From: Nocardia sp. NBC_00565
Lineage (GTDB): Bacteria; Actinomycetota; Actinomycetes; Mycobacteriales; Mycobacteriaceae
NCBI RefSeq assembly: GCF_036345915.1
Contig: NZ_CP107785.1
Coordinates: 1,860,001 to 1,924,000 of the forward strand
Direction of reading: 5' to 3'
Length of the DNA: 64,000 bases
A model generated the notes under the pieces. That model ran no database searches, was not told the origin of the DNA, and saw nothing but the letters and a program-made list of their open reading frames with translations. Positions 1 through 64,000 of the stretch are shown here, one piece after another; positions within the stretch are counted from its first letter, which is position 1; each line of letters starts with the position of its first letter. The position numbers and the translations under genes were made by a program.

Positions 1-11
1 AACCGGGGTCG

Positions 12-707
12 GTGGGGTATGCACGGGCTGTGACAACCGAATCGGGGAAGACGGAACCAGGCGAACGCGCCGACTCCGGCACGGGCGCGCAGGGCACCGC
101 GGGCGACCCGGCCGGGGGCGGCATCTTCGCCGACCGCATCCTCACCGTGCCGAATGTCTTGAGCGTGCTGCGACTAGCGGGCGTTCCGCTGTTCGTATGG
201 TTGCTGCTGGTGGTGCGGGCCGACGGCTGGGCATTCGCGCTGCTGGTGGCCAGCGGCGTCACCGACTTCCTGGACGGCAAGCTGGCCCGGTTGCTCGACC
301 AGTCCTCGCGGCTCGGCGCGCTGCTCGACCCGTTCGTGGATCGGCTCTACCTGGTGACCACGCTGGTGACCTTCGTGATCCGCGGGCTGATCCCGTGGTG
401 GGTCGCGGTGATCCTGATCGGCCGCGACGCGATCCTGACCGTGACTCTTTCGGTGTACAAACGTCGCGAACTGGACCCGCCGGAGGTGATCTACCTCGGC
501 AAAGCGGCCACCTTCGCACTCATGTCCGCGCTACCGTGGCTGCTCGCCGGTCAGATGGATTGGGCGCTGGCAGGTTTCGGCCGTGCCTTCGGCGGGGCAT
601 TCCTGGTCTGGGGCACGGCGGTGTATGTGTGGACCGGCGTGCTCTACATATGGAAAGCTTTCGCCGTCGCGCGAGCGATACCGGCTGTGCCACACCGCAG
701 TGAGTAG
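12..707 (+). CDS. CDP-alcohol phosphatidyltransferase family membrane protein (PgsA2-like)
   Basis: Transfers an alcohol onto the phosphatidyl group of a CDP-activated lipid in the membrane. The family signature is complete: D85, D88-G89, A92-R93, G102, D106 and D110 (numbering from the GTG at 12), followed by several hydrophobic membrane segments to the C-terminus. The first 35 residues are polar and low-complexity. A GTG at 30 is an equally good start, with GGTGGGG upstream, and would give 225 aa. The position just before gcvH and garA matches Rv1822 (pgsA2) of M. tuberculosis. The alcohol substrate (glycerol phosphate, inositol phosphate or other) cannot be read from the sequence. Confidence 0.85.
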   Translation: MGYARAVTTESGKTEPGERADSGTGAQGTAGDPAGGGIFADRILTVPNVLSVLRLAGVPLFVWLLLVVRADGWAFALLVASGVTDFLDGKLARLLDQSSRLGALLDPFVDRLYLVTTLVTFVIRGLIPWWVAVILIGRDAILTVTLSVYKRRELDPPEVIYLGKAATFALMSALPWLLAGQMDWALAGFGRAFGGAFLVWGTAVYVWTGVLYIWKAFAVARAIPAVPHRSE

Positions 708-729
708 CGATTAGAGTTGGCTCGTACAC

Positions 730-764
730 CCGTAGCGACTGCTTGCCGGTCGCTCGAAACGATC
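730..764 (+). repeat. dispersed 25-bp element, copy A (upstream of gcvH)
   Basis: Core CCGTAGCGACTGCTTGC followed by CGGTCGCT, then CGAAACGATC. The core holds an inverted repeat AGCGAC / GTCGCT around nine bases. The same core occurs at 10181-10210 and 57733-57760 on the other strand, and a degenerate copy follows at 773. It lies about 73 nt before the gcvH start and reads towards gcvH. Confidence 0.75.
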
Positions 765-772
765 ATCAACAT

Positions 773-802
773 GGACTGCTTGTAGGTCGCTCGAAGACGA
801 TC
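773..802 (+). repeat. dispersed element, degenerate copy B (tandem to copy A)
   Basis: GGACTGCTTGTAGGTCGCTC then GAAGACGATC repeats copy A from its ACTGCTTG core through the GACGATC tail with a few substitutions, 40 bp downstream. It ends about 25 nt before the gcvH GTG, so it lies in or next to the likely 5' leader. Confidence 0.65.
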
Positions 803-826
803 GGCGGCGACTGGAAAGGACGGCCT

Positions 827-1225
827 GTGACCCAGATCCCCGAGGATCTGCGCTACACCGAGGAGCACGAGTGGGTGCAGCGGATGGGCCCGACCCGGGT
901 TCGGGTGGGCATCACCGACTACGCCCAGTCTCAACTCGGTGACGTTGTGTTCGTACAGCTGCCCGATGTGGACAAGGATGTGGCCGCCGCGGACAGCATC
1001 GCCGAGGTGGAGTCGACCAAGAGCGTCTCCGACATCTACGCCCCGCTCGCCGCGAAAATCGTTGCGGTGAACGAGGATCTGACGTCGACGCCGGAAACGT
1101 TGAATACCGATCCCTACGGTGCCGGGTGGATCTTCGAGCTCGAGTTGAGCGACGAGGCCGGCGCGGATGCGGCACTCGGTGAACTGCTGGATGCCGCAGG
1201 TTATCAAGGAGTTATCGGGGGCTGA
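827..1225 (+). CDS. gcvH: glycine cleavage system H protein
   Basis: Lipoyl carrier of the glycine cleavage complex; it shuttles the aminomethyl group between the P, T and L proteins. The lipoylation motif EVESTKSVSD is intact with the acceptor at Lys65, and the 132-aa length is normal. An upstream in-frame start at 743 exists, but the GTG at 827 has GGAAAGGA seven bases before it and begins at the usual N-terminus (TQIPEDLRYT). It is separated from gcvP by garA and three other genes, as in mycobacteria. Two copies of a dispersed element occupy the upstream region. No glycine riboswitch lies in front of this gene. Confidence 0.95.
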   Translation: MTQIPEDLRYTEEHEWVQRMGPTRVRVGITDYAQSQLGDVVFVQLPDVDKDVAAADSIAEVESTKSVSDIYAPLAAKIVAVNEDLTSTPETLNTDPYGAGWIFELELSDEAGADAALGELLDAAGYQGVIGG

Positions 1226-1395
1226 CCAAGCCTTCCCGGTTCTACCTGCACGGGTACGCCCTGGCAGGGTACGGTCAATGCCAACAGATGTGCCGGTGCT
1301 CGAAAGCCGGTGTTCTAGCGCCAGGATCCCCAGGTCGTGGCGGTAAAGGCATCACCTGCTTGCATGGATAATCAGGTTCGAGGAGGAGAGAAACG

Positions 1396-1881
1396 GTGAG
1401 CGAGAACAAAGACCCGGGTTACGGGGAGACCGCGGCCGAGACGACGTCGGTCTTCCGCGCGGATTTCCTGAACGAGGTCGACGCGTCGCGCTCCGCTGAG
1501 GCGACCGGCGAACAGCCGGTCCAAGGGGTCGAGGGTCTGCCTGTTGGTGCTGCCCTCTTGGTCGTCAAGCGCGGCCCGAACGCGGGCTCGCGGTTCCTGC
1601 TCGATCAGCCGACCACGTCGGCGGGGCGCCATCCCGACAGTGACATCTTTCTCGATGACGTCACCGTCAGCCGTCGGCACGCCGAATTCCGGCAGGACGA
1701 CGATTCCTTCCAGGTGGTCGATGTGGGCAGCCTCAACGGCACCTACGTCAACCGGGAGCCGGTGGACTCCTCGGAGCTGCAGAACGGTGACGAGGTACAG
1801 ATCGGCAAGTTCCGCCTCGTGTTCCTCACCGGACCGCGGGCCCAGGTGAACGAGCCGTCGGCGGGTGCGGGCAGCCTGTGA
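1396..1881 (+). CDS. garA: FHA-domain metabolic regulator GarA
   Basis: A 161-aa protein with an N-terminal phosphorylation peptide ETTSVFRADF (Thr16/Thr17) and a C-terminal FHA domain (about residues 50-145) showing GRHPDSD, SRRH and LNGTYVN. In mycobacteria and corynebacteria (OdhI) the unphosphorylated protein binds and inhibits the 2-oxoglutarate decarboxylase/dehydrogenase and controls glutamate enzymes; serine/threonine kinase phosphorylation at the ETTS motif makes the FHA domain bind its own tail and releases them. All required elements are visible here, so the same role is inferred. The GTG start has GAGGAGGAGAG just upstream. A strong palindrome follows the stop codon. Confidence 0.95.
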   Translation: MSENKDPGYGETAAETTSVFRADFLNEVDASRSAEATGEQPVQGVEGLPVGAALLVVKRGPNAGSRFLLDQPTTSAGRHPDSDIFLDDVTVSRRHAEFRQDDDSFQVVDVGSLNGTYVNREPVDSSELQNGDEVQIGKFRLVFLTGPRAQVNEPSAGAGSL

Positions 1882-1886
1882 CATCA

Positions 1887-1908
1887 CCGGCACGGGTACC
1901 CGTGCCGG
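1887..1908 (+). terminator. hairpin after garA
   Basis: CCGGCACGGG and CCCGTGCCGG form a perfect palindrome around TA, six bases after the garA stop. There is no T-run, so termination is inferred from the hairpin alone. Confidence 0.5.
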
Positions 1909-1953
1909 CCGTGTTGTCAGGAAAGACTGCTGTGTCATGAAAGACTCGATGCT

Positions 1954-2790
1954 ATGACGGGCGCGGCGCAGTGGGCTCGTGGAGGTATGTCGATCGGCTC
2001 CGTGCTGGACCTGCTGCGACCGGACTTCCCGGATGTCACCATCTCGAAGATCCGGTTCCTCGAAGCCGAAGGGCTGATCAGACCCGAGCGCACACCGTCG
2101 GGTTATCGCAGGTTCTCGATCGCGGACTGTGAACGGCTCAGGTTCGTCCTGACCGCACAGCGCGATCAGTACTTGCCGCTGAAGGTGATCAAGGAACAAC
2201 TCGAAGCGATCGACAGCGGTGCGGCGACGCTCGGTGTGCGGGAAGCCCGCGCCCGGGCGCACTCCGGCCGCAATGGTGGCGCGGAGGCCGGGCACGCGGT
2301 GCCCGACTCCGAGCACACCGCAACACCTTCGGCGTCCAACACCGCGCACGCCGTGCTGCCGCGCAAACTCGGCGTCGTGCCCGGTGAGATCTCGCCCGAC
2401 GAGCTGCGATTCGATCACGAAATCCGGCTCACCCGGGCGGATCTGCTGGCCCAGGCCGAGATCGACGAGAGGTTTCTCGCCGATCTGGTCCGGGCCAATC
2501 TGATCACCCCCGGGGCTGCGGGCTTCTTCGACGCGGACGCGGTGACATTGGCCAGGACCGCCAAGGCGATGGCCGAATTCGGGTTGGAGGCACGGCATTT
2601 GCGCGCCTTCAAACTGGCGGCGGACCGCGAGGCCGCGTTGGTCGCGCAGATCGCCGCCCCGATCGCCAAGAGTCGCGACGCCGGTGCCAGGGCGCGTGCC
2701 GAGGAGACGGTGCGCGAACTCGCGGCGTTGTCGCTGACCCTGCACACCTGTCTGGTGAAGGCATCGGTCCGGTCCTCGCTCGGCGGCTGA
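1954..2790 (+). CDS. MerR-family transcriptional regulator (Rv1828-like)
   Basis: Winged-helix MerR domain at about residues 10-80: it opens MSIGSVLDLLRPDFPDVTIS, followed by the recognition features RFLEAEGLIRPERTPSGYRR. A long linker (about 90-130) leads to a C-terminal effector/dimer domain. The cysteine set of metal sensors is absent. The position between garA and the DUF151 gene is that of Rv1828. A second in-frame ATG at 1987 (MSIGS) could be the start; the ATG at 1954 has no clear ribosome site, so the first 11 residues are uncertain. Targets are not evident. Confidence 0.85.
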   Translation: MTGAAQWARGGMSIGSVLDLLRPDFPDVTISKIRFLEAEGLIRPERTPSGYRRFSIADCERLRFVLTAQRDQYLPLKVIKEQLEAIDSGAATLGVREARARAHSGRNGGAEAGHAVPDSEHTATPSASNTAHAVLPRKLGVVPGEISPDELRFDHEIRLTRADLLAQAEIDERFLADLVRANLITPGAAGFFDADAVTLARTAKAMAEFGLEARHLRAFKLAADREAALVAQIAAPIAKSRDAGARARAEETVRELAALSLTLHTCLVKASVRSSLGG

Positions 2791-2961
2791 GATTTCCGCC
2801 GGGTTCCTTCGAGGTTTCGCTTTGCGTTCCAGACGGACAACACGCGGATTTCGGCTGTGCACACGGAATGCTGCACGCCTCGAGGTTCGCTTAGACTCGT
2901 GGTACGGCGAGCTCTGCAGCGGTCATGCCGGGCGGCCGGCGATTCATTGGGAGGCAGTGCG

Positions 2962-3435
2962 ATGAGTGAGATGCGCGTAATCGGCATTCGTGTCGAGCAG
3001 CCACAGAACCAACCCGTGCTGCTGCTCCGCGAGGCCTCGGGGGACAGGTACCTGCCGATCTGGATCGGGCAGGCCGAGGCGACCGCGATCGTGCTCGAAC
3101 AGGAGGGGGTGACCCCGATCCGTCCGCTGACCCACGATCTGATCAAGATCTTGATCACCGATCTCGGGCACACCCTCAAGGAAGTGCGGATCGTCGATCT
3201 GCAGGAGGGCACCTTCTACGCGGATCTGGTTTTCGAGAACGATGTGCGGATCTCGGCGCGGCCATCGGATTCGGTAGCGATCGCCTTGCGGGTCGGTTGC
3301 CCGATCTATGCCGAGGAGCCGGTGCTGGAGGAGGCCGGGCTGGTCATGCCGGATGAGCGCGAGGACGAAGTGGAGAAGTTCAAGGAGTTCCTCGAGTCCG
3401 TCTCGCCCGACGACTTCAAGGCCACCGATAGCTGA
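2962..3435 (+). CDS. DUF151 / bifunctional-nuclease-fold protein (Rv1829-like)
   Basis: A 157-aa protein made of one DUF151 domain, recognisable by LPIWIGQAEATAI, the RPLTHDL segment and the RPSDSVAIALR core, with an acidic tail. The family includes plant and bacterial proteins described as bifunctional nucleases, but in actinobacteria the function is unsettled. The ATG at 2962 has GGGAGG eight bases upstream and is preferred to an in-frame start at 2857. It sits between two MerR genes, a conserved arrangement (Rv1828-Rv1829-Rv1830). Confidence 0.9.
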   Translation: MSEMRVIGIRVEQPQNQPVLLLREASGDRYLPIWIGQAEATAIVLEQEGVTPIRPLTHDLIKILITDLGHTLKEVRIVDLQEGTFYADLVFENDVRISARPSDSVAIALRVGCPIYAEEPVLEEAGLVMPDEREDEVEKFKEFLESVSPDDFKATDS

Positions 3436-3666
3436 CTTGACCGGCTGTTCGACCGTTTTCGGTCGGGTGTGCCCATATTTCTGCTGGCCCTCAAGTAGAG
3501 GTCGAGACTCCTACCGCGCGTCGCGTTTGGTCCGACGATGCCGCTCCCGGGAGAATCATGGGGAGTAATCTCGATAGTTGGGCCACGTCCGTTATGGCCG
3601 GTCGTTGGTCGTTACGGAGCCGGGTCATCGATGAGGCTAGGCGTCGGCGAAGCAAGGGAGTGGTCA

Positions 3667-4230
3667 GTGGCAGAGCAATCGCAGGATGTGGTACAGCCAG
3701 GCCTGTTCCCGGACGACTCGGTACCTGATGATCTAGTCGGCTACCGCGTGCCCAGCGCATGCCAGGTGGCCGGGATCACCTACCGGCAGCTCGACTACTG
3801 GGCGCGGACCGGACTGGTCGTGCCCTCCATCCGGGGCGCCGCGGGCTCGGGTAGCCAGCGGCTGTATTCGTTCAAGGACATTCTGGTCCTGAAGATCGTG
3901 AAGCGACTATTGGACGCCGGGATCTCGCTACAGAACATCCGGATAGCCGTGGACCATCTGCGCAGCCGCGGCGTACAGGATCTGGCGGGCATCACGCTGT
4001 TCTCCGACGGTACCTCGGTCTACGAGTGCACCTCGCCCGAGGAGGTAGTCGATTTACTGCAGGGTGGGCAGGGCGTCTTCGGGATCGCGGTCAGCGGCGC
4101 CATGCGGGAACTGACCGGAGCCATCGCCAACTTCCCGGCCGAGCGGGCCGTCAGCGGCAGCGCCAGTGAACGGCCCGAGGACGAACTGTCCTTCCGTCGC
4201 AAGGCGCGGATGAATCGGAAGACCGGCTAG
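3667..4230 (+). CDS. MerR-family transcriptional regulator (Rv1830-like)
   Basis: A 187-aa protein from the GTG at 3667, which has AAGGGAG seven bases upstream; longer in-frame starts from 3538 have no such site. The MerR helix-turn-helix covers about residues 27-95: YRVPSACQVAGITYRQLDYW, then ARTGLVVPSIRGAAGSGSQR, then the KRLLDAGISLQNIR helix. The C-terminal part (VYECTSPEEVVDLLQGGQG) is the small effector-like region typical of Rv1830. It is followed by a terminator hairpin and then the glycine riboswitch of gcvP. Ligand and targets are unknown. Confidence 0.88.
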   Translation: MAEQSQDVVQPGLFPDDSVPDDLVGYRVPSACQVAGITYRQLDYWARTGLVVPSIRGAAGSGSQRLYSFKDILVLKIVKRLLDAGISLQNIRIAVDHLRSRGVQDLAGITLFSDGTSVYECTSPEEVVDLLQGGQGVFGIAVSGAMRELTGAIANFPAERAVSGSASERPEDELSFRRKARMNRKTG

Positions 4231-4245
4231 AGATCAGGATGTCGA

Positions 4246-4280
4246 GTGCCCGTCGCTGCTGCGGCGGGCACGGCGCTTTT
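4246..4280 (+). terminator. intrinsic-type terminator after the second MerR gene
   Basis: GTGCCCGTCGC and GCGGCGGGCAC pair over 11 positions with one G-U, around the loop TGCT, and are followed by GGCGCTTTT. It separates the garA/MerR cluster from the riboswitch transcript. Confidence 0.7.
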
Positions 4281-4382
4281 ACCCCACAGCTCGGCCCGGA
4301 GTGACGAGGGCGACACGGTCGGGCAGGGTCCAGTGGCGTCATTCGTTGCGCGCGCGGCATAAACTGACCATGCGTCGCCGCC

Positions 4383-4600
4383 GTGCGGGAGAGTCCCGGC
4401 CTTCACAAGAGGTCCGGGCGCCGAAGGAGCAGCACCTCCCCGTCAATCTCTCAGGCAGCAAGGACCGTACGGGCTTCGACGTCTCTGGAAAGTGGTGACA
4501 ACCGCGCAGCGCGGTGGTCACCCGCCCATGGGGAAAGGGGCCCGGCCGGTGTGGTCGTTGGTCCTGAATCTCTCAGGCTCCACGACAGAGGGGGAGGGCT
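4383..4600 (+). promoter_or_regulatory. tandem glycine riboswitch upstream of gcvP
   Basis: Aptamer 1 (about 4383-4492) contains the conserved GCGGGAGAGTCCCGGC start, the GCCGAAGGAGCA loop, ATCTCTCAGGCAGCAAGGAC and the closing CTCTGGAAAG. A short linker leads to aptamer 2 (about 4500-4600) with GGGGAAAGGGGC, AATCTCTCAGGC and GACAGAGGG. Two consecutive aptamers are the classic glycine-sensing arrangement. The first codon of gcvP follows 49 bases later. Aptamer 2 departs from consensus in its GAAGG loop (GGAAAGG). In this family the riboswitch usually turns glycine catabolism on when glycine is plentiful; that direction is inferred here. Confidence 0.93.
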
Positions 4601-4648
4601 GGTACCCGTCGACCGCCGTTGGTCGACCCGCCCGACCTTGGAGCTGCC

Positions 4649-7465
<2,817 letters not shown>

Positions 7466-7471
7466 CGGCTG

Positions 7472-7509
7472 CCGAGCCGCACCTCGACCCCGTTGCAGGT
7501 GCGGCTCGG
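7472..7509. terminator. bidirectional terminator hairpin between convergent genes
   Basis: CCGAGCCGCACCT and AGGTGCGGCTCGG form a perfect 13-bp stem around a 12-base loop, between the gcvP stop and the stop of the convergent gene at 7530. Confidence 0.75.
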
Positions 7510-7529
7510 TGAGCGATGCCGCCGAGAGG

Positions 7530-8210
7530 TCAGGCGGGGCTCGGGCTGGGTTCGGGTTCGAGCTCGGCGAATTCGCTGAGGGCTTCGATTCCTAGTTCGG
7601 CGCGGGTGGCGTCGATGACGGCGCGTTCGTCTTGGACGGTGTTGGCGATCGCCTTGTGCCAGAGGGCGCGGATCGCGTTGACGTCGTCCATGGTCGCCTC
7701 GACGTCGAGTTCGACGTTGAGGCGTTGCACGGTGATGCTCTGCGCCGCGGTGAGTGTGCGGAGCAGATCTTCACAGCGATTGGAGATCTTGGGGTTGGAC
7801 AGCACGCGGAGTTTGGTGATGAAGCTGTTGCACGCCGAGATGCTCTCCTGCACCTGCTTGCCGAAACGGTCCACCTCCTCGACGGATTCGGCCTTCCAAT
7901 CGAGGGTGTCCCACAGCGCTTGGCGCACGTCGGCCGCGGCCTGCAGCACCGAGGAGATCGCGGTCAGAATCTGGTCACGTCGCCATTTGTCCTGTTCGCG
8001 GCGTTCGGCGGCGGCGTTCGCGGATTCGATATTGCGTTGCGCGGCCGCGTTGGTCGTCTCGATATTGCGTTGTGCGGCATCTAATGTGGTCCGGTTGCGC
8101 TCGTCGGCCGCGGTGATCGCGTCGCGGTTCGTCCGGTTGTTGATCAGGACGCCGATGAGCGCCGCGGTGGCGACGATGAGCGAGCTGAGAAGCGGAAGCC
8201 AGGAAGTCAC
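7530..8210 (-). CDS. membrane-anchored coiled-coil protein of unknown function
   Basis: A 226-aa protein with one N-terminal membrane helix (about residues 5-23), then an uninterrupted charged helix (25-75) in which an 11-residue unit is repeated (DAAQRNIETTN, NAAAQRNIESA). The C-terminal half is a helical domain (about 75-205) followed by a PEPSPSP tail. This layout, a short anchor plus long cytoplasmic coil, suggests a scaffold, but no family could be recognised. It converges on gcvP and lies downstream of a degraded TetR fragment. Confidence 0.65.
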   Translation of the reverse strand: MTSWLPLLSSLIVATAALIGVLINNRTNRDAITAADERNRTTLDAAQRNIETTNAAAQRNIESANAAAERREQDKWRRDQILTAISSVLQAAADVRQALWDTLDWKAESVEEVDRFGKQVQESISACNSFITKLRVLSNPKISNRCEDLLRTLTAAQSITVQRLNVELDVEATMDDVNAIRALWHKAIANTVQDERAVIDATRAELGIEALSEFAELEPEPSPSPA

Positions 8211-8217
8211 CGGGAGA

Positions 8218-8469
8218 TCATCGCATTACGCGGTGCTCCAGTGCCGCCCGATCGGCACTCGGATAACACCGGCGCGGCCCAACGGTACGTCCGGCGTCGG
8301 CGACGCGAAGCGCGTCTTGCGTGGTCACCGGTTCGCAAGTGATGCAGAGTCGGTGAAAGATCGGCGCAACCGCGAAGCGAATAACTTCTTCGACATCGAC
8401 CCCGTCGGGCAGGTCGGCCCCGGCGTTCGCGCGGCGAACGATCTCGGCGACCTGCTCGCCCCACCTCAC
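8218..8469 (-). pseudogene. remnant of a TetR-type regulator (C-terminal part only)
   Basis: The 83-codon frame carries VEEVIRFAVAPIFHRLCITC then EPVTTQDALRVADAG, which matches the end of the ligand domain of many actinobacterial TetR proteins (pattern PL-Y-RLLVTGEPL). The DNA-binding domain and most of the ligand domain are missing and the tail after about residue 60 is unrelated. Its GTG overlaps the stop of the VWA gene as GTGA, so the stub may still be translated. Confidence 0.55.
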
Positions 8470-10130
8470 GGCGTCGTCAGCGCGTGCACCATCGCGGTCC
8501 CGAAGCTGATGTCGTCGGAGGTGGGCAGGCGGGTGTAGGTGCCTCCGGTTCGCTGGGCGGCGGTCTGCAGGGTTTCGGTGCCGTTGCCGCCGATGACGAT
8601 GATGTCGATGCGCACAGGGCGGGCGGAATCCGTTGCGGCGGTGAGGTCGCTGAGCAGTTTGGCGCCGGTGAGCGTGGAATCGTCGTCGGGGCCGTCGGTG
8701 ATCAGCAGGACCGAATTGGTGCGGCCCGCGGTGTATCCCTGGACGGCGGCACGATACGCGGCCAGTAGCGATGGGTAGGCCTGGTCGGTGCGGGCTTCGG
8801 TGGCCTTCACCGCGGGCAACGCCGTGTCCAGCGCGGTGCGCTGCTGGTCGCTCAGTGCGGCAGTGGGGGTTTGGACCTTGTACGGGGTGGTGCCATCGAG
8901 GTTCTTCGCGAAGGTCCAGACCCCGAGGCCGAAGTCGGGCGGCATGACATTCATCGTGGAGCTGAGGGCGCCGAGGACATTCGAGATCCGGGTGGCGGAA
9001 CCGTCGGTGTTGCCCATCGACGACGAGACGTCGACCAGCACCGTAGCCTGAACGCCGAGAACGGGATTGGCGAGGGTGGCGCGCACCTTGTCCAGTGCGG
9101 TCCTGGACGGCGCAGACACGGCGGCGGCCGGTGCGGCGGTGAATCCGGCGGCGGTGAAGGCCTGGGACTGCTGGGGTGCACGCAAGTAGTCGACAAAGAT
9201 CGAGGCGATCAGGTTCTGCGTCTTGTCCACCCAGGCCCCCGACATCAGCGCGGCCGGATGATCGGCGACCGGGGCGGTCCCCATGGGCCGGAATGCCGAT
9301 GTGCCGCCGAGCGATTTCAGTTGCTGCTCGGTAGCGGCCACCGCGTGGATGGTCGAACCCGCACCGTCGAGCCCGGCCAGCGCGGCGGTGACATCCGCGG
9401 CCTGCGGCGCCTTGGCGGCCAGCCCGGAGATCGCGGCGACGACCTGGCCGGACTGTGCGGCCGCATCGCTGAGCGGATCGGTGCCCGACACCGTGGCGCC
9501 GACGGCGGCCGCGGCCGCCACCGTGGCGTCACCCGGCGGCAGCGCCATCCGCAGTCCACCCCAGCCGGTGAGCCCCACCTCATCGAGCGAACCCTGTTGC
9601 AGCCGTGGCAGATCCAACCAGGTGACCTTGGCCTGTTCGAGCGCTTGCCGCAGGTCGTCGGGGACGGCGAGCACGATCGGCGTCGTCGCGACCGGCACCG
9701 GAGTGCCCTCGATCAGGCCGGGGACGCGCATGGATTCGATGGAGCGCATCGAATCGGCGATCCACAGTCCCGGCTGCGGACCGAGCGCGCCGTTCCACGG
9801 TGTGTTGGCGGTGAAACCGGTGATGATCGCGGCGGACGGCTGGGCGGTGACCACCACCTTCGCACAGTGATCGCGCACCTTCGGATTGGTCGCGTTGTAC
9901 CGGTCGGCGGCGGCGCGCACCGGGTCGGCGAGTTCCGGATCGACGGTCACGAACAGCGTCGAGGGCCCGTCCTTGCACTCGGCCGCGGCCGACTTGTCGC
10001 GGTTCGCCGCGCGGTCGCTGAGTTGAAAGAAGGCGAAAACGGCCGCGACTAGCAGCAAAACGGCAACCACTGCGATAACCGGACCTTTGCTGACGCCCCG
10101 GGACCTGGTTCCGCTGCGATGTGTGCCCAC
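8466..10130 (-). CDS. membrane-anchored protein with a substrate-binding-like domain and a VWA domain
   Basis: A 554-aa protein: short cytoplasmic tail, one membrane helix (about 15-35), an extracellular periplasmic-binding-protein-like region (about 45-330) and a von Willebrand A domain (about 360-550). The metal-ion site starts with D367-S369-S371 (DVSSSMG) and a later TDGPDDD follows. Such proteins are frequent in Nocardia-like genomes; the role (adhesion, cell-wall assembly) is unknown. The GTG at 10130 with GAGG upstream gives the usual HRSGTRSRG start; an in-frame ATG at 10181 and start at 10226 are possible, but would place dispersed-element copy C inside or against the coding sequence. 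Confidence 0.8.
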   Translation of the reverse strand: MGTHRSGTRSRGVSKGPVIAVVAVLLLVAAVFAFFQLSDRAANRDKSAAAECKDGPSTLFVTVDPELADPVRAAADRYNATNPKVRDHCAKVVVTAQPSAAIITGFTANTPWNGALGPQPGLWIADSMRSIESMRVPGLIEGTPVPVATTPIVLAVPDDLRQALEQAKVTWLDLPRLQQGSLDEVGLTGWGGLRMALPPGDATVAAAAAVGATVSGTDPLSDAAAQSGQVVAAISGLAAKAPQAADVTAALAGLDGAGSTIHAVAATEQQLKSLGGTSAFRPMGTAPVADHPAALMSGAWVDKTQNLIASIFVDYLRAPQQSQAFTAAGFTAAPAAAVSAPSRTALDKVRATLANPVLGVQATVLVDVSSSMGNTDGSATRISNVLGALSSTMNVMPPDFGLGVWTFAKNLDGTTPYKVQTPTAALSDQQRTALDTALPAVKATEARTDQAYPSLLAAYRAAVQGYTAGRTNSVLLITDGPDDDSTLTGAKLLSDLTAATDSARPVRIDIIVIGGNGTETLQTAAQRTGGTYTRLPTSDDISFGTAMVHALTTP

Positions 10131-10180
10131 GAACCTCAGTGTATGTTCACGCGAGATTTGCCGTGCCGGTGTGTCGACCA

Positions 10181-10210
10181 TTTCGAGCGACCTGCAAGCA
10201 GTCGCTACGG
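10181..10210 (-). repeat. dispersed 25-bp element, copy C (upstream of the VWA gene)
   Basis: Read on the minus strand it gives CCGTAGCGACTGCTTGC, then AGGTCGCTCGAAA, identical to copy A except for one base across the first 30 positions. It ends 51 nt upstream of the preferred VWA start at 10130 and is oriented towards that gene. Confidence 0.75.
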
Positions 10211-10244
10211 CGCGGCGCACCGGCACGGCGTGGCGGGCCGGAAA

Positions 10245-10514
10245 CTACGGCCGGATCATCCGCCCGCGGTCGAACTCGTGTCCGCCCCACACCCCGGACT
10301 GTCCGGTGCGCGCGGCGAATTCACCGCAGGCGTCCCGAATCGGGCAACCCGCGCAGACCTCGCGGGCGTACTCGAAGTCCTGCGACGGGTACGGGAACCA
10401 CGCCTCGTGGTTCGGGTCGCCGCGGCAGGCCGCCCGATGCCACTCCCGGGAATCCGAGAGCGGGAGCAGGTCGGTCAGATCGATAACGGCGTCGGTCTCC
10501 AATTGGACGGTCAT
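10245..10514 (-). CDS. WhiB-family iron-sulfur transcription factor
   Basis: An 89-aa protein with the four cluster-binding cysteines Cys30, Cys54, Cys57 and Cys63 (AACRG, CAGCPIRDAC) and the GVWGG turn that contacts the principal sigma factor. The C-terminus is short and lacks the AT-hook of WhiB7. Members hold a [4Fe-4S] cluster and act by binding sigma region 4. The ribosome site AAGGAGAAGG lies 6-8 bases before the ATG. It sits between an HNH gene and the VWA gene on the same strand. Confidence 0.93.
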   Translation of the reverse strand: MTVQLETDAVIDLTDLLPLSDSREWHRAACRGDPNHEAWFPYPSQDFEYAREVCAGCPIRDACGEFAARTGQSGVWGGHEFDRGRMIRP

Positions 10515-10541
10515 ATCGAGCCTTCTCCTTTCCTTCTCGGC

Positions 10542-11099
10542 TCAGGTGGTGGCCAGTTGCTTCCAGATCCGCTGTTGCCGCTGGGCCATGTGGTCGGGTG
10601 CCTTCGGCTCCCACAGCAACCGCATGCCCGCCTCCTCCGGCGTGCGGTCGGCCTTGACCGAGTTGCACGGTGCGCAGGCGGCGATCAAGTTGTTCCAGGT
10701 GTTCGGACCACCCCGGCTGCGCGGCCGGATGTGGTCGACGGTGCGCGCCCAGGAGGCGCAGTAACCGCACCGGTGGTTGTCCCGGCGTAGTACACCGGCC
10801 AACGTCGCACGGCTGTCGTCCTGCACCCGCGTCACGTGGTCGAGGTACACGTACCGCAGCAACCGGATCGTCTCCGGCAGCGCGATCTCGAGGTGCTTGG
10901 ACCGAATGGGGAAGTGCGGCTCCCTATCCGCGACCGGCTCCGCGGTTCCACCCATGAGCAGCATCACGGCCCGTTCGGCGCTGATCTCGGTGAGCGCCTC
11001 GTAGCTGGCGTTGAGCACCAGTACGCGGGTGTGTATCCAGTTGTCGACAGTCAACACCACCGGATCGGTGGCGCGATGGAACGTCATGGGAATCAACAT
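10542..11099 (-). CDS. HNH endonuclease family protein
   Basis: A 185-aa protein. An N-terminal region (VLVLNASYEALTEISAERAV) is typical of actinobacterial HNH proteins and is followed by the nuclease core: CGYC, TVDHIRPRSRGG, NTWNNLIAAC and CNSVK, i.e. paired zinc-binding cysteines and the catalytic DH. Whether it is a housekeeping or defence nuclease is unclear; members with this N-terminus are common as single chromosomal genes. No good ribosome site is visible before the ATG at 11099; an internal ATG at 11084 is an alternative. Confidence 0.85.
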   Translation of the reverse strand: MLIPMTFHRATDPVVLTVDNWIHTRVLVLNASYEALTEISAERAVMLLMGGTAEPVADREPHFPIRSKHLEIALPETIRLLRYVYLDHVTRVQDDSRATLAGVLRRDNHRCGYCASWARTVDHIRPRSRGGPNTWNNLIAACAPCNSVKADRTPEEAGMRLLWEPKAPDHMAQRQQRIWKQLATT

Positions 11100-11140
11100 G
11101 TTTCGAGAAAGCGAGCGGATCAGGCGGAAGCGGAGGTCGG

Positions 11141-11221
11141 TCAGTTACCGGCCGGGAGGCGGCGGGGTCCCTGCTCGACGCGCGCGTCATACCGACGCGG
11201 GCTCGATACGACAATGGTCAC
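11141..11221 (-). CDS. possible 26-codon leader ORF upstream of the HNH gene
   Basis: A GTG at 11221 preceded by the very strong purine run GGAGAGGAGGAGG opens a frame of 26 codons (VTIVVSSPRRYDARVEQG then PRRLPAGN) and stops 41 bases before the HNH start. The ribosome site is much better than that of the HNH gene itself, which suggests a translated leader. No similarity was recognised. Confidence 0.35.
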   Translation of the reverse strand: MTIVVSSPRRYDARVEQGPRRLPAGN

Positions 11222-11354
11222 GGCCGCCTCCTCCTCTCCTGATGCGCTGGATCACCCGCGGAACGGGGTGATCATCGTCGAATTCCATGGTGGCACACCA
11301 CACCTACCGTTGTCGGGTCATTTTTTCGACGACGGTCGTGAGCGCTACGCCGGG

Positions 11355-11675
11355 CTAACCCTGCCGCAACTGGGCCGCGCCGAAGGAGACGTGGAAACGC
11401 ACACACCAGAGCATCCGGGAGCCATCGTCGAGTCGAAGAATGACGATGGTGCCGGAGGTGTCGTGTTCATGGGAGATGAAGGAGCCGCGGGCGAGGGGGC
11501 GCGGCTCCTTCGGCGTGCCCGAGACGGCCACTGTCGGCGCCGCCTCGGTCACGGTCTTGTCGGTGAACAGCCGCCATGGCTCGAATAGTGCGAGGCCCAC
11601 CCCCAGCACGATTACCAGCACCACGGTCAGCGCCCAGGTGATCGGTGAGCGCGCGACCCGGCGGACCGACACCAT
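11355..11675 (-). CDS. membrane-anchored protein with a truncated DM13-like domain
   Basis: The ATG at 11675 follows GGGAGGAAG and gives 106 aa: a membrane helix (about 10-30), a linker, then LARGSFISHEHDTSGTIVIL and RLDDGSRML, which is the start of a DM13 domain. A normal DM13 domain continues for about 60 further residues (the LE-L-TSNGPDL-VYL part); here it turns into CVRFHVSFGAAQLRQG and stops. No other frame recovers the missing part. It is therefore probably a decayed gene rather than a functional one. Confidence 0.55.
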   Translation of the reverse strand: MVSVRRVARSPITWALTVVLVIVLGVGLALFEPWRLFTDKTVTEAAPTVAVSGTPKEPRPLARGSFISHEHDTSGTIVILRLDDGSRMLWCVRFHVSFGAAQLRQG

Positions 11676-11766
11676 GTCTTCCTCCCGCGCATCGTGTGAC
11701 CACCATTGAACCCCGCTGGCGTGCATTCGGTTGCGTCTTCGGGTCATAGCGCCCGGATCGGCGCTG

Positions 11767-12075
11767 TCATCCGATCGGTGTATGGCCGAGCATCACCCGG
11801 CCGCTGAACCGGGTCTGCTTGGCCCGCGGCAGCGGATGGAACTGGCAGCCGTGCACGTCGCGATACCACATCTCCAGGTCGGCGGTGCGCGAATAGCCAA
11901 CGCCGCCAACGGTTTCGATGGCGAGCCGGACGGTGTCGACGAGTGCGTCGGCGGCTACGGTCTTACGGCTGAGGATGCGGCCGGCATAGGCGTCGGTGTT
12001 GTCGAAACGCAGGTTGCCGGAGTCGGCGAACATGGCTTCGATCAGATCGTCGGCCGTGGTGTGCGCGTTGAGCAT
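11767..12075 (-). pseudogene. C-terminal fragment of an acyl-CoA dehydrogenase
   Basis: From the ATG at 12075 the frame encodes 102 residues that match only the last quarter of an acyl-CoA dehydrogenase: RILSRKTVAADALVDTVRLA, then TVGGVGYSRTADLE, YRDVHG and FHPLPRAKQT. The FAD and substrate domains are missing. Its start abuts the stop of a small ORF (12077), so it may be translated as a stub. An intact enzyme of the same superfamily lies at 12476-13765. Confidence 0.7.
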
Positions 12076-12076
12076 T

Positions 12077-12307
12077 TCACCGGCCCGCGGTCCGCTCGTG
12101 GATGTAGTAGCGGTAGACGCCGTCCTTGCGATCGGCCCACAGCGGATATTCGACGTCGGGGGTGGCCCATTGCCATCCGAGCGCCAGACCGGCGTCGTGT
12201 TCGGCGGCCGTCTTCGCCTCGTCCACGGAGGTTCGGGTGGTGAGGGTCTGGTCGTCGGTGCCGCAGAACTCACAGCTGTGCACCTTTCGCACCTCATATG
12301 CGATCAC
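12077..12307 (-). CDS. small hypothetical protein with a CxxC pair
   Basis: The GTG at 12307 is preceded by CGGAGG at seven bases and opens a 76-aa frame (IAYEVRKVHSCEFCGTDD at the start, then EYPLWADRKDGVYRYYIHE near the end). The single CEFC pair hints at a metal knuckle. The start overlaps the stop of the small ORF upstream (12304-12402) as GTGA, a translational coupling pattern. No family was recognised; real expression is supported by the ribosome site and by codon use. Confidence 0.5.
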   Translation of the reverse strand: MIAYEVRKVHSCEFCGTDDQTLTTRTSVDEAKTAAEHDAGLALGWQWATPDVEYPLWADRKDGVYRYYIHERTAGR

Positions 12308-12402
12308 TCGATCACCTCCGGATAACGAGGCTGAGGCTGTCTGTCTTGCCCGCCGGACACCACCGAGACCGCGCCGGTAGCCATCACGATCGACACCTGC
12401 AC
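12304..12402 (-). CDS. possible short hydrophobic ORF
   Basis: A GTG at 12402 with GGGTGG upstream could encode 32 residues (QVSIVMATGAVSVVSGGQ, then a polar end) with one hydrophobic stretch. The frame stays open further upstream without a good start. The only strong support is the GTGA overlap with the next small gene. Confidence 0.28.
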   Translation of the reverse strand: MQVSIVMATGAVSVVSGGQDRQPQPRYPEVIE

Positions 12403-12475
12403 CCAGAACGTCCACCCGTGACGCAGCCGACCTGAGGCGACCTTTCCGGGCGCGCGCCGGGTGTCCAGCGGTGGG

Positions 12476-13765
12476 CTACAGGTTGCCGACGATGTGTTCC
12501 AGGCGGCGGGCGACGAGTTCGCGCGCCTGTTCGCGCAGTGCGGGGCGGTAGCCGCTGGGATAGACCGGGTCACCGGGGGTGTAGTCCTTGAGGACTTCCT
12601 TGGCGAGGGTGATCTTGTGGACTTCGGTGGGGCCGTCGGCAATCGCCATGACTTCGGCGTAGTTCATCATGTCGACGAAGGGGAGGTCCTGGCTGACGCC
12701 GATGGCACCGTGCAGATGCAGAGCGCGCTGGGCGATATCGTGCATGACCTTCGGCATGGCGACCTTGATCGCCGCGATGTCCTTGCGGACTTTCAGATAG
12801 TCCTGTTCCTTGTCGATGCGCCAGGCGGTGCGCAGCACGAGCAGGCGGAACTGCTCCATCTCGATCCAGCTGTCGGCGATGCGCTCCTGTGTCATCTGCA
12901 GGCCCGCGAGCGGACCCTTGCGCATCGGGCGCGAGACGGCGCGTTCGGCCATCATGTCGAAAGCCTTGCGCACCAGTGCGACTGTGCGCATGGCGTGGTG
13001 CACGCGGCCGCCGCCCAGGCGGGTCTGGGCGACGATGAAGCCCATGCCCTCTTGGCCGAGCAGATGATCGGCGGGCACCCGGACGTCGGTGAAGCGCAGG
13101 TGTCCCTCGTGCTCGCTGAAGCCGTGCACGTGGAAGTTCTTCACGATCTCCAGGCCGGGCGTGTCGGCGGGCACGATGAACATCGACATGCCCTGGTACG
13201 GGCTGACATCCGGGTTGGTGATCACCATGACGATGTGGAAGCTGGCGAACTGCGCGTTGGAGTTGAACCACTTCTCGCCGTTGATCACCCAGGAATCCCC
13301 GTCGCGCACCGCACGGGTCTTGAACAGCGTCGGATCCGAACCGCCGGTCGGCTCGGTCATCACGTAACAGGAGCCGATCTCACCGGCCAGCAGCGGCTCC
13401 AGATACTTCGCCTTCTGCTCCGGAGTGCCGTAGTGCGCGAGAATCTCCGCGTTACCGGAATCCGGTGCCTGACAACCGAATACCGACGGCGCCCAGACCG
13501 AGGTGCCGAGCACTTCGTTGAGCAGCCCGAGCTTCAGCTGCCCGTAGCCGGGGCCGCCGAGTTCGGGTCCGAGGTGACATGCCCACAGTCCCTGTTCCTT
13601 CACCTGCTCCTTCAGCGGCCGCATCAGCGCCATCGCCTCGGTGTTGGTGCGGTCGTAGGGATTCGGGTAGAGCAGGTCGAGGGGCTCCACCTCGGTGCGG
13701 ACGAACTCCGCCGCCCAGTCGAGCTTGCGCTGGTACTCCGGGTCGGTTTCGAAATCCCAAGCCAT
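12476..13765 (-). CDS. acyl-CoA dehydrogenase family protein
   Basis: FAD-dependent alpha,beta-dehydrogenation of an acyl-CoA. The 429-aa protein is full length: N-terminal helical domain with GPELGGPGYGQL, central beta domain with CYVMTEPTGGSDPT and INGEKWFNSNA, and C-terminal domain with LHGAIGVSQDLP and IADGPTEVH. The ATG at 13765 begins AWDFETDPEYQRKL, the normal N-terminus. It is the last gene of an SDR-ADH-TetR-dehydrogenase operon; only two bases separate it from the TetR stop. Substrate unknown; the operon suggests catabolism of an alcohol- or keto-substituted acyl compound. Confidence 0.93.
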   Translation of the reverse strand: MAWDFETDPEYQRKLDWAAEFVRTEVEPLDLLYPNPYDRTNTEAMALMRPLKEQVKEQGLWACHLGPELGGPGYGQLKLGLLNEVLGTSVWAPSVFGCQAPDSGNAEILAHYGTPEQKAKYLEPLLAGEIGSCYVMTEPTGGSDPTLFKTRAVRDGDSWVINGEKWFNSNAQFASFHIVMVITNPDVSPYQGMSMFIVPADTPGLEIVKNFHVHGFSEHEGHLRFTDVRVPADHLLGQEGMGFIVAQTRLGGGRVHHAMRTVALVRKAFDMMAERAVSRPMRKGPLAGLQMTQERIADSWIEMEQFRLLVLRTAWRIDKEQDYLKVRKDIAAIKVAMPKVMHDIAQRALHLHGAIGVSQDLPFVDMMNYAEVMAIADGPTEVHKITLAKEVLKDYTPGDPVYPSGYRPALREQARELVARRLEHIVGNL

Positions 13766-13767
13766 GG

Positions 13768-14511
13768 TCAGCCTTTCGTTGTCGGTGTGACGATGCCGTC
13801 GAGCACGGTGGTAGCCAGAATGTCGGCGATTTCGTCGGGGGAGCGGTCGCCGTGTGGGCGGTACCAGAAGGTCACCATGTTGAGCATGCCGAGCACACTG
13901 TTGGTGACCACGTGGTCGTTGGTGTGCAGCAGTCCCGCCGTGCAGCCGGTGTCGATGACACGCTGCCAGCACTCCTGCACCTGGTCGCGCATCTCCTGCA
14001 GTTCCTCGCCGCGGTCGCCGGTCAGTGCGGTGACATCGCGCAATTGGATGGCCACCTCGCGGCGATGTTCGATGATCAGGCCGACGTGGCTGCGGATCAG
14101 CCTGCGCAGCTTGGTGATCGGGTCGTCGCCGCCGCGCGAGATCCGCTTGGCGTCGACGAGCATGAGCTGGATGTAATCGCGCAGGATCTGCCAGAGCAGC
14201 TCTTCTTTGGAGCCGATGTGGTAGTACAGCGCGCCGCGCTGCACCCCGGCCCGGTTACCGATTTCGGCGACGCCCGTGCCGTGGAATCCCTTCTCCGCGA
14301 ACAGTTCCACCGCGGCGGCCACAATGCGCGCCCGAGTCGCCTCGGCGGTGGTCTCGGCGGCCGGTGGGCGGCCGCGGCGGCGGGGCGGGGCGATCGCATG
14401 TCCGGCTGCCGCCAAGCCGCCAGGCCCCATCGAATCGCTACGCGGTGCTGAACGCCCACCCGTCTCCCGGCCGCGAGGTTCCATCGAATCGCTACGCGAT
14501 GCTGTATTCAT
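13768..14511 (-). CDS. TetR-family regulator of the SDR/ADH/acyl-CoA dehydrogenase operon
   Basis: The HTH domain lies at about residues 58-105 (RARIVAAAVELFAEKGFHGT, then VAEIGNRAGVQRGALYYHIG) and a ligand domain follows (QRVIDTGCTAGLLH region). From the ATG at 14511 it has 247 aa, with a 40-residue prefix in which a 24-bp DNA segment is duplicated 54 bp apart (14427-14450 and 14481-14504), repeating the residues RSDSM. The ATG overlaps the ADH stop as ATGA, but Met10 or Met28 could also start. It is inside the operon it probably represses. Confidence 0.88.
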   Translation of the reverse strand: MNTASRSDSMEPRGRETGGRSAPRSDSMGPGGLAAAGHAIAPPRRRGRPPAAETTAEATRARIVAAAVELFAEKGFHGTGVAEIGNRAGVQRGALYYHIGSKEELLWQILRDYIQLMLVDAKRISRGGDDPITKLRRLIRSHVGLIIEHRREVAIQLRDVTALTGDRGEELQEMRDQVQECWQRVIDTGCTAGLLHTNDHVVTNSVLGMLNMVTFWYRPHGDRSPDEIADILATTVLDGIVTPTTKG

Positions 14512-15557
14512 TGCCGCGGATCCAGGACGACTTTGGATACCCCGTCCGCGCGATCGGCGAACATGCGGTAGGCATTCGCGCCGTCCGACATCGGAAACCG
14601 GTGTGTGACAACAGCTTCGGGACGTAAACGCCCCGCCGCGGTGAGCCGCAGCAGTGTCGGCAGCTCGTATTGGATCGAACACAGCCCGATGTGGAATTCG
14701 AGCTCCTTGACCTGCGCCAACTGCATGTGGAACGGGAAGGCGCGATTGTGGCTGACGCCGATAACGCTGACGCGGCCACGATGTCCGACCGCGCTGATGG
14801 CGAGCTGGATGGTCGCGTCCGCGCCAACCGCCTCGATCGCGACATCGGCGCCGCCGCTGAGCATATCGCGGATGGCCGCCTTCGGATCCTCGGATTCGAT
14901 TGTCTCCGCACCCAGTTCGACGGCACGCTGGCACCGCTCGACCACCGGATCCAGCCCGAGCACCCGCGACGCGCCCATGGCGAACGCCGACTGCACGGCC
15001 ATCAGCCCCACCGGTCCCAGCCCGATCACCACCACGGTCTCACCGGGCGCGATGCGGGCGCGGCGGGCACCGTACCAGGCGGTCGGCGCGTTATCGGTGA
15101 GCACGATCGCGGCCTCGTCGCGCACTGTGTCGGGCAGGCGCACGAGGTTGCCCGCGGCGTGGGGGACTGCGAGGTATTCGGCCTGTGCGCCGGCGAGCGA
15201 TCCGCCGAGGCCGTAGCAGGCGTCGATCGGCAGTGGATGGCGTTCGCAGGCCGCGACGATGCCGACCTTACAGCTCGCGCACTGGTCGCAACCGACGGAG
15301 GCGGACACCAGCACCCGGTCGCCGATCGCGAATCCCCGGACCTGCGAACCCAATTCGACGATCTCGCCGACCGCCTCGTGTCCGACGCCGTATCCGGTGC
15401 CGTCGGTGAAGCCGTGCCCCGCGTAGATGTGCAGATCACTGCCGCAGATTCCGGCCGCGGTCACTCGTACGACCGCCCCGGCCCCGTCGGGCAACGCCGG
15501 ATCGGGCAGCTCGGTGAACGAGATCTGCTGCGGGCCTTCGTAAGTCAGCGCCTTCAC
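14508..15557 (-). CDS. zinc-dependent alcohol dehydrogenase (MDR superfamily)
   Basis: NAD(P)-dependent oxidation of an alcohol. A 349-aa protein with catalytic zinc ligands Cys38 and His60-Glu61 (GICGSD, GHEAVGE), a structural zinc loop with four cysteines (GCDQCASCKVGIVAACE) and the nucleotide fold VVVIGLGPVGLMAVQ. The GTG at 15557 has GGAAGG upstream. The gene is second in the operon; its stop overlaps the TetR start. Confidence 0.92.
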   Translation of the reverse strand: MKALTYEGPQQISFTELPDPALPDGAGAVVRVTAAGICGSDLHIYAGHGFTDGTGYGVGHEAVGEIVELGSQVRGFAIGDRVLVSASVGCDQCASCKVGIVAACERHPLPIDACYGLGGSLAGAQAEYLAVPHAAGNLVRLPDTVRDEAAIVLTDNAPTAWYGARRARIAPGETVVVIGLGPVGLMAVQSAFAMGASRVLGLDPVVERCQRAVELGAETIESEDPKAAIRDMLSGGADVAIEAVGADATIQLAISAVGHRGRVSVIGVSHNRAFPFHMQLAQVKELEFHIGLCSIQYELPTLLRLTAAGRLRPEAVVTHRFPMSDGANAYRMFADRADGVSKVVLDPRQ

Positions 15558-15591
15558 GGCGAAATGCCTTCCAGGTTCATCCGGGGGGTTC

Positions 15592-16338
15592 TCATCGCCA
15601 GCCGCCATCGAGGGCCAGCGTCGCACCGGTGCAGTAGGCCGACGCGTCCGTCGCGAAGAACAGCGCCGCGCCGACGATCTCATGCGGCTGCCCGACCCGC
15701 CCGAGCACGATGTGCCGGGCCAGCTCCGCCCGGAACTCATCGGGCCACGCCTTGGAGATATCCGTCGCGAACGGACCGCACTGAATCGTGTTGACTCGCA
15801 CCGTCGGTCCGAAACTCTGCGCGAGACCGCCGGTCAGATTGGACAATCCGGCCTTGGCGGCGGCGTAGGGCACCGCGAGCGGCTCCGGTCGCGCGGCCTC
15901 GATCGAGGAGATATTGATGATCGAGCCACCACCGGCCGCCGCCATCCGCGTGCCGATCAAGGTCGACAACCGGAACGGCCCCTTGAGATTCACCGCGATC
16001 ACCTTGTCGAACATGGCCTCGCTGACCTGATCCAGGCTCGGATACAGCAGCGACATGCCCGCGTTGTTGACCAGCACGTCGACCTTGCCGAACTCCGCGT
16101 ATGTGGCCTCGACCAGCGCGTCGCACTGCGCCCACGCACTGACATTGCACGCGACCGGCAACGCGCGGCGACCGTGCGTGTTCTTCACCTCGTCGGCCAG
16201 TTCTGTGCATCCGTCGAGCTTGCGGCTGGCGATCACCACATCGGCGCCGGCCGCGGCGAACGCGAGCACCATTTCCCGGCCGAGTCCCCGGCTGCCGCCG
16301 GTGACGAGCACCACCTTGTCCGATAACGCCTGTGCCAC
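15592..16338 (-). CDS. short-chain dehydrogenase/reductase
   Basis: A 248-aa classical SDR: TGGSRGLG at residues 13-20, NNAG, the serine of INISSIEA, and the YAAAK catalytic pair. The tail ends FFATDASAYCTGATLALDGG, typical of glucose/3-oxoacyl reductase-like SDRs. The GTG at 16338 follows TTGGGG; an upstream in-frame ATG at 16407 would span a palindromic operator-like site. First gene of the four-gene operon, divergent from glcB. Confidence 0.9.
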   Translation of the reverse strand: MAQALSDKVVLVTGGSRGLGREMVLAFAAAGADVVIASRKLDGCTELADEVKNTHGRRALPVACNVSAWAQCDALVEATYAEFGKVDVLVNNAGMSLLYPSLDQVSEAMFDKVIAVNLKGPFRLSTLIGTRMAAAGGGSIINISSIEAARPEPLAVPYAAAKAGLSNLTGGLAQSFGPTVRVNTIQCGPFATDISKAWPDEFRAELARHIVLGRVGQPHEIVGAALFFATDASAYCTGATLALDGGWR

Positions 16339-16351
16339 CTTGCACCCCAAC

Positions 16352-16370
16352 GAACGTTTAGGAAATGTTC
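16352..16370. promoter_or_regulatory. candidate TetR operator upstream of the SDR operon
   Basis: GAACGTTT-AGG-AAATGTTC is a 19-bp palindrome with one mismatched pair, 14 bases before the SDR start and in the glcB/SDR divergent interval. The operon's own TetR is the obvious candidate to bind it. Confidence 0.5.
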
Positions 16371-16503
16371 CAGTCAGTACATTAATTGCCCGCGCCGATA
16401 CAATCAAGGACGGATTGGGTTGCCCGGCGCGGGGATGTCACTACCGGCGGGTAACATTGGTTGCGATTTTTCCTACCCGGCTTTCTCAAAAGTGAGGCAG
16501 TAG

Positions 16504-18729
16504 ATGACAGAGCGGATTCAGGTCGGCGGGCTCCAGGTGGCCAGCGTTCTCCACGAGTTCATCGAGAACGAGGCGCTCCCCGGAACCGGCGTGGATTCCG
16601 CCGCGTTCTGGGCCGGAGCCGAGCAGGTCATCAATGACCTCGCTCCGCGCAACCGGGCCCTGCTGGCCGAACGCGACGAGATCCAGGGCAAGCTCGACGC
16701 CTGGCACGCCGAGCACCCCGGTGTGAACTACGACAAGGCGGCCTACAAGAGCTTCCTCGGCGATATCGGTTACCTGCGCGCGGCGCCGGCCGACTTCACG
16801 ATCGCCACGCAGAACGTGGACACCGAGATCGCCACCACCGCGGGCCCGCAGCTCGTGGTGCCGGTGATGAACGCCCGCTTCGCGATCAATGCCGCCAACG
16901 CGCGCTGGGGCTCGCTCTACGACGCCCTCTACGGCACCGACGCCATCTCCGAGGCCGACGGGGGTGAGAAGGGCACCGGCTACAACCCGGTCCGCGGTGG
17001 CCGCGTGATCGAATTCGCGCGCAAGTTCCTCGATACCGCCGCGCCGCTGGCCAACGGCTCACACCTGTCCTCGTCGCACTACGCGATCGATGACGGCAAG
17101 CTCGCGGTCACGCTGAGCGGCGACGAGGTCACCACCCTCGCCGCCGATGGTGCGGAACTCGTCGGCTACCTGGGCGATCCGGCCTCGCCGACCTCGATCC
17201 TGCTGCGGCACAACGGTTTGCACGTCGACATCCAGATCGACGCCGCCTCCCCGATCGGCAAGACCGACCCGGCCGGTGTCAAGGATGTCGCGCTGGAGTC
17301 CGCGGTCACCACGATCATGGACTTCGAGGATTCGGTCGCCGCGGTCGACGCCGAGGACAAGGTGCTCTGCTACCACAACTGGCTCGGCCTGATGAAGGGC
17401 GAGCTGGCGGAGAAGGTGACCAAGGGTGACAAGACCTTCACCCGCACCATGAACCCGGACCGCGTCTACACCGCGGTCGGCGGCGGCGAGCTGGTGTTGC
17501 ACGGCCGCTCGCTGCTGTTCGTGCGTAACGTCGGCCATCTGATGACCTCCGATGCGATCATCGATGCCGACGGCAACGAGGTGCCCGAGGGCATCATGGA
17601 CGGCCTGATCACCTCGCTGGCCGCCAAGCACAGCCTGCTCGGCGACACTGAGCCCACCCGCCCCGTCGGCTCCGCCTCCGACCATCCCCGTAGGCTGAAG
17701 AACAGCCGCACCGGTTCGGTCTACATCGTGAAGCCGAAGATGCACGGCCCCGACGAGGTCGCCTTCACCAACGAGCTGTTCGGCCGGATCGAGGACGTCC
17801 TCGGCCTGACCCGCAACACCCTCAAGGTCGGCATCATGGACGAGGAGCGCCGTACGACGGTCAACCTCGAGGCCTGTATCCAGGCCGCGGCCGAGCGCGT
17901 GGTGTTCATCAACACCGGCTTCCTGGACCGCACCGGCGACGAGATCCACACCTCCATGGAGGCCGGGCCGATGGTCCGCAAGGCCGAGATGAAGACGCAG
18001 CAGTGGATCCTGTCCTACGAGGACTGGAACGTCGATACGGGTCTGGCCACCGGGCTGCCCGGCAAGGCGCAGATCGGCAAGGGCATGTGGGCCATGCCGG
18101 ATCTGATGCACGACATGCTCGAGCAGAAGATCGGCCATCCGCGCGCCGGTGCCAATACCGCGTGGGTGCCCTCGCCGACCGCCGCCACCTTGCACGCGAC
18201 CCACTACCACCAGGTCAACGTCTTCGAGCGGCAGCGGGAGATCGCCGCCGGTGGTCGCCGTGCCACCATCGACCAGATTCTGGAGATCCCGCTGGCCGCG
18301 AACGCGAACTGGTCGGCGCAGGAAAAGCAGCAGGAGCTGGACAACAACTCCCAGAGCATTCTCGGGTACGTGGTGCGCTGGATCGACCATGGCGTCGGCT
18401 GCTCCAAGGTGCCCGATATTCGCGATATCGGCCTCATGGAAGACCGTGCGACCCTGCGCATTTCGAGCCAGCTGATGGCGAACTGGCTGCGCCACGGCGT
18501 GGTGCGCGCCGATGAGGTGGTGGCCAGCCTGGAGCGGATGGCGCCGGTGGTCGACAAGCAGAACGCGGGCGATCCGAACTACCGGCCGATGGCGCCGGAC
18601 TTCGCGGGCAGCATCGCGTTCCAGGCCGCGAAGGAGCTGGTGCTGGAAGGTACCAAGCAGCCCAACGGCTACACCGAGCCGATCCTGCACCGGCGTCGGC
18701 GCGAGGCCAAGGCGCTGGCTTGCGTATAA
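16504..18729 (+). CDS. glcB: malate synthase G
   Basis: Condenses glyoxylate and acetyl-CoA to malate, the second step of the glyoxylate shunt. The 741-aa length is that of the single-chain G isoform. Conserved blocks include [41 protein letters not shown] and the [19 protein letters not shown] segment. The ATG at 16504 is preceded by GAGGCAG. Its place downstream of gcvP and garA parallels Rv1837c. Together with garA it links this region to control of two-carbon flow. Confidence 0.97.
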
Positions 18730-18780
18730 CGATCCGTTACCCTGGGCGCTGCACAGGATATTCGGATGTGAGGAAGTTTT

Positions 18781-18882
18781 ATGGGAAGCGTTGTCCTTGA
18801 TGTGTTCGCCCTGGTCATCAATCGTGCGGCGCAGTTCTGGAATTGGATGGCCACCGGTTCGGCCGGTTTCCCACCGCTGTAA
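18781..18882 (+). CDS. small hydrophobic protein downstream of glcB
   Basis: An ATG with GAGGAAG five bases upstream opens a 33-codon frame: GSVVLDVFALVINRAAQF, then WNWMATGSAGFPPL. It is amphipathic/hydrophobic with no charged tail. The intergenic position, the ribosome site and the sense-like composition argue that it is real; nothing is known about its role. Confidence 0.5.
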   Translation: MGSVVLDVFALVINRAAQFWNWMATGSAGFPPL

Positions 18883-19010
18883 ATCGCCGAGCTGAACATC
18901 GTGTACGACCGACCCTCGGTCATGGCTCCCATCGGATGCCACGGCCGGGGGTTTTCTCATGTTGCCTATATGTCCTGCGGCCCAGAGCCTGTCGACGTAT
19001 CTTCTTTGAC

Positions 19011-19574
19011 ATGAGCAGCGGTGGCAAGGTCCGTCCACATGCCCCAGTCTGGTTCGAGCTCTGGATGGGCGCCATCACCACGGTCATCGCGCTGCTCTGC
19101 GCCGTGCTCTGCTGGGAGTTGGCCGCACAGGGCAGCTTCCCCACCAAAGTGCTGCTGTGGGTGGGACTTTCGGTCGTCGGCGTGGTCGCGGTCTGCTTCG
19201 GGATCCTCGGCCTGATCCGCTACCACGCCATCATCGTCAGCCTGGTCGCCCCGCTGCTCATCGCCGCCCTCGCCGCACTGGTCTGGTACGAAGTCCCCGA
19301 GACCACCGGTTGGCGGGTGTCGCGCCCCATCCTCGAAGACCAAGCCGCCGCCTGCGCCAACCCCGGCCACCGCACCCGCCTGGGCGTCTACACCGTCACC
19401 TACGTCACCCGCCGCGACGGCGGCTGCCTGTTCTACGTCGATGGCGGAGCCACCAATTCCGAAGGCTTCGCCTACTTCCCCGATAGCGCCCCCAGCATCG
19501 GCCCACCCGGCCCCGGCGGCGTCGGCTACGAGACCTTCCACGGACGGTGGTACCGCTTCGTGGAAAACACCTGA
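19011..19574 (+). CDS. membrane protein of unknown function
   Basis: 187 aa. Three hydrophobic helices (about 15-38, 45-66 and 70-92) are followed by an extracytoplasmic domain with three cysteines (AACANPGHRTR and GGCLFY) and a GPPGPGG turn. The ATG at 19011 lacks a clear ribosome site. No recognised family; the soluble part may be disulfide-bonded. Confidence 0.6.
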   Translation: MSSGGKVRPHAPVWFELWMGAITTVIALLCAVLCWELAAQGSFPTKVLLWVGLSVVGVVAVCFGILGLIRYHAIIVSLVAPLLIAALAALVWYEVPETTGWRVSRPILEDQAAACANPGHRTRLGVYTVTYVTRRDGGCLFYVDGGATNSEGFAYFPDSAPSIGPPGPGGVGYETFHGRWYRFVENT

Positions 19575-19611
19575 GCTTCGGACGCGGCAGCGCGCCGGGG
19601 CCGGAGGTCGT

Positions 19612-19884
19612 TCAGGGTTTCGGCGCGATCCAGAGGGCTTCGGCCAGGGCGCAGAGGGTGCCGGTGGGGGTGGCGAGGGCGGCGCCGACGATGTGTTTGC
19701 GGCCGGTGTGGGTGATGGGCCAGGCGTAGGGGGTTTCGGGGTAGACGGGGCACAGTTGGGTGGCGGTGAGGGCGGCGGTGAGGCCGCCGACGCGCATGCC
19801 TTGTTTGCGCATGGCGGCCCAGCCGCCGGGGCAGTCGAGGGCGGCCCACACGACTTCCGGTGGGAGCCGGCCGGATTCGTCGGC
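19612..19884 (-). pseudogene. remnant of a hotdog-fold (thioesterase-like) protein
   Basis: Starting right after the DUF305 stop and in the same frame, the sequence reads ESGRLPPEVVWAALDCPGGW and later GRKHIVGAALATPTGTLCA then LAEALWI. This is the C-terminal half of the actinobacterial hotdog protein family with the VWAALDCP motif; the N-terminal half is missing. A GTG at 19851 could still start a 79-aa product. Confidence 0.6.
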
Positions 19885-19887
19885 GGT

Positions 19888-20544
19888 CTATTGCGGCGGT
19901 TGGCCGCCGAGTTGGGTGAGCAGCAGACTTATCACGCCCGCCTCCTGACTCTGGCTCTGGAACATCGAGCGCGCTGTTTCCTTGACCGGACCGGAGACCA
20001 GCAGTTCGTCGGCGGCGCGGGCCATGGTGAGTCCACCCTGGTGGTGGCGGAACATCAATTGCAGGAACAAGATTTCGGCGTCCCGGCCGCGGGCCGCGGC
20101 GAGGGCGTCGAGTTCGGCGGTTGTCGCCATACCCGGCATCGTGTCACCAGTGGCCGAACCCGCCGCGGGTGTGGCCGAATGATGGTGCGACGCAGCCGCA
20201 TCAGCGTGCAGCCAGGCCATCGGCCGTGACGACAACGGTGACGCATCGGCCAATCGGAGCCACCCGAGCATGGTTCCGATCTCGATGCGCTGCGCGTCCG
20301 AGAGTTGTTGCGCCAGACGCAGTACCGTCGGGTCGACCCCATGATCCAAGCGCTGCACCATGGTCAGCGCCTGCTGATGGTGCGCGGTCATATCCTGCGC
20401 GAACCCGATCTCCACCGAGTTGAGAATTGGTGCGGCCGTATGCTCTTCGGGCAATACCAGTGGCCGCAGCGCCGCCCCGACCACCACCAGAGCGAAGGCG
20501 AGCGAAGCGAGCGCGGCGGCTCGGATCCAGCGGGGCAAGGTCAC
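19888..20544 (-). CDS. DUF305 family protein with signal anchor
   Basis: 218 aa. N-terminal hydrophobic helix (about 8-30), then the two DUF305 halves, each with its histidine pair: FAQDMTAHHQQALTM and LMFRHHQGGLTMA. A histidine-rich insert (HADAAASHHHS) lies between them. The family is exported and often found near metal or copper genes; a metal role is possible but not shown. Its GTG overlaps the stop of the preceding LVIVD-repeat gene as GTGA, so the two are one operon. Confidence 0.88.
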   Translation of the reverse strand: MTLPRWIRAAALASLAFALVVVGAALRPLVLPEEHTAAPILNSVEIGFAQDMTAHHQQALTMVQRLDHGVDPTVLRLAQQLSDAQRIEIGTMLGWLRLADASPLSSRPMAWLHADAAASHHHSATPAAGSATGDTMPGMATTAELDALAAARGRDAEILFLQLMFRHHQGGLTMARAADELLVSGPVKETARSMFQSQSQEAGVISLLLTQLGGQPPQ

Positions 20545-22115
20545 GACCCTATGGTGGAGCGTTGGTCGGCGGGCACGGTGTACACATCGTTCTCGAGTTG
20601 CAGCACCATGAATCCGTTATCGGAGCAGGCGACGTACAGTTGGTTGCCGCGCCATTCCGGTGGCGAGAAGCACCAGTCGGTGGAGACGTCACCGAAGGCG
20701 AGATTGCCGGTGCGTGGGGTCAGTGCGTCCAACGGATTGAACTGACTCTCCAGGACGGCACGCGCGGCCGGCGGAGTGCTCATGAGCGGCACGCCGATGA
20801 TCGAGGCGAGGGCGTGCGGTGAGTTCCACAGACTGAGGTTCTGTCCGGTGCGCGCCGGCGGGTTGAAGTAGGCGATCTCATGGATGTTGTGTGGGTCGCG
20901 AATATCGAAAACCCTGATGCCGGAGGAGATCCAGCCGCACGCGAGCGCGGTGGGGTTGTCCTGGCGATCGGCGGCGCAGTAGTGCGATTCGTAGGCGAAG
21001 ATCGAACCGCCCATGGAGCTACCGATATTGCTGTCGATGTTCTGCACCAGGTTGATCTCCAGCTTGACCTTCCCGGCGACCTTCGGTGCGGTGTCGTTGG
21101 CGATATCGATGAGTTTCACACCGCCGGAACCACCTTCGTCCACGGTGTAGAGGTACGGCTTGCCGTCATAGGTAACCGGGATGCTGTGCTGGGTGGCCCA
21201 CCCGTCGGTCCAGAAGGTGCGGCCGATATGGGTGACCTGCGGGTTGGGGTCGCGACGCTGGATGGCGCTGATATCGAGCACGGTGAATCCGCCCAGTGCG
21301 GACAGGTACATCCGATTGCCGTCCGGGCTGATACCGAAACCGTGTGCCTCGATCCCCGTCAGCCCCTGCCAGATGACGTGCGGATTTGCCGGATCGGTGA
21401 GATCGACGGCGCTGACGAAGCCAGGCGCGATGCCCGAGGCCCAGTAGGTGCGGCCGTCGGGGGACCAGCCGCCTTCGTGCGTCGTAATCGGCAGCGGCAT
21501 CAGCAGATTCGTGCCGGGACCGGGATTGAGCAGCTTGGGATACGCGCAATCGGAGATGTCATAGACCGACAGATAACCGACGCCTTCAGCGATCGGCACA
21601 CCGGTGCCGACCAGCAACTTGCGTTCGGCATTGACTTTGAGGCTCTCCCAGGTGCCCGCCAGCATCGCCGGTTCGGTCAGCGTGACCGTCGGCTGCGGAT
21701 GCGCTGGATCGGAGACGTCGAGCACCTGGACGCCGCGACCCTCGCTGATCAGATCGCCCGGGAAGAACGAACCCATATAGGCGCAGTGTTCGAAGCTGGT
21801 GGAGGTGATGCCCGCGCCGCGTCCGGCATAGTTGCCGATCATCGACATATTGCAGCTGTAGCCCTGTGTGCTGCGCCTGCTGTCGCGGTCGGCGGCCGGG
21901 ACATCGCCCTGCAGCCCGGTTTCCGGCATCGATCCGGGTCCGCAGTCCGCGCGCGGGACCGAGGTGCGCCCGACGTCGAGGAATTCCTGGACCGCGGTAG
22001 CGATATCGGACTGCAGATCGGCCGATGCGCTGCTGGGCAGCATCATCGCGGCGATCACCGCGGTGGCGAGCAGGGCCAACGGGCGCACACGGCGCAGACT
22101 CAGCTTCGGGCGCAT
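20541..22115 (-). CDS. secreted LVIVD-repeat beta-propeller protein
   Basis: 524 aa with a signal peptide (about 1-32, LALLATAVIAAMM, cut near ASA). The mature part is built from repeats of the form RGVQVLDVSDPAHP, VDLTDPANPHV, FTVLDISAI, VKLIDIAN and IRVFDIRDPHN, i.e. LVIVD repeats that fold as a propeller. Six or more cysteines suggest disulfides. Found as a pair with a DUF305 protein; both are exported. Function unknown. Confidence 0.88.
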   Translation of the reverse strand: MRPKLSLRRVRPLALLATAVIAAMMLPSSASADLQSDIATAVQEFLDVGRTSVPRADCGPGSMPETGLQGDVPAADRDSRRSTQGYSCNMSMIGNYAGRGAGITSTSFEHCAYMGSFFPGDLISEGRGVQVLDVSDPAHPQPTVTLTEPAMLAGTWESLKVNAERKLLVGTGVPIAEGVGYLSVYDISDCAYPKLLNPGPGTNLLMPLPITTHEGGWSPDGRTYWASGIAPGFVSAVDLTDPANPHVIWQGLTGIEAHGFGISPDGNRMYLSALGGFTVLDISAIQRRDPNPQVTHIGRTFWTDGWATQHSIPVTYDGKPYLYTVDEGGSGGVKLIDIANDTAPKVAGKVKLEINLVQNIDSNIGSSMGGSIFAYESHYCAADRQDNPTALACGWISSGIRVFDIRDPHNIHEIAYFNPPARTGQNLSLWNSPHALASIIGVPLMSTPPAARAVLESQFNPLDALTPRTGNLAFGDVSTDWCFSPPEWRGNQLYVACSDNGFMVLQLENDVYTVPADQRSTIGS

Positions 22116-22253
22116 CGTTGCATCCCAACTTTCCTCATCGTGGACAATGCCGACTCAGACGGATAAGAACTGACTGCATAGTAGTAACAGTCAGTAACTT
22201 GTTGGAAGTGTTTCGAGGAAATCCCTGTTCGTTGACGTGTCGCGCAGTCGTGT

Positions 22254-22562
22254 TCAGTCGGCGGCGAGCACGGTGTTTTCGTGCGTCAGCAGCGTGGTGC
22301 AGACCTCGAGCCGGAACTGTCTGAGTTCGGCCGATCGCTCGGCCAGTGCCGACTGCGCCCGGACGTATTCGGCTCGCCCCGCCGATGTCTCGATGCGGAC
22401 CGGTTCGTGGCCGTCTTCGGTGAGATCGTGCGGACTCGCGCACATATCGAGTTCGCGTGCGGCGCAGGTGAACTCGCAGTAGTCGAACAGCGGGTCGGCG
22501 CAGATGAGCGGGGTCGGTTCGAAACCCCATTTATAGAAGTCGAATTGGGCATTGAGGTGCAG
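22254..22562 (-). pseudogene. C-terminal fragment paralogous to the gene at 29327-30229
   Basis: The frame reads LHLNAQFDFYKWGFEPTPLI, then CADPLFDYCEF, RELDMCASPHDLTEDGHEPV and RIETSAGRAEYVR. It aligns without gaps to the last 100 residues of the intact protein at 29327-30229 (LHANMDLYKWGFATSPLI ... RIETPAGRADYAR). The first two thirds are gone. A recent paralog or allele must have existed 7 kb away. Confidence 0.75.
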
Positions 22563-22650
22563 GCTTCGAGTGGTTGATCAGTGGCGGACGGGCGGCCTTC
22601 TGTCGAACGCGCTCTCTTGCCGAGGACGGGGTGGTCTCGGCGCTGTGTGG

Positions 22651-23337
22651 TCAGGCCGTGAATCCGCCGTCGATGGTGATGCTGGTGCCGGTGATGAAGC
22701 GGGCGTCGGGGCCGGTGAGGTAGGCGACCATGGCGCCGATTTCGTCGGGGGTGCCGAGGCGCTGTAGTGCCATGTGCTCGGTGAGGCGGGCGGCTGCGGG
22801 GCTGTCGGCGGGCATGCGGTCGTTGGCGGTGGGGCCGGGCTGGATGTTGTTCACGGTGATGCCGCGCGGTCCGAGGTCGCGAGCCAGCCCGCGGACCAGC
22901 CCCTGCAGCGCGGCCTTGGTCATGGCGTAGACCGCGCCTCCGGAAAACGGAACCCGATCGGCGTTGACACTGCCGATGGTGACGATGCGGCCGCCGTCGG
23001 GCAGATGGCCCAGCGCCGCGCGGAGAGTGTGCAGCACCCCGTGCACGTTCACCTGGAGCATCCGATCGATCTGATCGGACGCCAGTTCGTCGAACCGGCC
23101 GACGGCGGCGACGCCGGCGTTGGCGACCACGACATCCAGACGCCCGAAAGCGGCCACTGTCTGCTCGACCACGGCGTCCACGGCGTCGCGGTCGCTGCTG
23201 TCGGCGCGGACGGCCAGGACGCTGCCCGGGCCGAATTCGGTGACGATCGCCTCGGCGCGGGTCCGCGGGGCGCGCCGGATGCTCAGCCTGCGCCGTGCCG
23301 ATCTCGACACGCATTTCCCCGGGTTGCTCGATGCCAT
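22651..23337 (-). pseudogene. N-terminally truncated short-chain dehydrogenase
   Basis: The C-terminal three quarters of an SDR are intact: VVVANAGVAAVGRFDELA, TIGSVNAD, the YAMTK catalytic pair and ITGTSITIDGGF. The first beta strand and the glycine-rich cofactor loop (TGxxxGIG) are absent; they are replaced by an arginine-rich stretch (SARRRLSIRRAPRTR) of different origin. The product could not bind NAD(P) normally. Confidence 0.6.
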
Positions 23338-23533
23338 CCTCGACACCGCGCCCGAGATGTTGTGACCGGCACCGGCTACCCTCCGCAATCGGATCTCAAA
23401 GCCTCACCGGCGGCCGCAACAACGTTATCCATGCGGGCCGATCCGTCGGCAGAGAAGCGACCTATGTTTCTGGGAAGGGACCTTCTACCACGTAAGATGA
23501 CCGGTACGGGTCCACTCCTCGAGGAGGCTGGCG

Positions 23534-24256
23534 ATGACCGACAGCCCGCGTTCGATCGCCGAAATCGACAAAACGCTCCCATCGGGTGCGGATCAGGAGC
23601 GATTTTCCGGCTACGGGGTGATGGGGATGCCATTCGCCAGCGGCCACTACTTGGCGTTTCGGCATTTCCCTGCCAGCTCGGTCGGTGCAGGGTACGACTC
23701 GGTGTGGCATCGAGACCCGGCCGGCGAATGGGTGATCTACAGCAGTGTTTCCCCGGAGGCCAGCTGTGCCCGCTATTTCGGCTCGGCGCTCGAAGACGCG
23801 CGGGTCGAACACATCTCGGTGACCTGGACGGGTCCGTCCGCGTTCACAGTGGAGGTGCGGGACAGGCTCGTATGGAATCTCGAGCTGGGACGATCGGCGG
23901 CGACGGCGGCGATGACGGGTCTCGGTCGCATGCTGCCCGCGGCTTTGTGGCGGCGCCCTGCCGTCCTGTCGCTCATGTCGCGGGTTGCGGGTCCGGCGCT
24001 GGGCGTCGGGCGGGTGCGGCTCAGCGGCACTTCCCCGAACGGTCAATGGTTCCTGGCCAATCCGAGGATGCTGTGGACCGTCGAGAACAGTGGTGCACGG
24101 ATCGATGGAATCGATCTCGGTCCTGCGGGGCCGCTGGCCGAGCAGGCGAGGTTGGGGGACTTCTGGCTGCCGCAACGCGGAATGTTCGTCGTGGGCGAGG
24201 CATATTTCGAGCAGTACGATGCGGCGCGCCATCAGGCGGCCCGCCCCGGCTCATGA
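23534..24256 (+). CDS. conserved hypothetical protein
   Basis: 240 aa; the ATG has GAGGAGG seven bases upstream, so it is clearly translated. It has no signal peptide or membrane helix. Visible features are a beta-rich first half (SGHYLAFRHFPASSVGAGYD, EWVIYSSVSPEASCARYF, VEHISVTWTGPSAFTVEV) and a second half with ALGVGRVRLSGTSPNGQWF. The pattern resembles single-domain beta-sandwich/lipocalin-like proteins of actinobacteria, but I cannot name a family. Confidence 0.7.
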   Translation: MTDSPRSIAEIDKTLPSGADQERFSGYGVMGMPFASGHYLAFRHFPASSVGAGYDSVWHRDPAGEWVIYSSVSPEASCARYFGSALEDARVEHISVTWTGPSAFTVEVRDRLVWNLELGRSAATAAMTGLGRMLPAALWRRPAVLSLMSRVAGPALGVGRVRLSGTSPNGQWFLANPRMLWTVENSGARIDGIDLGPAGPLAEQARLGDFWLPQRGMFVVGEAYFEQYDAARHQAARPGS

Positions 24257-24271
24257 TGGGCGCTCTCGCGG

Positions 24272-24427
24272 GTGCCGGATGTGCGGCCGGCCGACGGCAA
24301 CGGCATCGAACTGTGCCGCGACCTGCTCTTCGGCGACACCACCGGCAGATTACGGTGCTTGATGCTGACCTTGTTCACCGACGACGAGGCCAGGCACGAC
24401 GCGATGCTGCCCACGGGCTGCCGGTAG
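24272..24427 (+). pseudogene. fragment of a DevR/NarL-type response regulator receiver domain
   Basis: The 51-codon frame reads [20 protein letters not shown], then [20 protein letters not shown]. This is the central part of a DevR/DosR-type receiver: the phospho-acceptor strand ([16 protein letters not shown]) and the LRCLILT strand with the switch residue. The start of the receiver, the rest of it and the DNA-binding domain are missing, and ADDED small changes (RPADG for RLPDG) suggest decay. Confidence 0.6.
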
Positions 24428-24455
24428 TTGCGGCGCCCCCGTGGGCAGCGCACGA

Positions 24456-24947
24456 TCACTCGTATAGCTGCACAGCGGATACGTCCACACCCAGTCCGTT
24501 CTCTCCCAGCGGTGAGCCCGCCAGCGGTGAGTTGTCGAGGTATCGGATCTCGTAGACCCGTTCGGCGAACTTCCAGCCGTCGGCTGTTCGCCGGTAGCGA
24601 TCGTGGTAGATCGCATAGTTCAAATGCGAACTGCCGGTTTTCAACCGGCCGAGTTCACAGATGTGGGCGCGGCCGGAGGCGGTGTCGCCGTCGATGTCGA
24701 TCGCGCCGGGATGGGTGTGCTGAATGAAGTAGTCCCAGGCGTCTTGCATTCGCCGCATTTTGGTCTGGAAGTCGGCGCGGCCGGCGAGTTCGATACCTGC
24801 GTCGGGGATGCGTAACACCCCGTCGTCGGTGAACAGTGATGCCAGGCGGTCGAAGTCGCGCATCATCACCGCGTCGGGGAATTCGCCGCGGAGCGCTTCG
24901 ATCTCGATACGGTCAGCGAGTGACCGAAAGTCGTTGGGTATCAGCAT
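24456..24947 (-). CDS. SnoaL/NTF2-like protein
   Basis: 163 aa forming one NTF2-like domain: N-terminal helix pair (ALRGEFPDAVMMRDFDRLAS), LFTDDGVLRIPDAG, a THPGAIDIDGDTASGRAHIC strand and DGWKFAERVYEIRY. Such domains act as small-molecule isomerases, hydrolases or dehydratases, or just bind ligands. Its start overlaps the end of the FMN-reductase remnant frame upstream, so the two were one operon. Function not assigned. Confidence 0.82.
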   Translation of the reverse strand: MLIPNDFRSLADRIEIEALRGEFPDAVMMRDFDRLASLFTDDGVLRIPDAGIELAGRADFQTKMRRMQDAWDYFIQHTHPGAIDIDGDTASGRAHICELGRLKTGSSHLNYAIYHDRYRRTADGWKFAERVYEIRYLDNSPLAGSPLGENGLGVDVSAVQLYE

Positions 24948-25546
24948 GATTGGCTCCTTCAGAGTTGAATTGCGGGGTATCGGTGCCGACCTGCCGTAAC
25001 GGCGCGAGCGCGGCGCTCCATTCGACGACCTGATCCAGCAGCGTGTTCAGAGCTGTGGTGTGGTGGTCACCCGGTTTGAAGGCGGTGTAGTTCTCGAAAT
25101 CGGTGAGCACCGAGATCGCGACCTGGTGGCTCACATCGGCCATGCGCAGGGCGCTGCAGACCAGCCGCAGATGCTCCACCGCGCGGACGCCGCCACCGGC
25201 GCCGTAGGAGACGAATCCGACCGCCTTGTCGGCCCACTGCGCGAACAGGTGGTCGATGGCGTTCTTCAGCACGCCGGGGGGCCGAGTGGTTGTACTCGGG
25301 GGTCACCATCACGAAGCCGTCGAACGGGGCGATCCGCTCGGCCCAGGCGCGGGTGTGCTCATGTACGGACGGGCCGAACATCGGCGCCACCGGCTCGTCC
25401 AGATGCGGTAGTGGGTGGTCGCGCAGGTCGATCAGTTCGAACTCGGCGTCGCCGCGCCGCGATGCCGAGTCCAGAACCCACTGGGCGACCTGCGGACCGT
25501 TACGGTTGGGCCGGGTACTGCCGAGGATGATGCCGATTCTGATCAT
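24913..25546 (-). pseudogene. NADPH-dependent FMN reductase with a frameshift
   Basis: Frame 1 from the ATG at 25546 gives the flavodoxin-like start MIRIGIILGSTRPNRNGPQV and runs to VMVTPEYNHS. There the frame is lost in a run of six G (plus strand 25276-25281). The next frame continues exactly as expected, GVLKNAIDHLFAQWADKAVG then FVSYGAGGG, to a stop at 24913. Five G instead of six would restore one ~210-aa protein. Either a real one-base insertion or a sequencing error. Confidence 0.8.
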
Positions 25547-25616
25547 GTCCGGAACTCCTGCTCTGCTGAAAGTGTCACGACCTTCCGACGACGCAGCCGG
25601 CCGGAATGTCAGGCCG

Positions 25617-25643
25617 TCTCACAGTTCGGGTCGCTGTTTCGTC
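25617..25643 (+). promoter_or_regulatory. candidate ECF41 self-promoter
   Basis: TCTCACA, then 16 bases, then CGTC. The known ECF41 promoter is TGTCACA-N16-CGTC, so this has one mismatch and the exact spacing. It lies 38 bases before the sigma-factor ATG and a GAAGGAG ribosome site follows. Confidence 0.55.
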
Positions 25644-25681
25644 AATAAGGTGAGGCCGCATCGACCGAAGGAGCCGACACC

Positions 25682-26572
25682 ATGACCGATCCGCAACTGC
25701 GCTCGGTGATCAGCGAACGCCGTCAGCTGATCAATCTCGCCTACCGGTTGCTCGGCTCGCTGGCCGAAGCCGAGGATGTGGTGCAGGAGACCTACGCGCG
25801 CTGGTACGCGTTATCCGAGGGGCAGCGGCACGATGTGGCGGCGCCCGGCGCTTGGTTGACGACGGTCGCCAGCCGCATCTGCCTCGATCTGCTCGGCTCG
25901 GCCCGAGCCAGGCGGGAACGCTATGTGGGCGAATGGATTCCGGAGCCGGTACCCGACCGTTCCGAATGGCTCGGTGGTCCCGCCCCCGCCGATCCCGCCG
26001 ACCGGGTCACCCTCGACGAGTCGATCGGTATGGCCTTCCTCGTCGTGCTGGATTCCATGACACCGGCCGAGCGGGTGGCGTTCGTCCTGCACGACGTCTT
26101 CCGCTACTCCTTCGCCGAGGTCGCCGACATCGTTGGGCGCACCCCGGCGGCCTGCCGCCAGCTCGCCTCCTCCGCCCGCCGCCGCATCCGTACATCGCAG
26201 GGCCCGGCGAGCACCCAGCGCGCCGAGGTGGTCAGGGACTTCAAACGGGCCTGGGAGACAAGGGATATCGAGGCCCTGATCGGTTTGCTCGATCCGCAGG
26301 CGACCGCGACCGCCGACAGCGGCGGCCTGGCTCCGGCTTTCCGCCACCCGATAACCGGCGGCGAGCAGATCGCCCGCGCCTGGATCGAAATCGCCGCCCG
26401 AGGCCCCGAGGTGACGCTGCTCGAGCGCACGGTGAACGGCCAACCCGGCCTGGTGGCGCAGCTCGCCGACGCCATCGTGTCGGTCTACGCCTTCGATATC
26501 GCCGACGGCCGGATCACCCGCATCTGGGCGATCCGGAATCCGGAGAAACTGCGGCCCTGGACAGCGGGCTGA
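25682..26572 (+). CDS. ECF41-type RNA polymerase sigma factor with SnoaL-like C-terminal domain (SigJ-like)
   Basis: 296 aa. Region 2 (about 8-75; RLLGSLAEAEDVVQETYARW), the WIPEPVPD linker typical of the group, region 4 (about 115-168; VLHDVFRYSFAEVADIVGRT), then a 120-residue SnoaL-like domain ending RNPEKLRPW, matching the NPDKL signature of ECF41 factors. In this group the C-terminal extension replaces an anti-sigma factor and tunes activity. ECF41 genes normally sit beside an oxidoreductase or similar target gene; here the divergent neighbour is a broken FMN reductase. Confidence 0.92.
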   Translation: MTDPQLRSVISERRQLINLAYRLLGSLAEAEDVVQETYARWYALSEGQRHDVAAPGAWLTTVASRICLDLLGSARARRERYVGEWIPEPVPDRSEWLGGPAPADPADRVTLDESIGMAFLVVLDSMTPAERVAFVLHDVFRYSFAEVADIVGRTPAACRQLASSARRRIRTSQGPASTQRAEVVRDFKRAWETRDIEALIGLLDPQATATADSGGLAPAFRHPITGGEQIARAWIEIAARGPEVTLLERTVNGQPGLVAQLADAIVSVYAFDIADGRITRIWAIRNPEKLRPWTAG

Positions 26573-26637
26573 ACTGCCGTAACCACTGAGGATCCGACGG
26601 GCGGCTTCGTCACCCCGGCGAAAGGATTTCTGCGGTC

Positions 26638-26853
26638 GGGGCGCGCGCGGTTGTAAAGCTGTATCTGCCGCTGCTGGCCGAGCGCTTCGCCCGGCAGCAG
26701 TCGCACGCTCGGGCCAAGGTGGTCCGGCACGAAGAGTGGATCGTGGACGACTCGGCCGGGTTGCCGGTGGCCGAGGTGCGGCCGATCCGCGACGATATCG
26801 GTCGACGCGTGATCGACCTGCTGGCCGGCCTCGACCTCTCGGTCACCTCCTGA
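26638..26853 (+). pseudogene. arsenate-reductase-like remnant with internal deletion
   Basis: One frame joins VVKLYLPLLAERFARQQ, typical of the N-terminal helical bundle of two-domain actinobacterial arsenate reductases, to HEEWIVDDSAGLPVAEVRPI then RDDIGRRVIDLLAGL, the end of the low-molecular-weight phosphatase domain. The catalytic P-loop (CxxxxxRS) and everything between is missing, and no start codon with a ribosome site remains. Confidence 0.6.
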
Positions 26854-27085
26854 CCGTCACCGGCCGCCGTCGACCCCAACCGCACCGGGTCGTTCACCAC
26901 CTCGAGGTCCGGTTGTCAGCCAGGCGGCATGTGACGTGACGCGCGAGCCGCACCCGTGGCCAAGCCTGGCTCGGTCCCGGGCAAATGGCACTCGCTGACT
27001 GCCAGTGATGAAATGCTAAGGGGCCGACGCTTTTCGAGCCACGAATCCTGGCTATGGTTGCCAGCGACGATCAGCCGACGGGAGC

Positions 27086-28114
27086 GTGAACGTGACCACC
27101 GAAATTGCGCGCCTACCGGCGATCGACGTCATGATCCCGGTAGCAGCCAAGGACCTACCCAGCCTCGACGCCTGTATCACCGGGCTGAGGGCACACTGCC
27201 GTAATCCGATCCGATCGGTGAATATCGTCGGGTCCGCGCGACTCCGCGCACAGGTGCGGACCGGGCACGTGGTGCAGTGGATCGATGAGGAAGCGGTCTC
27301 GCCGACACCGGCCTCCATCGAGGCGATCCTGTGCGCAGCGGGCGGCGATCACCACAATTCGTCCTGGTATTTCCAGCAGCTGATCAAACTGAACTGCTTC
27401 CGCATCCTGCCGAGTACGGTCCAGCACCTCCTGGTGCTCGACGCGGACTACGCGCTCGTCGACGATGTCGTGTTCGTCGAAGACGATGGTAGATCCTATC
27501 TGGCACTTGGCTATCCGCTGCAATGGCACCTCGACACCCGCCAGCACGCGATCCCCGCCCGCCACTCCGCGATCACCGCAGCGACCCGGCTGCTTGCCGG
27601 GTGGCGGCCGGTCGACCCATACAGCGGGATGCAGCATCACATGGTGTTCGACAGACAAATCCTCGCGGACCTGATGCGACGAGTCGAGGATCAGCACGAG
27701 CGACCGTTCTGGGAGGCATTCCTGGCGACAATAGAACACGCCAAATGGACCGGTGCTTCGGAGTATGTGCTCTACCGCCACTTCGCAGCGAAGTTCTTCC
27801 CGGAACAGATCCGGTCACGACATCTCGACGCCATCGACATCATCCAGCCCGCCGAAAACGCTTTGTGGACATTGACCGACGCTGTCACCAGCGTCCGCCG
27901 GGCGGGCGTCAAGGCGATCGGATGCCACAGTTTCCTCAACTACCGCAACCGGATTGCCACCATGGACTACATACCCGACCAGTTACGCAGCCAGCTGCAA
28001 ACAACCCCTGGGGCGCTGATGCTCGACCTCAACCAAGGTGCCCTCCACATCGCCCCCGCAACCCCACCCCTGGGTCGCGCCGAGTGTCTGGGGCGAACCC
28101 CAGGTCGTGGGTGA
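27086..28114 (+). CDS. DUF6492 family protein (glycosyltransferase-like)
   Basis: 342 aa. N-terminal Rossmann-like start IDVMIPVAAKDLPSLDACIT, a central HLLVLDADYALVDDVVF containing the DAD motif expected of a metal-dependent nucleotide-sugar enzyme, and a C-terminal half with SGMQHHMVFDRQILADLM and TGASEYVLYRHFA. This is the layout of DUF6492, related to GT-A glycosyltransferases. Acceptor and sugar are unknown. GTG starts at 27086 or 27092 follow GACGGGAGC. No other polysaccharide genes are near. Confidence 0.75.
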   Translation: MNVTTEIARLPAIDVMIPVAAKDLPSLDACITGLRAHCRNPIRSVNIVGSARLRAQVRTGHVVQWIDEEAVSPTPASIEAILCAAGGDHHNSSWYFQQLIKLNCFRILPSTVQHLLVLDADYALVDDVVFVEDDGRSYLALGYPLQWHLDTRQHAIPARHSAITAATRLLAGWRPVDPYSGMQHHMVFDRQILADLMRRVEDQHERPFWEAFLATIEHAKWTGASEYVLYRHFAAKFFPEQIRSRHLDAIDIIQPAENALWTLTDAVTSVRRAGVKAIGCHSFLNYRNRIATMDYIPDQLRSQLQTTPGALMLDLNQGALHIAPATPPLGRAECLGRTPGRG

Positions 28115-28393
28115 AGTGTCGTTCGCCGAGTGGACCAGTGACGGCCGCCCCCCGACCCCCTGCTGGCGAGGGCTACGCCCCGACAAGGCGCCGCGTGATG
28201 TGAAGCGCGAATGACCACTCACGCCGATGTCCACCTGCCGACATCCGAAATGCCGAGTTGCGTATCTGCATCCACGGCGGCGGAGTGACGCCTCGGAGCA
28301 CTGAGAATCCGTGTGAATTCGGTTGCCAAGCAAGCGCTTTCCGCCGTATCGTCCGCATCATGCCCACCAACTTTCGCTGCGGCCAGGGGTGAA

Positions 28394-29125
28394 ATGCGAT
28401 CGATGATGGTGCCGGCCGATGACGGGACCCTGCTCCACGTCGGTGTCACGGGACACGGTCCGGATGTCGTGGTTCTGTCCGGTGGACCGGGCTGTGTCCA
28501 TTACCTCGAGGATGACGGGCTGGCACCTCACGGGATGCGGGCGTGGTACCCAGAGCCCCGGGGTGTTGGACGCTCCGACGGTGAGCCGCACGACCTCGAT
28601 CGGGCAGTCGCCGATATCGAAGCGGTACGGCGAGCCGAAGGTGTCGACAGCTGGGTAGTGCTCGGCCATTCCTGGGGCTCGGACCTGGCGGTGCGCTACG
28701 CGCTGGATCATCCCGACCGAGTCACATCCGTGGTCGGCGTCGCCGGGCACGGATTGCACAAGGACCGCACCTGGTCTCAGGCATACGAGTCCGCGCGGCA
28801 TCTGGAAGCCGACATCGAGATCGACTGGGAGCCAGGTGTTCACGCCGCACTGAGCGCGTCGTTCGTGCAGTGGATTCACGAACCCGACCTGCTCCGCCGA
28901 CTGGCCGACTCCACTGTCGTCATGACATTCATTGCGCCGCAGCACGACATCCGCCCGTCATGGCCACTGCGGCAACTCGCCGCCTTGATCCCGCACGGCA
29001 GGTTCGAGGAACTACCCGCAGTGGCCCACAATCTGTGGTCGACCGATCCGCAGGTGTGGGTCGACCTCGTCACAAGAGCATGCGCGACACCGGGCATGCC
29101 TGCGATGACACCACCAAAGTCGTAG
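28394..29125 (+). CDS. alpha/beta hydrolase (proline-iminopeptidase-like)
   Basis: 243 aa. VVLSGGPGCVHYLEDD gives the oxyanion loop, the nucleophile elbow is GHSWGSD, and the histidine is in VAHNLWS. The shape is that of the proline iminopeptidase branch but the cap domain is short. The ATG at 28394 follows AGGGGTGAA; a longer in-frame start exists at 28313. Substrate unknown. Confidence 0.82.
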   Translation: MRSMMVPADDGTLLHVGVTGHGPDVVVLSGGPGCVHYLEDDGLAPHGMRAWYPEPRGVGRSDGEPHDLDRAVADIEAVRRAEGVDSWVVLGHSWGSDLAVRYALDHPDRVTSVVGVAGHGLHKDRTWSQAYESARHLEADIEIDWEPGVHAALSASFVQWIHEPDLLRRLADSTVVMTFIAPQHDIRPSWPLRQLAALIPHGRFEELPAVAHNLWSTDPQVWVDLVTRACATPGMPAMTPPKS

Positions 29126-29326
29126 TTCGGTATCGCTCCATACCACGGCAACATCCGCTCACAGCCGTACATCGGGTGTTCCTGACAACTACCGCTAGTA
29201 ACCGATTGCAGGATGTTGAGCTGAGCGAGCAATCGGGCAGGTTGGTCTCGGCCGTGAGCTTGGTTCGTTCCGGGGTTGCATCGCGTCGATGGGCCTGATC
29301 GGAGTGGTGCAGTTTCGACGGACTGG

Positions 29327-30229
29327 CTATGGCGCGTCGGGTGCGGGTGTGAGGAGGTCTTGGCATGCGGTGCGGAGTCGAGCGCGCAGTACCTGGGCGT
29401 GTTGGGCGATATCGGACTGGTGGCGGGCGTAGTCGGCGCGTCCGGCGGGTGTTTCGATGCGGATCGGTTCGTAGCCGTAGGTGGTCAGGTCGTATGGGCT
29501 GGCGCGCATGTCCAGTTCGCGGGCGCGGTAGGCGAGCTCGAGGCAGTCGAATAGCAGGTCGGAGCATATGAGGGGGCTTGTAGCAAACCCCCATTTGTAG
29601 AGATCCATATTGGCATGCAGGCAGCCGGGTTGTTCGCGGGCGATCTGGTCGGCGCGGGTGAGCGGCTGCGCGTTGCGGCCGACGGCGTCCGGGGTGAAGA
29701 AGCGGAAGGCGTCGAAATGGGTGCAGCGCAAGGACATCGACTCGACGACCGCGTCGGTGCCGGTGCCGCCGAGGCGCAGCGGGACCTGCTGGTGCCGGAC
29801 GTCGTGGGTCTTGTACACCATCGCCCATTCGTGCAGCCCGAAACAGGCGAGCTGGGCGGGGCGGGATGCGGTGGCGCACAACAGGTTCGCGATGAACGCG
29901 ATGGTGTCGCGGCGGCGCGCGAGGTATGCCGGGTCGGCGGTGTAGGCCGACACCCCGGAGGTGGTGTCGGCGGGCGTGCCGTACACCTCGACGCGGTGGT
30001 ACCCACGGGCCCCGTCATACTCGCGCGCACCCGCCAACGCGACGCCGAATCCCGGGTGCCAGCGCCGCAATTGGGCAGGCTTGTGCCCGTAATACGTGAA
30101 CAGGAAATCGATCACCGGATGCGACGATCCCGCCGCACGCCGCTCCAGATACGGTCCGACGAGTTCGTCCAGCCGAGCCCGGTGCGCGGCGGCCCGGGCC
30201 CGCCACTCGGACTCGGCCAGCACGATCAT
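29327..30229 (-). CDS. conserved actinobacterial protein (often labelled 3-methyladenine DNA glycosylase)
   Basis: 300 aa with conserved blocks HPVIDFLFTYYGHKPAQLRR, GFGVAL, LACFGLHEWAMVYK, HFDAFRFFTPDA and HANMDLYKWGFATSPLICSD. The glycosylase label is common in databases for this family, but no HhH or alkyladenine-glycosylase fold motif is visible, so the name is doubtful. The ATG overlaps the stop of the upstream CNNM gene as ATGA, so it is the third gene of that operon. A fragment of a paralog lies at 22254-22562. Confidence 0.8.
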   Translation of the reverse strand: MIVLAESEWRARAAAHRARLDELVGPYLERRAAGSSHPVIDFLFTYYGHKPAQLRRWHPGFGVALAGAREYDGARGYHRVEVYGTPADTTSGVSAYTADPAYLARRRDTIAFIANLLCATASRPAQLACFGLHEWAMVYKTHDVRHQQVPLRLGGTGTDAVVESMSLRCTHFDAFRFFTPDAVGRNAQPLTRADQIAREQPGCLHANMDLYKWGFATSPLICSDLLFDCLELAYRARELDMRASPYDLTTYGYEPIRIETPAGRADYARHQSDIAQHAQVLRARLRTACQDLLTPAPDAP

Positions 30230-31290
30230 TCGATCACCCGGTGCGTCCCATCGCGCACGGTACCGACGAACTCTTCCACCAGATCCTCGAGCGCCACGAT
30301 GCCGACGGTATTGCCGCGGTTGTCGACGACCCGACCCAGGTGCGAATTGGTGCGGCGCAATCGGGCCAGCGCCTCGTACAGCATGGTGCCTGCACTCACC
30401 GTCGGCAGCGGACGAATATCGGTGCGCGGGATGGGGGTATTCGGTCCGGCGCTGTCATCGGCGACCTTGTCCAGCACATCCTTCACATGCAGATAGCCGA
30501 CCAGCGAACCGTCGCTCGCGCGCACCGGATACCGCGAGAAACCGGTCTCGGCGACGGCGGTCTCGATATCGCCGAGCGTGGTTCCATTGCCGCGCAACGG
30601 AACCGAGCGGGTCGTCGCCAGCGGCACCATCACATCGCCGACGACGCGATCGGACGTGCCGAGCGCCTGGGTGAGGCGGCGGTGCTCCTCCTCGTCGAGC
30701 AGTCCCTCCGAACGGGATTCACCGATCATCTCGGCGAGCTCCACACTGGAGACCGTGGCCTCGAGCTCATCCTTCGGCTCGATCCGCAGCATCCGCAGCG
30801 ACAGGTTGGCGGCCAGGTTGTAGAACGCGATGAGCGGACGCGCCAAACGCAACCACAGCAGGTGCACCGGAACCAGCAGCAGCGCACTGCGTTCCGGCCC
30901 GGCCAGCGCGATGTTCTTCGGGATCATCTCGCCGAACAGGATGTGCAGGATCACCACGATCGTCAGCGCGAGCGCGAACGCGACCGGATGCAGCAGCTGA
31001 TCGGGCAGGCCGAGCAGCTCGAACGGCCCCTCCAGCAGATGCGCGACCGCCGGTTCGCCGACCCGGCCGAGTAGAATCGAGCAGATGGTGATGCCGAGCT
31101 GTGCGGCGGCCAGCATCATCGACAGGTTCTCACCGGCCCGGATCACCGTATCCGCCTTGCGCTTGCCCTGTGCGGCGAGCGCTTCCAGGCGATCGCGGCG
31201 CGCCGAGATCAACGCGAATTCGGCGGCGACGAAGAAGGCGTTACAGGCCAGCAGCACCACCGTGAGCAGGACACCGAGGAGATCACCCAT
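30226..31290 (-). CDS. CNNM/CorC-type membrane protein with CBS domains (Rv1841c-like)
   Basis: 354 aa. A DUF21 membrane domain with four helices (1-140; NAFFVAAEFALISARRDRLE, AQLGITICSILLG, FGEMIPKNIAL) and a CBS pair (about 190-330; VMVPLATTRSVPLR and IVALEDLVEEFVG). The C-terminal transporter-associated domain is absent, unlike in its upstream neighbour. The family is tied to magnesium or cobalt efflux and membrane integrity. It overlaps both neighbours by four to eight bases. Confidence 0.9.
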   Translation of the reverse strand: MGDLLGVLLTVVLLACNAFFVAAEFALISARRDRLEALAAQGKRKADTVIRAGENLSMMLAAAQLGITICSILLGRVGEPAVAHLLEGPFELLGLPDQLLHPVAFALALTIVVILHILFGEMIPKNIALAGPERSALLLVPVHLLWLRLARPLIAFYNLAANLSLRMLRIEPKDELEATVSSVELAEMIGESRSEGLLDEEEHRRLTQALGTSDRVVGDVMVPLATTRSVPLRGNGTTLGDIETAVAETGFSRYPVRASDGSLVGYLHVKDVLDKVADDSAGPNTPIPRTDIRPLPTVSAGTMLYEALARLRRTNSHLGRVVDNRGNTVGIVALEDLVEEFVGTVRDGTHRVIE

Positions 31291-32674
31291 GGCTGCTCTC
31301 CTTGGCGTTGTAGGTGGTCAGCGCGGCGGCGGCGACCGGAACCAGCCGGATCCGGTCGATGCGCCGACCGTCCATCCGTTCCACCTTGGCGATCCAGCCG
31401 CCGTCCTCCTCGTCGCTCGGATAGCGGTGCGAGGAGCGCGGATTCGGCAGGATCACCACGTCGCCGGTGACCGGAATGCGGCCGAGCCGGGTGAGCACCA
31501 GACCGCCGAGGGTTTCGTATTCGCCTTCAGGGGCGTCGTATCCGGTGGCGCGGGAGACCTCGTCGATGCGCAGCAGACCCGAGCAGTCCCAGCCGTCGGC
31601 GACCCGGCGGACATCGCGCTCCTCCTCGTCGTGTTCATCGCGCACGTCGCCGAGGATCTCCTCGATGAGGTCCTCCATGGTGACGATTCCCGCGGTGCCG
31701 CCGTACTCGTCGACCACCAGCGCCACCTGCATACCGTCGGCGCGCACCCGCTCGAGCACCTCGTCGCCGTCGAGGCTGGCCGGCACGATCGGTACCGGAC
31801 GGGCCAGCAGGTGCAGCGGGATGGTGTTGCGGACAGTGGCGGGATGGGTGAAGGCCTGTTTGACGTGCACCACGCCCAAGGTGTTGTCCAGATCGCCGTC
31901 GATGATCGGGAAGCGTGAGTAGCCGGTCCGGCTGGCGGCCGCGATCAGATCGGCGATGGTATCGGACTTGTCCAGCGACTCGATCTTGACCCGCGGCGTC
32001 ATCAGCTCCTCCGCGCTGCGCTCACCGAACTGCAGCGAGCGGTCCACCAACTGCGCGGTGCGGTGATCCAGCCTGCCACGCAGCGCGGACGTACGCACCA
32101 GGGAGCCGAGTTCCTGCGGGGAGCGCGCCGAGCGCAACTCCTCGGCCGGTTCGACGCCGAGGCGGCGGACCACCCAGTTCGCGGTGCTGTTGAGGAAATG
32201 GATCATCCACTTGAACACCACAGAGAAGGCGATCATCGGACCCGCGGTCGCCCGCGCGGTGCCGAGCGGCATGGAGATCGCGATGTTCTTCGGGACGAGT
32301 TCGCCGTAGATCATCGATAGCGAGGTCGCGAGCACGAGAGCCACCGTGAGCGAGATGCCGTGCGCCGCACCCGCGCTCACACCCAATGCGGTGAACAGCG
32401 GCGATAGCAGCCGCGCCAGCACCGGTTCGGCAATGTAACCGGTGATCAGCGTGGTGATGGTGATGCCGAGCTGAGCGCCGGAGAGCTGGAACGACAGCGT
32501 GGTGTGCGCCTGCCGGACCATCCGCGAACGGGCATCGCCGACGGCGCGCACATGCGATTCGACGGTACTGCGCTCCAGCGCGGTGAGCGAGAATTCGGCG
32601 GCGACGAACAATGCGGTGCCCGCGGTAAGGGCGATGAACCCGACCAGGCTGAGCACGGTGAGCACGACGGACAT
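31283..32674 (-). CDS. CNNM/CorC-type membrane protein with CBS and CorC-HlyC domains (Rv1842c-like)
   Basis: 463 aa from the ATG at 32674 (a GTG at 32686 is four codons earlier). DUF21 domain (about 1-180; ALFVAAEFSLTALERSTVES, YGELVPKNIAI), CBS pair (about 210-335; ELMTPRVKIESL, VVDEYGGTAGIVTMEDLIEE) and the CorC-HlyC domain (about 355-440). First gene of the operon; the next gene overlaps by eight bases. The paired arrangement mirrors Rv1842c-Rv1841c. Confidence 0.92.
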   Translation of the reverse strand: MSVVLTVLSLVGFIALTAGTALFVAAEFSLTALERSTVESHVRAVGDARSRMVRQAHTTLSFQLSGAQLGITITTLITGYIAEPVLARLLSPLFTALGVSAGAAHGISLTVALVLATSLSMIYGELVPKNIAISMPLGTARATAGPMIAFSVVFKWMIHFLNSTANWVVRRLGVEPAEELRSARSPQELGSLVRTSALRGRLDHRTAQLVDRSLQFGERSAEELMTPRVKIESLDKSDTIADLIAAASRTGYSRFPIIDGDLDNTLGVVHVKQAFTHPATVRNTIPLHLLARPVPIVPASLDGDEVLERVRADGMQVALVVDEYGGTAGIVTMEDLIEEILGDVRDEHDEEERDVRRVADGWDCSGLLRIDEVSRATGYDAPEGEYETLGGLVLTRLGRIPVTGDVVILPNPRSSHRYPSDEEDGGWIAKVERMDGRRIDRIRLVPVAAAALTTYNAKESSHG

Positions 32675-32862
32675 CGTCAGCACCACCTGCGAGTCACACG
32701 ATGGGCTGAAATGGATCGGGCTGCTGGGGGAAGGAGAGCGCCGGGTTTGTCACCCGGCTCGGTAGAGGAGCCCTCCTGTGCGGCGCCCTCGGACGCGGGT
32801 GACAACTTGTTCCTCTCGGCAAATGGGGTTTTGTGGTACCGGAAACCGGCAACCCCTATGCT

Positions 32863-32894
32863 ACCGGCCCACGCGCGTGCCCGCGTGGGCCGGT
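32863..32894. repeat. 13-bp inverted repeat (hairpin)
   Basis: ACCGGCCCACGCG and CGCGTGGGCCGGT are exact complements around the loop CGTGCC. It lies about 180 bases upstream of the CNNM operon start. It may be an RNA hairpin or a terminator for leftward guaB1 transcripts. Confidence 0.65.
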
Positions 32895-32909
32895 GCTCTG
32901 TCTGATTTG

Positions 32910-32926
32910 CCGCGCCTTCGGCGCGG
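32910..32926. repeat. 7-bp GC hairpin with TTC loop
   Basis: CCGCGCC-TTC-GGCGCGG, a compact stable hairpin 16 bases after the previous one. Confidence 0.55.
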
Positions 32927-32929
32927 CGT

Positions 32930-33024
32930 GTTCGCGGCCCCCGGATGTCTCACGTCCGAGCCGTCGAGACTCGCGCCTGCGGCGCATGCGCTTCGACGGC
33001 TCGGACGTGAGACGGGCCGCGAAC
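32930..33024. repeat. large inverted repeat (32 paired positions)
   Basis: Outer arms GTTCGCGGCCC (32930-32940) and GGGCCGCGAAC (33014-33024) and inner 21-bp arms (32947-32967 and 32993-33013) are exact complements. A six-base bulge CCGGAT sits on the left side only. The 25-base apex contains its own small hairpin GCGCC-TGC-GGCGC (32972-32984). Confidence 0.85.
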
Positions 33025-33077
33025 GGTCGCTCGTAAGACTCGCTCCGTGGTGGTTGTGTGGGGTGAGTTTGTCGCTA
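32998..33077. repeat. 80-bp direct repeat, copy 1
   Basis: Starts GGCTCGGACGTGAGAC and ends GGGGTGAGTTTGTCGCTA. It repeats imperfectly 117 bp further on. Its first 27 bases are also the right arm of the large inverted repeat. Confidence 0.75.
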
Positions 33078-33114
33078 TCTGTGTTGAGGCGGAGCCCTAG
33101 GCTTTTCCCTCAGC

Positions 33115-33196
33115 GGCTCGGACGTGAGATGGGTCGTGAATCGGTTCGCTTGTAGGACTCGCTCGGTGGTGGTTGTGTGGGGTGAGTCTGTCGCTA
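33115..33196. repeat. 80-bp direct repeat, copy 2
   Basis: Starts GGCTCGGACGTGAGAT and ends GGGGTGAGTCTGTCGCTA; the central GTGGTGGTTGTGTGGGGTGA is identical to copy 1. It ends 17 bases before the guaB1 stop codon (minus strand). Confidence 0.75.
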
Positions 33197-33213
33197 CTCA
33201 GTGAGTCGCAGGC

Positions 33214-34650
<1,437 letters not shown>

Positions 34651-34736
34651 TTAACCGATTCTAACCGGTGCTCAGGGGTTCCGTGCGATTGCCCAGCATT
34701 CGATGAATGGCCGAGGCGGGCAGCAGAGTGCGTTGT

Positions 34737-35567
34737 TCAGGCATCGGCTTGGGCGCGGGACAGTTGAACGGTGGTCGCGCACATGACGGCGACGGCGACA
34801 GCGATCACGACCAGGCCGGCGCCGCCGGTGCGCAACCGCTCGTCGAGGACGGTGATGCCGACGAAGGCCGCGGCCAGGGGTTCGGCAATGGTGACGGCGG
34901 GTAGCGAGGCGACGAGCGGGCCGGATTGGAAGGCGCGTTGTTGCAGGTAGAGGCCGATCAGGCCGGAGCCGACCAGGGCCCAGGTCTGCCAGCTGCCGAG
35001 TACGTGGCCGAGACCGCCGTCGAACAGGTCGGTGACGTAGGCGGTGAGCGCGGCGGCCAGACCGAAGAGGGAACCACCCACGGTGCCGAAGAGCAACGCG
35101 CGGCGGGTCGGGTCTGCGGTCTTGATTCCGACGGCCGCGGCTACCGCGAGCACGCCGAGCAGCGCTGCCAGCGGAGGAATCCAATCACGTAGCGGCGCAT
35201 TGGTATTGCCCTCGGTTGGATCGCCAACGATCAGGAAACAGGCCAGGGCCGCCGCGAGCGCGATGGCGGTCGCCCAGGTGCGCGGGGTGATGCGCCGGCG
35301 GTTGAGCCGGGCGGAGAGGGGCAGCGCAAAGATCAACATGCTCACCAGGATCGGCTGCACGAGCAGTACCGCGCCCAAGGCGAGCGCGACCACCTGCATC
35401 GCGTAACCGCCCGCATCCCCGACGATTCCGGCCCACCAGCGCGGGTTGCGCACCAGCGACCCCATCAGCGACTCGTCTTCTGGAACGGCGGCCGCCGCAT
35501 GCTGCTGCGCGACTGCGGCGACCGCGAAGAGCAGCGCCGCGATCAACGCACAGACGACCGCGCCCAT
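34737..35567 (-). CDS. DMT-superfamily transporter
   Basis: 276 aa almost wholly made of hydrophobic helices (about nine to ten), starting AVVCALIAALLFAVAAVAQQ, with the duplicated EamA-like layout and the typical PAVTIAEPLAAAFVGITVL near the end. The ATG at 35567 is preferred; a GTG at 35582 lies just after the helicase stop. It is four or more bases downstream of the DEAD-box gene on the same strand. Substrate unknown. Confidence 0.85.
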   Translation of the reverse strand: MGAVVCALIAALLFAVAAVAQQHAAAAVPEDESLMGSLVRNPRWWAGIVGDAGGYAMQVVALALGAVLLVQPILVSMLIFALPLSARLNRRRITPRTWATAIALAAALACFLIVGDPTEGNTNAPLRDWIPPLAALLGVLAVAAAVGIKTADPTRRALLFGTVGGSLFGLAAALTAYVTDLFDGGLGHVLGSWQTWALVGSGLIGLYLQQRAFQSGPLVASLPAVTIAEPLAAAFVGITVLDERLRTGGAGLVVIAVAVAVMCATTVQLSRAQADA

Positions 35568-35586
35568 CTCATGATTCGACACCAGG

Positions 35587-37257
35587 TCAGTTTGCCCCGC
35601 GATTGCGGCCGCCCGACACCCCCTGCGGGCGTCCGGCGCGTCGGCGCGCACGCCCGGGCGTGTCTGCGCTGGTCGCAGCGGTGCGACCCGATAACGCGGA
35701 ACCGGTACGGCCGGAGGTCGCCCCGGTCGCGCGGTTCGTCGACGCACCGGTGCCACGCGCCGCGGCGCCCGATCCGGCGCCACGGCCCGCGGCGGCACCG
35801 CGACCCGCGGCGCCACGGCCCGAAGCTCCGACACCACGCTCATCCGGCGCCGCGGCAGCACCGCGCGAACGGCCCGCGGATTTCGTCGCACCGCCGGCGC
35901 GGCCATTGCCACGTCCACCGGCGCCATTGGAACCCGCACCGCGTCCTACGCCATTCGCGCCGGCACCACGTCCCGTACCGCCCGACTTGCGGCCCGACGC
36001 TCCGCGCCGACCCGCGCCGACCTTCAATTCACCTTCGTCACCCACCGCGACCGCCGAGTTCGCGGCGACGATCGGCACACCCGACGGCTGCTTCGCGCCG
36101 GTGATCTCGCTCAAGCGCCGATCACCGGGGCGAACCTGCACACCGTCGACTTCGACGCCCGCCTTGCGGGTCATCTTCTCGACCTCCGCGCGCTCCTCCT
36201 CGGTGACCAGCGTGACGACGACGCCGTCCTCACCGGCTCGGGCGGTACGTCCCGCACGATGCAGGTACGCCTTCGATTCTCCGGGCGGATCCACGTGCAC
36301 GACAAGGGAAATCCCGTCCACGTGGATTCCGCGCGCGGCCACATCGGTGGTCACCAGCACCGGCGTCGTGCTGTCCGCGAACGCGGCCAGCGTCCGCACC
36401 CGATTGTTCTGTGCCTTGCCGCCGTGCAGCGCCCCCGCGGCGATTCCGGCTCCGCGCAACTGCTTTGCGAGCCGGTCGGCACCGTGTTTGGTGCGCACGA
36501 ACATGATGGTCAGCCCATCGCGCGCGGCGATCTGCGCGGTCACCTCGCGCTTATCGGTCTTGCGCAGGTACAGCAGGTGATGCGACATCGTCGTGACCGA
36601 GGCGGAGGCCGGCGCGGTCGAATGGGTGACGGGGGAACGCAGGTAGCGCTTGACCAGCTTGTCGACCTCACCGTCCAGGGTGGCCGAGAACAGCAGTCGC
36701 TGACCATCTTTCGGCGTCCGGTCGAGCAGCTTGGTGACCTGGGGGAGGAAGCCCATATCGGCCATGTGGTCGGCCTCGTCCAGTGCGGTGATCCGCACCT
36801 CGGACAGATCGGCGGAGCGCTGGTTGATCAGATCTTCCAGCCGCCCCGGTGTGGCGATGAGCAGATCGACGCCGCGCGCGAGCCGATCGGCCTGCCGCTT
36901 GATCGGCGCGCCGCCGACCACCGAGGCCACCCGCAACCCGAGCGCGAGCGCCGCGTTGTCCAGCGCCTTCTCGATCTGGGCCGCCAGTTCCCGGGTCGGC
37001 ACCAGCACCAGCCCGCGCGGCTTGCCCGGCTTGGCGTGGCCGCCCGCGAGCAGGGTGAGCATCGGCAGCCCGAAGGCGAGAGTCTTGCCGGAGCCGGTCG
37101 GACCGCGCCCGAGCACATCCCTGCCCGCCAGCGCATCGGTCGCGGTCGCGGCCTGGATCGGGAACGGGGCCTCGATGCCGTCGCGGCGCAACGCCTGGAC
37201 GAGCACGGCGGGTAGGCCCAGTTCCGCGAAGGTGGTGGCAGGGGTCGAGGAGGTCAA
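35587..37257 (-). CDS. DEAD-box RNA helicase (RhlE-like) with glycine/arginine/alanine-rich tail
   Basis: 556 aa. Helicase core (about 1-375) with Q motif PFPIQ, GPTGSGKT, PTRELA, DEAD, SAT, TTDVAARGIHV and HRAGRTARAG. The remaining ~170 residues are low-complexity with RGAG, GRGN and RGAA repeats, a likely RNA-binding tail. The TTG at 37257 is the only sensible start; GAAAGG lies about 15 bases upstream. Role: remodelling of RNA duplexes, as in ribosome assembly or cold response. Confidence 0.92.
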   Translation of the reverse strand: MTSSTPATTFAELGLPAVLVQALRRDGIEAPFPIQAATATDALAGRDVLGRGPTGSGKTLAFGLPMLTLLAGGHAKPGKPRGLVLVPTRELAAQIEKALDNAALALGLRVASVVGGAPIKRQADRLARGVDLLIATPGRLEDLINQRSADLSEVRITALDEADHMADMGFLPQVTKLLDRTPKDGQRLLFSATLDGEVDKLVKRYLRSPVTHSTAPASASVTTMSHHLLYLRKTDKREVTAQIAARDGLTIMFVRTKHGADRLAKQLRGAGIAAGALHGGKAQNNRVRTLAAFADSTTPVLVTTDVAARGIHVDGISLVVHVDPPGESKAYLHRAGRTARAGEDGVVVTLVTEEERAEVEKMTRKAGVEVDGVQVRPGDRRLSEITGAKQPSGVPIVAANSAVAVGDEGELKVGAGRRGASGRKSGGTGRGAGANGVGRGAGSNGAGGRGNGRAGGATKSAGRSRGAAAAPDERGVGASGRGAAGRGAAAGRGAGSGAAARGTGASTNRATGATSGRTGSALSGRTAATSADTPGRARRRAGRPQGVSGGRNRGAN

Positions 37258-37380
37258 AGGGGTTGTGTGCCTTTCGTGTCTCGGCGCGGGCGGATCCGGG
37301 CACTCGTGGTGCCGCCGAGATGGTTGGGCCCGGTCATCGGGAAGCGGTAGGACCGGGTGTGTCAGGTGGAACCGGACGAA

Positions 37381-38319
37381 TCAGTTACGGAGCAGTCGAT
37401 CCAGTTCGACCAGCCAGGGTACCGCGACGGCCATGGTCGGGACCACCAGGATGGCCGCAGAGCCCAGATATGCCGCCGAGGCGACCCGAATATCGCCGAT
37501 CCGTCCACCCAGTCGCTGGATGCGGATCAAGGTGGTCGGCCCGCCGGCGGCGAGCGCGCCCTGCGGTGCGGTGGATTTGGCACAGGCGACCAGCGCGCGG
37601 GCCAGCGGTGTCGGGCCGGTCACTTTGACCGCGGAGTCGTCGGCGAGCAGCTCGATCAGCAGTTTCACCGAACCGAGCGCGGCCTTGCTGCGCACCACCC
37701 GGGGAAAGGCCTCGTGCACCGCGGTGAAGGCCTCGAGCACCAGGTCGTGGCGGGCGCGCAGGTGGGAGCGCTCGTGGCTGACGATGGCCGTGACCTCGGC
37801 GTCTTGCAGACTGGTCAGTGTGCCCTCGCTCAGCACGACCCGCTGGCGCAGACCGGGCAGACAGTAGGCGATCGGCTCGGTCGAGGCGAGCACTCGGATA
37901 TCGGCGGCACGACGATGCGGTCCGCTCTGATCGAGCAGATCGACGAGCATGCGATGCCGTGCGCGACGTCGGCGGGTGTGCACGCCAACGCGCACGATCG
38001 CGTAGATGAGGCGCGCGCCGACCAGCAGTGTCAACGCGAAGACGAGCACATACGCCAGCCACAGCGGCAGACCGAGCGCATCGATTTCGCGGGCCGGTGA
38101 GGTGGTCGGGCGACCGTCCGGTCCCGGCACGAGCAGTTCGGCGGCGATGGCCAGGCCCGAGCCGAACGCGCTGAGCACGGCGGCGAGCGCGATCGCCTGC
38201 CACAACACGAGCGCGGCGCGCGGTGTCCGATACGGCCAGGTCGCGCGGCTCAGTAGCGCTGGAGCAGGCCCCGCGAGAAGCAAAGCGAGACCGGCGAAGA
38301 CCGGCGCGGTTGCGTTCAT
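37381..38319 (-). CDS. M56-family (BlaR1-like) membrane metallopeptidase
   Basis: 312 aa. Membrane helices at about 5-25, 38-62 and 88-112 flank a peptidase domain with the zinc motif HERSH (VSHERSHLRARHD, about residue 180) and a preceding PIAYCLPGLRQRVVLSEG. The sensor penicillin-binding domain of true BlaR1 is absent. It pairs with the BlaI gene upstream, as Rv1845c with Rv1846c; the peptidase is presumed to inactivate BlaI on a cell-wall signal. Confidence 0.92.
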   Translation of the reverse strand: MNATAPVFAGLALLLAGPAPALLSRATWPYRTPRAALVLWQAIALAAVLSAFGSGLAIAAELLVPGPDGRPTTSPAREIDALGLPLWLAYVLVFALTLLVGARLIYAIVRVGVHTRRRRARHRMLVDLLDQSGPHRRAADIRVLASTEPIAYCLPGLRQRVVLSEGTLTSLQDAEVTAIVSHERSHLRARHDLVLEAFTAVHEAFPRVVRSKAALGSVKLLIELLADDSAVKVTGPTPLARALVACAKSTAPQGALAAGGPTTLIRIQRLGGRIGDIRVASAAYLGSAAILVVPTMAVAVPWLVELDRLLRN

Positions 38320-38383
38320 CGACTCAGCTCACTGCGTTGTGGGGCCAGGGCGCTCACCTCATTGTGAGGCCAGGATCCCAAGA

Positions 38384-38776
38384 CTACTGCTTCGGCGGCG
38401 CAGTATCTTCGGATGCCTCGAGCTTAGCGAGTGCTTCGCGCAACGCATCCGTATCGTCCCTGCCGACCTGTTCGACGAAGTGCACGAGCGCCGCCGCGCG
38501 GCTACCCGCGGCGTCGGCCTGCTGCAGTGCGTCGACCATCAAACTGGCCACCAGTTCGTCACGGGTGTGCACCGGCGCGTAGCGGTGAGCGCGGTCGTCA
38601 CGCCGCTGCACCACTAGGTTCTTCTTCGCCAGCCGTTGCAGCACCGTCATCACCGTGGTGTACGCGAGCTCACGGCGGGCGGCCAAAGCCTCGTGTACCT
38701 GCCGTACGGTCTGCGGCTCGTCACTGGACCACAGTTGGTCCATGACCGCTTTCTCGAGTTCACCAAGTCCTGCCAT
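38384..38776 (-). CDS. blaI: BlaI/MecI-family transcriptional repressor
   Basis: 130 aa. Winged-helix domain (about 5-75; LEKAVMDQLWSSDEPQTVRQ, then YTTVMTVLQRLAKKNLV) and a dimerisation tail (85-120). Represses beta-lactam response and, in mycobacteria, ATP-synthase and its own operon. Precedes the M56 peptidase by 64 bases. A half-conserved TACTAC...GTCGTA site lies upstream. Confidence 0.95.
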   Translation of the reverse strand: MAGLGELEKAVMDQLWSSDEPQTVRQVHEALAARRELAYTTVMTVLQRLAKKNLVVQRRDDRAHRYAPVHTRDELVASLMVDALQQADAAGSRAAALVHFVEQVGRDDTDALREALAKLEASEDTAPPKQ

Positions 38777-38810
38777 CCCACAAGTTTACGGACTCAACGA
38801 CACAATTGCG

Positions 38811-38827
38811 TACTACACGCCGTCGTA
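38811..38827. promoter_or_regulatory. candidate BlaI operator
   Basis: TACTACACGCCGTCGTA, 34 bases before the blaI start. The mycobacterial BlaI box is TACTACATATGTAGTA; here the outer half-sites TACTAC and GTCGTA are kept, the centre is not, and spacing is one base longer. Confidence 0.35.
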
Positions 38828-38873
38828 ACTGCCTGGTAGCTGGTGTGGTATTTGTCATAGGCCCGGCCGGGAA

Positions 38874-39710
38874 CTACTGGCGAACTGCGCCCGGCAGTGT
38901 CTCAAAGGCGGCCAGGACGTGTCTGGTCCCGATCGGCACGATCATCGGTCGACCGGAGACCGGATCCTCCAGCACGGACGCGTCGAGATCGAAGACCTCG
39001 CGCAGCAGCGCGACATTGATGATGTCGGTAGGCGCTCCCTGTGCCACGATGCGTCCGTCGCGCATGACGATGAGTTGGTCGCTGTAGCGGATGGCCAGGT
39101 TGAGATCGTGCAGCACCATCACCACGGTGCGGCCGAGGTCGCAGTGCAACCGGTCGACCAGGTCCAGGACCTCGATCGAATGCGCGAGGTCGAGGTAGGT
39201 GGTCGGCTCGTCGAGCAGCAGGATGTCGGTGCCCTGGGCCAACGCCATGGAGATCCAGGCCCGCTGGCGCTGACCGCCGGACAACTCGTCGAGTGCGCGA
39301 TCGGCCAGATCGGCGATGCCCGTCGCCCCGAGTGCGGTCATGACTTCTGATTCGTCGGTGGCCGACCACTGGCGGATCCAGGACTGGTGCGGATGACGTC
39401 CGCGCGCAACGAGATCCGCGACGGTCAGGCCCTCGGGCGCGACCGGCGACTGCGGCAACAAGCCGATGATGCGCGCGACATCCTTGGTCTTCATCGACGA
39501 GATCGCCTTGCCGTCCAACAGGATTCGGCCCTGCCGCGGGTGCAGCAGGCGGCCGAGCGCGCGCAGCAGGGTCGATTTGCCGCAGCCGTTGGGGCCGATG
39601 ACGGTGGTGACCACACCGGGGGCGATGTCGATGCTGAGTCCGTCGACGACCACGCGGTCGCCATAGCCGAGGGTGACTTCCTGTGCGGAGAGCCGTATGC
39701 CGGTGGTCAT
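38874..39710 (-). CDS. ferric-siderophore ABC transporter, ATPase subunit (FepC-like)
   Basis: 278 aa. Walker A GPNGCGKST, Q-loop LLPQSPVAPEGLTV, signature LSGGQRQRAWI, Walker B ILLLDEPT and the switch histidine in VLHDLN. The RGRHPHQSW insertion is typical of FecE/FepC/FhuC. The ATG overlaps the upstream permease stop as ATGA. Energises siderophore import together with the two permeases. Confidence 0.93.
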   Translation of the reverse strand: MTTGIRLSAQEVTLGYGDRVVVDGLSIDIAPGVVTTVIGPNGCGKSTLLRALGRLLHPRQGRILLDGKAISSMKTKDVARIIGLLPQSPVAPEGLTVADLVARGRHPHQSWIRQWSATDESEVMTALGATGIADLADRALDELSGGQRQRAWISMALAQGTDILLLDEPTTYLDLAHSIEVLDLVDRLHCDLGRTVVMVLHDLNLAIRYSDQLIVMRDGRIVAQGAPTDIINVALLREVFDLDASVLEDPVSGRPMIVPIGTRHVLAAFETLPGAVRQ

Positions 39711-40843
39711 GACAGGGTCGCCTTCCGATTCATGCGCACGAGCAGGTAGAGCAGGAACGGCCCGCCGAAGGCGGCGGTCACGACGCCGACCGGTAGATCG
39801 ACCGGAAACAGCTTGCGCGAGGCCACATCCGCACCCACCACCAGGATGGCACCGACGAATGTCGAGCCGATGAGCGGTTCGCCCGGAGTTCGCAGCAGTC
39901 GCCGCGCGATCTGCGGTGCGGCCAGCGCGACGAATCCGACCGGACCAACGGCGGCGGTCGCCACGGCGGAGGCGACGACGGCCGCGCCGATCAGCAGCGC
40001 CTGCTGGGTCTGGATGCGCACACCGAGCGCCCGGATGGTCTCGGTGCCGAGGCGCAGTGCGGCAAGGGTTCTGGCCGAGCCGACCGCCACGATCACGACA
40101 ATGGCCAGTGCCAGAGCGGCCGGGATCAATTTGGTTCGGTCCGCGCCATTGAGCGAGCCGTTGAGCCAGAGCTGGACGCGGACCGCGTCCTGCAGGCTGG
40201 CACGGGTGAGCAGAAAGCTGATGCCGGACAACAACAATGCGTTCACGCCGATGCCGATCAGCACCAGGCGCAGCGGTGTGACGCCGCGGTCGCCGGTGGC
40301 GCTGCGGCCCCACGCGAGGAGATAGATCGCGACCGCCGTGAGCAGACCACCCGCGAGCGCGGCCAGCGGTGCGCCGATGCTCGCGGCGAGTCCCGTTGTC
40401 GCGCCGCCGGTGCCGACGAGCACCGCGACCGCGCCGAGGCTCGAGCCGGTCGTGATGCCGAGGATGTCCGGCGCGGCGAGTGGGTTGTGCAGGATGGACT
40501 GGGTGATCGCACCCGAGATGCCGAGTGCCGCACCGACGACGAGTGCGGTAAGTGCGCGCGGCAGCCGGGACTCCAGCACGATGAAGCGCTGGGCGCGGGT
40601 GCCACCGCCGGTGAGCACGTCGAGTACCCGGCCGATGGGAATGTGGGTGTCGCCGAAGGCGATGTCGAGGCAGAACAGTGTGAGCAGTGCCGCGGCCAGG
40701 ATTGCGATGGTGAGCATCATCGCAGGTCGCAGCACCAGCGATACCGGGCCGATGCGGAGCGCAGGTCGGACGCGGTGCAGGGGCGATGCCGCGGTCGGTG
40801 TCTCGTGCCCGACGGGCGCGGTATCCGAGCTGTGTTCACTCAC
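39707..40843 (-). CDS. FecCD-family siderophore permease
   Basis: 378 aa, about ten membrane helices. Family signature ESRLPRALTALVVGAALGIS then GAITQSILHNPLAAPDILGI. The GTG at 40843 overlaps the stop of the partner permease as GTGA. Pairs with the other FecCD subunit as the channel. Confidence 0.93.
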   Translation of the reverse strand: MSEHSSDTAPVGHETPTAASPLHRVRPALRIGPVSLVLRPAMMLTIAILAAALLTLFCLDIAFGDTHIPIGRVLDVLTGGGTRAQRFIVLESRLPRALTALVVGAALGISGAITQSILHNPLAAPDILGITTGSSLGAVAVLVGTGGATTGLAASIGAPLAALAGGLLTAVAIYLLAWGRSATGDRGVTPLRLVLIGIGVNALLLSGISFLLTRASLQDAVRVQLWLNGSLNGADRTKLIPAALALAIVVIVAVGSARTLAALRLGTETIRALGVRIQTQQALLIGAAVVASAVATAAVGPVGFVALAAPQIARRLLRTPGEPLIGSTFVGAILVVGADVASRKLFPVDLPVGVVTAAFGGPFLLYLLVRMNRKATLS

Positions 40844-41910
40844 AAGCTCACCAGCTTCTTGCGACGAACCAGCACGATGAAGAACGGCGCACCGATCGCG
40901 GCGATCACCACGCCGACCTGTAATTCGCCCGGCCGAGCCACAATTCGCCCGACCACATCGGCGACGAGCAGCAGCAATGCACCGAGCAACCCCGAGTACG
41001 GGATCAGCCAGCGATAGTCGGGACCGGTGAAAACCCTTGCAATATGCGGCACGACCAGCCCGATGAACGCGATCGGGCCGACCGCCGCCGTGGCCGCACC
41101 ACACAACAAGACGACCGCGGCCAGCCCGAGCATGCGGCTGCGCCCGATATTCACTCCGAGCCCGCGCGCGACCTCGTCACCGAGGCTGAGCAGATTCAAT
41201 CCGGGCGATGCCGCGACGGCCAACAGCACCCCGATCGCCAGAAACGGCAGCACCTGCCAGAACACCTCGGCATCGCGGCCGCTCACCGTGCCCACCACCC
41301 AGAACCGATACGTGTCCAGCGCCGCATTATCCATCAGCACAATGGTGTTCGTCATCGCCTGCAGGAACAACGTCACCGCGGCACCGGCCAGCACCAAGCT
41401 GAGTGGACTGGCCTTGCCGCCGATCGCCGACACCCCGAAGACCACCAGCCCCGCGATGAGTGCCCCCGCGAAGGCGAACCAGATGTACTGCTCGGGCTCG
41501 GTCAGCGAAAACAGGTAAATACTCAACGCCGCAAGGAATGCCGCGCCCGCGTTCAGTCCGAGCAGGCCCGCGTCGGCGAGCGGATTGCGGGTGTAGCCCT
41601 GCATCAGTGCGCCCGCCATACCCAGTGCGAGCCCGGTGACCAGCGCAAGTGCGGTGCGCGGCAAGCGAAGTTCGCGCACGATCTCCTCCGCCGTCGAACC
41701 GGCGGGGCAGCTGAACGGCCCGCCCGCACAGGTGAGGGCGTTGTGCACGGCGTCGTAAACGGTGCCGGGGGACAGTGATCGGGTGCCGATCGCGATGCTG
41801 GCCACCGTGGCGAGCAGTAGCAGCACGGCCAGCAGGACGAGTCCGCGTCGACGCCGGCGCGCTGGATTCGTTCGTCGCGCCCCCGGCGCGGTGATGCTTG
41901 ATGCCGTCAC
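40840..41910 (-). CDS. FecCD-family siderophore permease
   Basis: 356 aa, about ten membrane helices; LRLPRTALALVTGLALGMAG then LMQGYTRNPLADAGLLGLN is the family signature. First gene of the three-gene operon. An IdeR-type box lies 47 bases before its GTG. There is no substrate-binding lipoprotein in the operon, so the transporter must borrow one from elsewhere. Confidence 0.93.
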   Translation of the reverse strand: MTASSITAPGARRTNPARRRRRGLVLLAVLLLLATVASIAIGTRSLSPGTVYDAVHNALTCAGGPFSCPAGSTAEEIVRELRLPRTALALVTGLALGMAGALMQGYTRNPLADAGLLGLNAGAAFLAALSIYLFSLTEPEQYIWFAFAGALIAGLVVFGVSAIGGKASPLSLVLAGAAVTLFLQAMTNTIVLMDNAALDTYRFWVVGTVSGRDAEVFWQVLPFLAIGVLLAVAASPGLNLLSLGDEVARGLGVNIGRSRMLGLAAVVLLCGAATAAVGPIAFIGLVVPHIARVFTGPDYRWLIPYSGLLGALLLLVADVVGRIVARPGELQVGVVIAAIGAPFFIVLVRRKKLVSL

Positions 41911-41956
41911 GGCGACGAACTACTCCTGCCTCAATGGTGGTGCACGGGTTGCTAGG

Positions 41957-41975
41957 TCTGGTAAGCCTAACCTAT
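41957..41975. promoter_or_regulatory. IdeR/DtxR-type iron box between divergent genes
   Basis: TCTGGTAAGCCTAACCTAT; the right half matches the IdeR consensus half AGCCTAACCTAA closely, the left half more loosely. It lies between the permease gene and the gene at 42020 and can serve both. Predicts repression by iron-loaded IdeR. Confidence 0.7.
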
Positions 41976-42019
41976 CTTTCGAATCCGACCCATCACGGAG
42001 CCGACCCCGAGGAGGTTCG

Positions 42020-42730
42020 ATGTCCGAGCCAGTGACGACCTGCATGTCTCGCCCTGCCGAGGCCTTCGGGCGAGCATGTGCACGGCTGCGCACGCTGCAA
42101 CCCGAACATCCGCGGGTGTACGCGGTGGCCGCGATGTTCGACCAGGGCAAACGCCGATGGTGGCGGCTCGCCGACGGATTGCGGGAGGGCCGCATCGAGC
42201 TGATGTATCGGCGCCACGCGGCGGAGATGATCAGCGCCGACACCGCCGCCGAAGTGGTGGCGACCGCGCTCATCCACGCGGTGATCGGCCGGGTGGTCGC
42301 CTTGCTGGTGGCCGAGGGGCGGGCGTGGGATCCAGGGCTCGAGAATCTGTGGATCCATGCCGACAACGACGGTGGTATCGACTGGGCCGGCCTGTCCGAC
42401 ACCACGATTCGGGTGCTCGACGGCGATCGGCTGGCCGGGGATCCCGGCGTGGTGACATTGCCGTGCGAGCAGGCCATGTATGTCTGGCTCGCGCATCGCT
42501 GCGAGCCGTCGCTGCGGCTGATCCAGCGCACGTTGGCGGGGTGTGCCGGTCTCGGCGAGCGTCGATTCTGGTTGCTGGTCGGTGAATCCATCGCCGGCGC
42601 GGCCACTTACGTGCCGGATCTGGCGCGGACCGATTCGATTGTCGGCGCTCGCCGTGGCGAAGGCCTGCGCACGGCCCTGGAAGAGCGCGGCTTGCCGGTG
42701 CGGCGCGCAGTGGGTTGCTTAGTTAGGTAA
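42020..42730 (+). CDS. iron-regulated protein of the FhuF/siderophore-utilisation type (tentative)
   Basis: 236 aa; the ATG has GAGGAGG upstream. Segments AFGRACARLRTLQPEHPRVY, ALIHAVIGRVVALLVAEGRA, WIHADNDGGIDWAG and RRFWLLVGESIAGAATYV resemble siderophore reductase/FhuF-like proteins. The C-terminus ends RRAVGCLVR and does not show the CCxxxxxxxxxxCxxC iron-sulfur motif of true FhuF. Iron control is suggested by the IdeR box 45 bases upstream and the divergent siderophore transporter. A role in releasing iron from a siderophore or in siderophore assembly is likely but unproven. Confidence 0.6.
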   Translation: MSEPVTTCMSRPAEAFGRACARLRTLQPEHPRVYAVAAMFDQGKRRWWRLADGLREGRIELMYRRHAAEMISADTAAEVVATALIHAVIGRVVALLVAEGRAWDPGLENLWIHADNDGGIDWAGLSDTTIRVLDGDRLAGDPGVVTLPCEQAMYVWLAHRCEPSLRLIQRTLAGCAGLGERRFWLLVGESIAGAATYVPDLARTDSIVGARRGEGLRTALEERGLPVRRAVGCLVR

Positions 42731-42744
42731 GCCTGACCTATACT
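42715..42744 (+). promoter_or_regulatory. sigma-A-like promoter overlapped by an IdeR box, in front of the sRNA candidate
   Basis: TTGCTT (42715-42720), 18 bases, TATACT (42739-42744). The IdeR-like box TTAGGTAAGCCTGACCTAT occupies 42723-42741, 16 of 19 matches to TTAGGTTAGSCTAACCTAA, and so covers the spacer and the -10. IdeR bound here would block transcription. The box overlaps the stop codon of the upstream gene. Confidence 0.8.
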
Positions 42745-42750
42745 GAATTC

Positions 42751-42848
42751 GGCGTTGGGATCGGCAGAGTGTTCCGGAGGGCTGCCGCGAACCCCCGATC
42801 CACTGCCGCGGCGGGCTCCACGTGCGTGTGGAGCCCGCCGCTCTGTAC
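42751..42848 (+). ncRNA. iron-responsive small RNA candidate (MrsI-like by position)
   Basis: A non-coding segment of about 98 nt between an IdeR-controlled promoter and a 14-bp hairpin. It can fold as an outer stem GGATCGG (42758-42764) with CCGATCC (42795-42801), or an alternative inner stem CGGCAG (42762-42767) with CTGCCG (42782-42787), exposing GTGTTCCGGAGGG. The place just before the PaaI-like thioesterase and after blaI is where M. tuberculosis carries MrsI (between Rv1846c and Rv1847), an IdeR-controlled sRNA used in iron sparing. Homology is inferred from synteny and promoter design; start and end are predicted. Confidence 0.7.
42808..42848 (+). terminator. hairpin ending the sRNA candidate
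   Basis: GCGGCGGGCTCCAC and GTGGAGCCCGCCGC form a perfect 14-bp stem with loop GTGCGT, followed by TCTGTACT. A T-tract is poor, as usual in actinobacteria. Confidence 0.75.
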
Positions 42849-42926
42849 TAGGCGCACGATGTCGCCCGCTCCGGAGATCGGGGAGGGCCGGAAAGGCGCG
42901 GTCGGCGACTGTGTCAAGGTGAATGC

Positions 42927-43373
42927 ATGACGCAACAGGAAACCGCGGACGTCCGCTCGCTGGCAGACCTCACGCCGGAGCAGATGACCAAGCTCAGCGA
43001 GGGCAGCTTCAGTGACCTGATCGGCCTGAAGTTCACCGAGCTGAGTCCGGACCGGGTGCGTGGCGAGTGGACCGTCCGGCCGCAGCTGTATCAGCCCGCC
43101 GGCATCCAGAACGGCGGCGTGTACTGCACCGTCATCGAAACGCTCGCCAGCGTCGGTGGCGGCGTCTGGTACGGCGAGCGCGGGACCGTCGTCGGGGTGA
43201 ACAACAACACCGACTTCCTGCGCGCGGTCCGCGAGGGCACGCTGTACGGCGAGGCGACTCCGGTGCATCGGGGTCGGCTGCAGCAGTTGTGGGTCGTGGT
43301 CATCACCGATGACAGCGGCCGCACAGTGGCCAGGGGGCAGGTCCGGCTGCAGAACCTGCCCCAGCAGGACTGA
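42927..43373 (+). CDS. PaaI-type hotdog thioesterase (Rv1847-like)
   Basis: 148 aa, one hotdog domain: QPAGIQNGGVYCTVIETLAS carries the catalytic helix start, GVNNNTDFLRAVREG the dimer strand, VHRGRLQQLWVVVITDDSGR the last strands. Hydrolyses an acyl-CoA or aromatic-CoA; substrate unknown. Precedes ureA as Rv1847 does. It may share transcription with the iron-regulated sRNA promoter upstream if the terminator leaks. Confidence 0.9.
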   Translation: MTQQETADVRSLADLTPEQMTKLSEGSFSDLIGLKFTELSPDRVRGEWTVRPQLYQPAGIQNGGVYCTVIETLASVGGGVWYGERGTVVGVNNNTDFLRAVREGTLYGEATPVHRGRLQQLWVVVITDDSGRTVARGQVRLQNLPQQD

Positions 43374-43448
43374 CCGCTCGTTCGGCACCGCCGGAACGGG
43401 CGTGCCAGAATGACCGTCACCCTGATCCGCCACCGCTGAGGAGCCCGG

Positions 43449-43751
43449 ATGCGACTGTCGCCGCATGAGCAAGAACGGCTGCTGCTGAGCTACGCGGCCG
43501 AGCTGGCCCGGCGCAGGCAGGCGCGCGGGCTCAAACTGAACCATCCGGAGGCGGTCGCGCTGATCACCGATCACGTGCTCGAAGGCGCTCGGGATGGTCG
43601 CACCGTCGCGGAGCTGATGTCGTCGGGGCGAACGGTTCTCACGCGGGCCGACGTGCTGGCGGGCGTGCCGGAGATGATCCACGATGTCCAGGTCGAGGCC
43701 ACCTTTCCGGACGGCACCAAGCTTGTCACCGTCCACCATCCGATCGGTTAG
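43449..43751 (+). CDS. ureA: urease gamma subunit
   Basis: 100 aa, full length, with [40 protein letters not shown] and [13 protein letters not shown]. Structural subunit of the nickel urease that splits urea into ammonia and carbamate. Start ATG after GAGGAGC; the ureB start follows the stop by eight bases. Confidence 0.97.
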
Positions 43752-43759
43752 GTCTGGCG

Positions 43760-44077
43760 ATGATTCCGGGTGAATACTTCTGTGCCGAAGGCACTATCGA
43801 GTTGAACGCGGGCGCCGGCCGCATCGAGCTCGATGTCGTGAACACCGGCGATCGGCCGGTTCAGGTCGGCAGCCATGTGCACTTCCCACAGGCCAATGCC
43901 GCATTGCGGTTCGATCGGGCGGCCGCACACGGGCGTCGGCTCGATATCCCCGCCGGCACCGCGGTGCGCTTCGAACCAGGTCTCGGCCAGCGGGTTTCGC
44001 TGGTTTCGCTCGGTGGCACGCGCGAGGTGTTCGGCATCAGCCTGACTCCTCCGGGACGCTTGGATGGTGCGACATGA
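43760..44077 (+). CDS. ureB: urease beta subunit
   Basis: 105 aa: [56 protein letters not shown]. Complete beta chain. Its stop overlaps the ureC start by four bases (ATGA), so translation is coupled. Confidence 0.97.
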
Positions 44078-45795
44078 GTGAATTGAGCCGCGCCCGTTAC
44101 GCCGAACTCTTCGGCCCGACCACCGGCGATCGAATTCGCCTGGCGGACACCGATCTGTTGATCGAGATCACCGAGGACCGCAGCGGCGGACCGGGACTCG
44201 CGGGTGATGAGGCCGTCTTCGGCGGCGGCAAGGTGCTGCGCGAATCCATGGGCCAAGCCCGCGCGACCCGTGCCGAGGGCACCCCCGACACCGTGATCAC
44301 CGGTGCGGTCATCATCGACCACTGGGGAATCATCAAGGCCGACATCGGTATTCGTGACGGCCGCATCTGCGCGATCGGTAAGGCGGGCAACCCGGACACC
44401 ATGAACGGGGTGCATCCGGATCTGGTGGTCGGGCCGAATACCGAGATCATCGCGGGCAACGGTCGGATCCTCACCGCGGGCGCTATCGACTGTCACGTGC
44501 ACTTCATCTGCCCGCAGTTGATGGACGAGGCGCTCGGCGGCGGCATCACCACCCTGATCGGCGGCGGCACTGGTCCCGCCGAGGGTTCCAAGGCGACCAC
44601 CGTGACGCCCGGATCCTGGCACCTGGCACGGATGTTGGAAGCCACCGACGGCTGGCCGATGAATATCGTATTGCTCGGCAAGGGCAATACGGTCAGCGCC
44701 GAATCCATGTGGGAGCAATTGCGCGGCGGCGCGGCCGGTTTCAAGCTGCACGAGGACTGGGGGTCGACCCCCGCCGCGATCGATGCCTGCCTCACCGTCG
44801 CGGAAGTGGCGGGCGTGCAGGTGGCGCTGCATTCGGACACGTTGAACGAGGCCGGATTCGTCGAGGACACCCTGGGCGCCATCGCGGGACGCGGCATCCA
44901 CGCGTATCACACCGAGGGGGCGGGTGGCGGGCACGCGCCCGACATCATCACTGTCGCCGCACATCTGAACGTGCTGCCCAGCTCGACCAACCCGACCCGG
45001 CCGCACACGATCAACACCCTGGACGAGCACCTGGACATGCTCATGGTGTGTCATCACCTCAGCGCGTCCATCCCGGAGGATCTCGCGTTCGCGGAGAGCC
45101 GGATTCGGCCGTCCACCATCGCCGCCGAGGACCTGCTGCACGATCTGGGCGCGATCTCCATGATCGGCAGCGATTCCCAGGCTATGGGCCGCATCGGCGA
45201 GGTCGTCATGCGAACCTGGCAGACCGCGCACGTGATGAAGCGGCGTCGTGGCGCGCTGCCCGGTGACGGTGCCGCCGACAACGCCAGGGTGCGGCGCTAT
45301 ATCGCGAAGTACACGATCTGCCCGGCGATCGCGCACGGCCTCGACCACGAAATCGGTTCGGTAGAAGTAGGCAAGCTCGCCGATCTGGTGCTGTGGGACC
45401 CCGCGTTCTTCGGTGTCCGTCCGCACGCAGTCCTCAAGGGCGGTGCGATCGCCTGGGCCGCCATGGGTGACGCCAACGCCTCCATTCCGACGCCGCAGCC
45501 GGTGCTTCCGCGCCCCATGTTCGGTGCCGCGCCGCTGGTCGCCGCGGCAACTTCGGTGCATTTCGTTTCCGAACAGGCCGTCGAGGACGGTCTCGCCGAA
45601 CGCTTGGGCCTGCGCCGAAAACTGGTCCCCGTCAAGAACGTTCGCCGTGTCACCAAGGCGGATATGCCCAACAACGACGCCATGCCGCGCATCGAAGTCG
45701 ACCCGGACACTTTTACTGTCCGCATCGACGGTGAGGTCTGGACCGAACAACCCGCGACCGAGTTGCCCATGGCCCAGCGGTATTTCCTGTTCTGA
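44074..45795 (+). CDS. ureC: urease alpha (catalytic) subunit
   Basis: 573 aa. Nickel ligands in DCHVHF, the carbamylated lysine Lys224 in GFKLHEDWG, the [12 protein letters not shown] block and the mobile-flap MVCHHL are all present, so the active site is complete. The accessory genes ureFGD are 7.2 kb further on, separated by unrelated genes. Confidence 0.98.
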
Positions 45796-45928
45796 TCGTC
45801 GGCGAGGGGCGGGCTGGTTGCCGGGCGACGGCTCGACATCATAAGGTCGGTCCCCGCGTTGGGGGCGCAACATTCGTGACCCCGGAACACGGCACCACCG
45901 TAGGTGCCACGATGCGAAGGGGACGAAG

Positions 45929-46150
45929 TTGCTGAGCGGTGACCCAGGTCAGGCGGCGGACGAACTCGCCAACTGGGCCGAGAACTTGGAGCGTAAGGCT
46001 CAGCAGTACCAGAGCCTGCACGGCCGCATGGCCACCGTGACGGTGACCGAAACGTCGAGCGACAACCGGATCTCCGTCACCGTCGACGCCAACGGGGTAC
46101 CCACCGATATCAGACTGTCCGCCGCGGCGCGTGGCATGAACCCGAAAGGT
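45929..46150 (+). pseudogene. truncated YbaB/EbfC-family gene, in frame with the next methyltransferase
   Basis: A TTG with AAGGGGA upstream starts GDPGQAADELANWAENLERK, then ISVTVDANGVPTDIRLSAAA, the first ~75 residues of an actinobacterial YbaB-like DNA-binding protein. The C-terminal helix is missing; the frame runs through about 22 unrelated codons straight into the O-methyltransferase at 46220, so one 323-aa chimeric product is possible. Confidence 0.65.
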
Positions 46151-46219
46151 TTCTGGGAACACGGGTGTCGGCCGTTCAGTTTCGGCGGTATCCGCGCACC
46201 CGGTGGCAGACTTCATGGC

Positions 46220-46900
46220 ATGACGACGTTCGAGTGGGCCGACGTGGACAGCTACATCGTGGACTCTCTGGTGGGAGGGGAGGATTCGACCGCGACGGCA
46301 TTGGCCGCGAATGCGGCGGCCGGACTGCCCGCCATCGACGTATCGCCGGCGCAGGGGAAATTTCTGCATTTGATCGCGCGGTCGATCGGGGCCCGGCGGG
46401 TGCTCGAGATCGGCACGCTCGGCGGCTACAGCACGATCTGGTTGGCGCGGGCGGTGGGGAAGGATGGCCAGGTCATCACCCTGGAATTCGAGCCGCGGCA
46501 CGCACGGGTGGCGCGGGAGAACCTGGATCGGGCCGAGGTCGGGGATCGGGTCGAGATCCGAGTGGGCGCGGCGCTGGACAATCTGCCGGTGCTGGCGGAG
46601 GAGGATCCGGAGCCGTTCGATCTGGTCTTCATCGACGCCGACAAGGTCAACAATTCGAACTACGTGCTCTGGGCATTGCGCCTGACCCGGCCCGGCTCGG
46701 TGATCATCGTCGACAATGTCGTGCGCGATGGCGCTGTCGCCGATGAGCATTCGGACGATCCGGCGGTCCAGGCCAGCCGCGATCTGGTCGACCTGCTCGC
46801 CGCCGAACCCAGCCTCGACGCCACCGTCGTGCAAACCGTCGGCAGCAAGGGCTGGGACGGTTTCGCCTACGCCGTCGTCAATGGTGAGGCCCTCGACTGA
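46220..46900 (+). CDS. class I SAM-dependent O-methyltransferase
   Basis: 226 aa from the ATG at 46220. SAM-binding VLEIGTLGGYSTIWLARAV, FEPRHARVARENLDRA, and the metal-binding LVFIDADKVNNSNYVLWAL with VIIVDNVVRDGAV, typical of the catechol/caffeoyl-CoA O-methyltransferase-like family. Its own ribosome site is poor (no purine-rich run near 46220), consistent with translation as part of the upstream YbaB-fused frame. Substrate unknown. Confidence 0.85.
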   Translation: MTTFEWADVDSYIVDSLVGGEDSTATALAANAAAGLPAIDVSPAQGKFLHLIARSIGARRVLEIGTLGGYSTIWLARAVGKDGQVITLEFEPRHARVARENLDRAEVGDRVEIRVGAALDNLPVLAEEDPEPFDLVFIDADKVNNSNYVLWALRLTRPGSVIIVDNVVRDGAVADEHSDDPAVQASRDLVDLLAAEPSLDATVVQTVGSKGWDGFAYAVVNGEALD

Positions 46901-47007
46901 ACGCGGCGGCTCGGATCTCCGGTGCTCGGTTTCGCCGGTGATCCGGGCGTGTGGGCGGGGGATGGCCGTGATTGGATGGAACCGAACAGCGGCGGGGTGC
47001 GTCATAG

Positions 47008-47253
47008 ACACGCCCCAACGTCGTTCACGTCGCCGTCTACGCGGGCCCGGCCTGGGACAATCGGCCCGCACCCTCGCGCGGCTTCCACGTCATGGACTAC
47101 CCGGACGGCCGCTATCTCGTCCGCAGCGGCGGCACCGTCACCGCCGTCCCCGCGGACACCGCGATCATCAAAGACAACCTCGACCGCGCCGTGCGCGCCA
47201 CGGTCGAAGGCTTCCGCGAGCAGAACGATCCGGGCCACCACGCCTACGCTTGA
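47008..47253 (+). pseudogene. C-terminal fragment of an ESX-associated (EspG-like) protein
   Basis: The frame, open only after a stop at 47005, reads NVVHVAVYAGPAWDNRPAPS, then VMDYPDGRYLVRSGGTVTAV, PADTAIIKDNLDRAV and ends at 47253. The D-P-GRYLV...V-PAD pattern resembles the end of EspG-type proteins. EspG and YbaB genes often neighbour each other in Nocardia-like genomes, and the YbaB remnant 1 kb upstream fits that. The identification is tentative. Confidence 0.45.
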
Positions 47254-48224
47254 AGCACCACCTTGCCGACAGTGCCGCGCGTCTCCAACGCACGGTGCGC
47301 GCCCGCCGCGTCGTCGAGCGGGAAACGCTGGATCGCGGGCCGCAGTCGACCGGCTGCGGCCTCGGCCATGGCCTTGTCCTCCAGTGCGCGGAAATCGCCG
47401 CCTACGCGCTGGATGAGGCGCGGTCCGACGACCAGTTCGGAGGTGATGCCGCGCGCGGCCGATTCCTGCTCCGACAGCGAGATCGGCGTACCTCCGCTCG
47501 CGCCGTAGATGAGGTGCTGTCCACCCTTGCCGAGCAGATCGATGGCGGCGCGGCTTATTTCGCCGCCGACACCATCGAAGAGCACGGTGGCGCTGCGCTC
47601 GCCGAGTCGCGCGCGGACCTGGTCGGCCCAGTCGGGCATTAGATAATTGATCGCGATATCCGCGCCATTGCGTTGCACCGATTCGACTTTGGCGGGCCCA
47701 CCGGCCAGCCCGACCACCATCGCGCCGACGTTTTTCGCGTACTGGACCAGCAGTGTTCCGATGCCGCCCGCCGCGGCCGTCACCACGGCGACGCTGTCGG
47801 GGCCGAGCTCGGTGAACAGCAGGATGCCCATGGTGGTTCGACCGGTGCCGATGATCGCGACCGCGTCGGCCGGGTCGAGATCGGCCGGAATCTCGTGCAG
47901 CCGAGTGGTTTCCGTGGCGGCGAGCTCGGCGTAGCCGCCGGGAACCGAGCCGAGATGCGCGACGACCCGCTTGCCGAGCCAGGAGGCATCCACCTCCGGT
48001 CCGATCTGGTTCACGGTCCCGGCCACCTCGCGCCCCGGAATCGTCGGCAATTCCGGCAGCGGATACGGGCCGGGCGCACCGCGGCGCAAGGCGGTGTCGA
48101 TGACGTGCACGCCCGCCACCGCGACCCGGATCAGCACCTGCCCCGGCTCCGGCACAGGATCGGGAACTGTTTCGTAGCGCAGATTTTCGGCCGGTCCGAA
48201 GGAATGAAGGCGGATGGCGTGCAC
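47244..48224 (-). CDS. zinc-independent NADPH:quinone oxidoreductase (MDR superfamily)
   Basis: 326 aa from the GTG at 48224, which has AGGAG upstream. GroES-like N-terminus (IRLHSFGPAENLRYETVPDP), nucleotide fold VAVVTAAAGGIGTLLVQYAK, and LFDGVGGEISRAAIDLL. No zinc ligands. Reduces quinones or enals with NADPH. Downstream of a TetR gene with 57 bases between them; the pair probably forms an operon. The last codons overlap the EspG-like remnant on the other strand. Confidence 0.9.
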   Translation of the reverse strand: MHAIRLHSFGPAENLRYETVPDPVPEPGQVLIRVAVAGVHVIDTALRRGAPGPYPLPELPTIPGREVAGTVNQIGPEVDASWLGKRVVAHLGSVPGGYAELAATETTRLHEIPADLDPADAVAIIGTGRTTMGILLFTELGPDSVAVVTAAAGGIGTLLVQYAKNVGAMVVGLAGGPAKVESVQRNGADIAINYLMPDWADQVRARLGERSATVLFDGVGGEISRAAIDLLGKGGQHLIYGASGGTPISLSEQESAARGITSELVVGPRLIQRVGGDFRALEDKAMAEAAAGRLRPAIQRFPLDDAAGAHRALETRGTVGKVVLQA

Positions 48225-48281
48225 GGTGACTCCTGTTCGTCGCTGATCGAACCCACCGTGCAACCTCGAGGGCGGTTCAGG

Positions 48282-48959
48282 TCAAGGGGCGCTGGTCTTG
48301 GCGCAGCGCGCCTCGAATCCGTCGCAGAGCGTGGACAATCCGAGATACAGCAGGTCCTCCGAGGTCAGATCGCTGACACCACTGCCGTCGAGATCGGCGA
48401 GTGCGGGCGGAATCGGCAACTGTGATTTTCCCTCCAGCAGCGCTCGCAGTCCGTTGGAGCCCTCCGGATTGATGCCCTTGCGGGCGACCAGTGCGGCGCT
48501 GATCTGCGGCAGGGTGGCCCCGGAGATGTAGTTCCACACCGAGAAGGCCATGGTGGCCGCCTCGCGGGTGGAGACATTCAGTTCGCGCAGCCCCTCGACC
48601 AGCCAGGCGAAGCAGGCCAGGCCCTGCGGGCCGAAGCTGTAGCGGGGCATCGCGAAGGTGAGCAGCACCCACGGATGCTGCTGGTAGAGCGCCCAGTCGA
48701 TCTCGGCGGCGATGCGTACCCGGTCGCGCCAGGTCCAGTTCTGCCCCTCCGGTGATGGATACGGGTTACGGGCCGAGATCTCGTCGGTCATCAGCGCGAG
48801 TAGTTCGTCCTTGTTCGCGACGTGCCGGTAGAGCGACATGGCACCGACGCCCATCCGCTCGGCGATATGCCGCATGGACAACCCGTCGAGTCCCGCCTCG
48901 TCGGCGAGGATGATCGCGGTGTCGACAATGGCGGCTCGAGTGAGCTTCGGCTCAGTCAT
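48282..48959 (-). CDS. TetR-family regulator (drug-resistance type)
   Basis: 225 aa. HTH at about 8-55 (RAAIVDTAIILADEAGLDGL, then ERMGVGAMSLYRHVANKDEL), the layout of the TetR(class TetR_C) group, with a long helical ligand domain. Divergent from an MFS exporter with two matching palindromes in between, so it most likely represses both the exporter and its own operon. Confidence 0.92.
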   Translation of the reverse strand: MTEPKLTRAAIVDTAIILADEAGLDGLSMRHIAERMGVGAMSLYRHVANKDELLALMTDEISARNPYPSPEGQNWTWRDRVRIAAEIDWALYQQHPWVLLTFAMPRYSFGPQGLACFAWLVEGLRELNVSTREAATMAFSVWNYISGATLPQISAALVARKGINPEGSNGLRALLEGKSQLPIPPALADLDGSGVSDLTSEDLLYLGLSTLCDGFEARCAKTSAP

Positions 48960-48991
48960 CCTATGACTCGCTTTCCGTTTTACGGCCGGAT

Positions 48992-49029
48992 GCGTACACT
49001 GTACCCGGAGTCATGCGTACGCCGTACGC
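48992..49029. promoter_or_regulatory. twin TetR operators between the regulator and the MFS exporter
   Basis: GCGTACACTGTACCC (48992-49006) and GCGTACGCCGTACGC (49015-49029). Both are palindromes of the form GCGTAC-NNN-GTACNC, spaced 23 bp centre to centre, i.e. about two helical turns, in the 91-bp divergent interval. Confidence 0.7.
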
Positions 49030-49050
49030 GACATGGGAGAGGAATTCGAG

Positions 49051-50580
49051 ATGACTGAGGTGGAGGCCGCACGGGCGGTGTCGGTGACGCCGACGGGTTC
49101 GCGGCGTGCACGGCTCGGCCTCGCGGTGCTACTGCTGCCCGTGCTGCTGGTGTCGATGGACATCTCGGTGCTGTTCCTGGCCATGCCGACCCTCACCCTC
49201 GATCTCGACCCATCGGCCGCGCAGCAGCTGTGGATTCTCGATATCTATGGCTTCCTGATCGCGGGCCTACTCATCACCATGGGCAATCTCGGCGACCGGA
49301 TCGGACGGCGAAATATCCTGCTCGCCGGTGCGTCGGTCTTCGGCATCGCCTCGATCATCGCGGCCTTCGCGCCGAGCGCCGCGGTGCTGATCATCGCGCG
49401 TGCGCTGATGGGTGTGGGCGGTGCGACCCTGCTGCCGTCGAGTCTCGCGCTGATCTCCAGCCTGTTTCCGAACGTCCGCGAACGCGCCGCCGCCATCGGT
49501 GTGTGGACCGCGTTCTTCGCGGGCGGATCCGCGGTCGGCCCGATCCTCGGCGGCGTACTGCTACACCACTTCTGGTGGGGCTCGGTATTTCTCATCAATA
49601 TTCCGGTGCTGCTGGTCCTGCTCGCCTTCGGGCCGTTCGTGCTGCCCGAACATCGCTCCGGAGTGGTTGGTCCACTGGATATTCCGAGTGTGCTGCTCTC
49701 GATCGGCGGCATTCTGCCGGTTGTCTACGCGGTGAAACAGATTGCGGCCGAAGGGGTCGACGTCGAGCCGATCGTCATCGGGCTCATCGGCGTGTTGCTG
49801 CTCGCCGTCTTCGTTCGTCGGCAGCGGCACCTTGACGAACCGCTGCTGGATCTGCGGCTGTTCCGGCGGGTGCAGTTCTCGGTGGCGATCGGCTCGAGCC
49901 TGGTCGGCATGATGTCGCTGGCGGCGATGAGCTATCTCACCAGCATCTATCTGCAATCGGTGACCGGACGTGAGCCGCTGGCGGCGGCGCTGCTGGGGAT
50001 TCCGATGGCGATCGCGGTGTTCGTATGCCCGATGGGCGGTGCGCGGGTCGGCCACACGCTCGGCGTGCGCTCCACCTTCGTGCTGGCGCTGCTGGCCTCC
50101 GCGATCGGCAATGTGATGCTGATCGGTGTCGGGGTGGACGGCGGAATCGCCTGGTACCTCATCGGATCCACCATCGCCGGAATCGGTTACGGCCTGGCCT
50201 TCACCCTGGTTTCGGAGGTGTCGGTCTCCTCGGTGCCGCCGGAGCGGGCCGGTTCCGCGGTCGGGATCTCCGAGACCAGTTTCGAATTGGGTAATGCGCT
50301 CGGCCTGGCGCTGTTGGGTTCGGTTGCGGCGCTGGTCTTCCGGTCCGGCGGTGACTATTCGGCCACGCTCGGTGAGACCATCGAGCATGCGGACGGGAAC
50401 GCGGGGTTCGTTCACTCCGCGCGCGAATCCTTCGTCTCCGGAATGCATGTGGCGACCTCGGTCGGCGCGGTGCTGTTGGTGGTGATGGCGGCTGTCGCGG
50501 CATTCGCGCCGCGGTCGAATCCGCTACGGACCGATGCCGATCGACGCGGTGACGGCGCGCCTACCGGGGATCAGCGGTAG
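49051..50580 (+). CDS. MFS drug exporter (DHA2 type, 14 helices)
   Basis: 509 aa with about 14 membrane helices. Motif A GNLGDRIGRR, motif C-like VGGATLLPSSLALI, and the DHA2 first-helix pattern VSMDISVLFLAMPTLTLDLD. Start ATG at 49051 after GGAGAGG. Proton-coupled export of a toxic compound; controlled by the divergent TetR, together with a quinone oxidoreductase, which suggests defence against quinone-like or cationic drugs. Confidence 0.92.
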   Translation: MTEVEAARAVSVTPTGSRRARLGLAVLLLPVLLVSMDISVLFLAMPTLTLDLDPSAAQQLWILDIYGFLIAGLLITMGNLGDRIGRRNILLAGASVFGIASIIAAFAPSAAVLIIARALMGVGGATLLPSSLALISSLFPNVRERAAAIGVWTAFFAGGSAVGPILGGVLLHHFWWGSVFLINIPVLLVLLAFGPFVLPEHRSGVVGPLDIPSVLLSIGGILPVVYAVKQIAAEGVDVEPIVIGLIGVLLLAVFVRRQRHLDEPLLDLRLFRRVQFSVAIGSSLVGMMSLAAMSYLTSIYLQSVTGREPLAAALLGIPMAIAVFVCPMGGARVGHTLGVRSTFVLALLASAIGNVMLIGVGVDGGIAWYLIGSTIAGIGYGLAFTLVSEVSVSSVPPERAGSAVGISETSFELGNALGLALLGSVAALVFRSGGDYSATLGETIEHADGNAGFVHSARESFVSGMHVATSVGAVLLVVMAAVAAFAPRSNPLRTDADRRGDGAPTGDQR

Positions 50581-50680
50581 TGACTTTCTCGTACGGCGTG
50601 GCGATGACGGGCTGCGGATCGCGGCGTATTTGACCCGGCAGGATCTGCCGGAGCTGCTGCGCGGTGCGCTCGACACCTGA
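50534..50680 (+). CDS. short ORF overlapping the exporter end, possible gene remnant
   Basis: An ATG at 50534 inside the MFS 3' end opens 48 codons: TARLPGISGSDFLVRRGDDG, then IAAYLTRQDLPELLRGALDT. The beta-hairpin/helix pattern looks protein-like and not a shadow of the MFS frame after 50580. No family recognised; could be the end of a lost gene. Confidence 0.3.
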   Translation: MPIDAVTARLPGISGSDFLVRRGDDGLRIAAYLTRQDLPELLRGALDT

Positions 50681-50734
50681 TCATGGGCGCGATACCGGAG
50701 GTGTGCGCGCCGGTTGGCGCATACAGTCGAAACC

Positions 50735-51604
50735 GTGAACGACACGCCGTCCTCGGGCAATGGGCGGCCGCTCGCCGAGCGGGTGGCGAGTTGGCTGCTG
50801 TATCCGACCTCCCGGCCACGCGAGAAATCCCTGCGCGCGGTGGTCTCGGGCCGGATCGTGCTGGTGACCGGCGCGTCGCACGGCATCGGTAAGGCCAGCG
50901 CACGCAAACTGGCCGCGGCTGGTGCGGTGGTGCTACTGGTGGCGCGTTCCGTCGATGCCCTCGAGCAGGTGGCGGCCGAGATCACCGCCGAGGGCGGCAC
51001 GGCCCACGTGTATCCGACGGATATGACCGATATGGACGCGGTCGACAAGCTCGGCCGCGACCTATTGGCCGAATATGGCCATATCGATGTGCTGATCAAT
51101 AACGCGGGCAAGTCGATTCGCCGCTCGATCGGCGAATCCTATGACCGCTTCCACGATTTCACGCGCACCATCGACGTCAACTACCTCGGTCCGGTGCGTC
51201 TACTACTGACCCTGCTGCCGAGCATGCGCGAACGCAAACACGGTCATATCGTCAATATCTCCACCTGGGGCGTACTCATGCCACCCGCCCCGCGCTGGGC
51301 CGCCTACGGCGCTTCGAAATCCGCCTTCGACGTCTGGTTGCGCAGCGCCGCAGCCGAATTCGCCGCCGACAAGGTCACCGCCACCTCCATCTACATGCCG
51401 CTGGTACACACCAGAATGAGCGCGCCGACCGATTTCAGTCGCGTCCCCGGCCTCACCGTCGACGAGGCCTCGGATCTGGTGTGTCACGCGGTGGTCGCCA
51501 AACCGCGGGAGATCGCGCCCTGGTGGTCGCCCGGCATTCAAGCCTGGTCCGACCTGACCCGCGGCCGGGCCCAACGTTTCATGGAGCGCTCGTTCCGCCG
51601 CTGA
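50735..51604 (+). CDS. short-chain dehydrogenase/reductase (acyl-reductase-like)
   Basis: 289 aa from the GTG at 50735 (an in-frame TTG lies at 50714). Cofactor loop TGASHGIGKASARKLAAAGA, NNAGKSIRR, catalytic serine in HIVNISTWG and YGASK. The long N-terminal and C-terminal extensions (ending MERSFRR) are typical of mycobacterial SDRs that reduce lipid keto or fatty-acyl groups. Substrate inferred only from this resemblance. Confidence 0.88.
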   Translation: MNDTPSSGNGRPLAERVASWLLYPTSRPREKSLRAVVSGRIVLVTGASHGIGKASARKLAAAGAVVLLVARSVDALEQVAAEITAEGGTAHVYPTDMTDMDAVDKLGRDLLAEYGHIDVLINNAGKSIRRSIGESYDRFHDFTRTIDVNYLGPVRLLLTLLPSMRERKHGHIVNISTWGVLMPPAPRWAAYGASKSAFDVWLRSAAAEFAADKVTATSIYMPLVHTRMSAPTDFSRVPGLTVDEASDLVCHAVVAKPREIAPWWSPGIQAWSDLTRGRAQRFMERSFRR

Positions 51605-51637
51605 TCGCCGTACGGATCGACGACACCTGCGTTGTCG

Positions 51638-52738
51638 TCAGTCCGGTGTCCTGCGGGGCCGCGGGCCGATCTGGTCGAGCAGGACGTTGACCTCGTCCGG
51701 GAAGCCGTTGGTCACGGCCTTCGGGGTCTTGTTCGGAAAGCGGCGTGTGACATGTTCCTCGGCGGCCGATCCGGGCAGGACGTAGACAGGTTCGGGCTTG
51801 TTCTGCAAAGGGCGGACCACATCGTCGAGGTGGCTCTTGCGGTCGTCGAGGTAGGCGCCGATCACATCCTCGCCGGCCGGGCAGACGGCCATGCAGTAGC
51901 CGGCCTTGTAGTTGGGTTTGAAGGACAGGCTCTGCCACATCGAGAACGATTCGCCGGTGGTCACCCGCTCGCGGTATTCGGCGGCGGTGTCGCTGTCGGC
52001 GACGGTCTCGGCCCAATCGGTGAAGCCGCCCATGAACTCTCGGTAGTTGTGGGTGTAGCAGGCCTGGAAGTCGAAACCGCCGTCGTTGGTGATCGCGCCG
52101 ACCGGGCAGGCGGAGACGCAGAGCTTGCATTCCAGGCACGGGTTGAAATCCAGTGCCGCACTCGGCTCGTCGACGACAGCGTCGGTCACCACGGTGCCGA
52201 GCAGGATGAAGTTGCCGAACTTCGGGTGAATGACGTTGCGGTGTATGCCCATAACGCCCAATCCGGCCGCCTCGGCCACCACCTTGTGCGCGATCACCCA
52301 GATACGGCCCGGAAATTTGTCGACTTCCATCGGATAGCCGGGCGCGGGGTAGACGGCTCGGTACCCGGCATCCTGCAGTGCCCTGGTAATGCGGCGCGAC
52401 ACTTCATTGGTGTCGTCGTCGGCGTGGTTGAACTCGGTATTGGCGAGGCTGCGCATGGTGCTGCGCAGATTATCGCGGTTCATCCGCACGCAGAACGCCA
52501 CGAATGTGCGTGCGGAGGGCAGGATTTCGCGCGCGTGCTCGAGTTCGACGGCCACCCTCGGGTCGTCGACCGGAACGAACCCCACATCGTCCGCCCCGGC
52601 CGCGAGACACAGCTCGCGCAGCCGCGTGGCACTCAACACCGGATCCGGCGTCGTGCGCGCCCGCTCGGCCATCCGCTTGACGGTCGGATGCTCCGCCAGC
52701 CGCCGCTGCCCCGTTGGTTCCTGCTGCATTGCCGACAT
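51638..52738 (-). CDS. QueG-like iron-sulfur oxidoreductase
   Basis: 366 aa. N-terminal region (about 35-215) with LCLAAGADDVGFVPVDDP and VIAHKVVAEAAGLGVMGIHR, then two cluster motifs CLECKLCVSACP and CMAVCP with GYLDDRKSH-type tail. This is the layout of epoxyqueuosine reductase relatives, but the usual QueG catalytic Asp region and HEAT-like end are not clear; paralogs of this type are common in actinobacteria with unknown role. It converges on the SDR and is divergent from ureF. Confidence 0.8.
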   Translation of the reverse strand: MSAMQQEPTGQRRLAEHPTVKRMAERARTTPDPVLSATRLRELCLAAGADDVGFVPVDDPRVAVELEHAREILPSARTFVAFCVRMNRDNLRSTMRSLANTEFNHADDDTNEVSRRITRALQDAGYRAVYPAPGYPMEVDKFPGRIWVIAHKVVAEAAGLGVMGIHRNVIHPKFGNFILLGTVVTDAVVDEPSAALDFNPCLECKLCVSACPVGAITNDGGFDFQACYTHNYREFMGGFTDWAETVADSDTAAEYRERVTTGESFSMWQSLSFKPNYKAGYCMAVCPAGEDVIGAYLDDRKSHLDDVVRPLQNKPEPVYVLPGSAAEEHVTRRFPNKTPKAVTNGFPDEVNVLLDQIGPRPRRTPD

Positions 52739-52991
52739 CGGCCCTCCTCGTCCCGACGAGACCGAAACGGCCTCAACAAGTTAGACCCCGCAGAGCCCCA
52801 GAACTCATCGCACATCGGCGTGTCGCTTTTGCTCGGATCGCCACTTCCCATGACCGGTACGGCGCACGGCTTCACCTTGGCCGGCGACCACTGTGCACCG
52901 AGCAGACATCCCGACTCCGTGTCGGTCCGAAGATCATGTGTGGCCCGGCCGGGGTGAGGGAGCCCGGCCGTGTCACGCATAGGATCGGGTG

Positions 52992-53648
52992 ATGCACGGA
53001 TCGGGCGTAGGAACGAATGGGCTGGCGACGTTGTTCGCCCTGGCCGATTCGCGGCTGCCGATCGGTGGGCATGTGCATTCCGGGGGTGTGGAGGAGGCGG
53101 TGGCGTCCGGGGTGGTGCGGGATGTCGCGACGGTGGAGTTGTATCTGCGGCGGCGGATCCGCACATCGGGTCTGGTCGCGGCGTCGTTGGCGGCGGCGGT
53201 GTGTGCGGGGAAGCTGGATCCGGCGCGGGCGGAGGTCGAGGCGGATGCGCGAACGCCCGCACCGGCGGCGCGGGCGGCTTCTCGGGCGCAGGGGCGTGGG
53301 TTGCTACGGTTGGCGAAACAGGTTTGGCCAGGGGCGGATTGGACGGTGCTCGGTGCGCGGCCGCATCTGTCGTCGGCGTTCGGAGTCGTGGGGCAGGTCT
53401 GCGGGGCGGCTCCGGCGGAGACCGCGTCGGTCGTCGTTTATACGACCATGACCGGCGCGGCGACAGCGGCGCAGCGGCTGCTCGCGTTGGATCCAGCGGC
53501 GGTCGCCGCCTGCACGATCAGGCTCGGCGAACTCTGCGATCGCACCGCCGCCGACGCCGCTACCGGACTCGCCGCGCTCTCGGATCCGCTGCAGGATGTG
53601 CTCGCACAGCGACACCTCGTGCGCGAGATGCCCCTGTTCGCGTCCTAG
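52992..53648 (+). CDS. ureF: urease accessory protein UreF
   Basis: 218 aa. ALADSRLPIGGHVHSGGVEE, the ...WTVLGARPHLSSAFGVVG middle and the AATGLAALSDPLQDVLAQRH end are typical of short actinobacterial UreF. Works with UreD and UreG to load nickel into apo-urease. The ATG at 52992 (or the GTG one codon before) starts a second transcript well away from ureABC. Valid homolog despite the split operon. Confidence 0.93.
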   Translation: MHGSGVGTNGLATLFALADSRLPIGGHVHSGGVEEAVASGVVRDVATVELYLRRRIRTSGLVAASLAAAVCAGKLDPARAEVEADARTPAPAARAASRAQGRGLLRLAKQVWPGADWTVLGARPHLSSAFGVVGQVCGAAPAETASVVVYTTMTGAATAAQRLLALDPAAVAACTIRLGELCDRTAADAATGLAALSDPLQDVLAQRHLVREMPLFAS

Positions 53649-53690
53649 CAGCCGGATCCGCAAGGATGGAGGCGGAAAGGAGCACACGAT

Positions 53691-54407
53691 ATGCCACCCC
53701 ACCTGATCGACGGCGAGCCGCACGATCACTCCCACGACCGCCCCAAGCGTGATCGCACACCCGGCGAGGCGCTGCGCATCGGTATCGGCGGACCGGTCGG
53801 TTCGGGCAAGACCGCGTTGGTGGCCGCACTGTGCAGGCAGCTGCGTGACGAACTGTCGCTCGCGGTGCTGACCAACGACATCTACACCACCGAGGACGCC
53901 GACTTCCTGCGTCGGCATGCGGTGCTGCCGGATGAGCGGATCACCGCCGTGCAGACCGGTGGCTGTCCGCATACCGCCATCCGCGACGACATCACCGCGA
54001 ACCTCGACGCCATCGACGACTTGATCGCGGCCAACCCGCCACTGGACCTGATCCTGGTGGAATCCGGCGGCGACAACCTCACCGCCACCTTCTCCTCCGG
54101 CCTGATCGATGTGCAGATATTCGTCGTCGATGTGGCGGGCGGCGACAAGGTGCCGCGCAAGGGCGGACCAGGCGTGACCTTCTCGGATCTGCTGGTGATC
54201 AACAAGACCGACCTCGCCCCGCTGGTCGGCGCCGACCTCGGCGTGATGGAGCGTGACGCGGCGAAGGTGCGCGAGGGCCGCCGGACCGCGCTGATCTCGC
54301 TCACCGAGGACCCGGCCGCCACGCCGGTGCTCGCCTGGGTGCGCGAGCAGTTGCACGCCATCGCCGAGCAGGACAATTCCGGCACCGAATCCGCTGTTGC
54401 GCACTGA
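53691..54407 (+). CDS. ureG: urease accessory GTPase UreG
   Basis: 238 aa. P-loop [27 protein letters not shown], the metal-binding [20 protein letters not shown] and [11 protein letters not shown] histidine-rich start ([10 protein letters not shown]) may hold nickel. GTP hydrolysis drives nickel delivery. Ribosome site GGAAAGGAG upstream; 42 bases after ureF. Confidence 0.97.
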
Positions 54408-55038
54408 GGTTCGCATCGTCGCGGCCGTCGGCACGCTGCCCGAGATCCACGCGCGCGGCGGGCTGGCAGCCCGGCGCACCGGACCGGACACGGTCCACCT
54501 GATCGGCGCCGCCGCCACCCCGCTCGGCGGTGACGAACTCGATATCGAGATCGTGGTCGGCCCGGGCGCCCGTCTCGTCGTGCGTTCGGTCGCCGCGACC
54601 ATCGCGCTACCCAGTGTCGCGACACCGCTGTCGTCGGCGCATTGGCGTTTCGATGTCGCCGGAGATCTGGATTTCGATCCGGAGCCGACGATCGTGGCCG
54701 GCGGCGCGCACCATCACGCCGTCACCGAAGTGCGGTTGACGCCCGAGGCCCGGCTACGGTTGCGCGAACGTGTGCAGATCGGGCGCTCCGGCGAGGACGG
54801 CGGCGGCTGGCGCGGCGACCTGATCGCCGACGTCGGCGACCTGCCGTTGCTGCGGCACCGTCTGGAACTCGGTGCGGACGGCGCGACCGACGACAACCTT
54901 TCCGCGCCAAGGGCATTGGACAGCGAACTGGTTTATCCCGACGACCGACCCGCCGAAACGACCGGCCTGGCCGCGTCACGCCTCCCGCTGGCCATCGGCG
55001 GAACCCTATCCACGAGAACGGCACTCGTTCTCGGCTGA
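54397..55038 (+). CDS. ureD: urease accessory protein UreD/UreH
   Basis: 213 aa. TTG start overlapping the ureG stop by 11 bases. [50 protein letters not shown] and [12 protein letters not shown] are typical of short actinobacterial UreD. Scaffold for the UreFG activation complex on urease. Confidence 0.93.
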
Positions 55039-55283
55039 CACCGGCTATGCCCGCACACTGGACTTCGGTTCGTTCGGGGCGAGCACCGTCACCAGTCGGA
55101 CACGGGCTTACGGCAGCGACCTGTACTCGCGGCACCAGGGGATTCACCTGGCCGAAGTGTGTCGTCCATCACAGCTGGGTGATTGCTCGGCCCCCGACGG
55201 GTGTAGCCGTGTCCTCGGCGGGGGAATGAAAAGAGGTGGGAACCCGACAGCGTCGTCAGGTTCTCACCCTGTCCGGCGCCGAG

Positions 55284-56057
55284 TCAGTCGCCGACGACCC
55301 GCGCGGGGGCGTTGAACGCGTTGACCGCGCCGACGGCGGCCCCGGCCGCCGCCCCGATGGCAGCCGCGGGGACCGTGATGACGGCCGCGCCGAAGGTGGC
55401 GCCGAGCACGGGGCCCGCGACGACGCCGACCGGCAGGAACGGGAGTCCGAAGACCAATCCCAGCGCACCGCCGACCAGTGCGGAGGTCGCCGAGACCGGA
55501 ACCGACGCGGCCGCGGCCGTCGCCGCACCCACAGCGGCGGTGCCGACGGTTTGCCCGGCGATCCGGTCGGAGCGGCTGCGCTCCATCCCGATCGAATCGA
55601 GGAACGTCGCCAGGTTGGCCTCCGCCATGGCGGCGTTGTCATTGATCTGGATCGCCTGCTCCTGGTTGATCCAATCCGGTGCGTCAACCACGGTGTCGCC
55701 GAACCGGAACTTGCCCGGCGGCGGTGCGATCGGCGGTACCAGAGCCATCGGAACCGGCGGATGCAGCACGCCGACCGGTGCGAGGTACCTCTTATCCGGT
55801 GCGGGCCGCGACCACTGCAACGAACTCTTGGTGTTGTCCGGGATGCGCAGGCCCTCGTACGGCATCGCGTTCGGCGCTTGGGCCGCGGGCCACTGCGCCG
55901 TCTGCTCGGGCTGTGTCATCGTATTCGACTGCGCGGGCTCGGCATTCGCGGTGCCGGTCCCCACCAACGCCAGAACGAGCGGTACCGCACCCGCCGCGAC
56001 CATCGTCCCCATCTTCTGTCGCTGCGGGTTAGGAGCTCTGTGCTTGCCTGTCCCCAT
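55284..56057 (-). CDS. secreted hydrophobic/proline-rich protein of unknown function
   Basis: 257 aa. Signal peptide (about 1-40: GTMVAAGAVPLVLALVGTGT, cleavage near ANA), a proline-rich middle (VLHPPVPMALVPPIAPPPGK) with WINQEQAIQIND, and an alanine/glycine-rich, hydrophobic C-terminal region (about 175-250) that may insert in a membrane. ATG at 56057 after GAAAGGCG. Such proteins are common and unassigned in Nocardia and Rhodococcus. Located between ureD and ndh (convergent with ureD). Confidence 0.75.
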   Translation of the reverse strand: MGTGKHRAPNPQRQKMGTMVAAGAVPLVLALVGTGTANAEPAQSNTMTQPEQTAQWPAAQAPNAMPYEGLRIPDNTKSSLQWSRPAPDKRYLAPVGVLHPPVPMALVPPIAPPPGKFRFGDTVVDAPDWINQEQAIQINDNAAMAEANLATFLDSIGMERSRSDRIAGQTVGTAAVGAATAAAASVPVSATSALVGGALGLVFGLPFLPVGVVAGPVLGATFGAAVITVPAAAIGAAAGAAVGAVNAFNAPARVVGD

Positions 56058-56187
56058 ACATCGCCTTTCATCCGGAGAAATGTCATCCCACATTCGGACC
56101 CGAGGCGGTCACGGATGGGTGGAAGAAGGATTGGTGCGATGCCGTTTCGGTGCGGCTGAGCGGAATGTGGACGCGCCCAGGTTTCGG

Positions 56188-57624
56188 TCAGCCCACTTTG
56201 CGGTCGGCCGCTTTCTCGGTGAGCGCGGACTTACCGTTCTCCGCGGGTGGCGCGCCGAGCGCGGCGGCGAGTTCGGCGGCTTCGTCCTGATCCTCATTGA
56301 CTTGTTCGAGCGCCAGCCGCGCGAACACCCACTGCTCGGTCGCGGCCATCTGCCCACGACTGCGGCCGAGGAAGGTGACGAACCACTGGATCACGGTGAC
56401 GATCCGGCTGCGGTAGCCGACCAAGTAGTACAGGTGCAGCGCCAGCCAGGCCAACCATGCGATGAACCCGCCGAATTCCAGCTTGCCGACCTGGCAGACG
56501 GCGCTGAACCGGGACACCGTGGCCATGGAGCCCTTGTTGAAGTACTTGAACGGTTTACGTTCTTCTGGCTTCTGGCCTTTCAGTCCCGCCTTGATCTGCT
56601 TGGCGGCGTAGGTCGCGCCCTGGATCGCGCCCTGTGCCTGTCCCGGCACCCCCGGCACCGACATCAGGTCACCGACCACGAAGACATTCGGATAACCCTT
56701 GATGGTCAGGTCGGGTTCCACGATGACGCGCCCGGCGCGGTCGGTTTCGGTGCCCTCGGAGCGCTCGGCCAGCATCTTGCCCAGCGGACTGGCCTGCACA
56801 CCGGCCGACCACACCTTGCACGAGGATTCGATGCGGCGAATGGTGCCGTCGGCGTCTTTCACCGTGACGCCCTGCGCGTCGACATCGGTGACCATGGCAT
56901 TGAGCTGGATCTCGACGCCCATCTTCTCCAGGCGGCGCTGGGCCTTGCCGCCGAGCTTGGGACCCATCGGGCCGAGCACCGCGCCCGCGCCCTCGAGGAG
57001 AACCACGCGTGCGTCGCGCGGATCGATATTGCGGAACGTGCCTTCGAGTGTGCGGTCGGCGAGCTCGGCGATCTGTCCGGCCAATTCGACACCGGTCGGT
57101 CCGGCGCCCACGACCACGAAGGTGAGCAGCCGGTCCCGCATTTCCTGTGTGGTAGCCAGTTCGGCTGCTTCGAACGCGCCCAGGATGCGCCCGCGTAGCT
57201 CCAGCGCGTCATCGATGGTCTTCATACCGGGGGCGTAGGTGGCGAATTTGTCGTTCCCGAAATAGGACTGCTGTGCGCCGGTGGCCACGATCAGGCTGTC
57301 GAACGGGGTCACCGTGGGCTGGTTCAGCACCTGGGAGGTGACGGTCTTGTTCTGCAGATCGATATCGATGACATCGCCCAACAGCACCTGGGCGTTCTTC
57401 TGCTTGCGCAGCACCAGGCGGGTGGCCGGCGCGATCTCGCCGACCGACAGAATGCCGGTGGCCACCTGGTACAGCAGCGGCTGGAAGAGGTGCGTGGAGG
57501 TCTTCGAGAGCAGGGTGACCTCGACGTCCGCGTTCCGCAGATGTTTGGTGCCGAACAAGCCGCCGAAGCCCGAGCCGATCACCACCACACGGTGGCGTTC
57601 GGTCTCGACAGACTGAGTGCTCAT
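56188..57624 (-). CDS. ndh: type II NADH dehydrogenase
   Basis: 478 aa. FAD motif VVVIGSGFGGLFGTKHLR, QPLLYQVATG, NAD motif FVVVGAGPTGVELAGQIAEL, and VFVVGDLMSV; a C-terminal amphipathic region (LAWLALHLYYLVGYRSRIVT) anchors it to the membrane. Passes electrons from NADH to menaquinone without proton pumping. Last gene of the block conserved with mycobacteria (Rv1854c). The dispersed element copy D is 109 bases upstream of the ATG and reads towards it. Confidence 0.97.
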   Translation of the reverse strand: MSTQSVETERHRVVVIGSGFGGLFGTKHLRNADVEVTLLSKTSTHLFQPLLYQVATGILSVGEIAPATRLVLRKQKNAQVLLGDVIDIDLQNKTVTSQVLNQPTVTPFDSLIVATGAQQSYFGNDKFATYAPGMKTIDDALELRGRILGAFEAAELATTQEMRDRLLTFVVVGAGPTGVELAGQIAELADRTLEGTFRNIDPRDARVVLLEGAGAVLGPMGPKLGGKAQRRLEKMGVEIQLNAMVTDVDAQGVTVKDADGTIRRIESSCKVWSAGVQASPLGKMLAERSEGTETDRAGRVIVEPDLTIKGYPNVFVVGDLMSVPGVPGQAQGAIQGATYAAKQIKAGLKGQKPEERKPFKYFNKGSMATVSRFSAVCQVGKLEFGGFIAWLAWLALHLYYLVGYRSRIVTVIQWFVTFLGRSRGQMAATEQWVFARLALEQVNEDQDEAAELAAALGAPPAENGKSALTEKAADRKVG

Positions 57625-57732
57625 CGTCGGTGCTCCTCAAACCTGGGGTGCGGCCCCTCGAACGTTGCTGACCCGACTTACGGTAGTCGGCGCTGTCCTG
57701 GCCGTCACGGCGAGATCCCGTGCTGATCCTTG

Positions 57733-57760
57733 CCTAGCGACCGGCAAGCAGTCGCTACGG
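57733..57760 (-). repeat. dispersed 25-bp element, copy D (upstream of ndh)
   Basis: On the minus strand: CCGTAGCGACTGCTTGCC then GGTCGCTAGG; the AGCGAC/GTCGCT palindrome is extended to TAGCGAC/GTCGCTA. It lies in the ndh/P450 divergent interval and points towards ndh. Confidence 0.75.
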
Positions 57761-57871
57761 CGATGCTCCACTTGCTGCCGAACCGCCGAGGCGCTGGTAC
57801 GGCTTCGGCGAACCGACCGATCGAATGTGAAAAGAGAATACGATAGATCCTGTCGTTCAGGGAGGTTTGTC

Positions 57872-59389
57872 ATGGTCGCCGCGGGCCGTGCCGCTAGCCT
57901 GCGCACCGGGAAAAAGCCCAGCGTGCGGCTCGAATCCGAGAATGCGTCGCTGATCGACCTGCCGGACGACCAGTTGCTCGACCGAGCGTTACTGCGGGTT
58001 CCCGAGCGTCGTCGTGTGTTGGCCTCGCCGCCGCGCGGCAGTACCGCCGCGCCGGTGCACGGCGACGTCGGACTCCCGTATTTCGGCCGGGGGCTGCATT
58101 ATCTGCGCTGGGGTCCGGCCGAATTGATGCAGCGGTACCGCCGATACGGCCCGGTGTCACTGCATTCCTCGTTGGGCATTGATCGGGTGCTCGTGTGCGG
58201 TCCCGAGGCGATCGATGAGGTGCTCGGCAAGCGACGCCGTGACTTCGGGCAGGGGTGGGACTACTTCATCGGCCCGTTCTTCGGGCGCGGGCTACTGCTG
58301 CTCGAATTCGATGAGCACATGTTCCATCGCCGGATCATGCAGCAGGCCTTCACCAGGGAGCGGCTGGAGGCGCATCTGGCGAGGTTGACGCCGGTGGCGC
58401 GGGCGGCGATCGGTCGGTGGGCGCCGCGGGAAGGCCGTACGGTTCGGCTTTATCCGACGATCAAGGAACTGACGTTGGAGATCGCGGGCGAAACCTTCAT
58501 GGCCGTCGATGTCGGGGCGCAGCGCCGCAGGCTCATCGACGCGTTCATCGACTGCACCCATGCCGGGTTGGCGATCATTCGACACCCCGTGCCCGGCGGT
58601 CACTGGCGTGCGGGGCTGCGCGGGCGCAAGGTGCTCGAGCAGTACTTCACCGCAATGCTGCCGCAGAAGCGGCGGACGGAGTCGGCGGATTTCTTCTCCG
58701 GACTGTGTCATGCGCGGACCGAGGACGGCGCGGAGTTCAGTGACACGGATGTGGTGAACCACATGATCTTTTTGATCATGGCCGCACACGACACCACGAC
58801 GACCACCGCCACCGCCGTCGCGTACTACCTCGGTAAACATCCGCGGTGGCAGGACCGCGTGCGCGCCGAGGTGCGCACCGTCGACGCCGAAATCGGCGGT
58901 GCCGCACCGACTATCGCCGATCTGGACCGCTTGCACGATCTCGATCTGGTGATCAAGGAGACCCTGCGGCTGATGCCGCCGGTGCCCGGTCTGGCGCGTC
59001 GGTCGGTGCGCGACACCGAAATTCTCGGACAGTACATTCCGGCCGGCACGCCGATCGACTGTGCGTACCACATCAACCACTTCCTGCCGGAATTGTGGAC
59101 GCGGCCCGAACTGTTCGATCCCGAACGATTCAGCGAGGCACGGCGGGAGGACAAGTCGCATCGGCTCGCCTGGCTACCGTTCGGCGCGGGAGCGCACAAA
59201 TGCATCGGGATGCACTTCGGGACGCTCGAGGTGAAGACGATCATCGCCGCGCTGGTGCGCGCCTATGCGTGGGAGCTCCCGGGGGATTACCGAATGCCGT
59301 GGGGATTCACGACAATTCCGTTCCCCCGGGATGGTGCACCCGTGGCGTTGCGCCGCCTGCGTGTTGGTTCAGCGGCCGCTGAAAAGTAA
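57872..59389 (+). CDS. cytochrome P450
   Basis: 505 aa. Oxygen-activating I helix MAAHDTTTTT, ExxR motif KETLRLMP, and heme loop FGAGAHKCIG with Cys444. The N-terminus is soluble. The AAHDTTTT helix and length resemble mycobacterial CYP136/CYP51-like groups, but subfamily cannot be fixed here. ATG at 57872 after GGGAGG; no ferredoxin gene next to it. The 3' end overlaps the convergent serine hydrolase by 21 bases. Confidence 0.93.
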   Translation: MVAAGRAASLRTGKKPSVRLESENASLIDLPDDQLLDRALLRVPERRRVLASPPRGSTAAPVHGDVGLPYFGRGLHYLRWGPAELMQRYRRYGPVSLHSSLGIDRVLVCGPEAIDEVLGKRRRDFGQGWDYFIGPFFGRGLLLLEFDEHMFHRRIMQQAFTRERLEAHLARLTPVARAAIGRWAPREGRTVRLYPTIKELTLEIAGETFMAVDVGAQRRRLIDAFIDCTHAGLAIIRHPVPGGHWRAGLRGRKVLEQYFTAMLPQKRRTESADFFSGLCHARTEDGAEFSDTDVVNHMIFLIMAAHDTTTTTATAVAYYLGKHPRWQDRVRAEVRTVDAEIGGAAPTIADLDRLHDLDLVIKETLRLMPPVPGLARRSVRDTEILGQYIPAGTPIDCAYHINHFLPELWTRPELFDPERFSEARREDKSHRLAWLPFGAGAHKCIGMHFGTLEVKTIIAALVRAYAWELPGDYRMPWGFTTIPFPRDGAPVALRRLRVGSAAAEK

Positions 59390-60235
59390 CTCGGCAACCT
59401 TGGTGTCGGTCGCGGAGCCCTCGGTGTAGCCGCCGTCGTTGCCGAGCGAGCTCATGATCGCCAGGGTGTAGCGCTCGCCGGGTCCGGCGAAGCCGACCGA
59501 GTTCACCACCCAGCCGCCCTGTTCCTCGGACCAGCCGTTCTTGAGGCCGGGGTGCATCGCCGCACCCGCACCCCAGACACCCCAATGCTGGTTGCTGTCG
59601 ACCGAGCGCATCCGGTCGAGCAGATAGTTCCGGTCGTCCGGGTGCATGTTGTTGAAGACGGAGTCCATCAGCCGGTCGAGATCGGCGGCCGTGCACTTTT
59701 GGAACGACCAGTCCGGGAACATCGCGGTATTGGTCGGCTGCGGTACCAGCGTCGACATGCCGTTGGCGCGGAAGGCATTGTTGTAGGCCATCCGATCGAT
59801 GCCCGCGTACTTGTTCCACAGAATGTCGGCGGCGTTGTCATTGGAGGTGGCGAGCATCGATTCCATCAGCCCGCGATCGTCGGGGCCGAGGCCGATCGCG
59901 CCGACCCGCGCACGGTTGAGCAGATCGACGGCGATCGCCAGTTTGATGGTCGAGGCGGTCCAGACCGAGTTCTCCGCATTCTCGTTCGCGTATGTCCCGC
60001 CGCTCACCCGATCGCGGACGACGTACCCGGTCACCCCGGGCCGAGTCTTCAAATACGCGTCGACAGCGCCGATTCTGCTGCTCATATCGCAATCGAAACC
60101 GGCGAGGCAGCCCTGCGTATGCGCCGGAGGCGCCGCATAGGCCGACGGAATCAGCGCGGGGGTAGTCGGGACCAAGATCGCCGCAGCGGCGAGGACACAG
60201 GCGGAGGCGTGACGCACGAGGGACCACGATCGCAC
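59369..60235 (-). CDS. secreted serine hydrolase (class A beta-lactamase-like)
   Basis: 288 aa with a signal peptide (about 1-34, cleavage after AYA). Catalytic S95-T-I-K98, S131-N-D133 and a KNG in place of the third KTG element (LKNGWSEE). Two cysteines near 43-49 could form a disulfide. Resembles actinobacterial beta-lactamase-fold esterase/peptidase proteins of the cell envelope; true beta-lactam hydrolysis is uncertain because the last motif is altered. Confidence 0.85.
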   Translation of the reverse strand: MRSWSLVRHASACVLAAAAILVPTTPALIPSAYAAPPAHTQGCLAGFDCDMSSRIGAVDAYLKTRPGVTGYVVRDRVSGGTYANENAENSVWTASTIKLAIAVDLLNRARVGAIGLGPDDRGLMESMLATSNDNAADILWNKYAGIDRMAYNNAFRANGMSTLVPQPTNTAMFPDWSFQKCTAADLDRLMDSVFNNMHPDDRNYLLDRMRSVDSNQHWGVWGAGAAMHPGLKNGWSEEQGGWVVNSVGFAGPGERYTLAIMSSLGNDGGYTEGSATDTKVAELLFSGR

Positions 60236-60320
60236 ATCGGACGCCAGGACGCACGTCTTGAGCTCTGACCGCCGCTGTGGTATCGCGCGTTGCGTGCTTG
60301 TACCACAGTGTTTTTCGCGC

Positions 60321-60527
60321 TCAGTGGAAGGCGGCGTGCAATTCCTCGACGGTGCGCCCGTTCAGCCGGTAGCAGTGCGCGAAGGCCTCGGTATGCTGGT
60401 CGCGGGGCCAAGCGTGTAGGACTACGGTACGGCCATATGAGCGCGAGTTGACCAGCTCCCATCTGTCACCGACTCGGCGGACTGTGAACCCGCCTCTCGG
60501 AAGCAGGGGAATCACCATCGCCATCAT
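60321..60527 (-). CDS. small hypothetical protein
   Basis: 68 aa from the ATG at 60527, with RVGDRWELVNSRSYGRTVVL and ETFAHCYRLNGRTVEELH-type end (AFAHCYRLNGRTVEELHAAF). AAAGG lies about 14 bases upstream of the start, a weak site. Open frame with plausible composition and no known family. Confidence 0.4.
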   Translation of the reverse strand: MMAMVIPLLPRGGFTVRRVGDRWELVNSRSYGRTVVLHAWPRDQHTEAFAHCYRLNGRTVEELHAAFH

Positions 60528-60803
60528 GAACGCGAACCAGCCTTTCGTGCAGCTATCCCGCCCTCCCCGGTTGAGCACTGTTGCACATCGAGCGCCTCGA
60601 TCCGAGGTGACACGACGAAGTAAATCGTTCGCGTGTGGCTTATTTCACTCTCGTTGACATGGGGGCGAGAGGTTGCGTGCTGGTCGCTGGGCGTATAAAC
60701 GTGCGCAAGCGTCGCGGCCGGATCGGATAGCCGACTTGACGCGGAGACCGACCGCGGTGCGTGGCAGTCAGGACATACCGGACCAACCGACGAGAGGGCG
60801 CAG

Positions 60804-63800
60804 ATGCCGCTGCACATCCATCGTGCCGAACGCGCCGACGCGTTGGCGGATGCGCTGGCCGCGCTGCTCGAGACGCCGTTGCCGGACGCGTTCGCCGCGG
60901 AGGTGGTCGCGGTGCCGGCGAAGGGGGTCGAGCGATGGCTGACGCAGCGGTTGTCGACGGTATTGGGTGTGTCGGGCCATTCGGATGGTGTTGCCGCCAA
61001 TATCGAATTCCCGTCGCCGGGCGCGTTGGTCGCCGAGGTGCTCGCCGCGGCGAGTGGGGTTCGGCCCGAGGCCGATCCGTGGGCGTCAGAGCAGGTGGTG
61101 TGGACGTTGCTGCGGGTGATCGACGGGGCGCTCGCGCAGCCGTGGAGTGCGGTGCTCGCACGGCATCTTGGGGTCGGTGAACCGGCCGGACATCGCGTCG
61201 GTCGGCGGTATGCGACTGCCGCGCATCTGGCCGCGCTGTTCGAGAGCTATGCCGCGCAGCGGCCCGCGTTGATCATGGAATGGGCCGGTGGATCCGATAC
61301 CGATGGGACCGGGCGGGCGGTGCCGGACGATCTCCTGTGGCAGCCGCAGTTGTGGCGGCGGTTGCGGGCCGAGGTCGGGGTGGCTGGTCCGGCCGAGCGG
61401 CTCGATGCGGCCTGTGCGCGGTTGCGGGCCGAGCCGGAGTTGGTCGATCTGCCGCAGCGGGTGTCGTTGTTCGGGGTGACGCGGTTGCCGAGCGATCAGT
61501 TGGCGGTATTGACGGCGTTGGCAGCGGGGCGAGACGTGCATCTGTGGCTGGCGCATCCGAGTCCGGTGCTGTGGGCGGAGTTGAGCGGGTCGGCTGTTGC
61601 CGCCGCGCGGGCCGAGGATGTCAGCGCGACGGTGGTTCGGCATCCGCTGCTCGCCGGGCTCGGGCGGGATGTGCGCGAACTTCAGCAACGGCTGGTGGGG
61701 GCGGGTGTTGTCGATGTGCATCATCCGGGCGTCGGCGGCGCGAGCGGCATCGTGTCCGATCACGGTGCGCTGGAGCATATTTCGGGCGAGACGTACGAGC
61801 ATGCATCCTCGGATGGTCGAGGGGCGGTGGTCGATCCAGGGCGGACGCTGTTGAACGCATTGCAGGCGGGGATCCGGGACGATGTGTGGCCGCCCGCGCC
61901 CGCGAGCTTCGGGGACGACACCGTCCAGGTGCATTCGTGCCATGGTCCGGCGCGGCAGGTGGAGGTGCTGCGGGAATGCCTGCTCGGGTTGTTCGCGGCC
62001 GACCACACGCTGGAACCGCGGGATGTGCTGATCATGTGTCCCGAGGTGGAGGCGTATGCGCCGCTGGTGCGTGCGGCGTTCGGCCAGAAGATGGTGGGAT
62101 CGGTTGACTCCGTGGGGGATTCGGCGCATCCGGCGCATTTGCTGCGGGTGCGGCTGGCCGATCGCGGGCGCGGGGTGACCAATCCGATGCTCGCGGTGAT
62201 CGCGGTGCTGCTGGAGCTCGCCGACGGGCGGGTGACCGTTACCCAGGTGCTGGATCTCGCGGCGTCCGAAACCGTGCGTCGCCGTTGCGGTTTCGATGAC
62301 GATGACATCGAGCGCCTGCGCGAGTGGGCGGCCGAATCCGGGGCGCGGTGGGGGATCGGGCAGCGGCAGCGGCAGGCGTTCGGGCTGGCCGACTTCGCGC
62401 AGAACACGCTCAACAGCGCGGTGGACCGGATCCTGCTCGGGGTGACCGCGGACGAATCCGCCGAGGACTGGCTGGATCTCGCGCTGCCGCTGGACGACGT
62501 GGACAGCAACGATGTCGATCTGGCCGGTCGGTTCGCGGAGTTCATCGACCGGCTCGCGGTCTGCCTGCGCGATCTGCGCGGGCCGCGTCCGGCGCAGGAA
62601 TGGGCGGCGGTGCTCGGCCGGTGCTTGGATCTGCTCACCGATGTGCCCGACAGTCAGGCGTGGGTGCGCAGCGAGGCCCGGCGGGAGTTGGCGGCGGCCA
62701 CCGAGCATGCGGGCGATGTGCCGTTGCGGCTGGCCGATGTCGGCGTGCTGCTGTCGAGCCGGCTCGCGGCCCAGCCGACCAGGGCGAATTTCCGGACCGG
62801 TGAACTGACCGTGTGCACGATGGTGCCGATGCGCTCGGTGCCGCATCGGGCGGTGGTGCTGCTCGGACTCGACGACGAGGTCTTCCCGCGCACCAGCGGC
62901 GTCGACGGCGACGATGTGCTCGCGCGCAATCCGCTACTGGGCGAACGGGATGCGCGCAGCGAGGACCGGCAGTTGCTGTTGGACGCGGTACTGGCGGCCA
63001 CCGAGAGGCTGCTGATCTTCCACACGGGAGCCGATCCGGTGACCGGCGCGCATCGCCCACCCGCTATCCCGGTCGCCGAACTGCTCGATGCCCTGCGCGC
63101 ACATGTCGGTGCGGCGGGTATGGACGCGGTGGTGACGCGACATCCGTTGCAGGGGTTCGATCGTCGCAATTTCCGGGCCGAACGCCCGTTCAGCTTCGAT
63201 ACCGTCGCCCTCGCCGGAGCCGAGGCGGCCGGACAGCTTCCACGGCCGCGTCCGGCGTTCCTGCCCGAGCCGCTGCCCGCGCCGGAACTCACCGATGTCG
63301 CACTGGCCGACCTGATTTCGTTCGTCGAGCATCCGATGCGGGCGTTCCTGTGGCAGCGCCTGGGCCTGCGTGTCCCCGAACACGAAGAGGACATCGCCGA
63401 CCGGCTGCCCATCGAACTCGACGGCCTCGCGAAATGGGAACTGGGCGAACGACTCCTGACCGCGCGGCTGACCGGCGCGGATCCCGCCACCCTGCGCGCG
63501 GCCGAGTGGCGGCGAGGGACGTTGCCGCCGTTCGGTTTCGGCGGTGCGGTGCTCGATGAGGTCGAGTCCACGGTGGACAAGCTGGTCCGCGCCGCGCTGC
63601 CCGAGTACCAGGGTGCTGCGCGTGCCGTCGACGTCGCGGTGGATCTCGGCAACGGCCGCCGACTCACCGGCACCGTGCCCGAGGTGCGCGGGGAAACGCT
63701 GGTTCGCACCACCTTCTCCCGGCTCGCGCCGAAACATCGCATCGCCGCCTGGGTGTCGTTGCTCGCGCTGGCCGTCACCGAGGATCGCTCCTGGCGCGCG

Positions 63801-64000
63801 GTTACCACCGGTCGTGGCCAATTCGGTCGTCCCGCATGGCGTTCCGAGATCACCGCCCCCGAACCGCCTGCGGCGCTGGCGATCCTGCGCGAGCTGGTGC
63901 GACTGCGCGACGCGGGCCTGACCGAACCGCTCCCGATCGCCCCCTCGGCCACCGCGGTCTACGCCGACCGCCGCTTCCGGGGCTCGACCGTCGAGGAGGC
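60804..64000 (+). CDS. recC: exodeoxyribonuclease V gamma chain, partial at window end
   Basis: The frame from the ATG at 60804 (GAGAGGG upstream) stays open to the last base, at least 1065 codons, without a stop; the real end is outside the window. It opens LHIHRAERADALADALAALL, shows LDDVDSNDVDL and DDEVFPRTSGVDGDD middle parts, and the C-terminal HPMRAFLWQRLGLRVPEHEE then LPIELDGLAKWELGERLL typical of RecC. The helicase/Chi-recognition subunit of RecBCD, which repairs double-strand breaks; recB and recD are expected to follow. Actinobacterial RecC is about 1100 aa, so little is missing. Confidence 0.93.
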   Translation, partial: MPLHIHRAERADALADALAALLETPLPDAFAAEVVAVPAKGVERWLTQRLSTVLGVSGHSDGVAANIEFPSPGALVAEVLAAASGVRPEADPWASEQVVWTLLRVIDGALAQPWSAVLARHLGVGEPAGHRVGRRYATAAHLAALFESYAAQRPALIMEWAGGSDTDGTGRAVPDDLLWQPQLWRRLRAEVGVAGPAERLDAACARLRAEPELVDLPQRVSLFGVTRLPSDQLAVLTALAAGRDVHLWLAHPSPVLWAELSGSAVAAARAEDVSATVVRHPLLAGLGRDVRELQQRLVGAGVVDVHHPGVGGASGIVSDHGALEHISGETYEHASSDGRGAVVDPGRTLLNALQAGIRDDVWPPAPASFGDDTVQVHSCHGPARQVEVLRECLLGLFAADHTLEPRDVLIMCPEVEAYAPLVRAAFGQKMVGSVDSVGDSAHPAHLLRVRLADRGRGVTNPMLAVIAVLLELADGRVTVTQVLDLAASETVRRRCGFDDDDIERLREWAAESGARWGIGQRQRQAFGLADFAQNTLNSAVDRILLGVTADESAEDWLDLALPLDDVDSNDVDLAGRFAEFIDRLAVCLRDLRGPRPAQEWAAVLGRCLDLLTDVPDSQAWVRSEARRELAAATEHAGDVPLRLADVGVLLSSRLAAQPTRANFRTGELTVCTMVPMRSVPHRAVVLLGLDDEVFPRTSGVDGDDVLARNPLLGERDARSEDRQLLLDAVLAATERLLIFHTGADPVTGAHRPPAIPVAELLDALRAHVGAAGMDAVVTRHPLQGFDRRNFRAERPFSFDTVALAGAEAAGQLPRPRPAFLPEPLPAPELTDVALADLISFVEHPMRAFLWQRLGLRVPEHEEDIADRLPIELDGLAKWELGERLLTARLTGADPATLRAAEWRRGTLPPFGFGGAVLDEVESTVDKLVRAALPEYQGAARAVDVAVDLGNGRRLTGTVPEVRGETLVRTTFSRLAPKHRIAAWVSLLALAVTEDRSWRAVTTGRGQFGRPAWRSEITAPEPPAALAILRELVRLRDAGLTEPLPIAPSATAVYADRRFRGSTVEE

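What the first reader, a model, noticed from the sequence alone, without database searches (positions are those of the whole stretch)
42715..42848. IdeR-controlled small RNA candidate in the MrsI position
A complete small transcription unit is visible: TTGCTT-18-TATACT promoter, a 16/19 IdeR box over its spacer and -10, about 98 nt without a reading frame, two competing internal stems and a 14-bp terminator hairpin. The flanks (blaI on one side, PaaI-like thioesterase and ureABC on the other) are those of MrsI, the iron-sparing sRNA of M. tuberculosis. If confirmed, it extends this sRNA beyond mycobacteria. A siderophore transport unit with its own IdeR box has been inserted between blaI and it.
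Basis: partly seen in the sequence, partly recalled or inferred. Interest (0 to 1): 0.85.

Follow-up and report, generated by a model that had tools for sequence, protein, structure and literature searches.

The report
Iron-controlled small RNA, MrsI, in Nocardia
This stretch of a Nocardia genome appears to encode a roughly 100-letter regulatory RNA under an iron-sensing switch, the counterpart of the iron-sparing RNA MrsI known from mycobacteria, and the same RNA with the same 7-letter loop turns up in most of the related genera examined.

Summary
In detail: an IdeR box (42723-42741), a -10 hexamer, a ~100-nt RNA and a 14-bp terminator stem lie where described. The unit is present in 34 of 34 Nocardia loci fetched through the neighbouring thioesterase and in 147 of 150 Nocardia genomes. 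A covariance model built from Nocardia alone finds it in 24 of 31 genera of the GTDB family at E<=1, including the genus I infer to be Mycobacterium, beside the Rv1847 orthologue, the published MrsI position. Its hairpin has a 7-nt loop AGGGCUG, intact in 67 of 69 model matches read, whose closing stem occurs in four compensatory forms, the window's included. Published MrsI has a 7-nt apical loop and represses bfrA; CAGCCCU, the exact loop complement, lies 26-27 nt before the bfrA start in 4 of 9 mycobacterial loci read. I file it as an MrsI orthologue. Expression and Nocardia targets are untested; target scans gave no consistent excess over control.

The parts
42715..42720 (+). -35-like hexamer TTGCTT, at the 3' end of the FhuF-like gene
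   Evidence: read directly; TTG at this place in most Nocardia relatives; not picked up by the generic scan
42723..42741 (+). IdeR box TTAGGTAAGCCTGACCTAT, overlapping spacer and -10
   Evidence: 1 mismatch to TTAGGTNAGSCTNACCTAA; 0.01 matches expected in the window at <=3 mismatches; best box of 14-18 of 19 in 43 of 43 relatives scored, against 132 of 3000 random 110-nt stretches reaching 14 (those stretches come from loci that hold real boxes)
42739..42744 (+). -10 hexamer TATACT
   Evidence: read directly; TATACT or a near form in the Nocardia relatives
42751..42848 (+). sRNA, MrsI orthologue (5' end inferred from -10 spacing; 3' end after the terminator)
   Evidence: models R1/R2; folding z = -4.28
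42758..42801 (+). outer stem GGAUCG 42758-42763 with C-GAUCC 42796-42801
   Evidence: 96.3% of cells paired in 45 sequences; one pair C-G in 30 and U-A in 10
42771..42792 (+). inner hairpin GUUC-CGG [loop] CCG-C-GAAC
   Evidence: middle pair of the loop-closing stem: U-A 35, C-G 7, A-U 2, G-C 1 (window)
42778..42784 (+). 7-nt loop AGGGCUG, the proposed seed
   Evidence: intact in 67 of 69 R1 matches read without regard to the loop; in 40 of 40 Nocardia stretches; unpaired probability 0.92-1.0
42808..42841 (+). terminator hairpin, 14 bp, 6-nt loop
   Evidence: all 12 pairs tested have changes on both sides among 45 sequences, 95.7% of cells paired
42020..42730 (+). FhuF/IucC-C-terminal-like protein (236 aa), neighbour with an IdeR box upstream
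   Evidence: no Pfam or NCBIfam match itself; several homologues are named FhuF-like or iron reductase, and 4 of the 120 listed carry PF06276
41957..41975 (.). second IdeR box, between the divergent importer and FhuF-like gene
38877..41910 (-). FecC-FecD-FecE-type siderophore importer
   Evidence: PF01032 twice and ABC_tran
38387..38776 (-). BlaI-type repressor
   Evidence: PF03965, 1.6e-28
42927..43373 (+). hotdog thioesterase, Rv1847 orthologue
   Evidence: best PDB match 3s4k = Rv1847, E 2.3e-42; PF03061

Best explanation
It is the Nocardia orthologue of MrsI, a trans-acting sRNA. Iron-loaded IdeR sits on the box over the -10 region and blocks transcription; when iron falls IdeR leaves, and a ~100-nt RNA is made that ends at the conserved terminator. 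The outer stem and inner hairpin present a 7-nt loop, AGGGCUG, that pairs with CAGCCC(U) in the 5' regions of mRNAs for dispensable iron-using proteins and lowers their expression, sparing iron. Shown here: box, covarying RNA structure, near-invariance of the loop, homology and synteny with the mycobacterial RNA, an IdeR gene in the genome. Inferred: transcription and its iron control, base-pairing through the loop, and the targets in Nocardia.
For: A Nocardia-only model (R1) finds the RNA in 103 of 151 family genomes at E<=0.01 and 119 of 151 at E<=1. R2, which was trained on several of these genera, gives E<=1.5e-5 in 46 of 55 family genomes and in 0 of 243 genomes of other families (the split 55/243 is read from the order of a list that shows 94 of 298 rows), and E<=0.001 in 147 of 150 Nocardia. 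Position: a same-strand Rv1847-like thioesterase downstream in 34 of 34 non-Nocardia loci scored, its midpoint 303-734 nt away except one at 3.1 kb. Covariation: 124 cells with both sides changed against 28.6 in shuffles, 0 of 500 as high; slid partners pair in 32-50% of cells against 95.8%. Loop complement CAGCCCU at -26/-27 of bfrA in 4 of 9 g29 loci (L210, L212, L216, L217), bfrA being a published MrsI target and MrsI being described with a 6-nt seed, a 7-nt apical loop and an IdeR site (reviews). IdeR present: E 5e-108 to PDB 1fx7.
Against: No transcript data. The M. tuberculosis MrsI sequence itself was not retrieved: the best Rv1847 match among 248 g29 genomes was 83%, so identity with MrsI rests on position, IdeR box, loop length and the bfrA site. 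23 of 50 bfrA start regions have no CAGCCC, this genome's among them, and a 2025 paper says tools predicted no favourable binding energy for any confirmed MrsI target (PMC12395582, passage). Loop-complement sites ahead of starts are not in excess: in this genome 7 against 8 in the backward control and 79 against 84; of the 5 genomes only G048 exceeds its control (48 against 37). 5 g29 genomes lack a match; in the 4 of them read the RNA is gone or decayed.
Confidence: 0.87

Rival explanations
1. It is a cis-acting leader or attenuator of the thioesterase-urease genes: the terminator is read through under some condition and the hairpins sense it.
For: In the window and 13 of 34 Nocardia loci the IdeR box lies 153-218 nt upstream of the thioesterase start on the same strand; the RNA has alternative stems.
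Against: In 17 of 34 Nocardia loci the box is more than 1.1 kb from the thioesterase, and in 4 the RNA is on the opposite strand, yet loop and structure are kept; an alpha-carbonic-anhydrase-like gene intervenes in the one such locus read (motif recalled). All 12 terminator pairs tested covary.
Confidence: 0.06
2. A conserved IdeR-regulated RNA that works through something other than loop-mRNA pairing, for example by binding a protein or another RNA.
For: The loop is kept in genera whose bfrA regions read here lack the complement (23 of 50 regions have no CAGCCC); no consistent excess of complement sites near starts; tools reportedly predict no favourable pairing for confirmed MrsI targets (PMC12395582, passage).
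Against: Published MrsI is described as acting by direct pairing on bfrA with a 6-8 nt seed (review), and CAGCCC is in the 60 nt before bfrA in 23 of 30 best-scoring loci against 1.4 in Markov-shuffled sequence (related sequences, not independent).
Confidence: 0.13
3. Chance coincidence of an IdeR box and a terminator, or a small protein gene.
For: Open GTG and TTG frames of 53 and 55 aa exist.
Against: Conserved and covarying in 45 sequences; no common start or frame among 35 Nocardia sequences.
Confidence: 0.01

Closest known systems
MrsI (ncRv11846) of Mycobacterium tuberculosis and M. smegmatis
   Same: Intergenic position between blaI and the Rv1847 thioesterase; IdeR box at the promoter; ~100 nt, structured, terminator; 6-nt seed and 7-nt apical loop (PMC8628891 passages; PMC11188477 section 18; PMC12101431 passage). 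Homologous by covariance model to the RNA at that place in g29 genomes.
   Different: Most Nocardia read have a C-G instead of a U-A middle pair in the loop-closing stem, and the window a G-C pair plus one extra pair below; a siderophore importer and FhuF-like gene lie between it and blaI; no bfrA site here; iron response not shown.
B11/6C sRNA of mycobacteria
   Same: Another mycobacterial sRNA whose promoter and seed regions are said to be conserved in Nocardiaceae and Gordoniaceae while regulated processes differ (PMC12395582, passage).
   Different: A different RNA, not tied to iron in the passages seen; no homology to it was tested.
RyhB, PrrF, FsrA, IsrR (iron-sparing sRNAs of other phyla)
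   Same: Same logic: an iron repressor controls an sRNA that lowers iron-using proteins.
   Different: Fur- rather than IdeR-controlled (Fur for FsrA from a passage of PMC9410917; the rest recalled); no sequence relation is claimed or was tested.
RipA of Corynebacterium glutamicum (recalled)
   Same: DtxR-controlled iron sparing.
   Different: A protein repressor, not an RNA; not examined here.

Membership tests
MrsI | Lies between blaI (Rv1846c) and the Rv1847 thioesterase, on the thioesterase's strand | tested here: met
   Window: BlaI 38387-38776 (-), thioesterase 42927-43373 (+), with importer and FhuF-like gene between BlaI and the RNA. In 4 of 34 Nocardia loci the RNA is inverted.
MrsI | IdeR box at the promoter | tested here: met
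   42723-42741; 43 of 43 loci scored 14-18 of 19.
MrsI | ~100 nt, highly structured, intrinsic terminator | tested here: met
   the U run is weak in the window and the generic scan misses it.
MrsI | 7-nt single-stranded apical loop carrying the seed | tested here: met
   AGGGCUG 42778-42784. The loop letters of the tuberculosis RNA itself were not seen; 37 of 37 fetched g29 loci with an Rv1847 relative carry an R2 match containing AGGGCTG (six of those genomes also supplied rows to R2).
MrsI | Sequence/structure homology to the mycobacterial RNA | tested here: met
   Nocardia-only model R1 hits all 9 g29 genomes of the sample beside the Rv1847 orthologue, E 7e-6 to 7e-3.
MrsI | Target bfrA by direct pairing | tested here: not met
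   In this genome the bfr gene has no CAGCCC from -110 to +60. This is a target of the mycobacterial RNA rather than a feature of the RNA, so I do not let it exclude membership.
MrsI | Induced by iron starvation | not testable with these tools
   no expression data
Rfam families | Match to any Rfam 15 family at its gathering score | tested here: not met
   none overlapping the RNA at gathering score in the window; five sub-threshold matches over 42600-42960

The most novel reading that the evidence does not exclude
The RNA is a family-wide iron-sparing regulator older than the genus Mycobacterium, and bfrA is only a lineage-specific target: the loop has stayed fixed in genera (Nocardia among them) where the bfrA genes sampled are absent or lack the complementary site, so a different, still unknown, shared set of targets must hold AGGGCUG constant while its stem is free to flip by compensatory change.
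Probability: 0.5. Interest if true: 0.68.

Novelty: new member of a known kind. Interest (0 to 1): 0.56.

Why it matters
In the listings and passages I saw MrsI is described only for mycobacteria, and no Rfam 15 model matches it here at gathering score; the primary paper is not held, so its own remarks on conservation were not seen. Showing that the RNA belongs to most of a bacterial family, with a near-invariant 7-nt loop and four interchangeable stems, turns a single-genus sRNA into a comparative system: the loop is pointed out as the active part, harmless relatives such as laboratory Rhodococcus become candidate hosts for testing it, and the patchy bfrA sites ask what its ancestral targets are.

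Tried and rejected
Generic promoter/terminator scan: finds neither element. Rfam at low threshold: only sub-threshold matches. RNAalifold's inner stem GUCC/GGGC: set aside because the alternative hairpin has compensatory changes, with all four Watson-Crick forms at one pair; R1 was nevertheless built with the RNAalifold structure. Hits outside the family: of the 26, all E >= 0.002, the two best (G584, G410) were read; no loop and no good IdeR box (best 13 and 9 of 19), only a terminator-like stem. Target search: CAGCCCT + GGAG + ATG gave in G000, G048, G082 7, 4, 5 matches against 8, 7, 8 in the backward control; reading the 16 frames behind them I recognised one Rieske-type protein (motif recalled) in G082 and no other iron protein. 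So no Nocardia target is claimed. Looking for the M. tuberculosis genome by Rv1847: best match 83% in 248 g29 genomes, not obtained. Gerrick et al. 2018, the primary MrsI paper, is not held. PMC3388012 (2012, conserved mycobacterial sRNAs): 0 occurrences of Rv1846 or Rv1847 in its main text.

Rows dropped: one search scored 34 of 40 non-Nocardia loci (5 missed by my regular expression although one search shows the core; L175 because its weak R1 match lay outside the fetched stretch) and 9 of 34 Nocardia loci. A2 holds 45 of 49 loci chosen for genus spread; the choosing script looked for GGGCTG with a paired stem, so loop invariance and loop-stem pairing in A2 are partly built in; L150 and L174 fell out because their loops differ, L031 and L157 for other parts of the expression. 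I therefore counted the loop again on matches chosen without it: 68 of 69 R1 matches held as sequence contain AGGGCTG, but in L174 the word lies elsewhere and its core loop is one letter short, so 67 of 69; L150 has TGGGCTG. A1 has 32 of 35 Nocardia sequences. bfrA: 50 of the 69 matches were read, 30 of those 50 used.

Full report
What is there. The + strand at 42715-42848 carries TTGCTT (42715-42720), an 18-nt spacer and TATACT (42739-42744), with an IdeR-type box TTAGGTAAGCCTGACCTAT at 42723-42741. A scan of the 64-kb window with TTAGGTNAGSCTNACCTAA at up to 3 mismatches gives this box (1 mismatch) and a second at 41957-41975 (3 mismatches), against 0.01 expected in shuffles. The 98-nt transcript folds at -58.6 kcal/mol (z = -4.28; 0 of 200 shuffles as stable). 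The generic sigma-70 and terminator scans detect neither element, so the argument rests on comparison. The genome is inferred to be a Nocardia: all 34 named relatives found by the thioesterase are Nocardia; the window lies in a 9.7-Mb genome.

Conservation in Nocardia. All 34 Nocardia loci contain the unit with an IdeR box. The box lies 153-218 nt upstream of the thioesterase start on the same strand in 13, more than 1.1 kb upstream in 17, and the RNA is on the opposite strand in 4, so it is not tied to that gene. Genus-wide, model R2 matches 147 of 150 genomes at E<=0.001 (146 of 147 good-quality ones); one genome (G737) has two strong copies 17 kb apart.

Homology beyond Nocardia. Model R1, built from 32 Nocardia sequences, finds matches at E<=1 in 119 of 151 genomes and 24 of 31 genera of the GTDB family; 103 of 151 are at E<=0.01. 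Of the 16 weaker ones I read six (G028, G030, G036, G037, G081, G125): all carry the core, G081 with a loop one letter short; five were scored for an IdeR box, 16-17 of 19. The other ten were not read and may include chance matches. The window's thioesterase has Rv1847 of M. tuberculosis as best PDB match (3s4k). The genus whose thioesterases resemble Rv1847 most (65-81%, up to 83%) is g29, which I infer to be Mycobacterium, also because it is very large (248 genomes drawn from more); names are not given. All 9 g29 genomes of the sample have the R1 match next to that gene, and 37 of 37 fetched g29 loci carry an R2 match with AGGGCTG in it (six of those genomes also supplied rows to R2). That is the position published for MrsI: between blaI and Rv1847 at 2096766-2096867 (PMC8628891, passages), start ~100 nt upstream of Rv1847, IdeR site in M. 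tuberculosis and M. smegmatis (PMC11188477, section 18).

Limits of distribution. On 298 genomes of the order, R2 gives E<=1.5e-5 in 46 of 55 family genomes and in 0 of 243 others (split read from the order of a partly shown list); 26 others have weak matches (E 0.002-0.1), and the best two, read, are bare terminator-like stems. Within the family, five g29 and four g3 genomes of that sample lack a strong match. In the four of these g29 genomes I read, the thioesterase is there but the best IdeR-like word scores 12-13 and no intact core is left; two show clear remnant-like sequence (CTGAGGGTCTGC...CGACCC) and two fainter ones. The RNA seems to have decayed in that lineage. g3 has 2.2-3.0-Mb genomes and is probably Corynebacterium (inferred, unnamed).

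Structure. Outer stem GGAUCG/C-GAUCC, inner hairpin, 7-nt loop and a long terminator. In 45 sequences chosen for genus spread (A2) 95.8% of cells pair; 124 cells have both sides changed against 28.6 in column shuffles (0 of 500 as high); slid partners pair in 32-50%. The middle pair of the loop-closing stem is U-A in 35, C-G in 7, A-U in 2 and G-C in 1 (the window). A2 was picked with a script that asked for GGGCTG and a paired stem, so I counted the loop on unselected matches: intact in 67 of 69 R1 matches read, and the word is present in 37 of 37 g29 stretches, 56 of 56 top R2 loci, and 40 of 40 further fetched Nocardia stretches. Those 40 are 39 places (L312 and L349 overlap) and a few are genomes already among the named loci (L310 shows the sequence of L032, L318 that of L031). 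Within Nocardia the stems CCG/CGG, CGG/CCG, CAG/CTG and CTG/CAG all occur. The window thus departs from the Nocardia majority in the core only in ways that preserve the hairpin. Its loop is single-stranded with probability 0.92-1.0 in the full-length RNA; the first 51 nt alone fold otherwise.

Context. BlaI and a BlaR-like M56 peptidase lie beyond a FecCDE siderophore importer and a 236-aa FhuF-like protein. The importer also lies upstream of the RNA in g6, g20, g21, g22, g23, g24, g26 and g27, with BlaI seen beyond it in L167; 5 of 6 g29 loci scored have the FhuF-like gene alone between BlaI and the RNA; g2, g7, g8, g9, g11, g17, g19 and g30 loci have BlaI directly upstream. So the block is a recurrent arrangement, not a private insertion. 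The genome encodes an IdeR (E 5e-108 to 1fx7) and a second DtxR-family protein closest to 5zr4.

Targets. As a positive control I looked at bfrA, a published MrsI target. Among 50 bfrA start regions (-110 to +60), 27 contain CAGCCC. In 4 of 9 g29 loci (L210, L212, L216, L217) the full complement CAGCCCU lies at -26/-27, just ahead of the ribosome-binding site; in g11 and g20 CAGCCCUCC lies at -44 to -51. In the 30 best-scoring loci CAGCCC is in the last 60 nt in 23, against 1.4 by a Markov model, and it is the commonest of the 30 words of its composition; these loci are related, so this is indicative only. Against it: the bfr gene of the window's genome has no such site, nine other sampled Nocardia have no bfr match at E<=1e-40, the g7, g9, g16, g17, g23 and g24 regions read lack CAGCCC, a 2025 paper states that tools predicted no favourable binding for any confirmed MrsI target (PMC12395582, passage), and scans for loop-complement sites near starts gave no consistent excess over control (one of five genomes above its control). 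The Nocardia targets are open.

Mechanism and verdict. The best-supported reading is an IdeR-repressed, trans-acting, iron-sparing sRNA orthologous to MrsI, with AGGGCUG as its seed. Homology and structure are shown; transcription, iron response, pairing and targets are inferred. In the listings and passages I saw, none describes MrsI outside mycobacteria; the primary 2018 paper is not held. There is a precedent for such reach: another mycobacterial sRNA, B11, is said to be conserved in Nocardiaceae and Gordoniaceae. I rate this a new member of a known kind. After checking I lowered the main confidence from 0.88 to 0.87 and interest from 0.57 to 0.56, because of the statement on predicted MrsI pairing and the B11 precedent.

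Noticed in passing
window 42020-42730 (+) and 41957-41975: FhuF/IucC-C-terminal-like protein without Pfam or NCBIfam match, divergent from a FecCDE importer with an IdeR box between them; its last codons overlap the sRNA's -35 and IdeR box. A relative lies upstream of the sRNA in many of the loci.
   Followed up: partly
G737:C64:171983-172087 and 188987-189095 (L317, L316): One Nocardia genome has two copies of the sRNA 17 kb apart, both with loop AGGGCUG.
   Followed up: no
L273, L274, L275, L276: Four g29 genomes keep the thioesterase but have no intact sRNA; two show clear remnant-like sequence.
   Followed up: partly
window 44241-44530 (-): Rfam RF02514 (5' ureB sRNA) matches antisense to ureC at 57.1 bits; probably conservation of the urease coding sequence rather than an sRNA (not tested).
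   Followed up: no
window 4376-4477 (+): Glycine riboswitch (RF00504, 60.5 bits).
   Followed up: no
L003:5086-5892 (+): An alpha-carbonic-anhydrase-like gene (motif recalled) lies between the sRNA and the thioesterase in this locus; a gap of similar size is seen in other Nocardia.
   Followed up: partly
G000:C1:4641291-4641746 (L237): This Nocardia has a bacterioferritin gene that nine other sampled Nocardia lack at E<=1e-40; possibly acquired, not tested.
   Followed up: no
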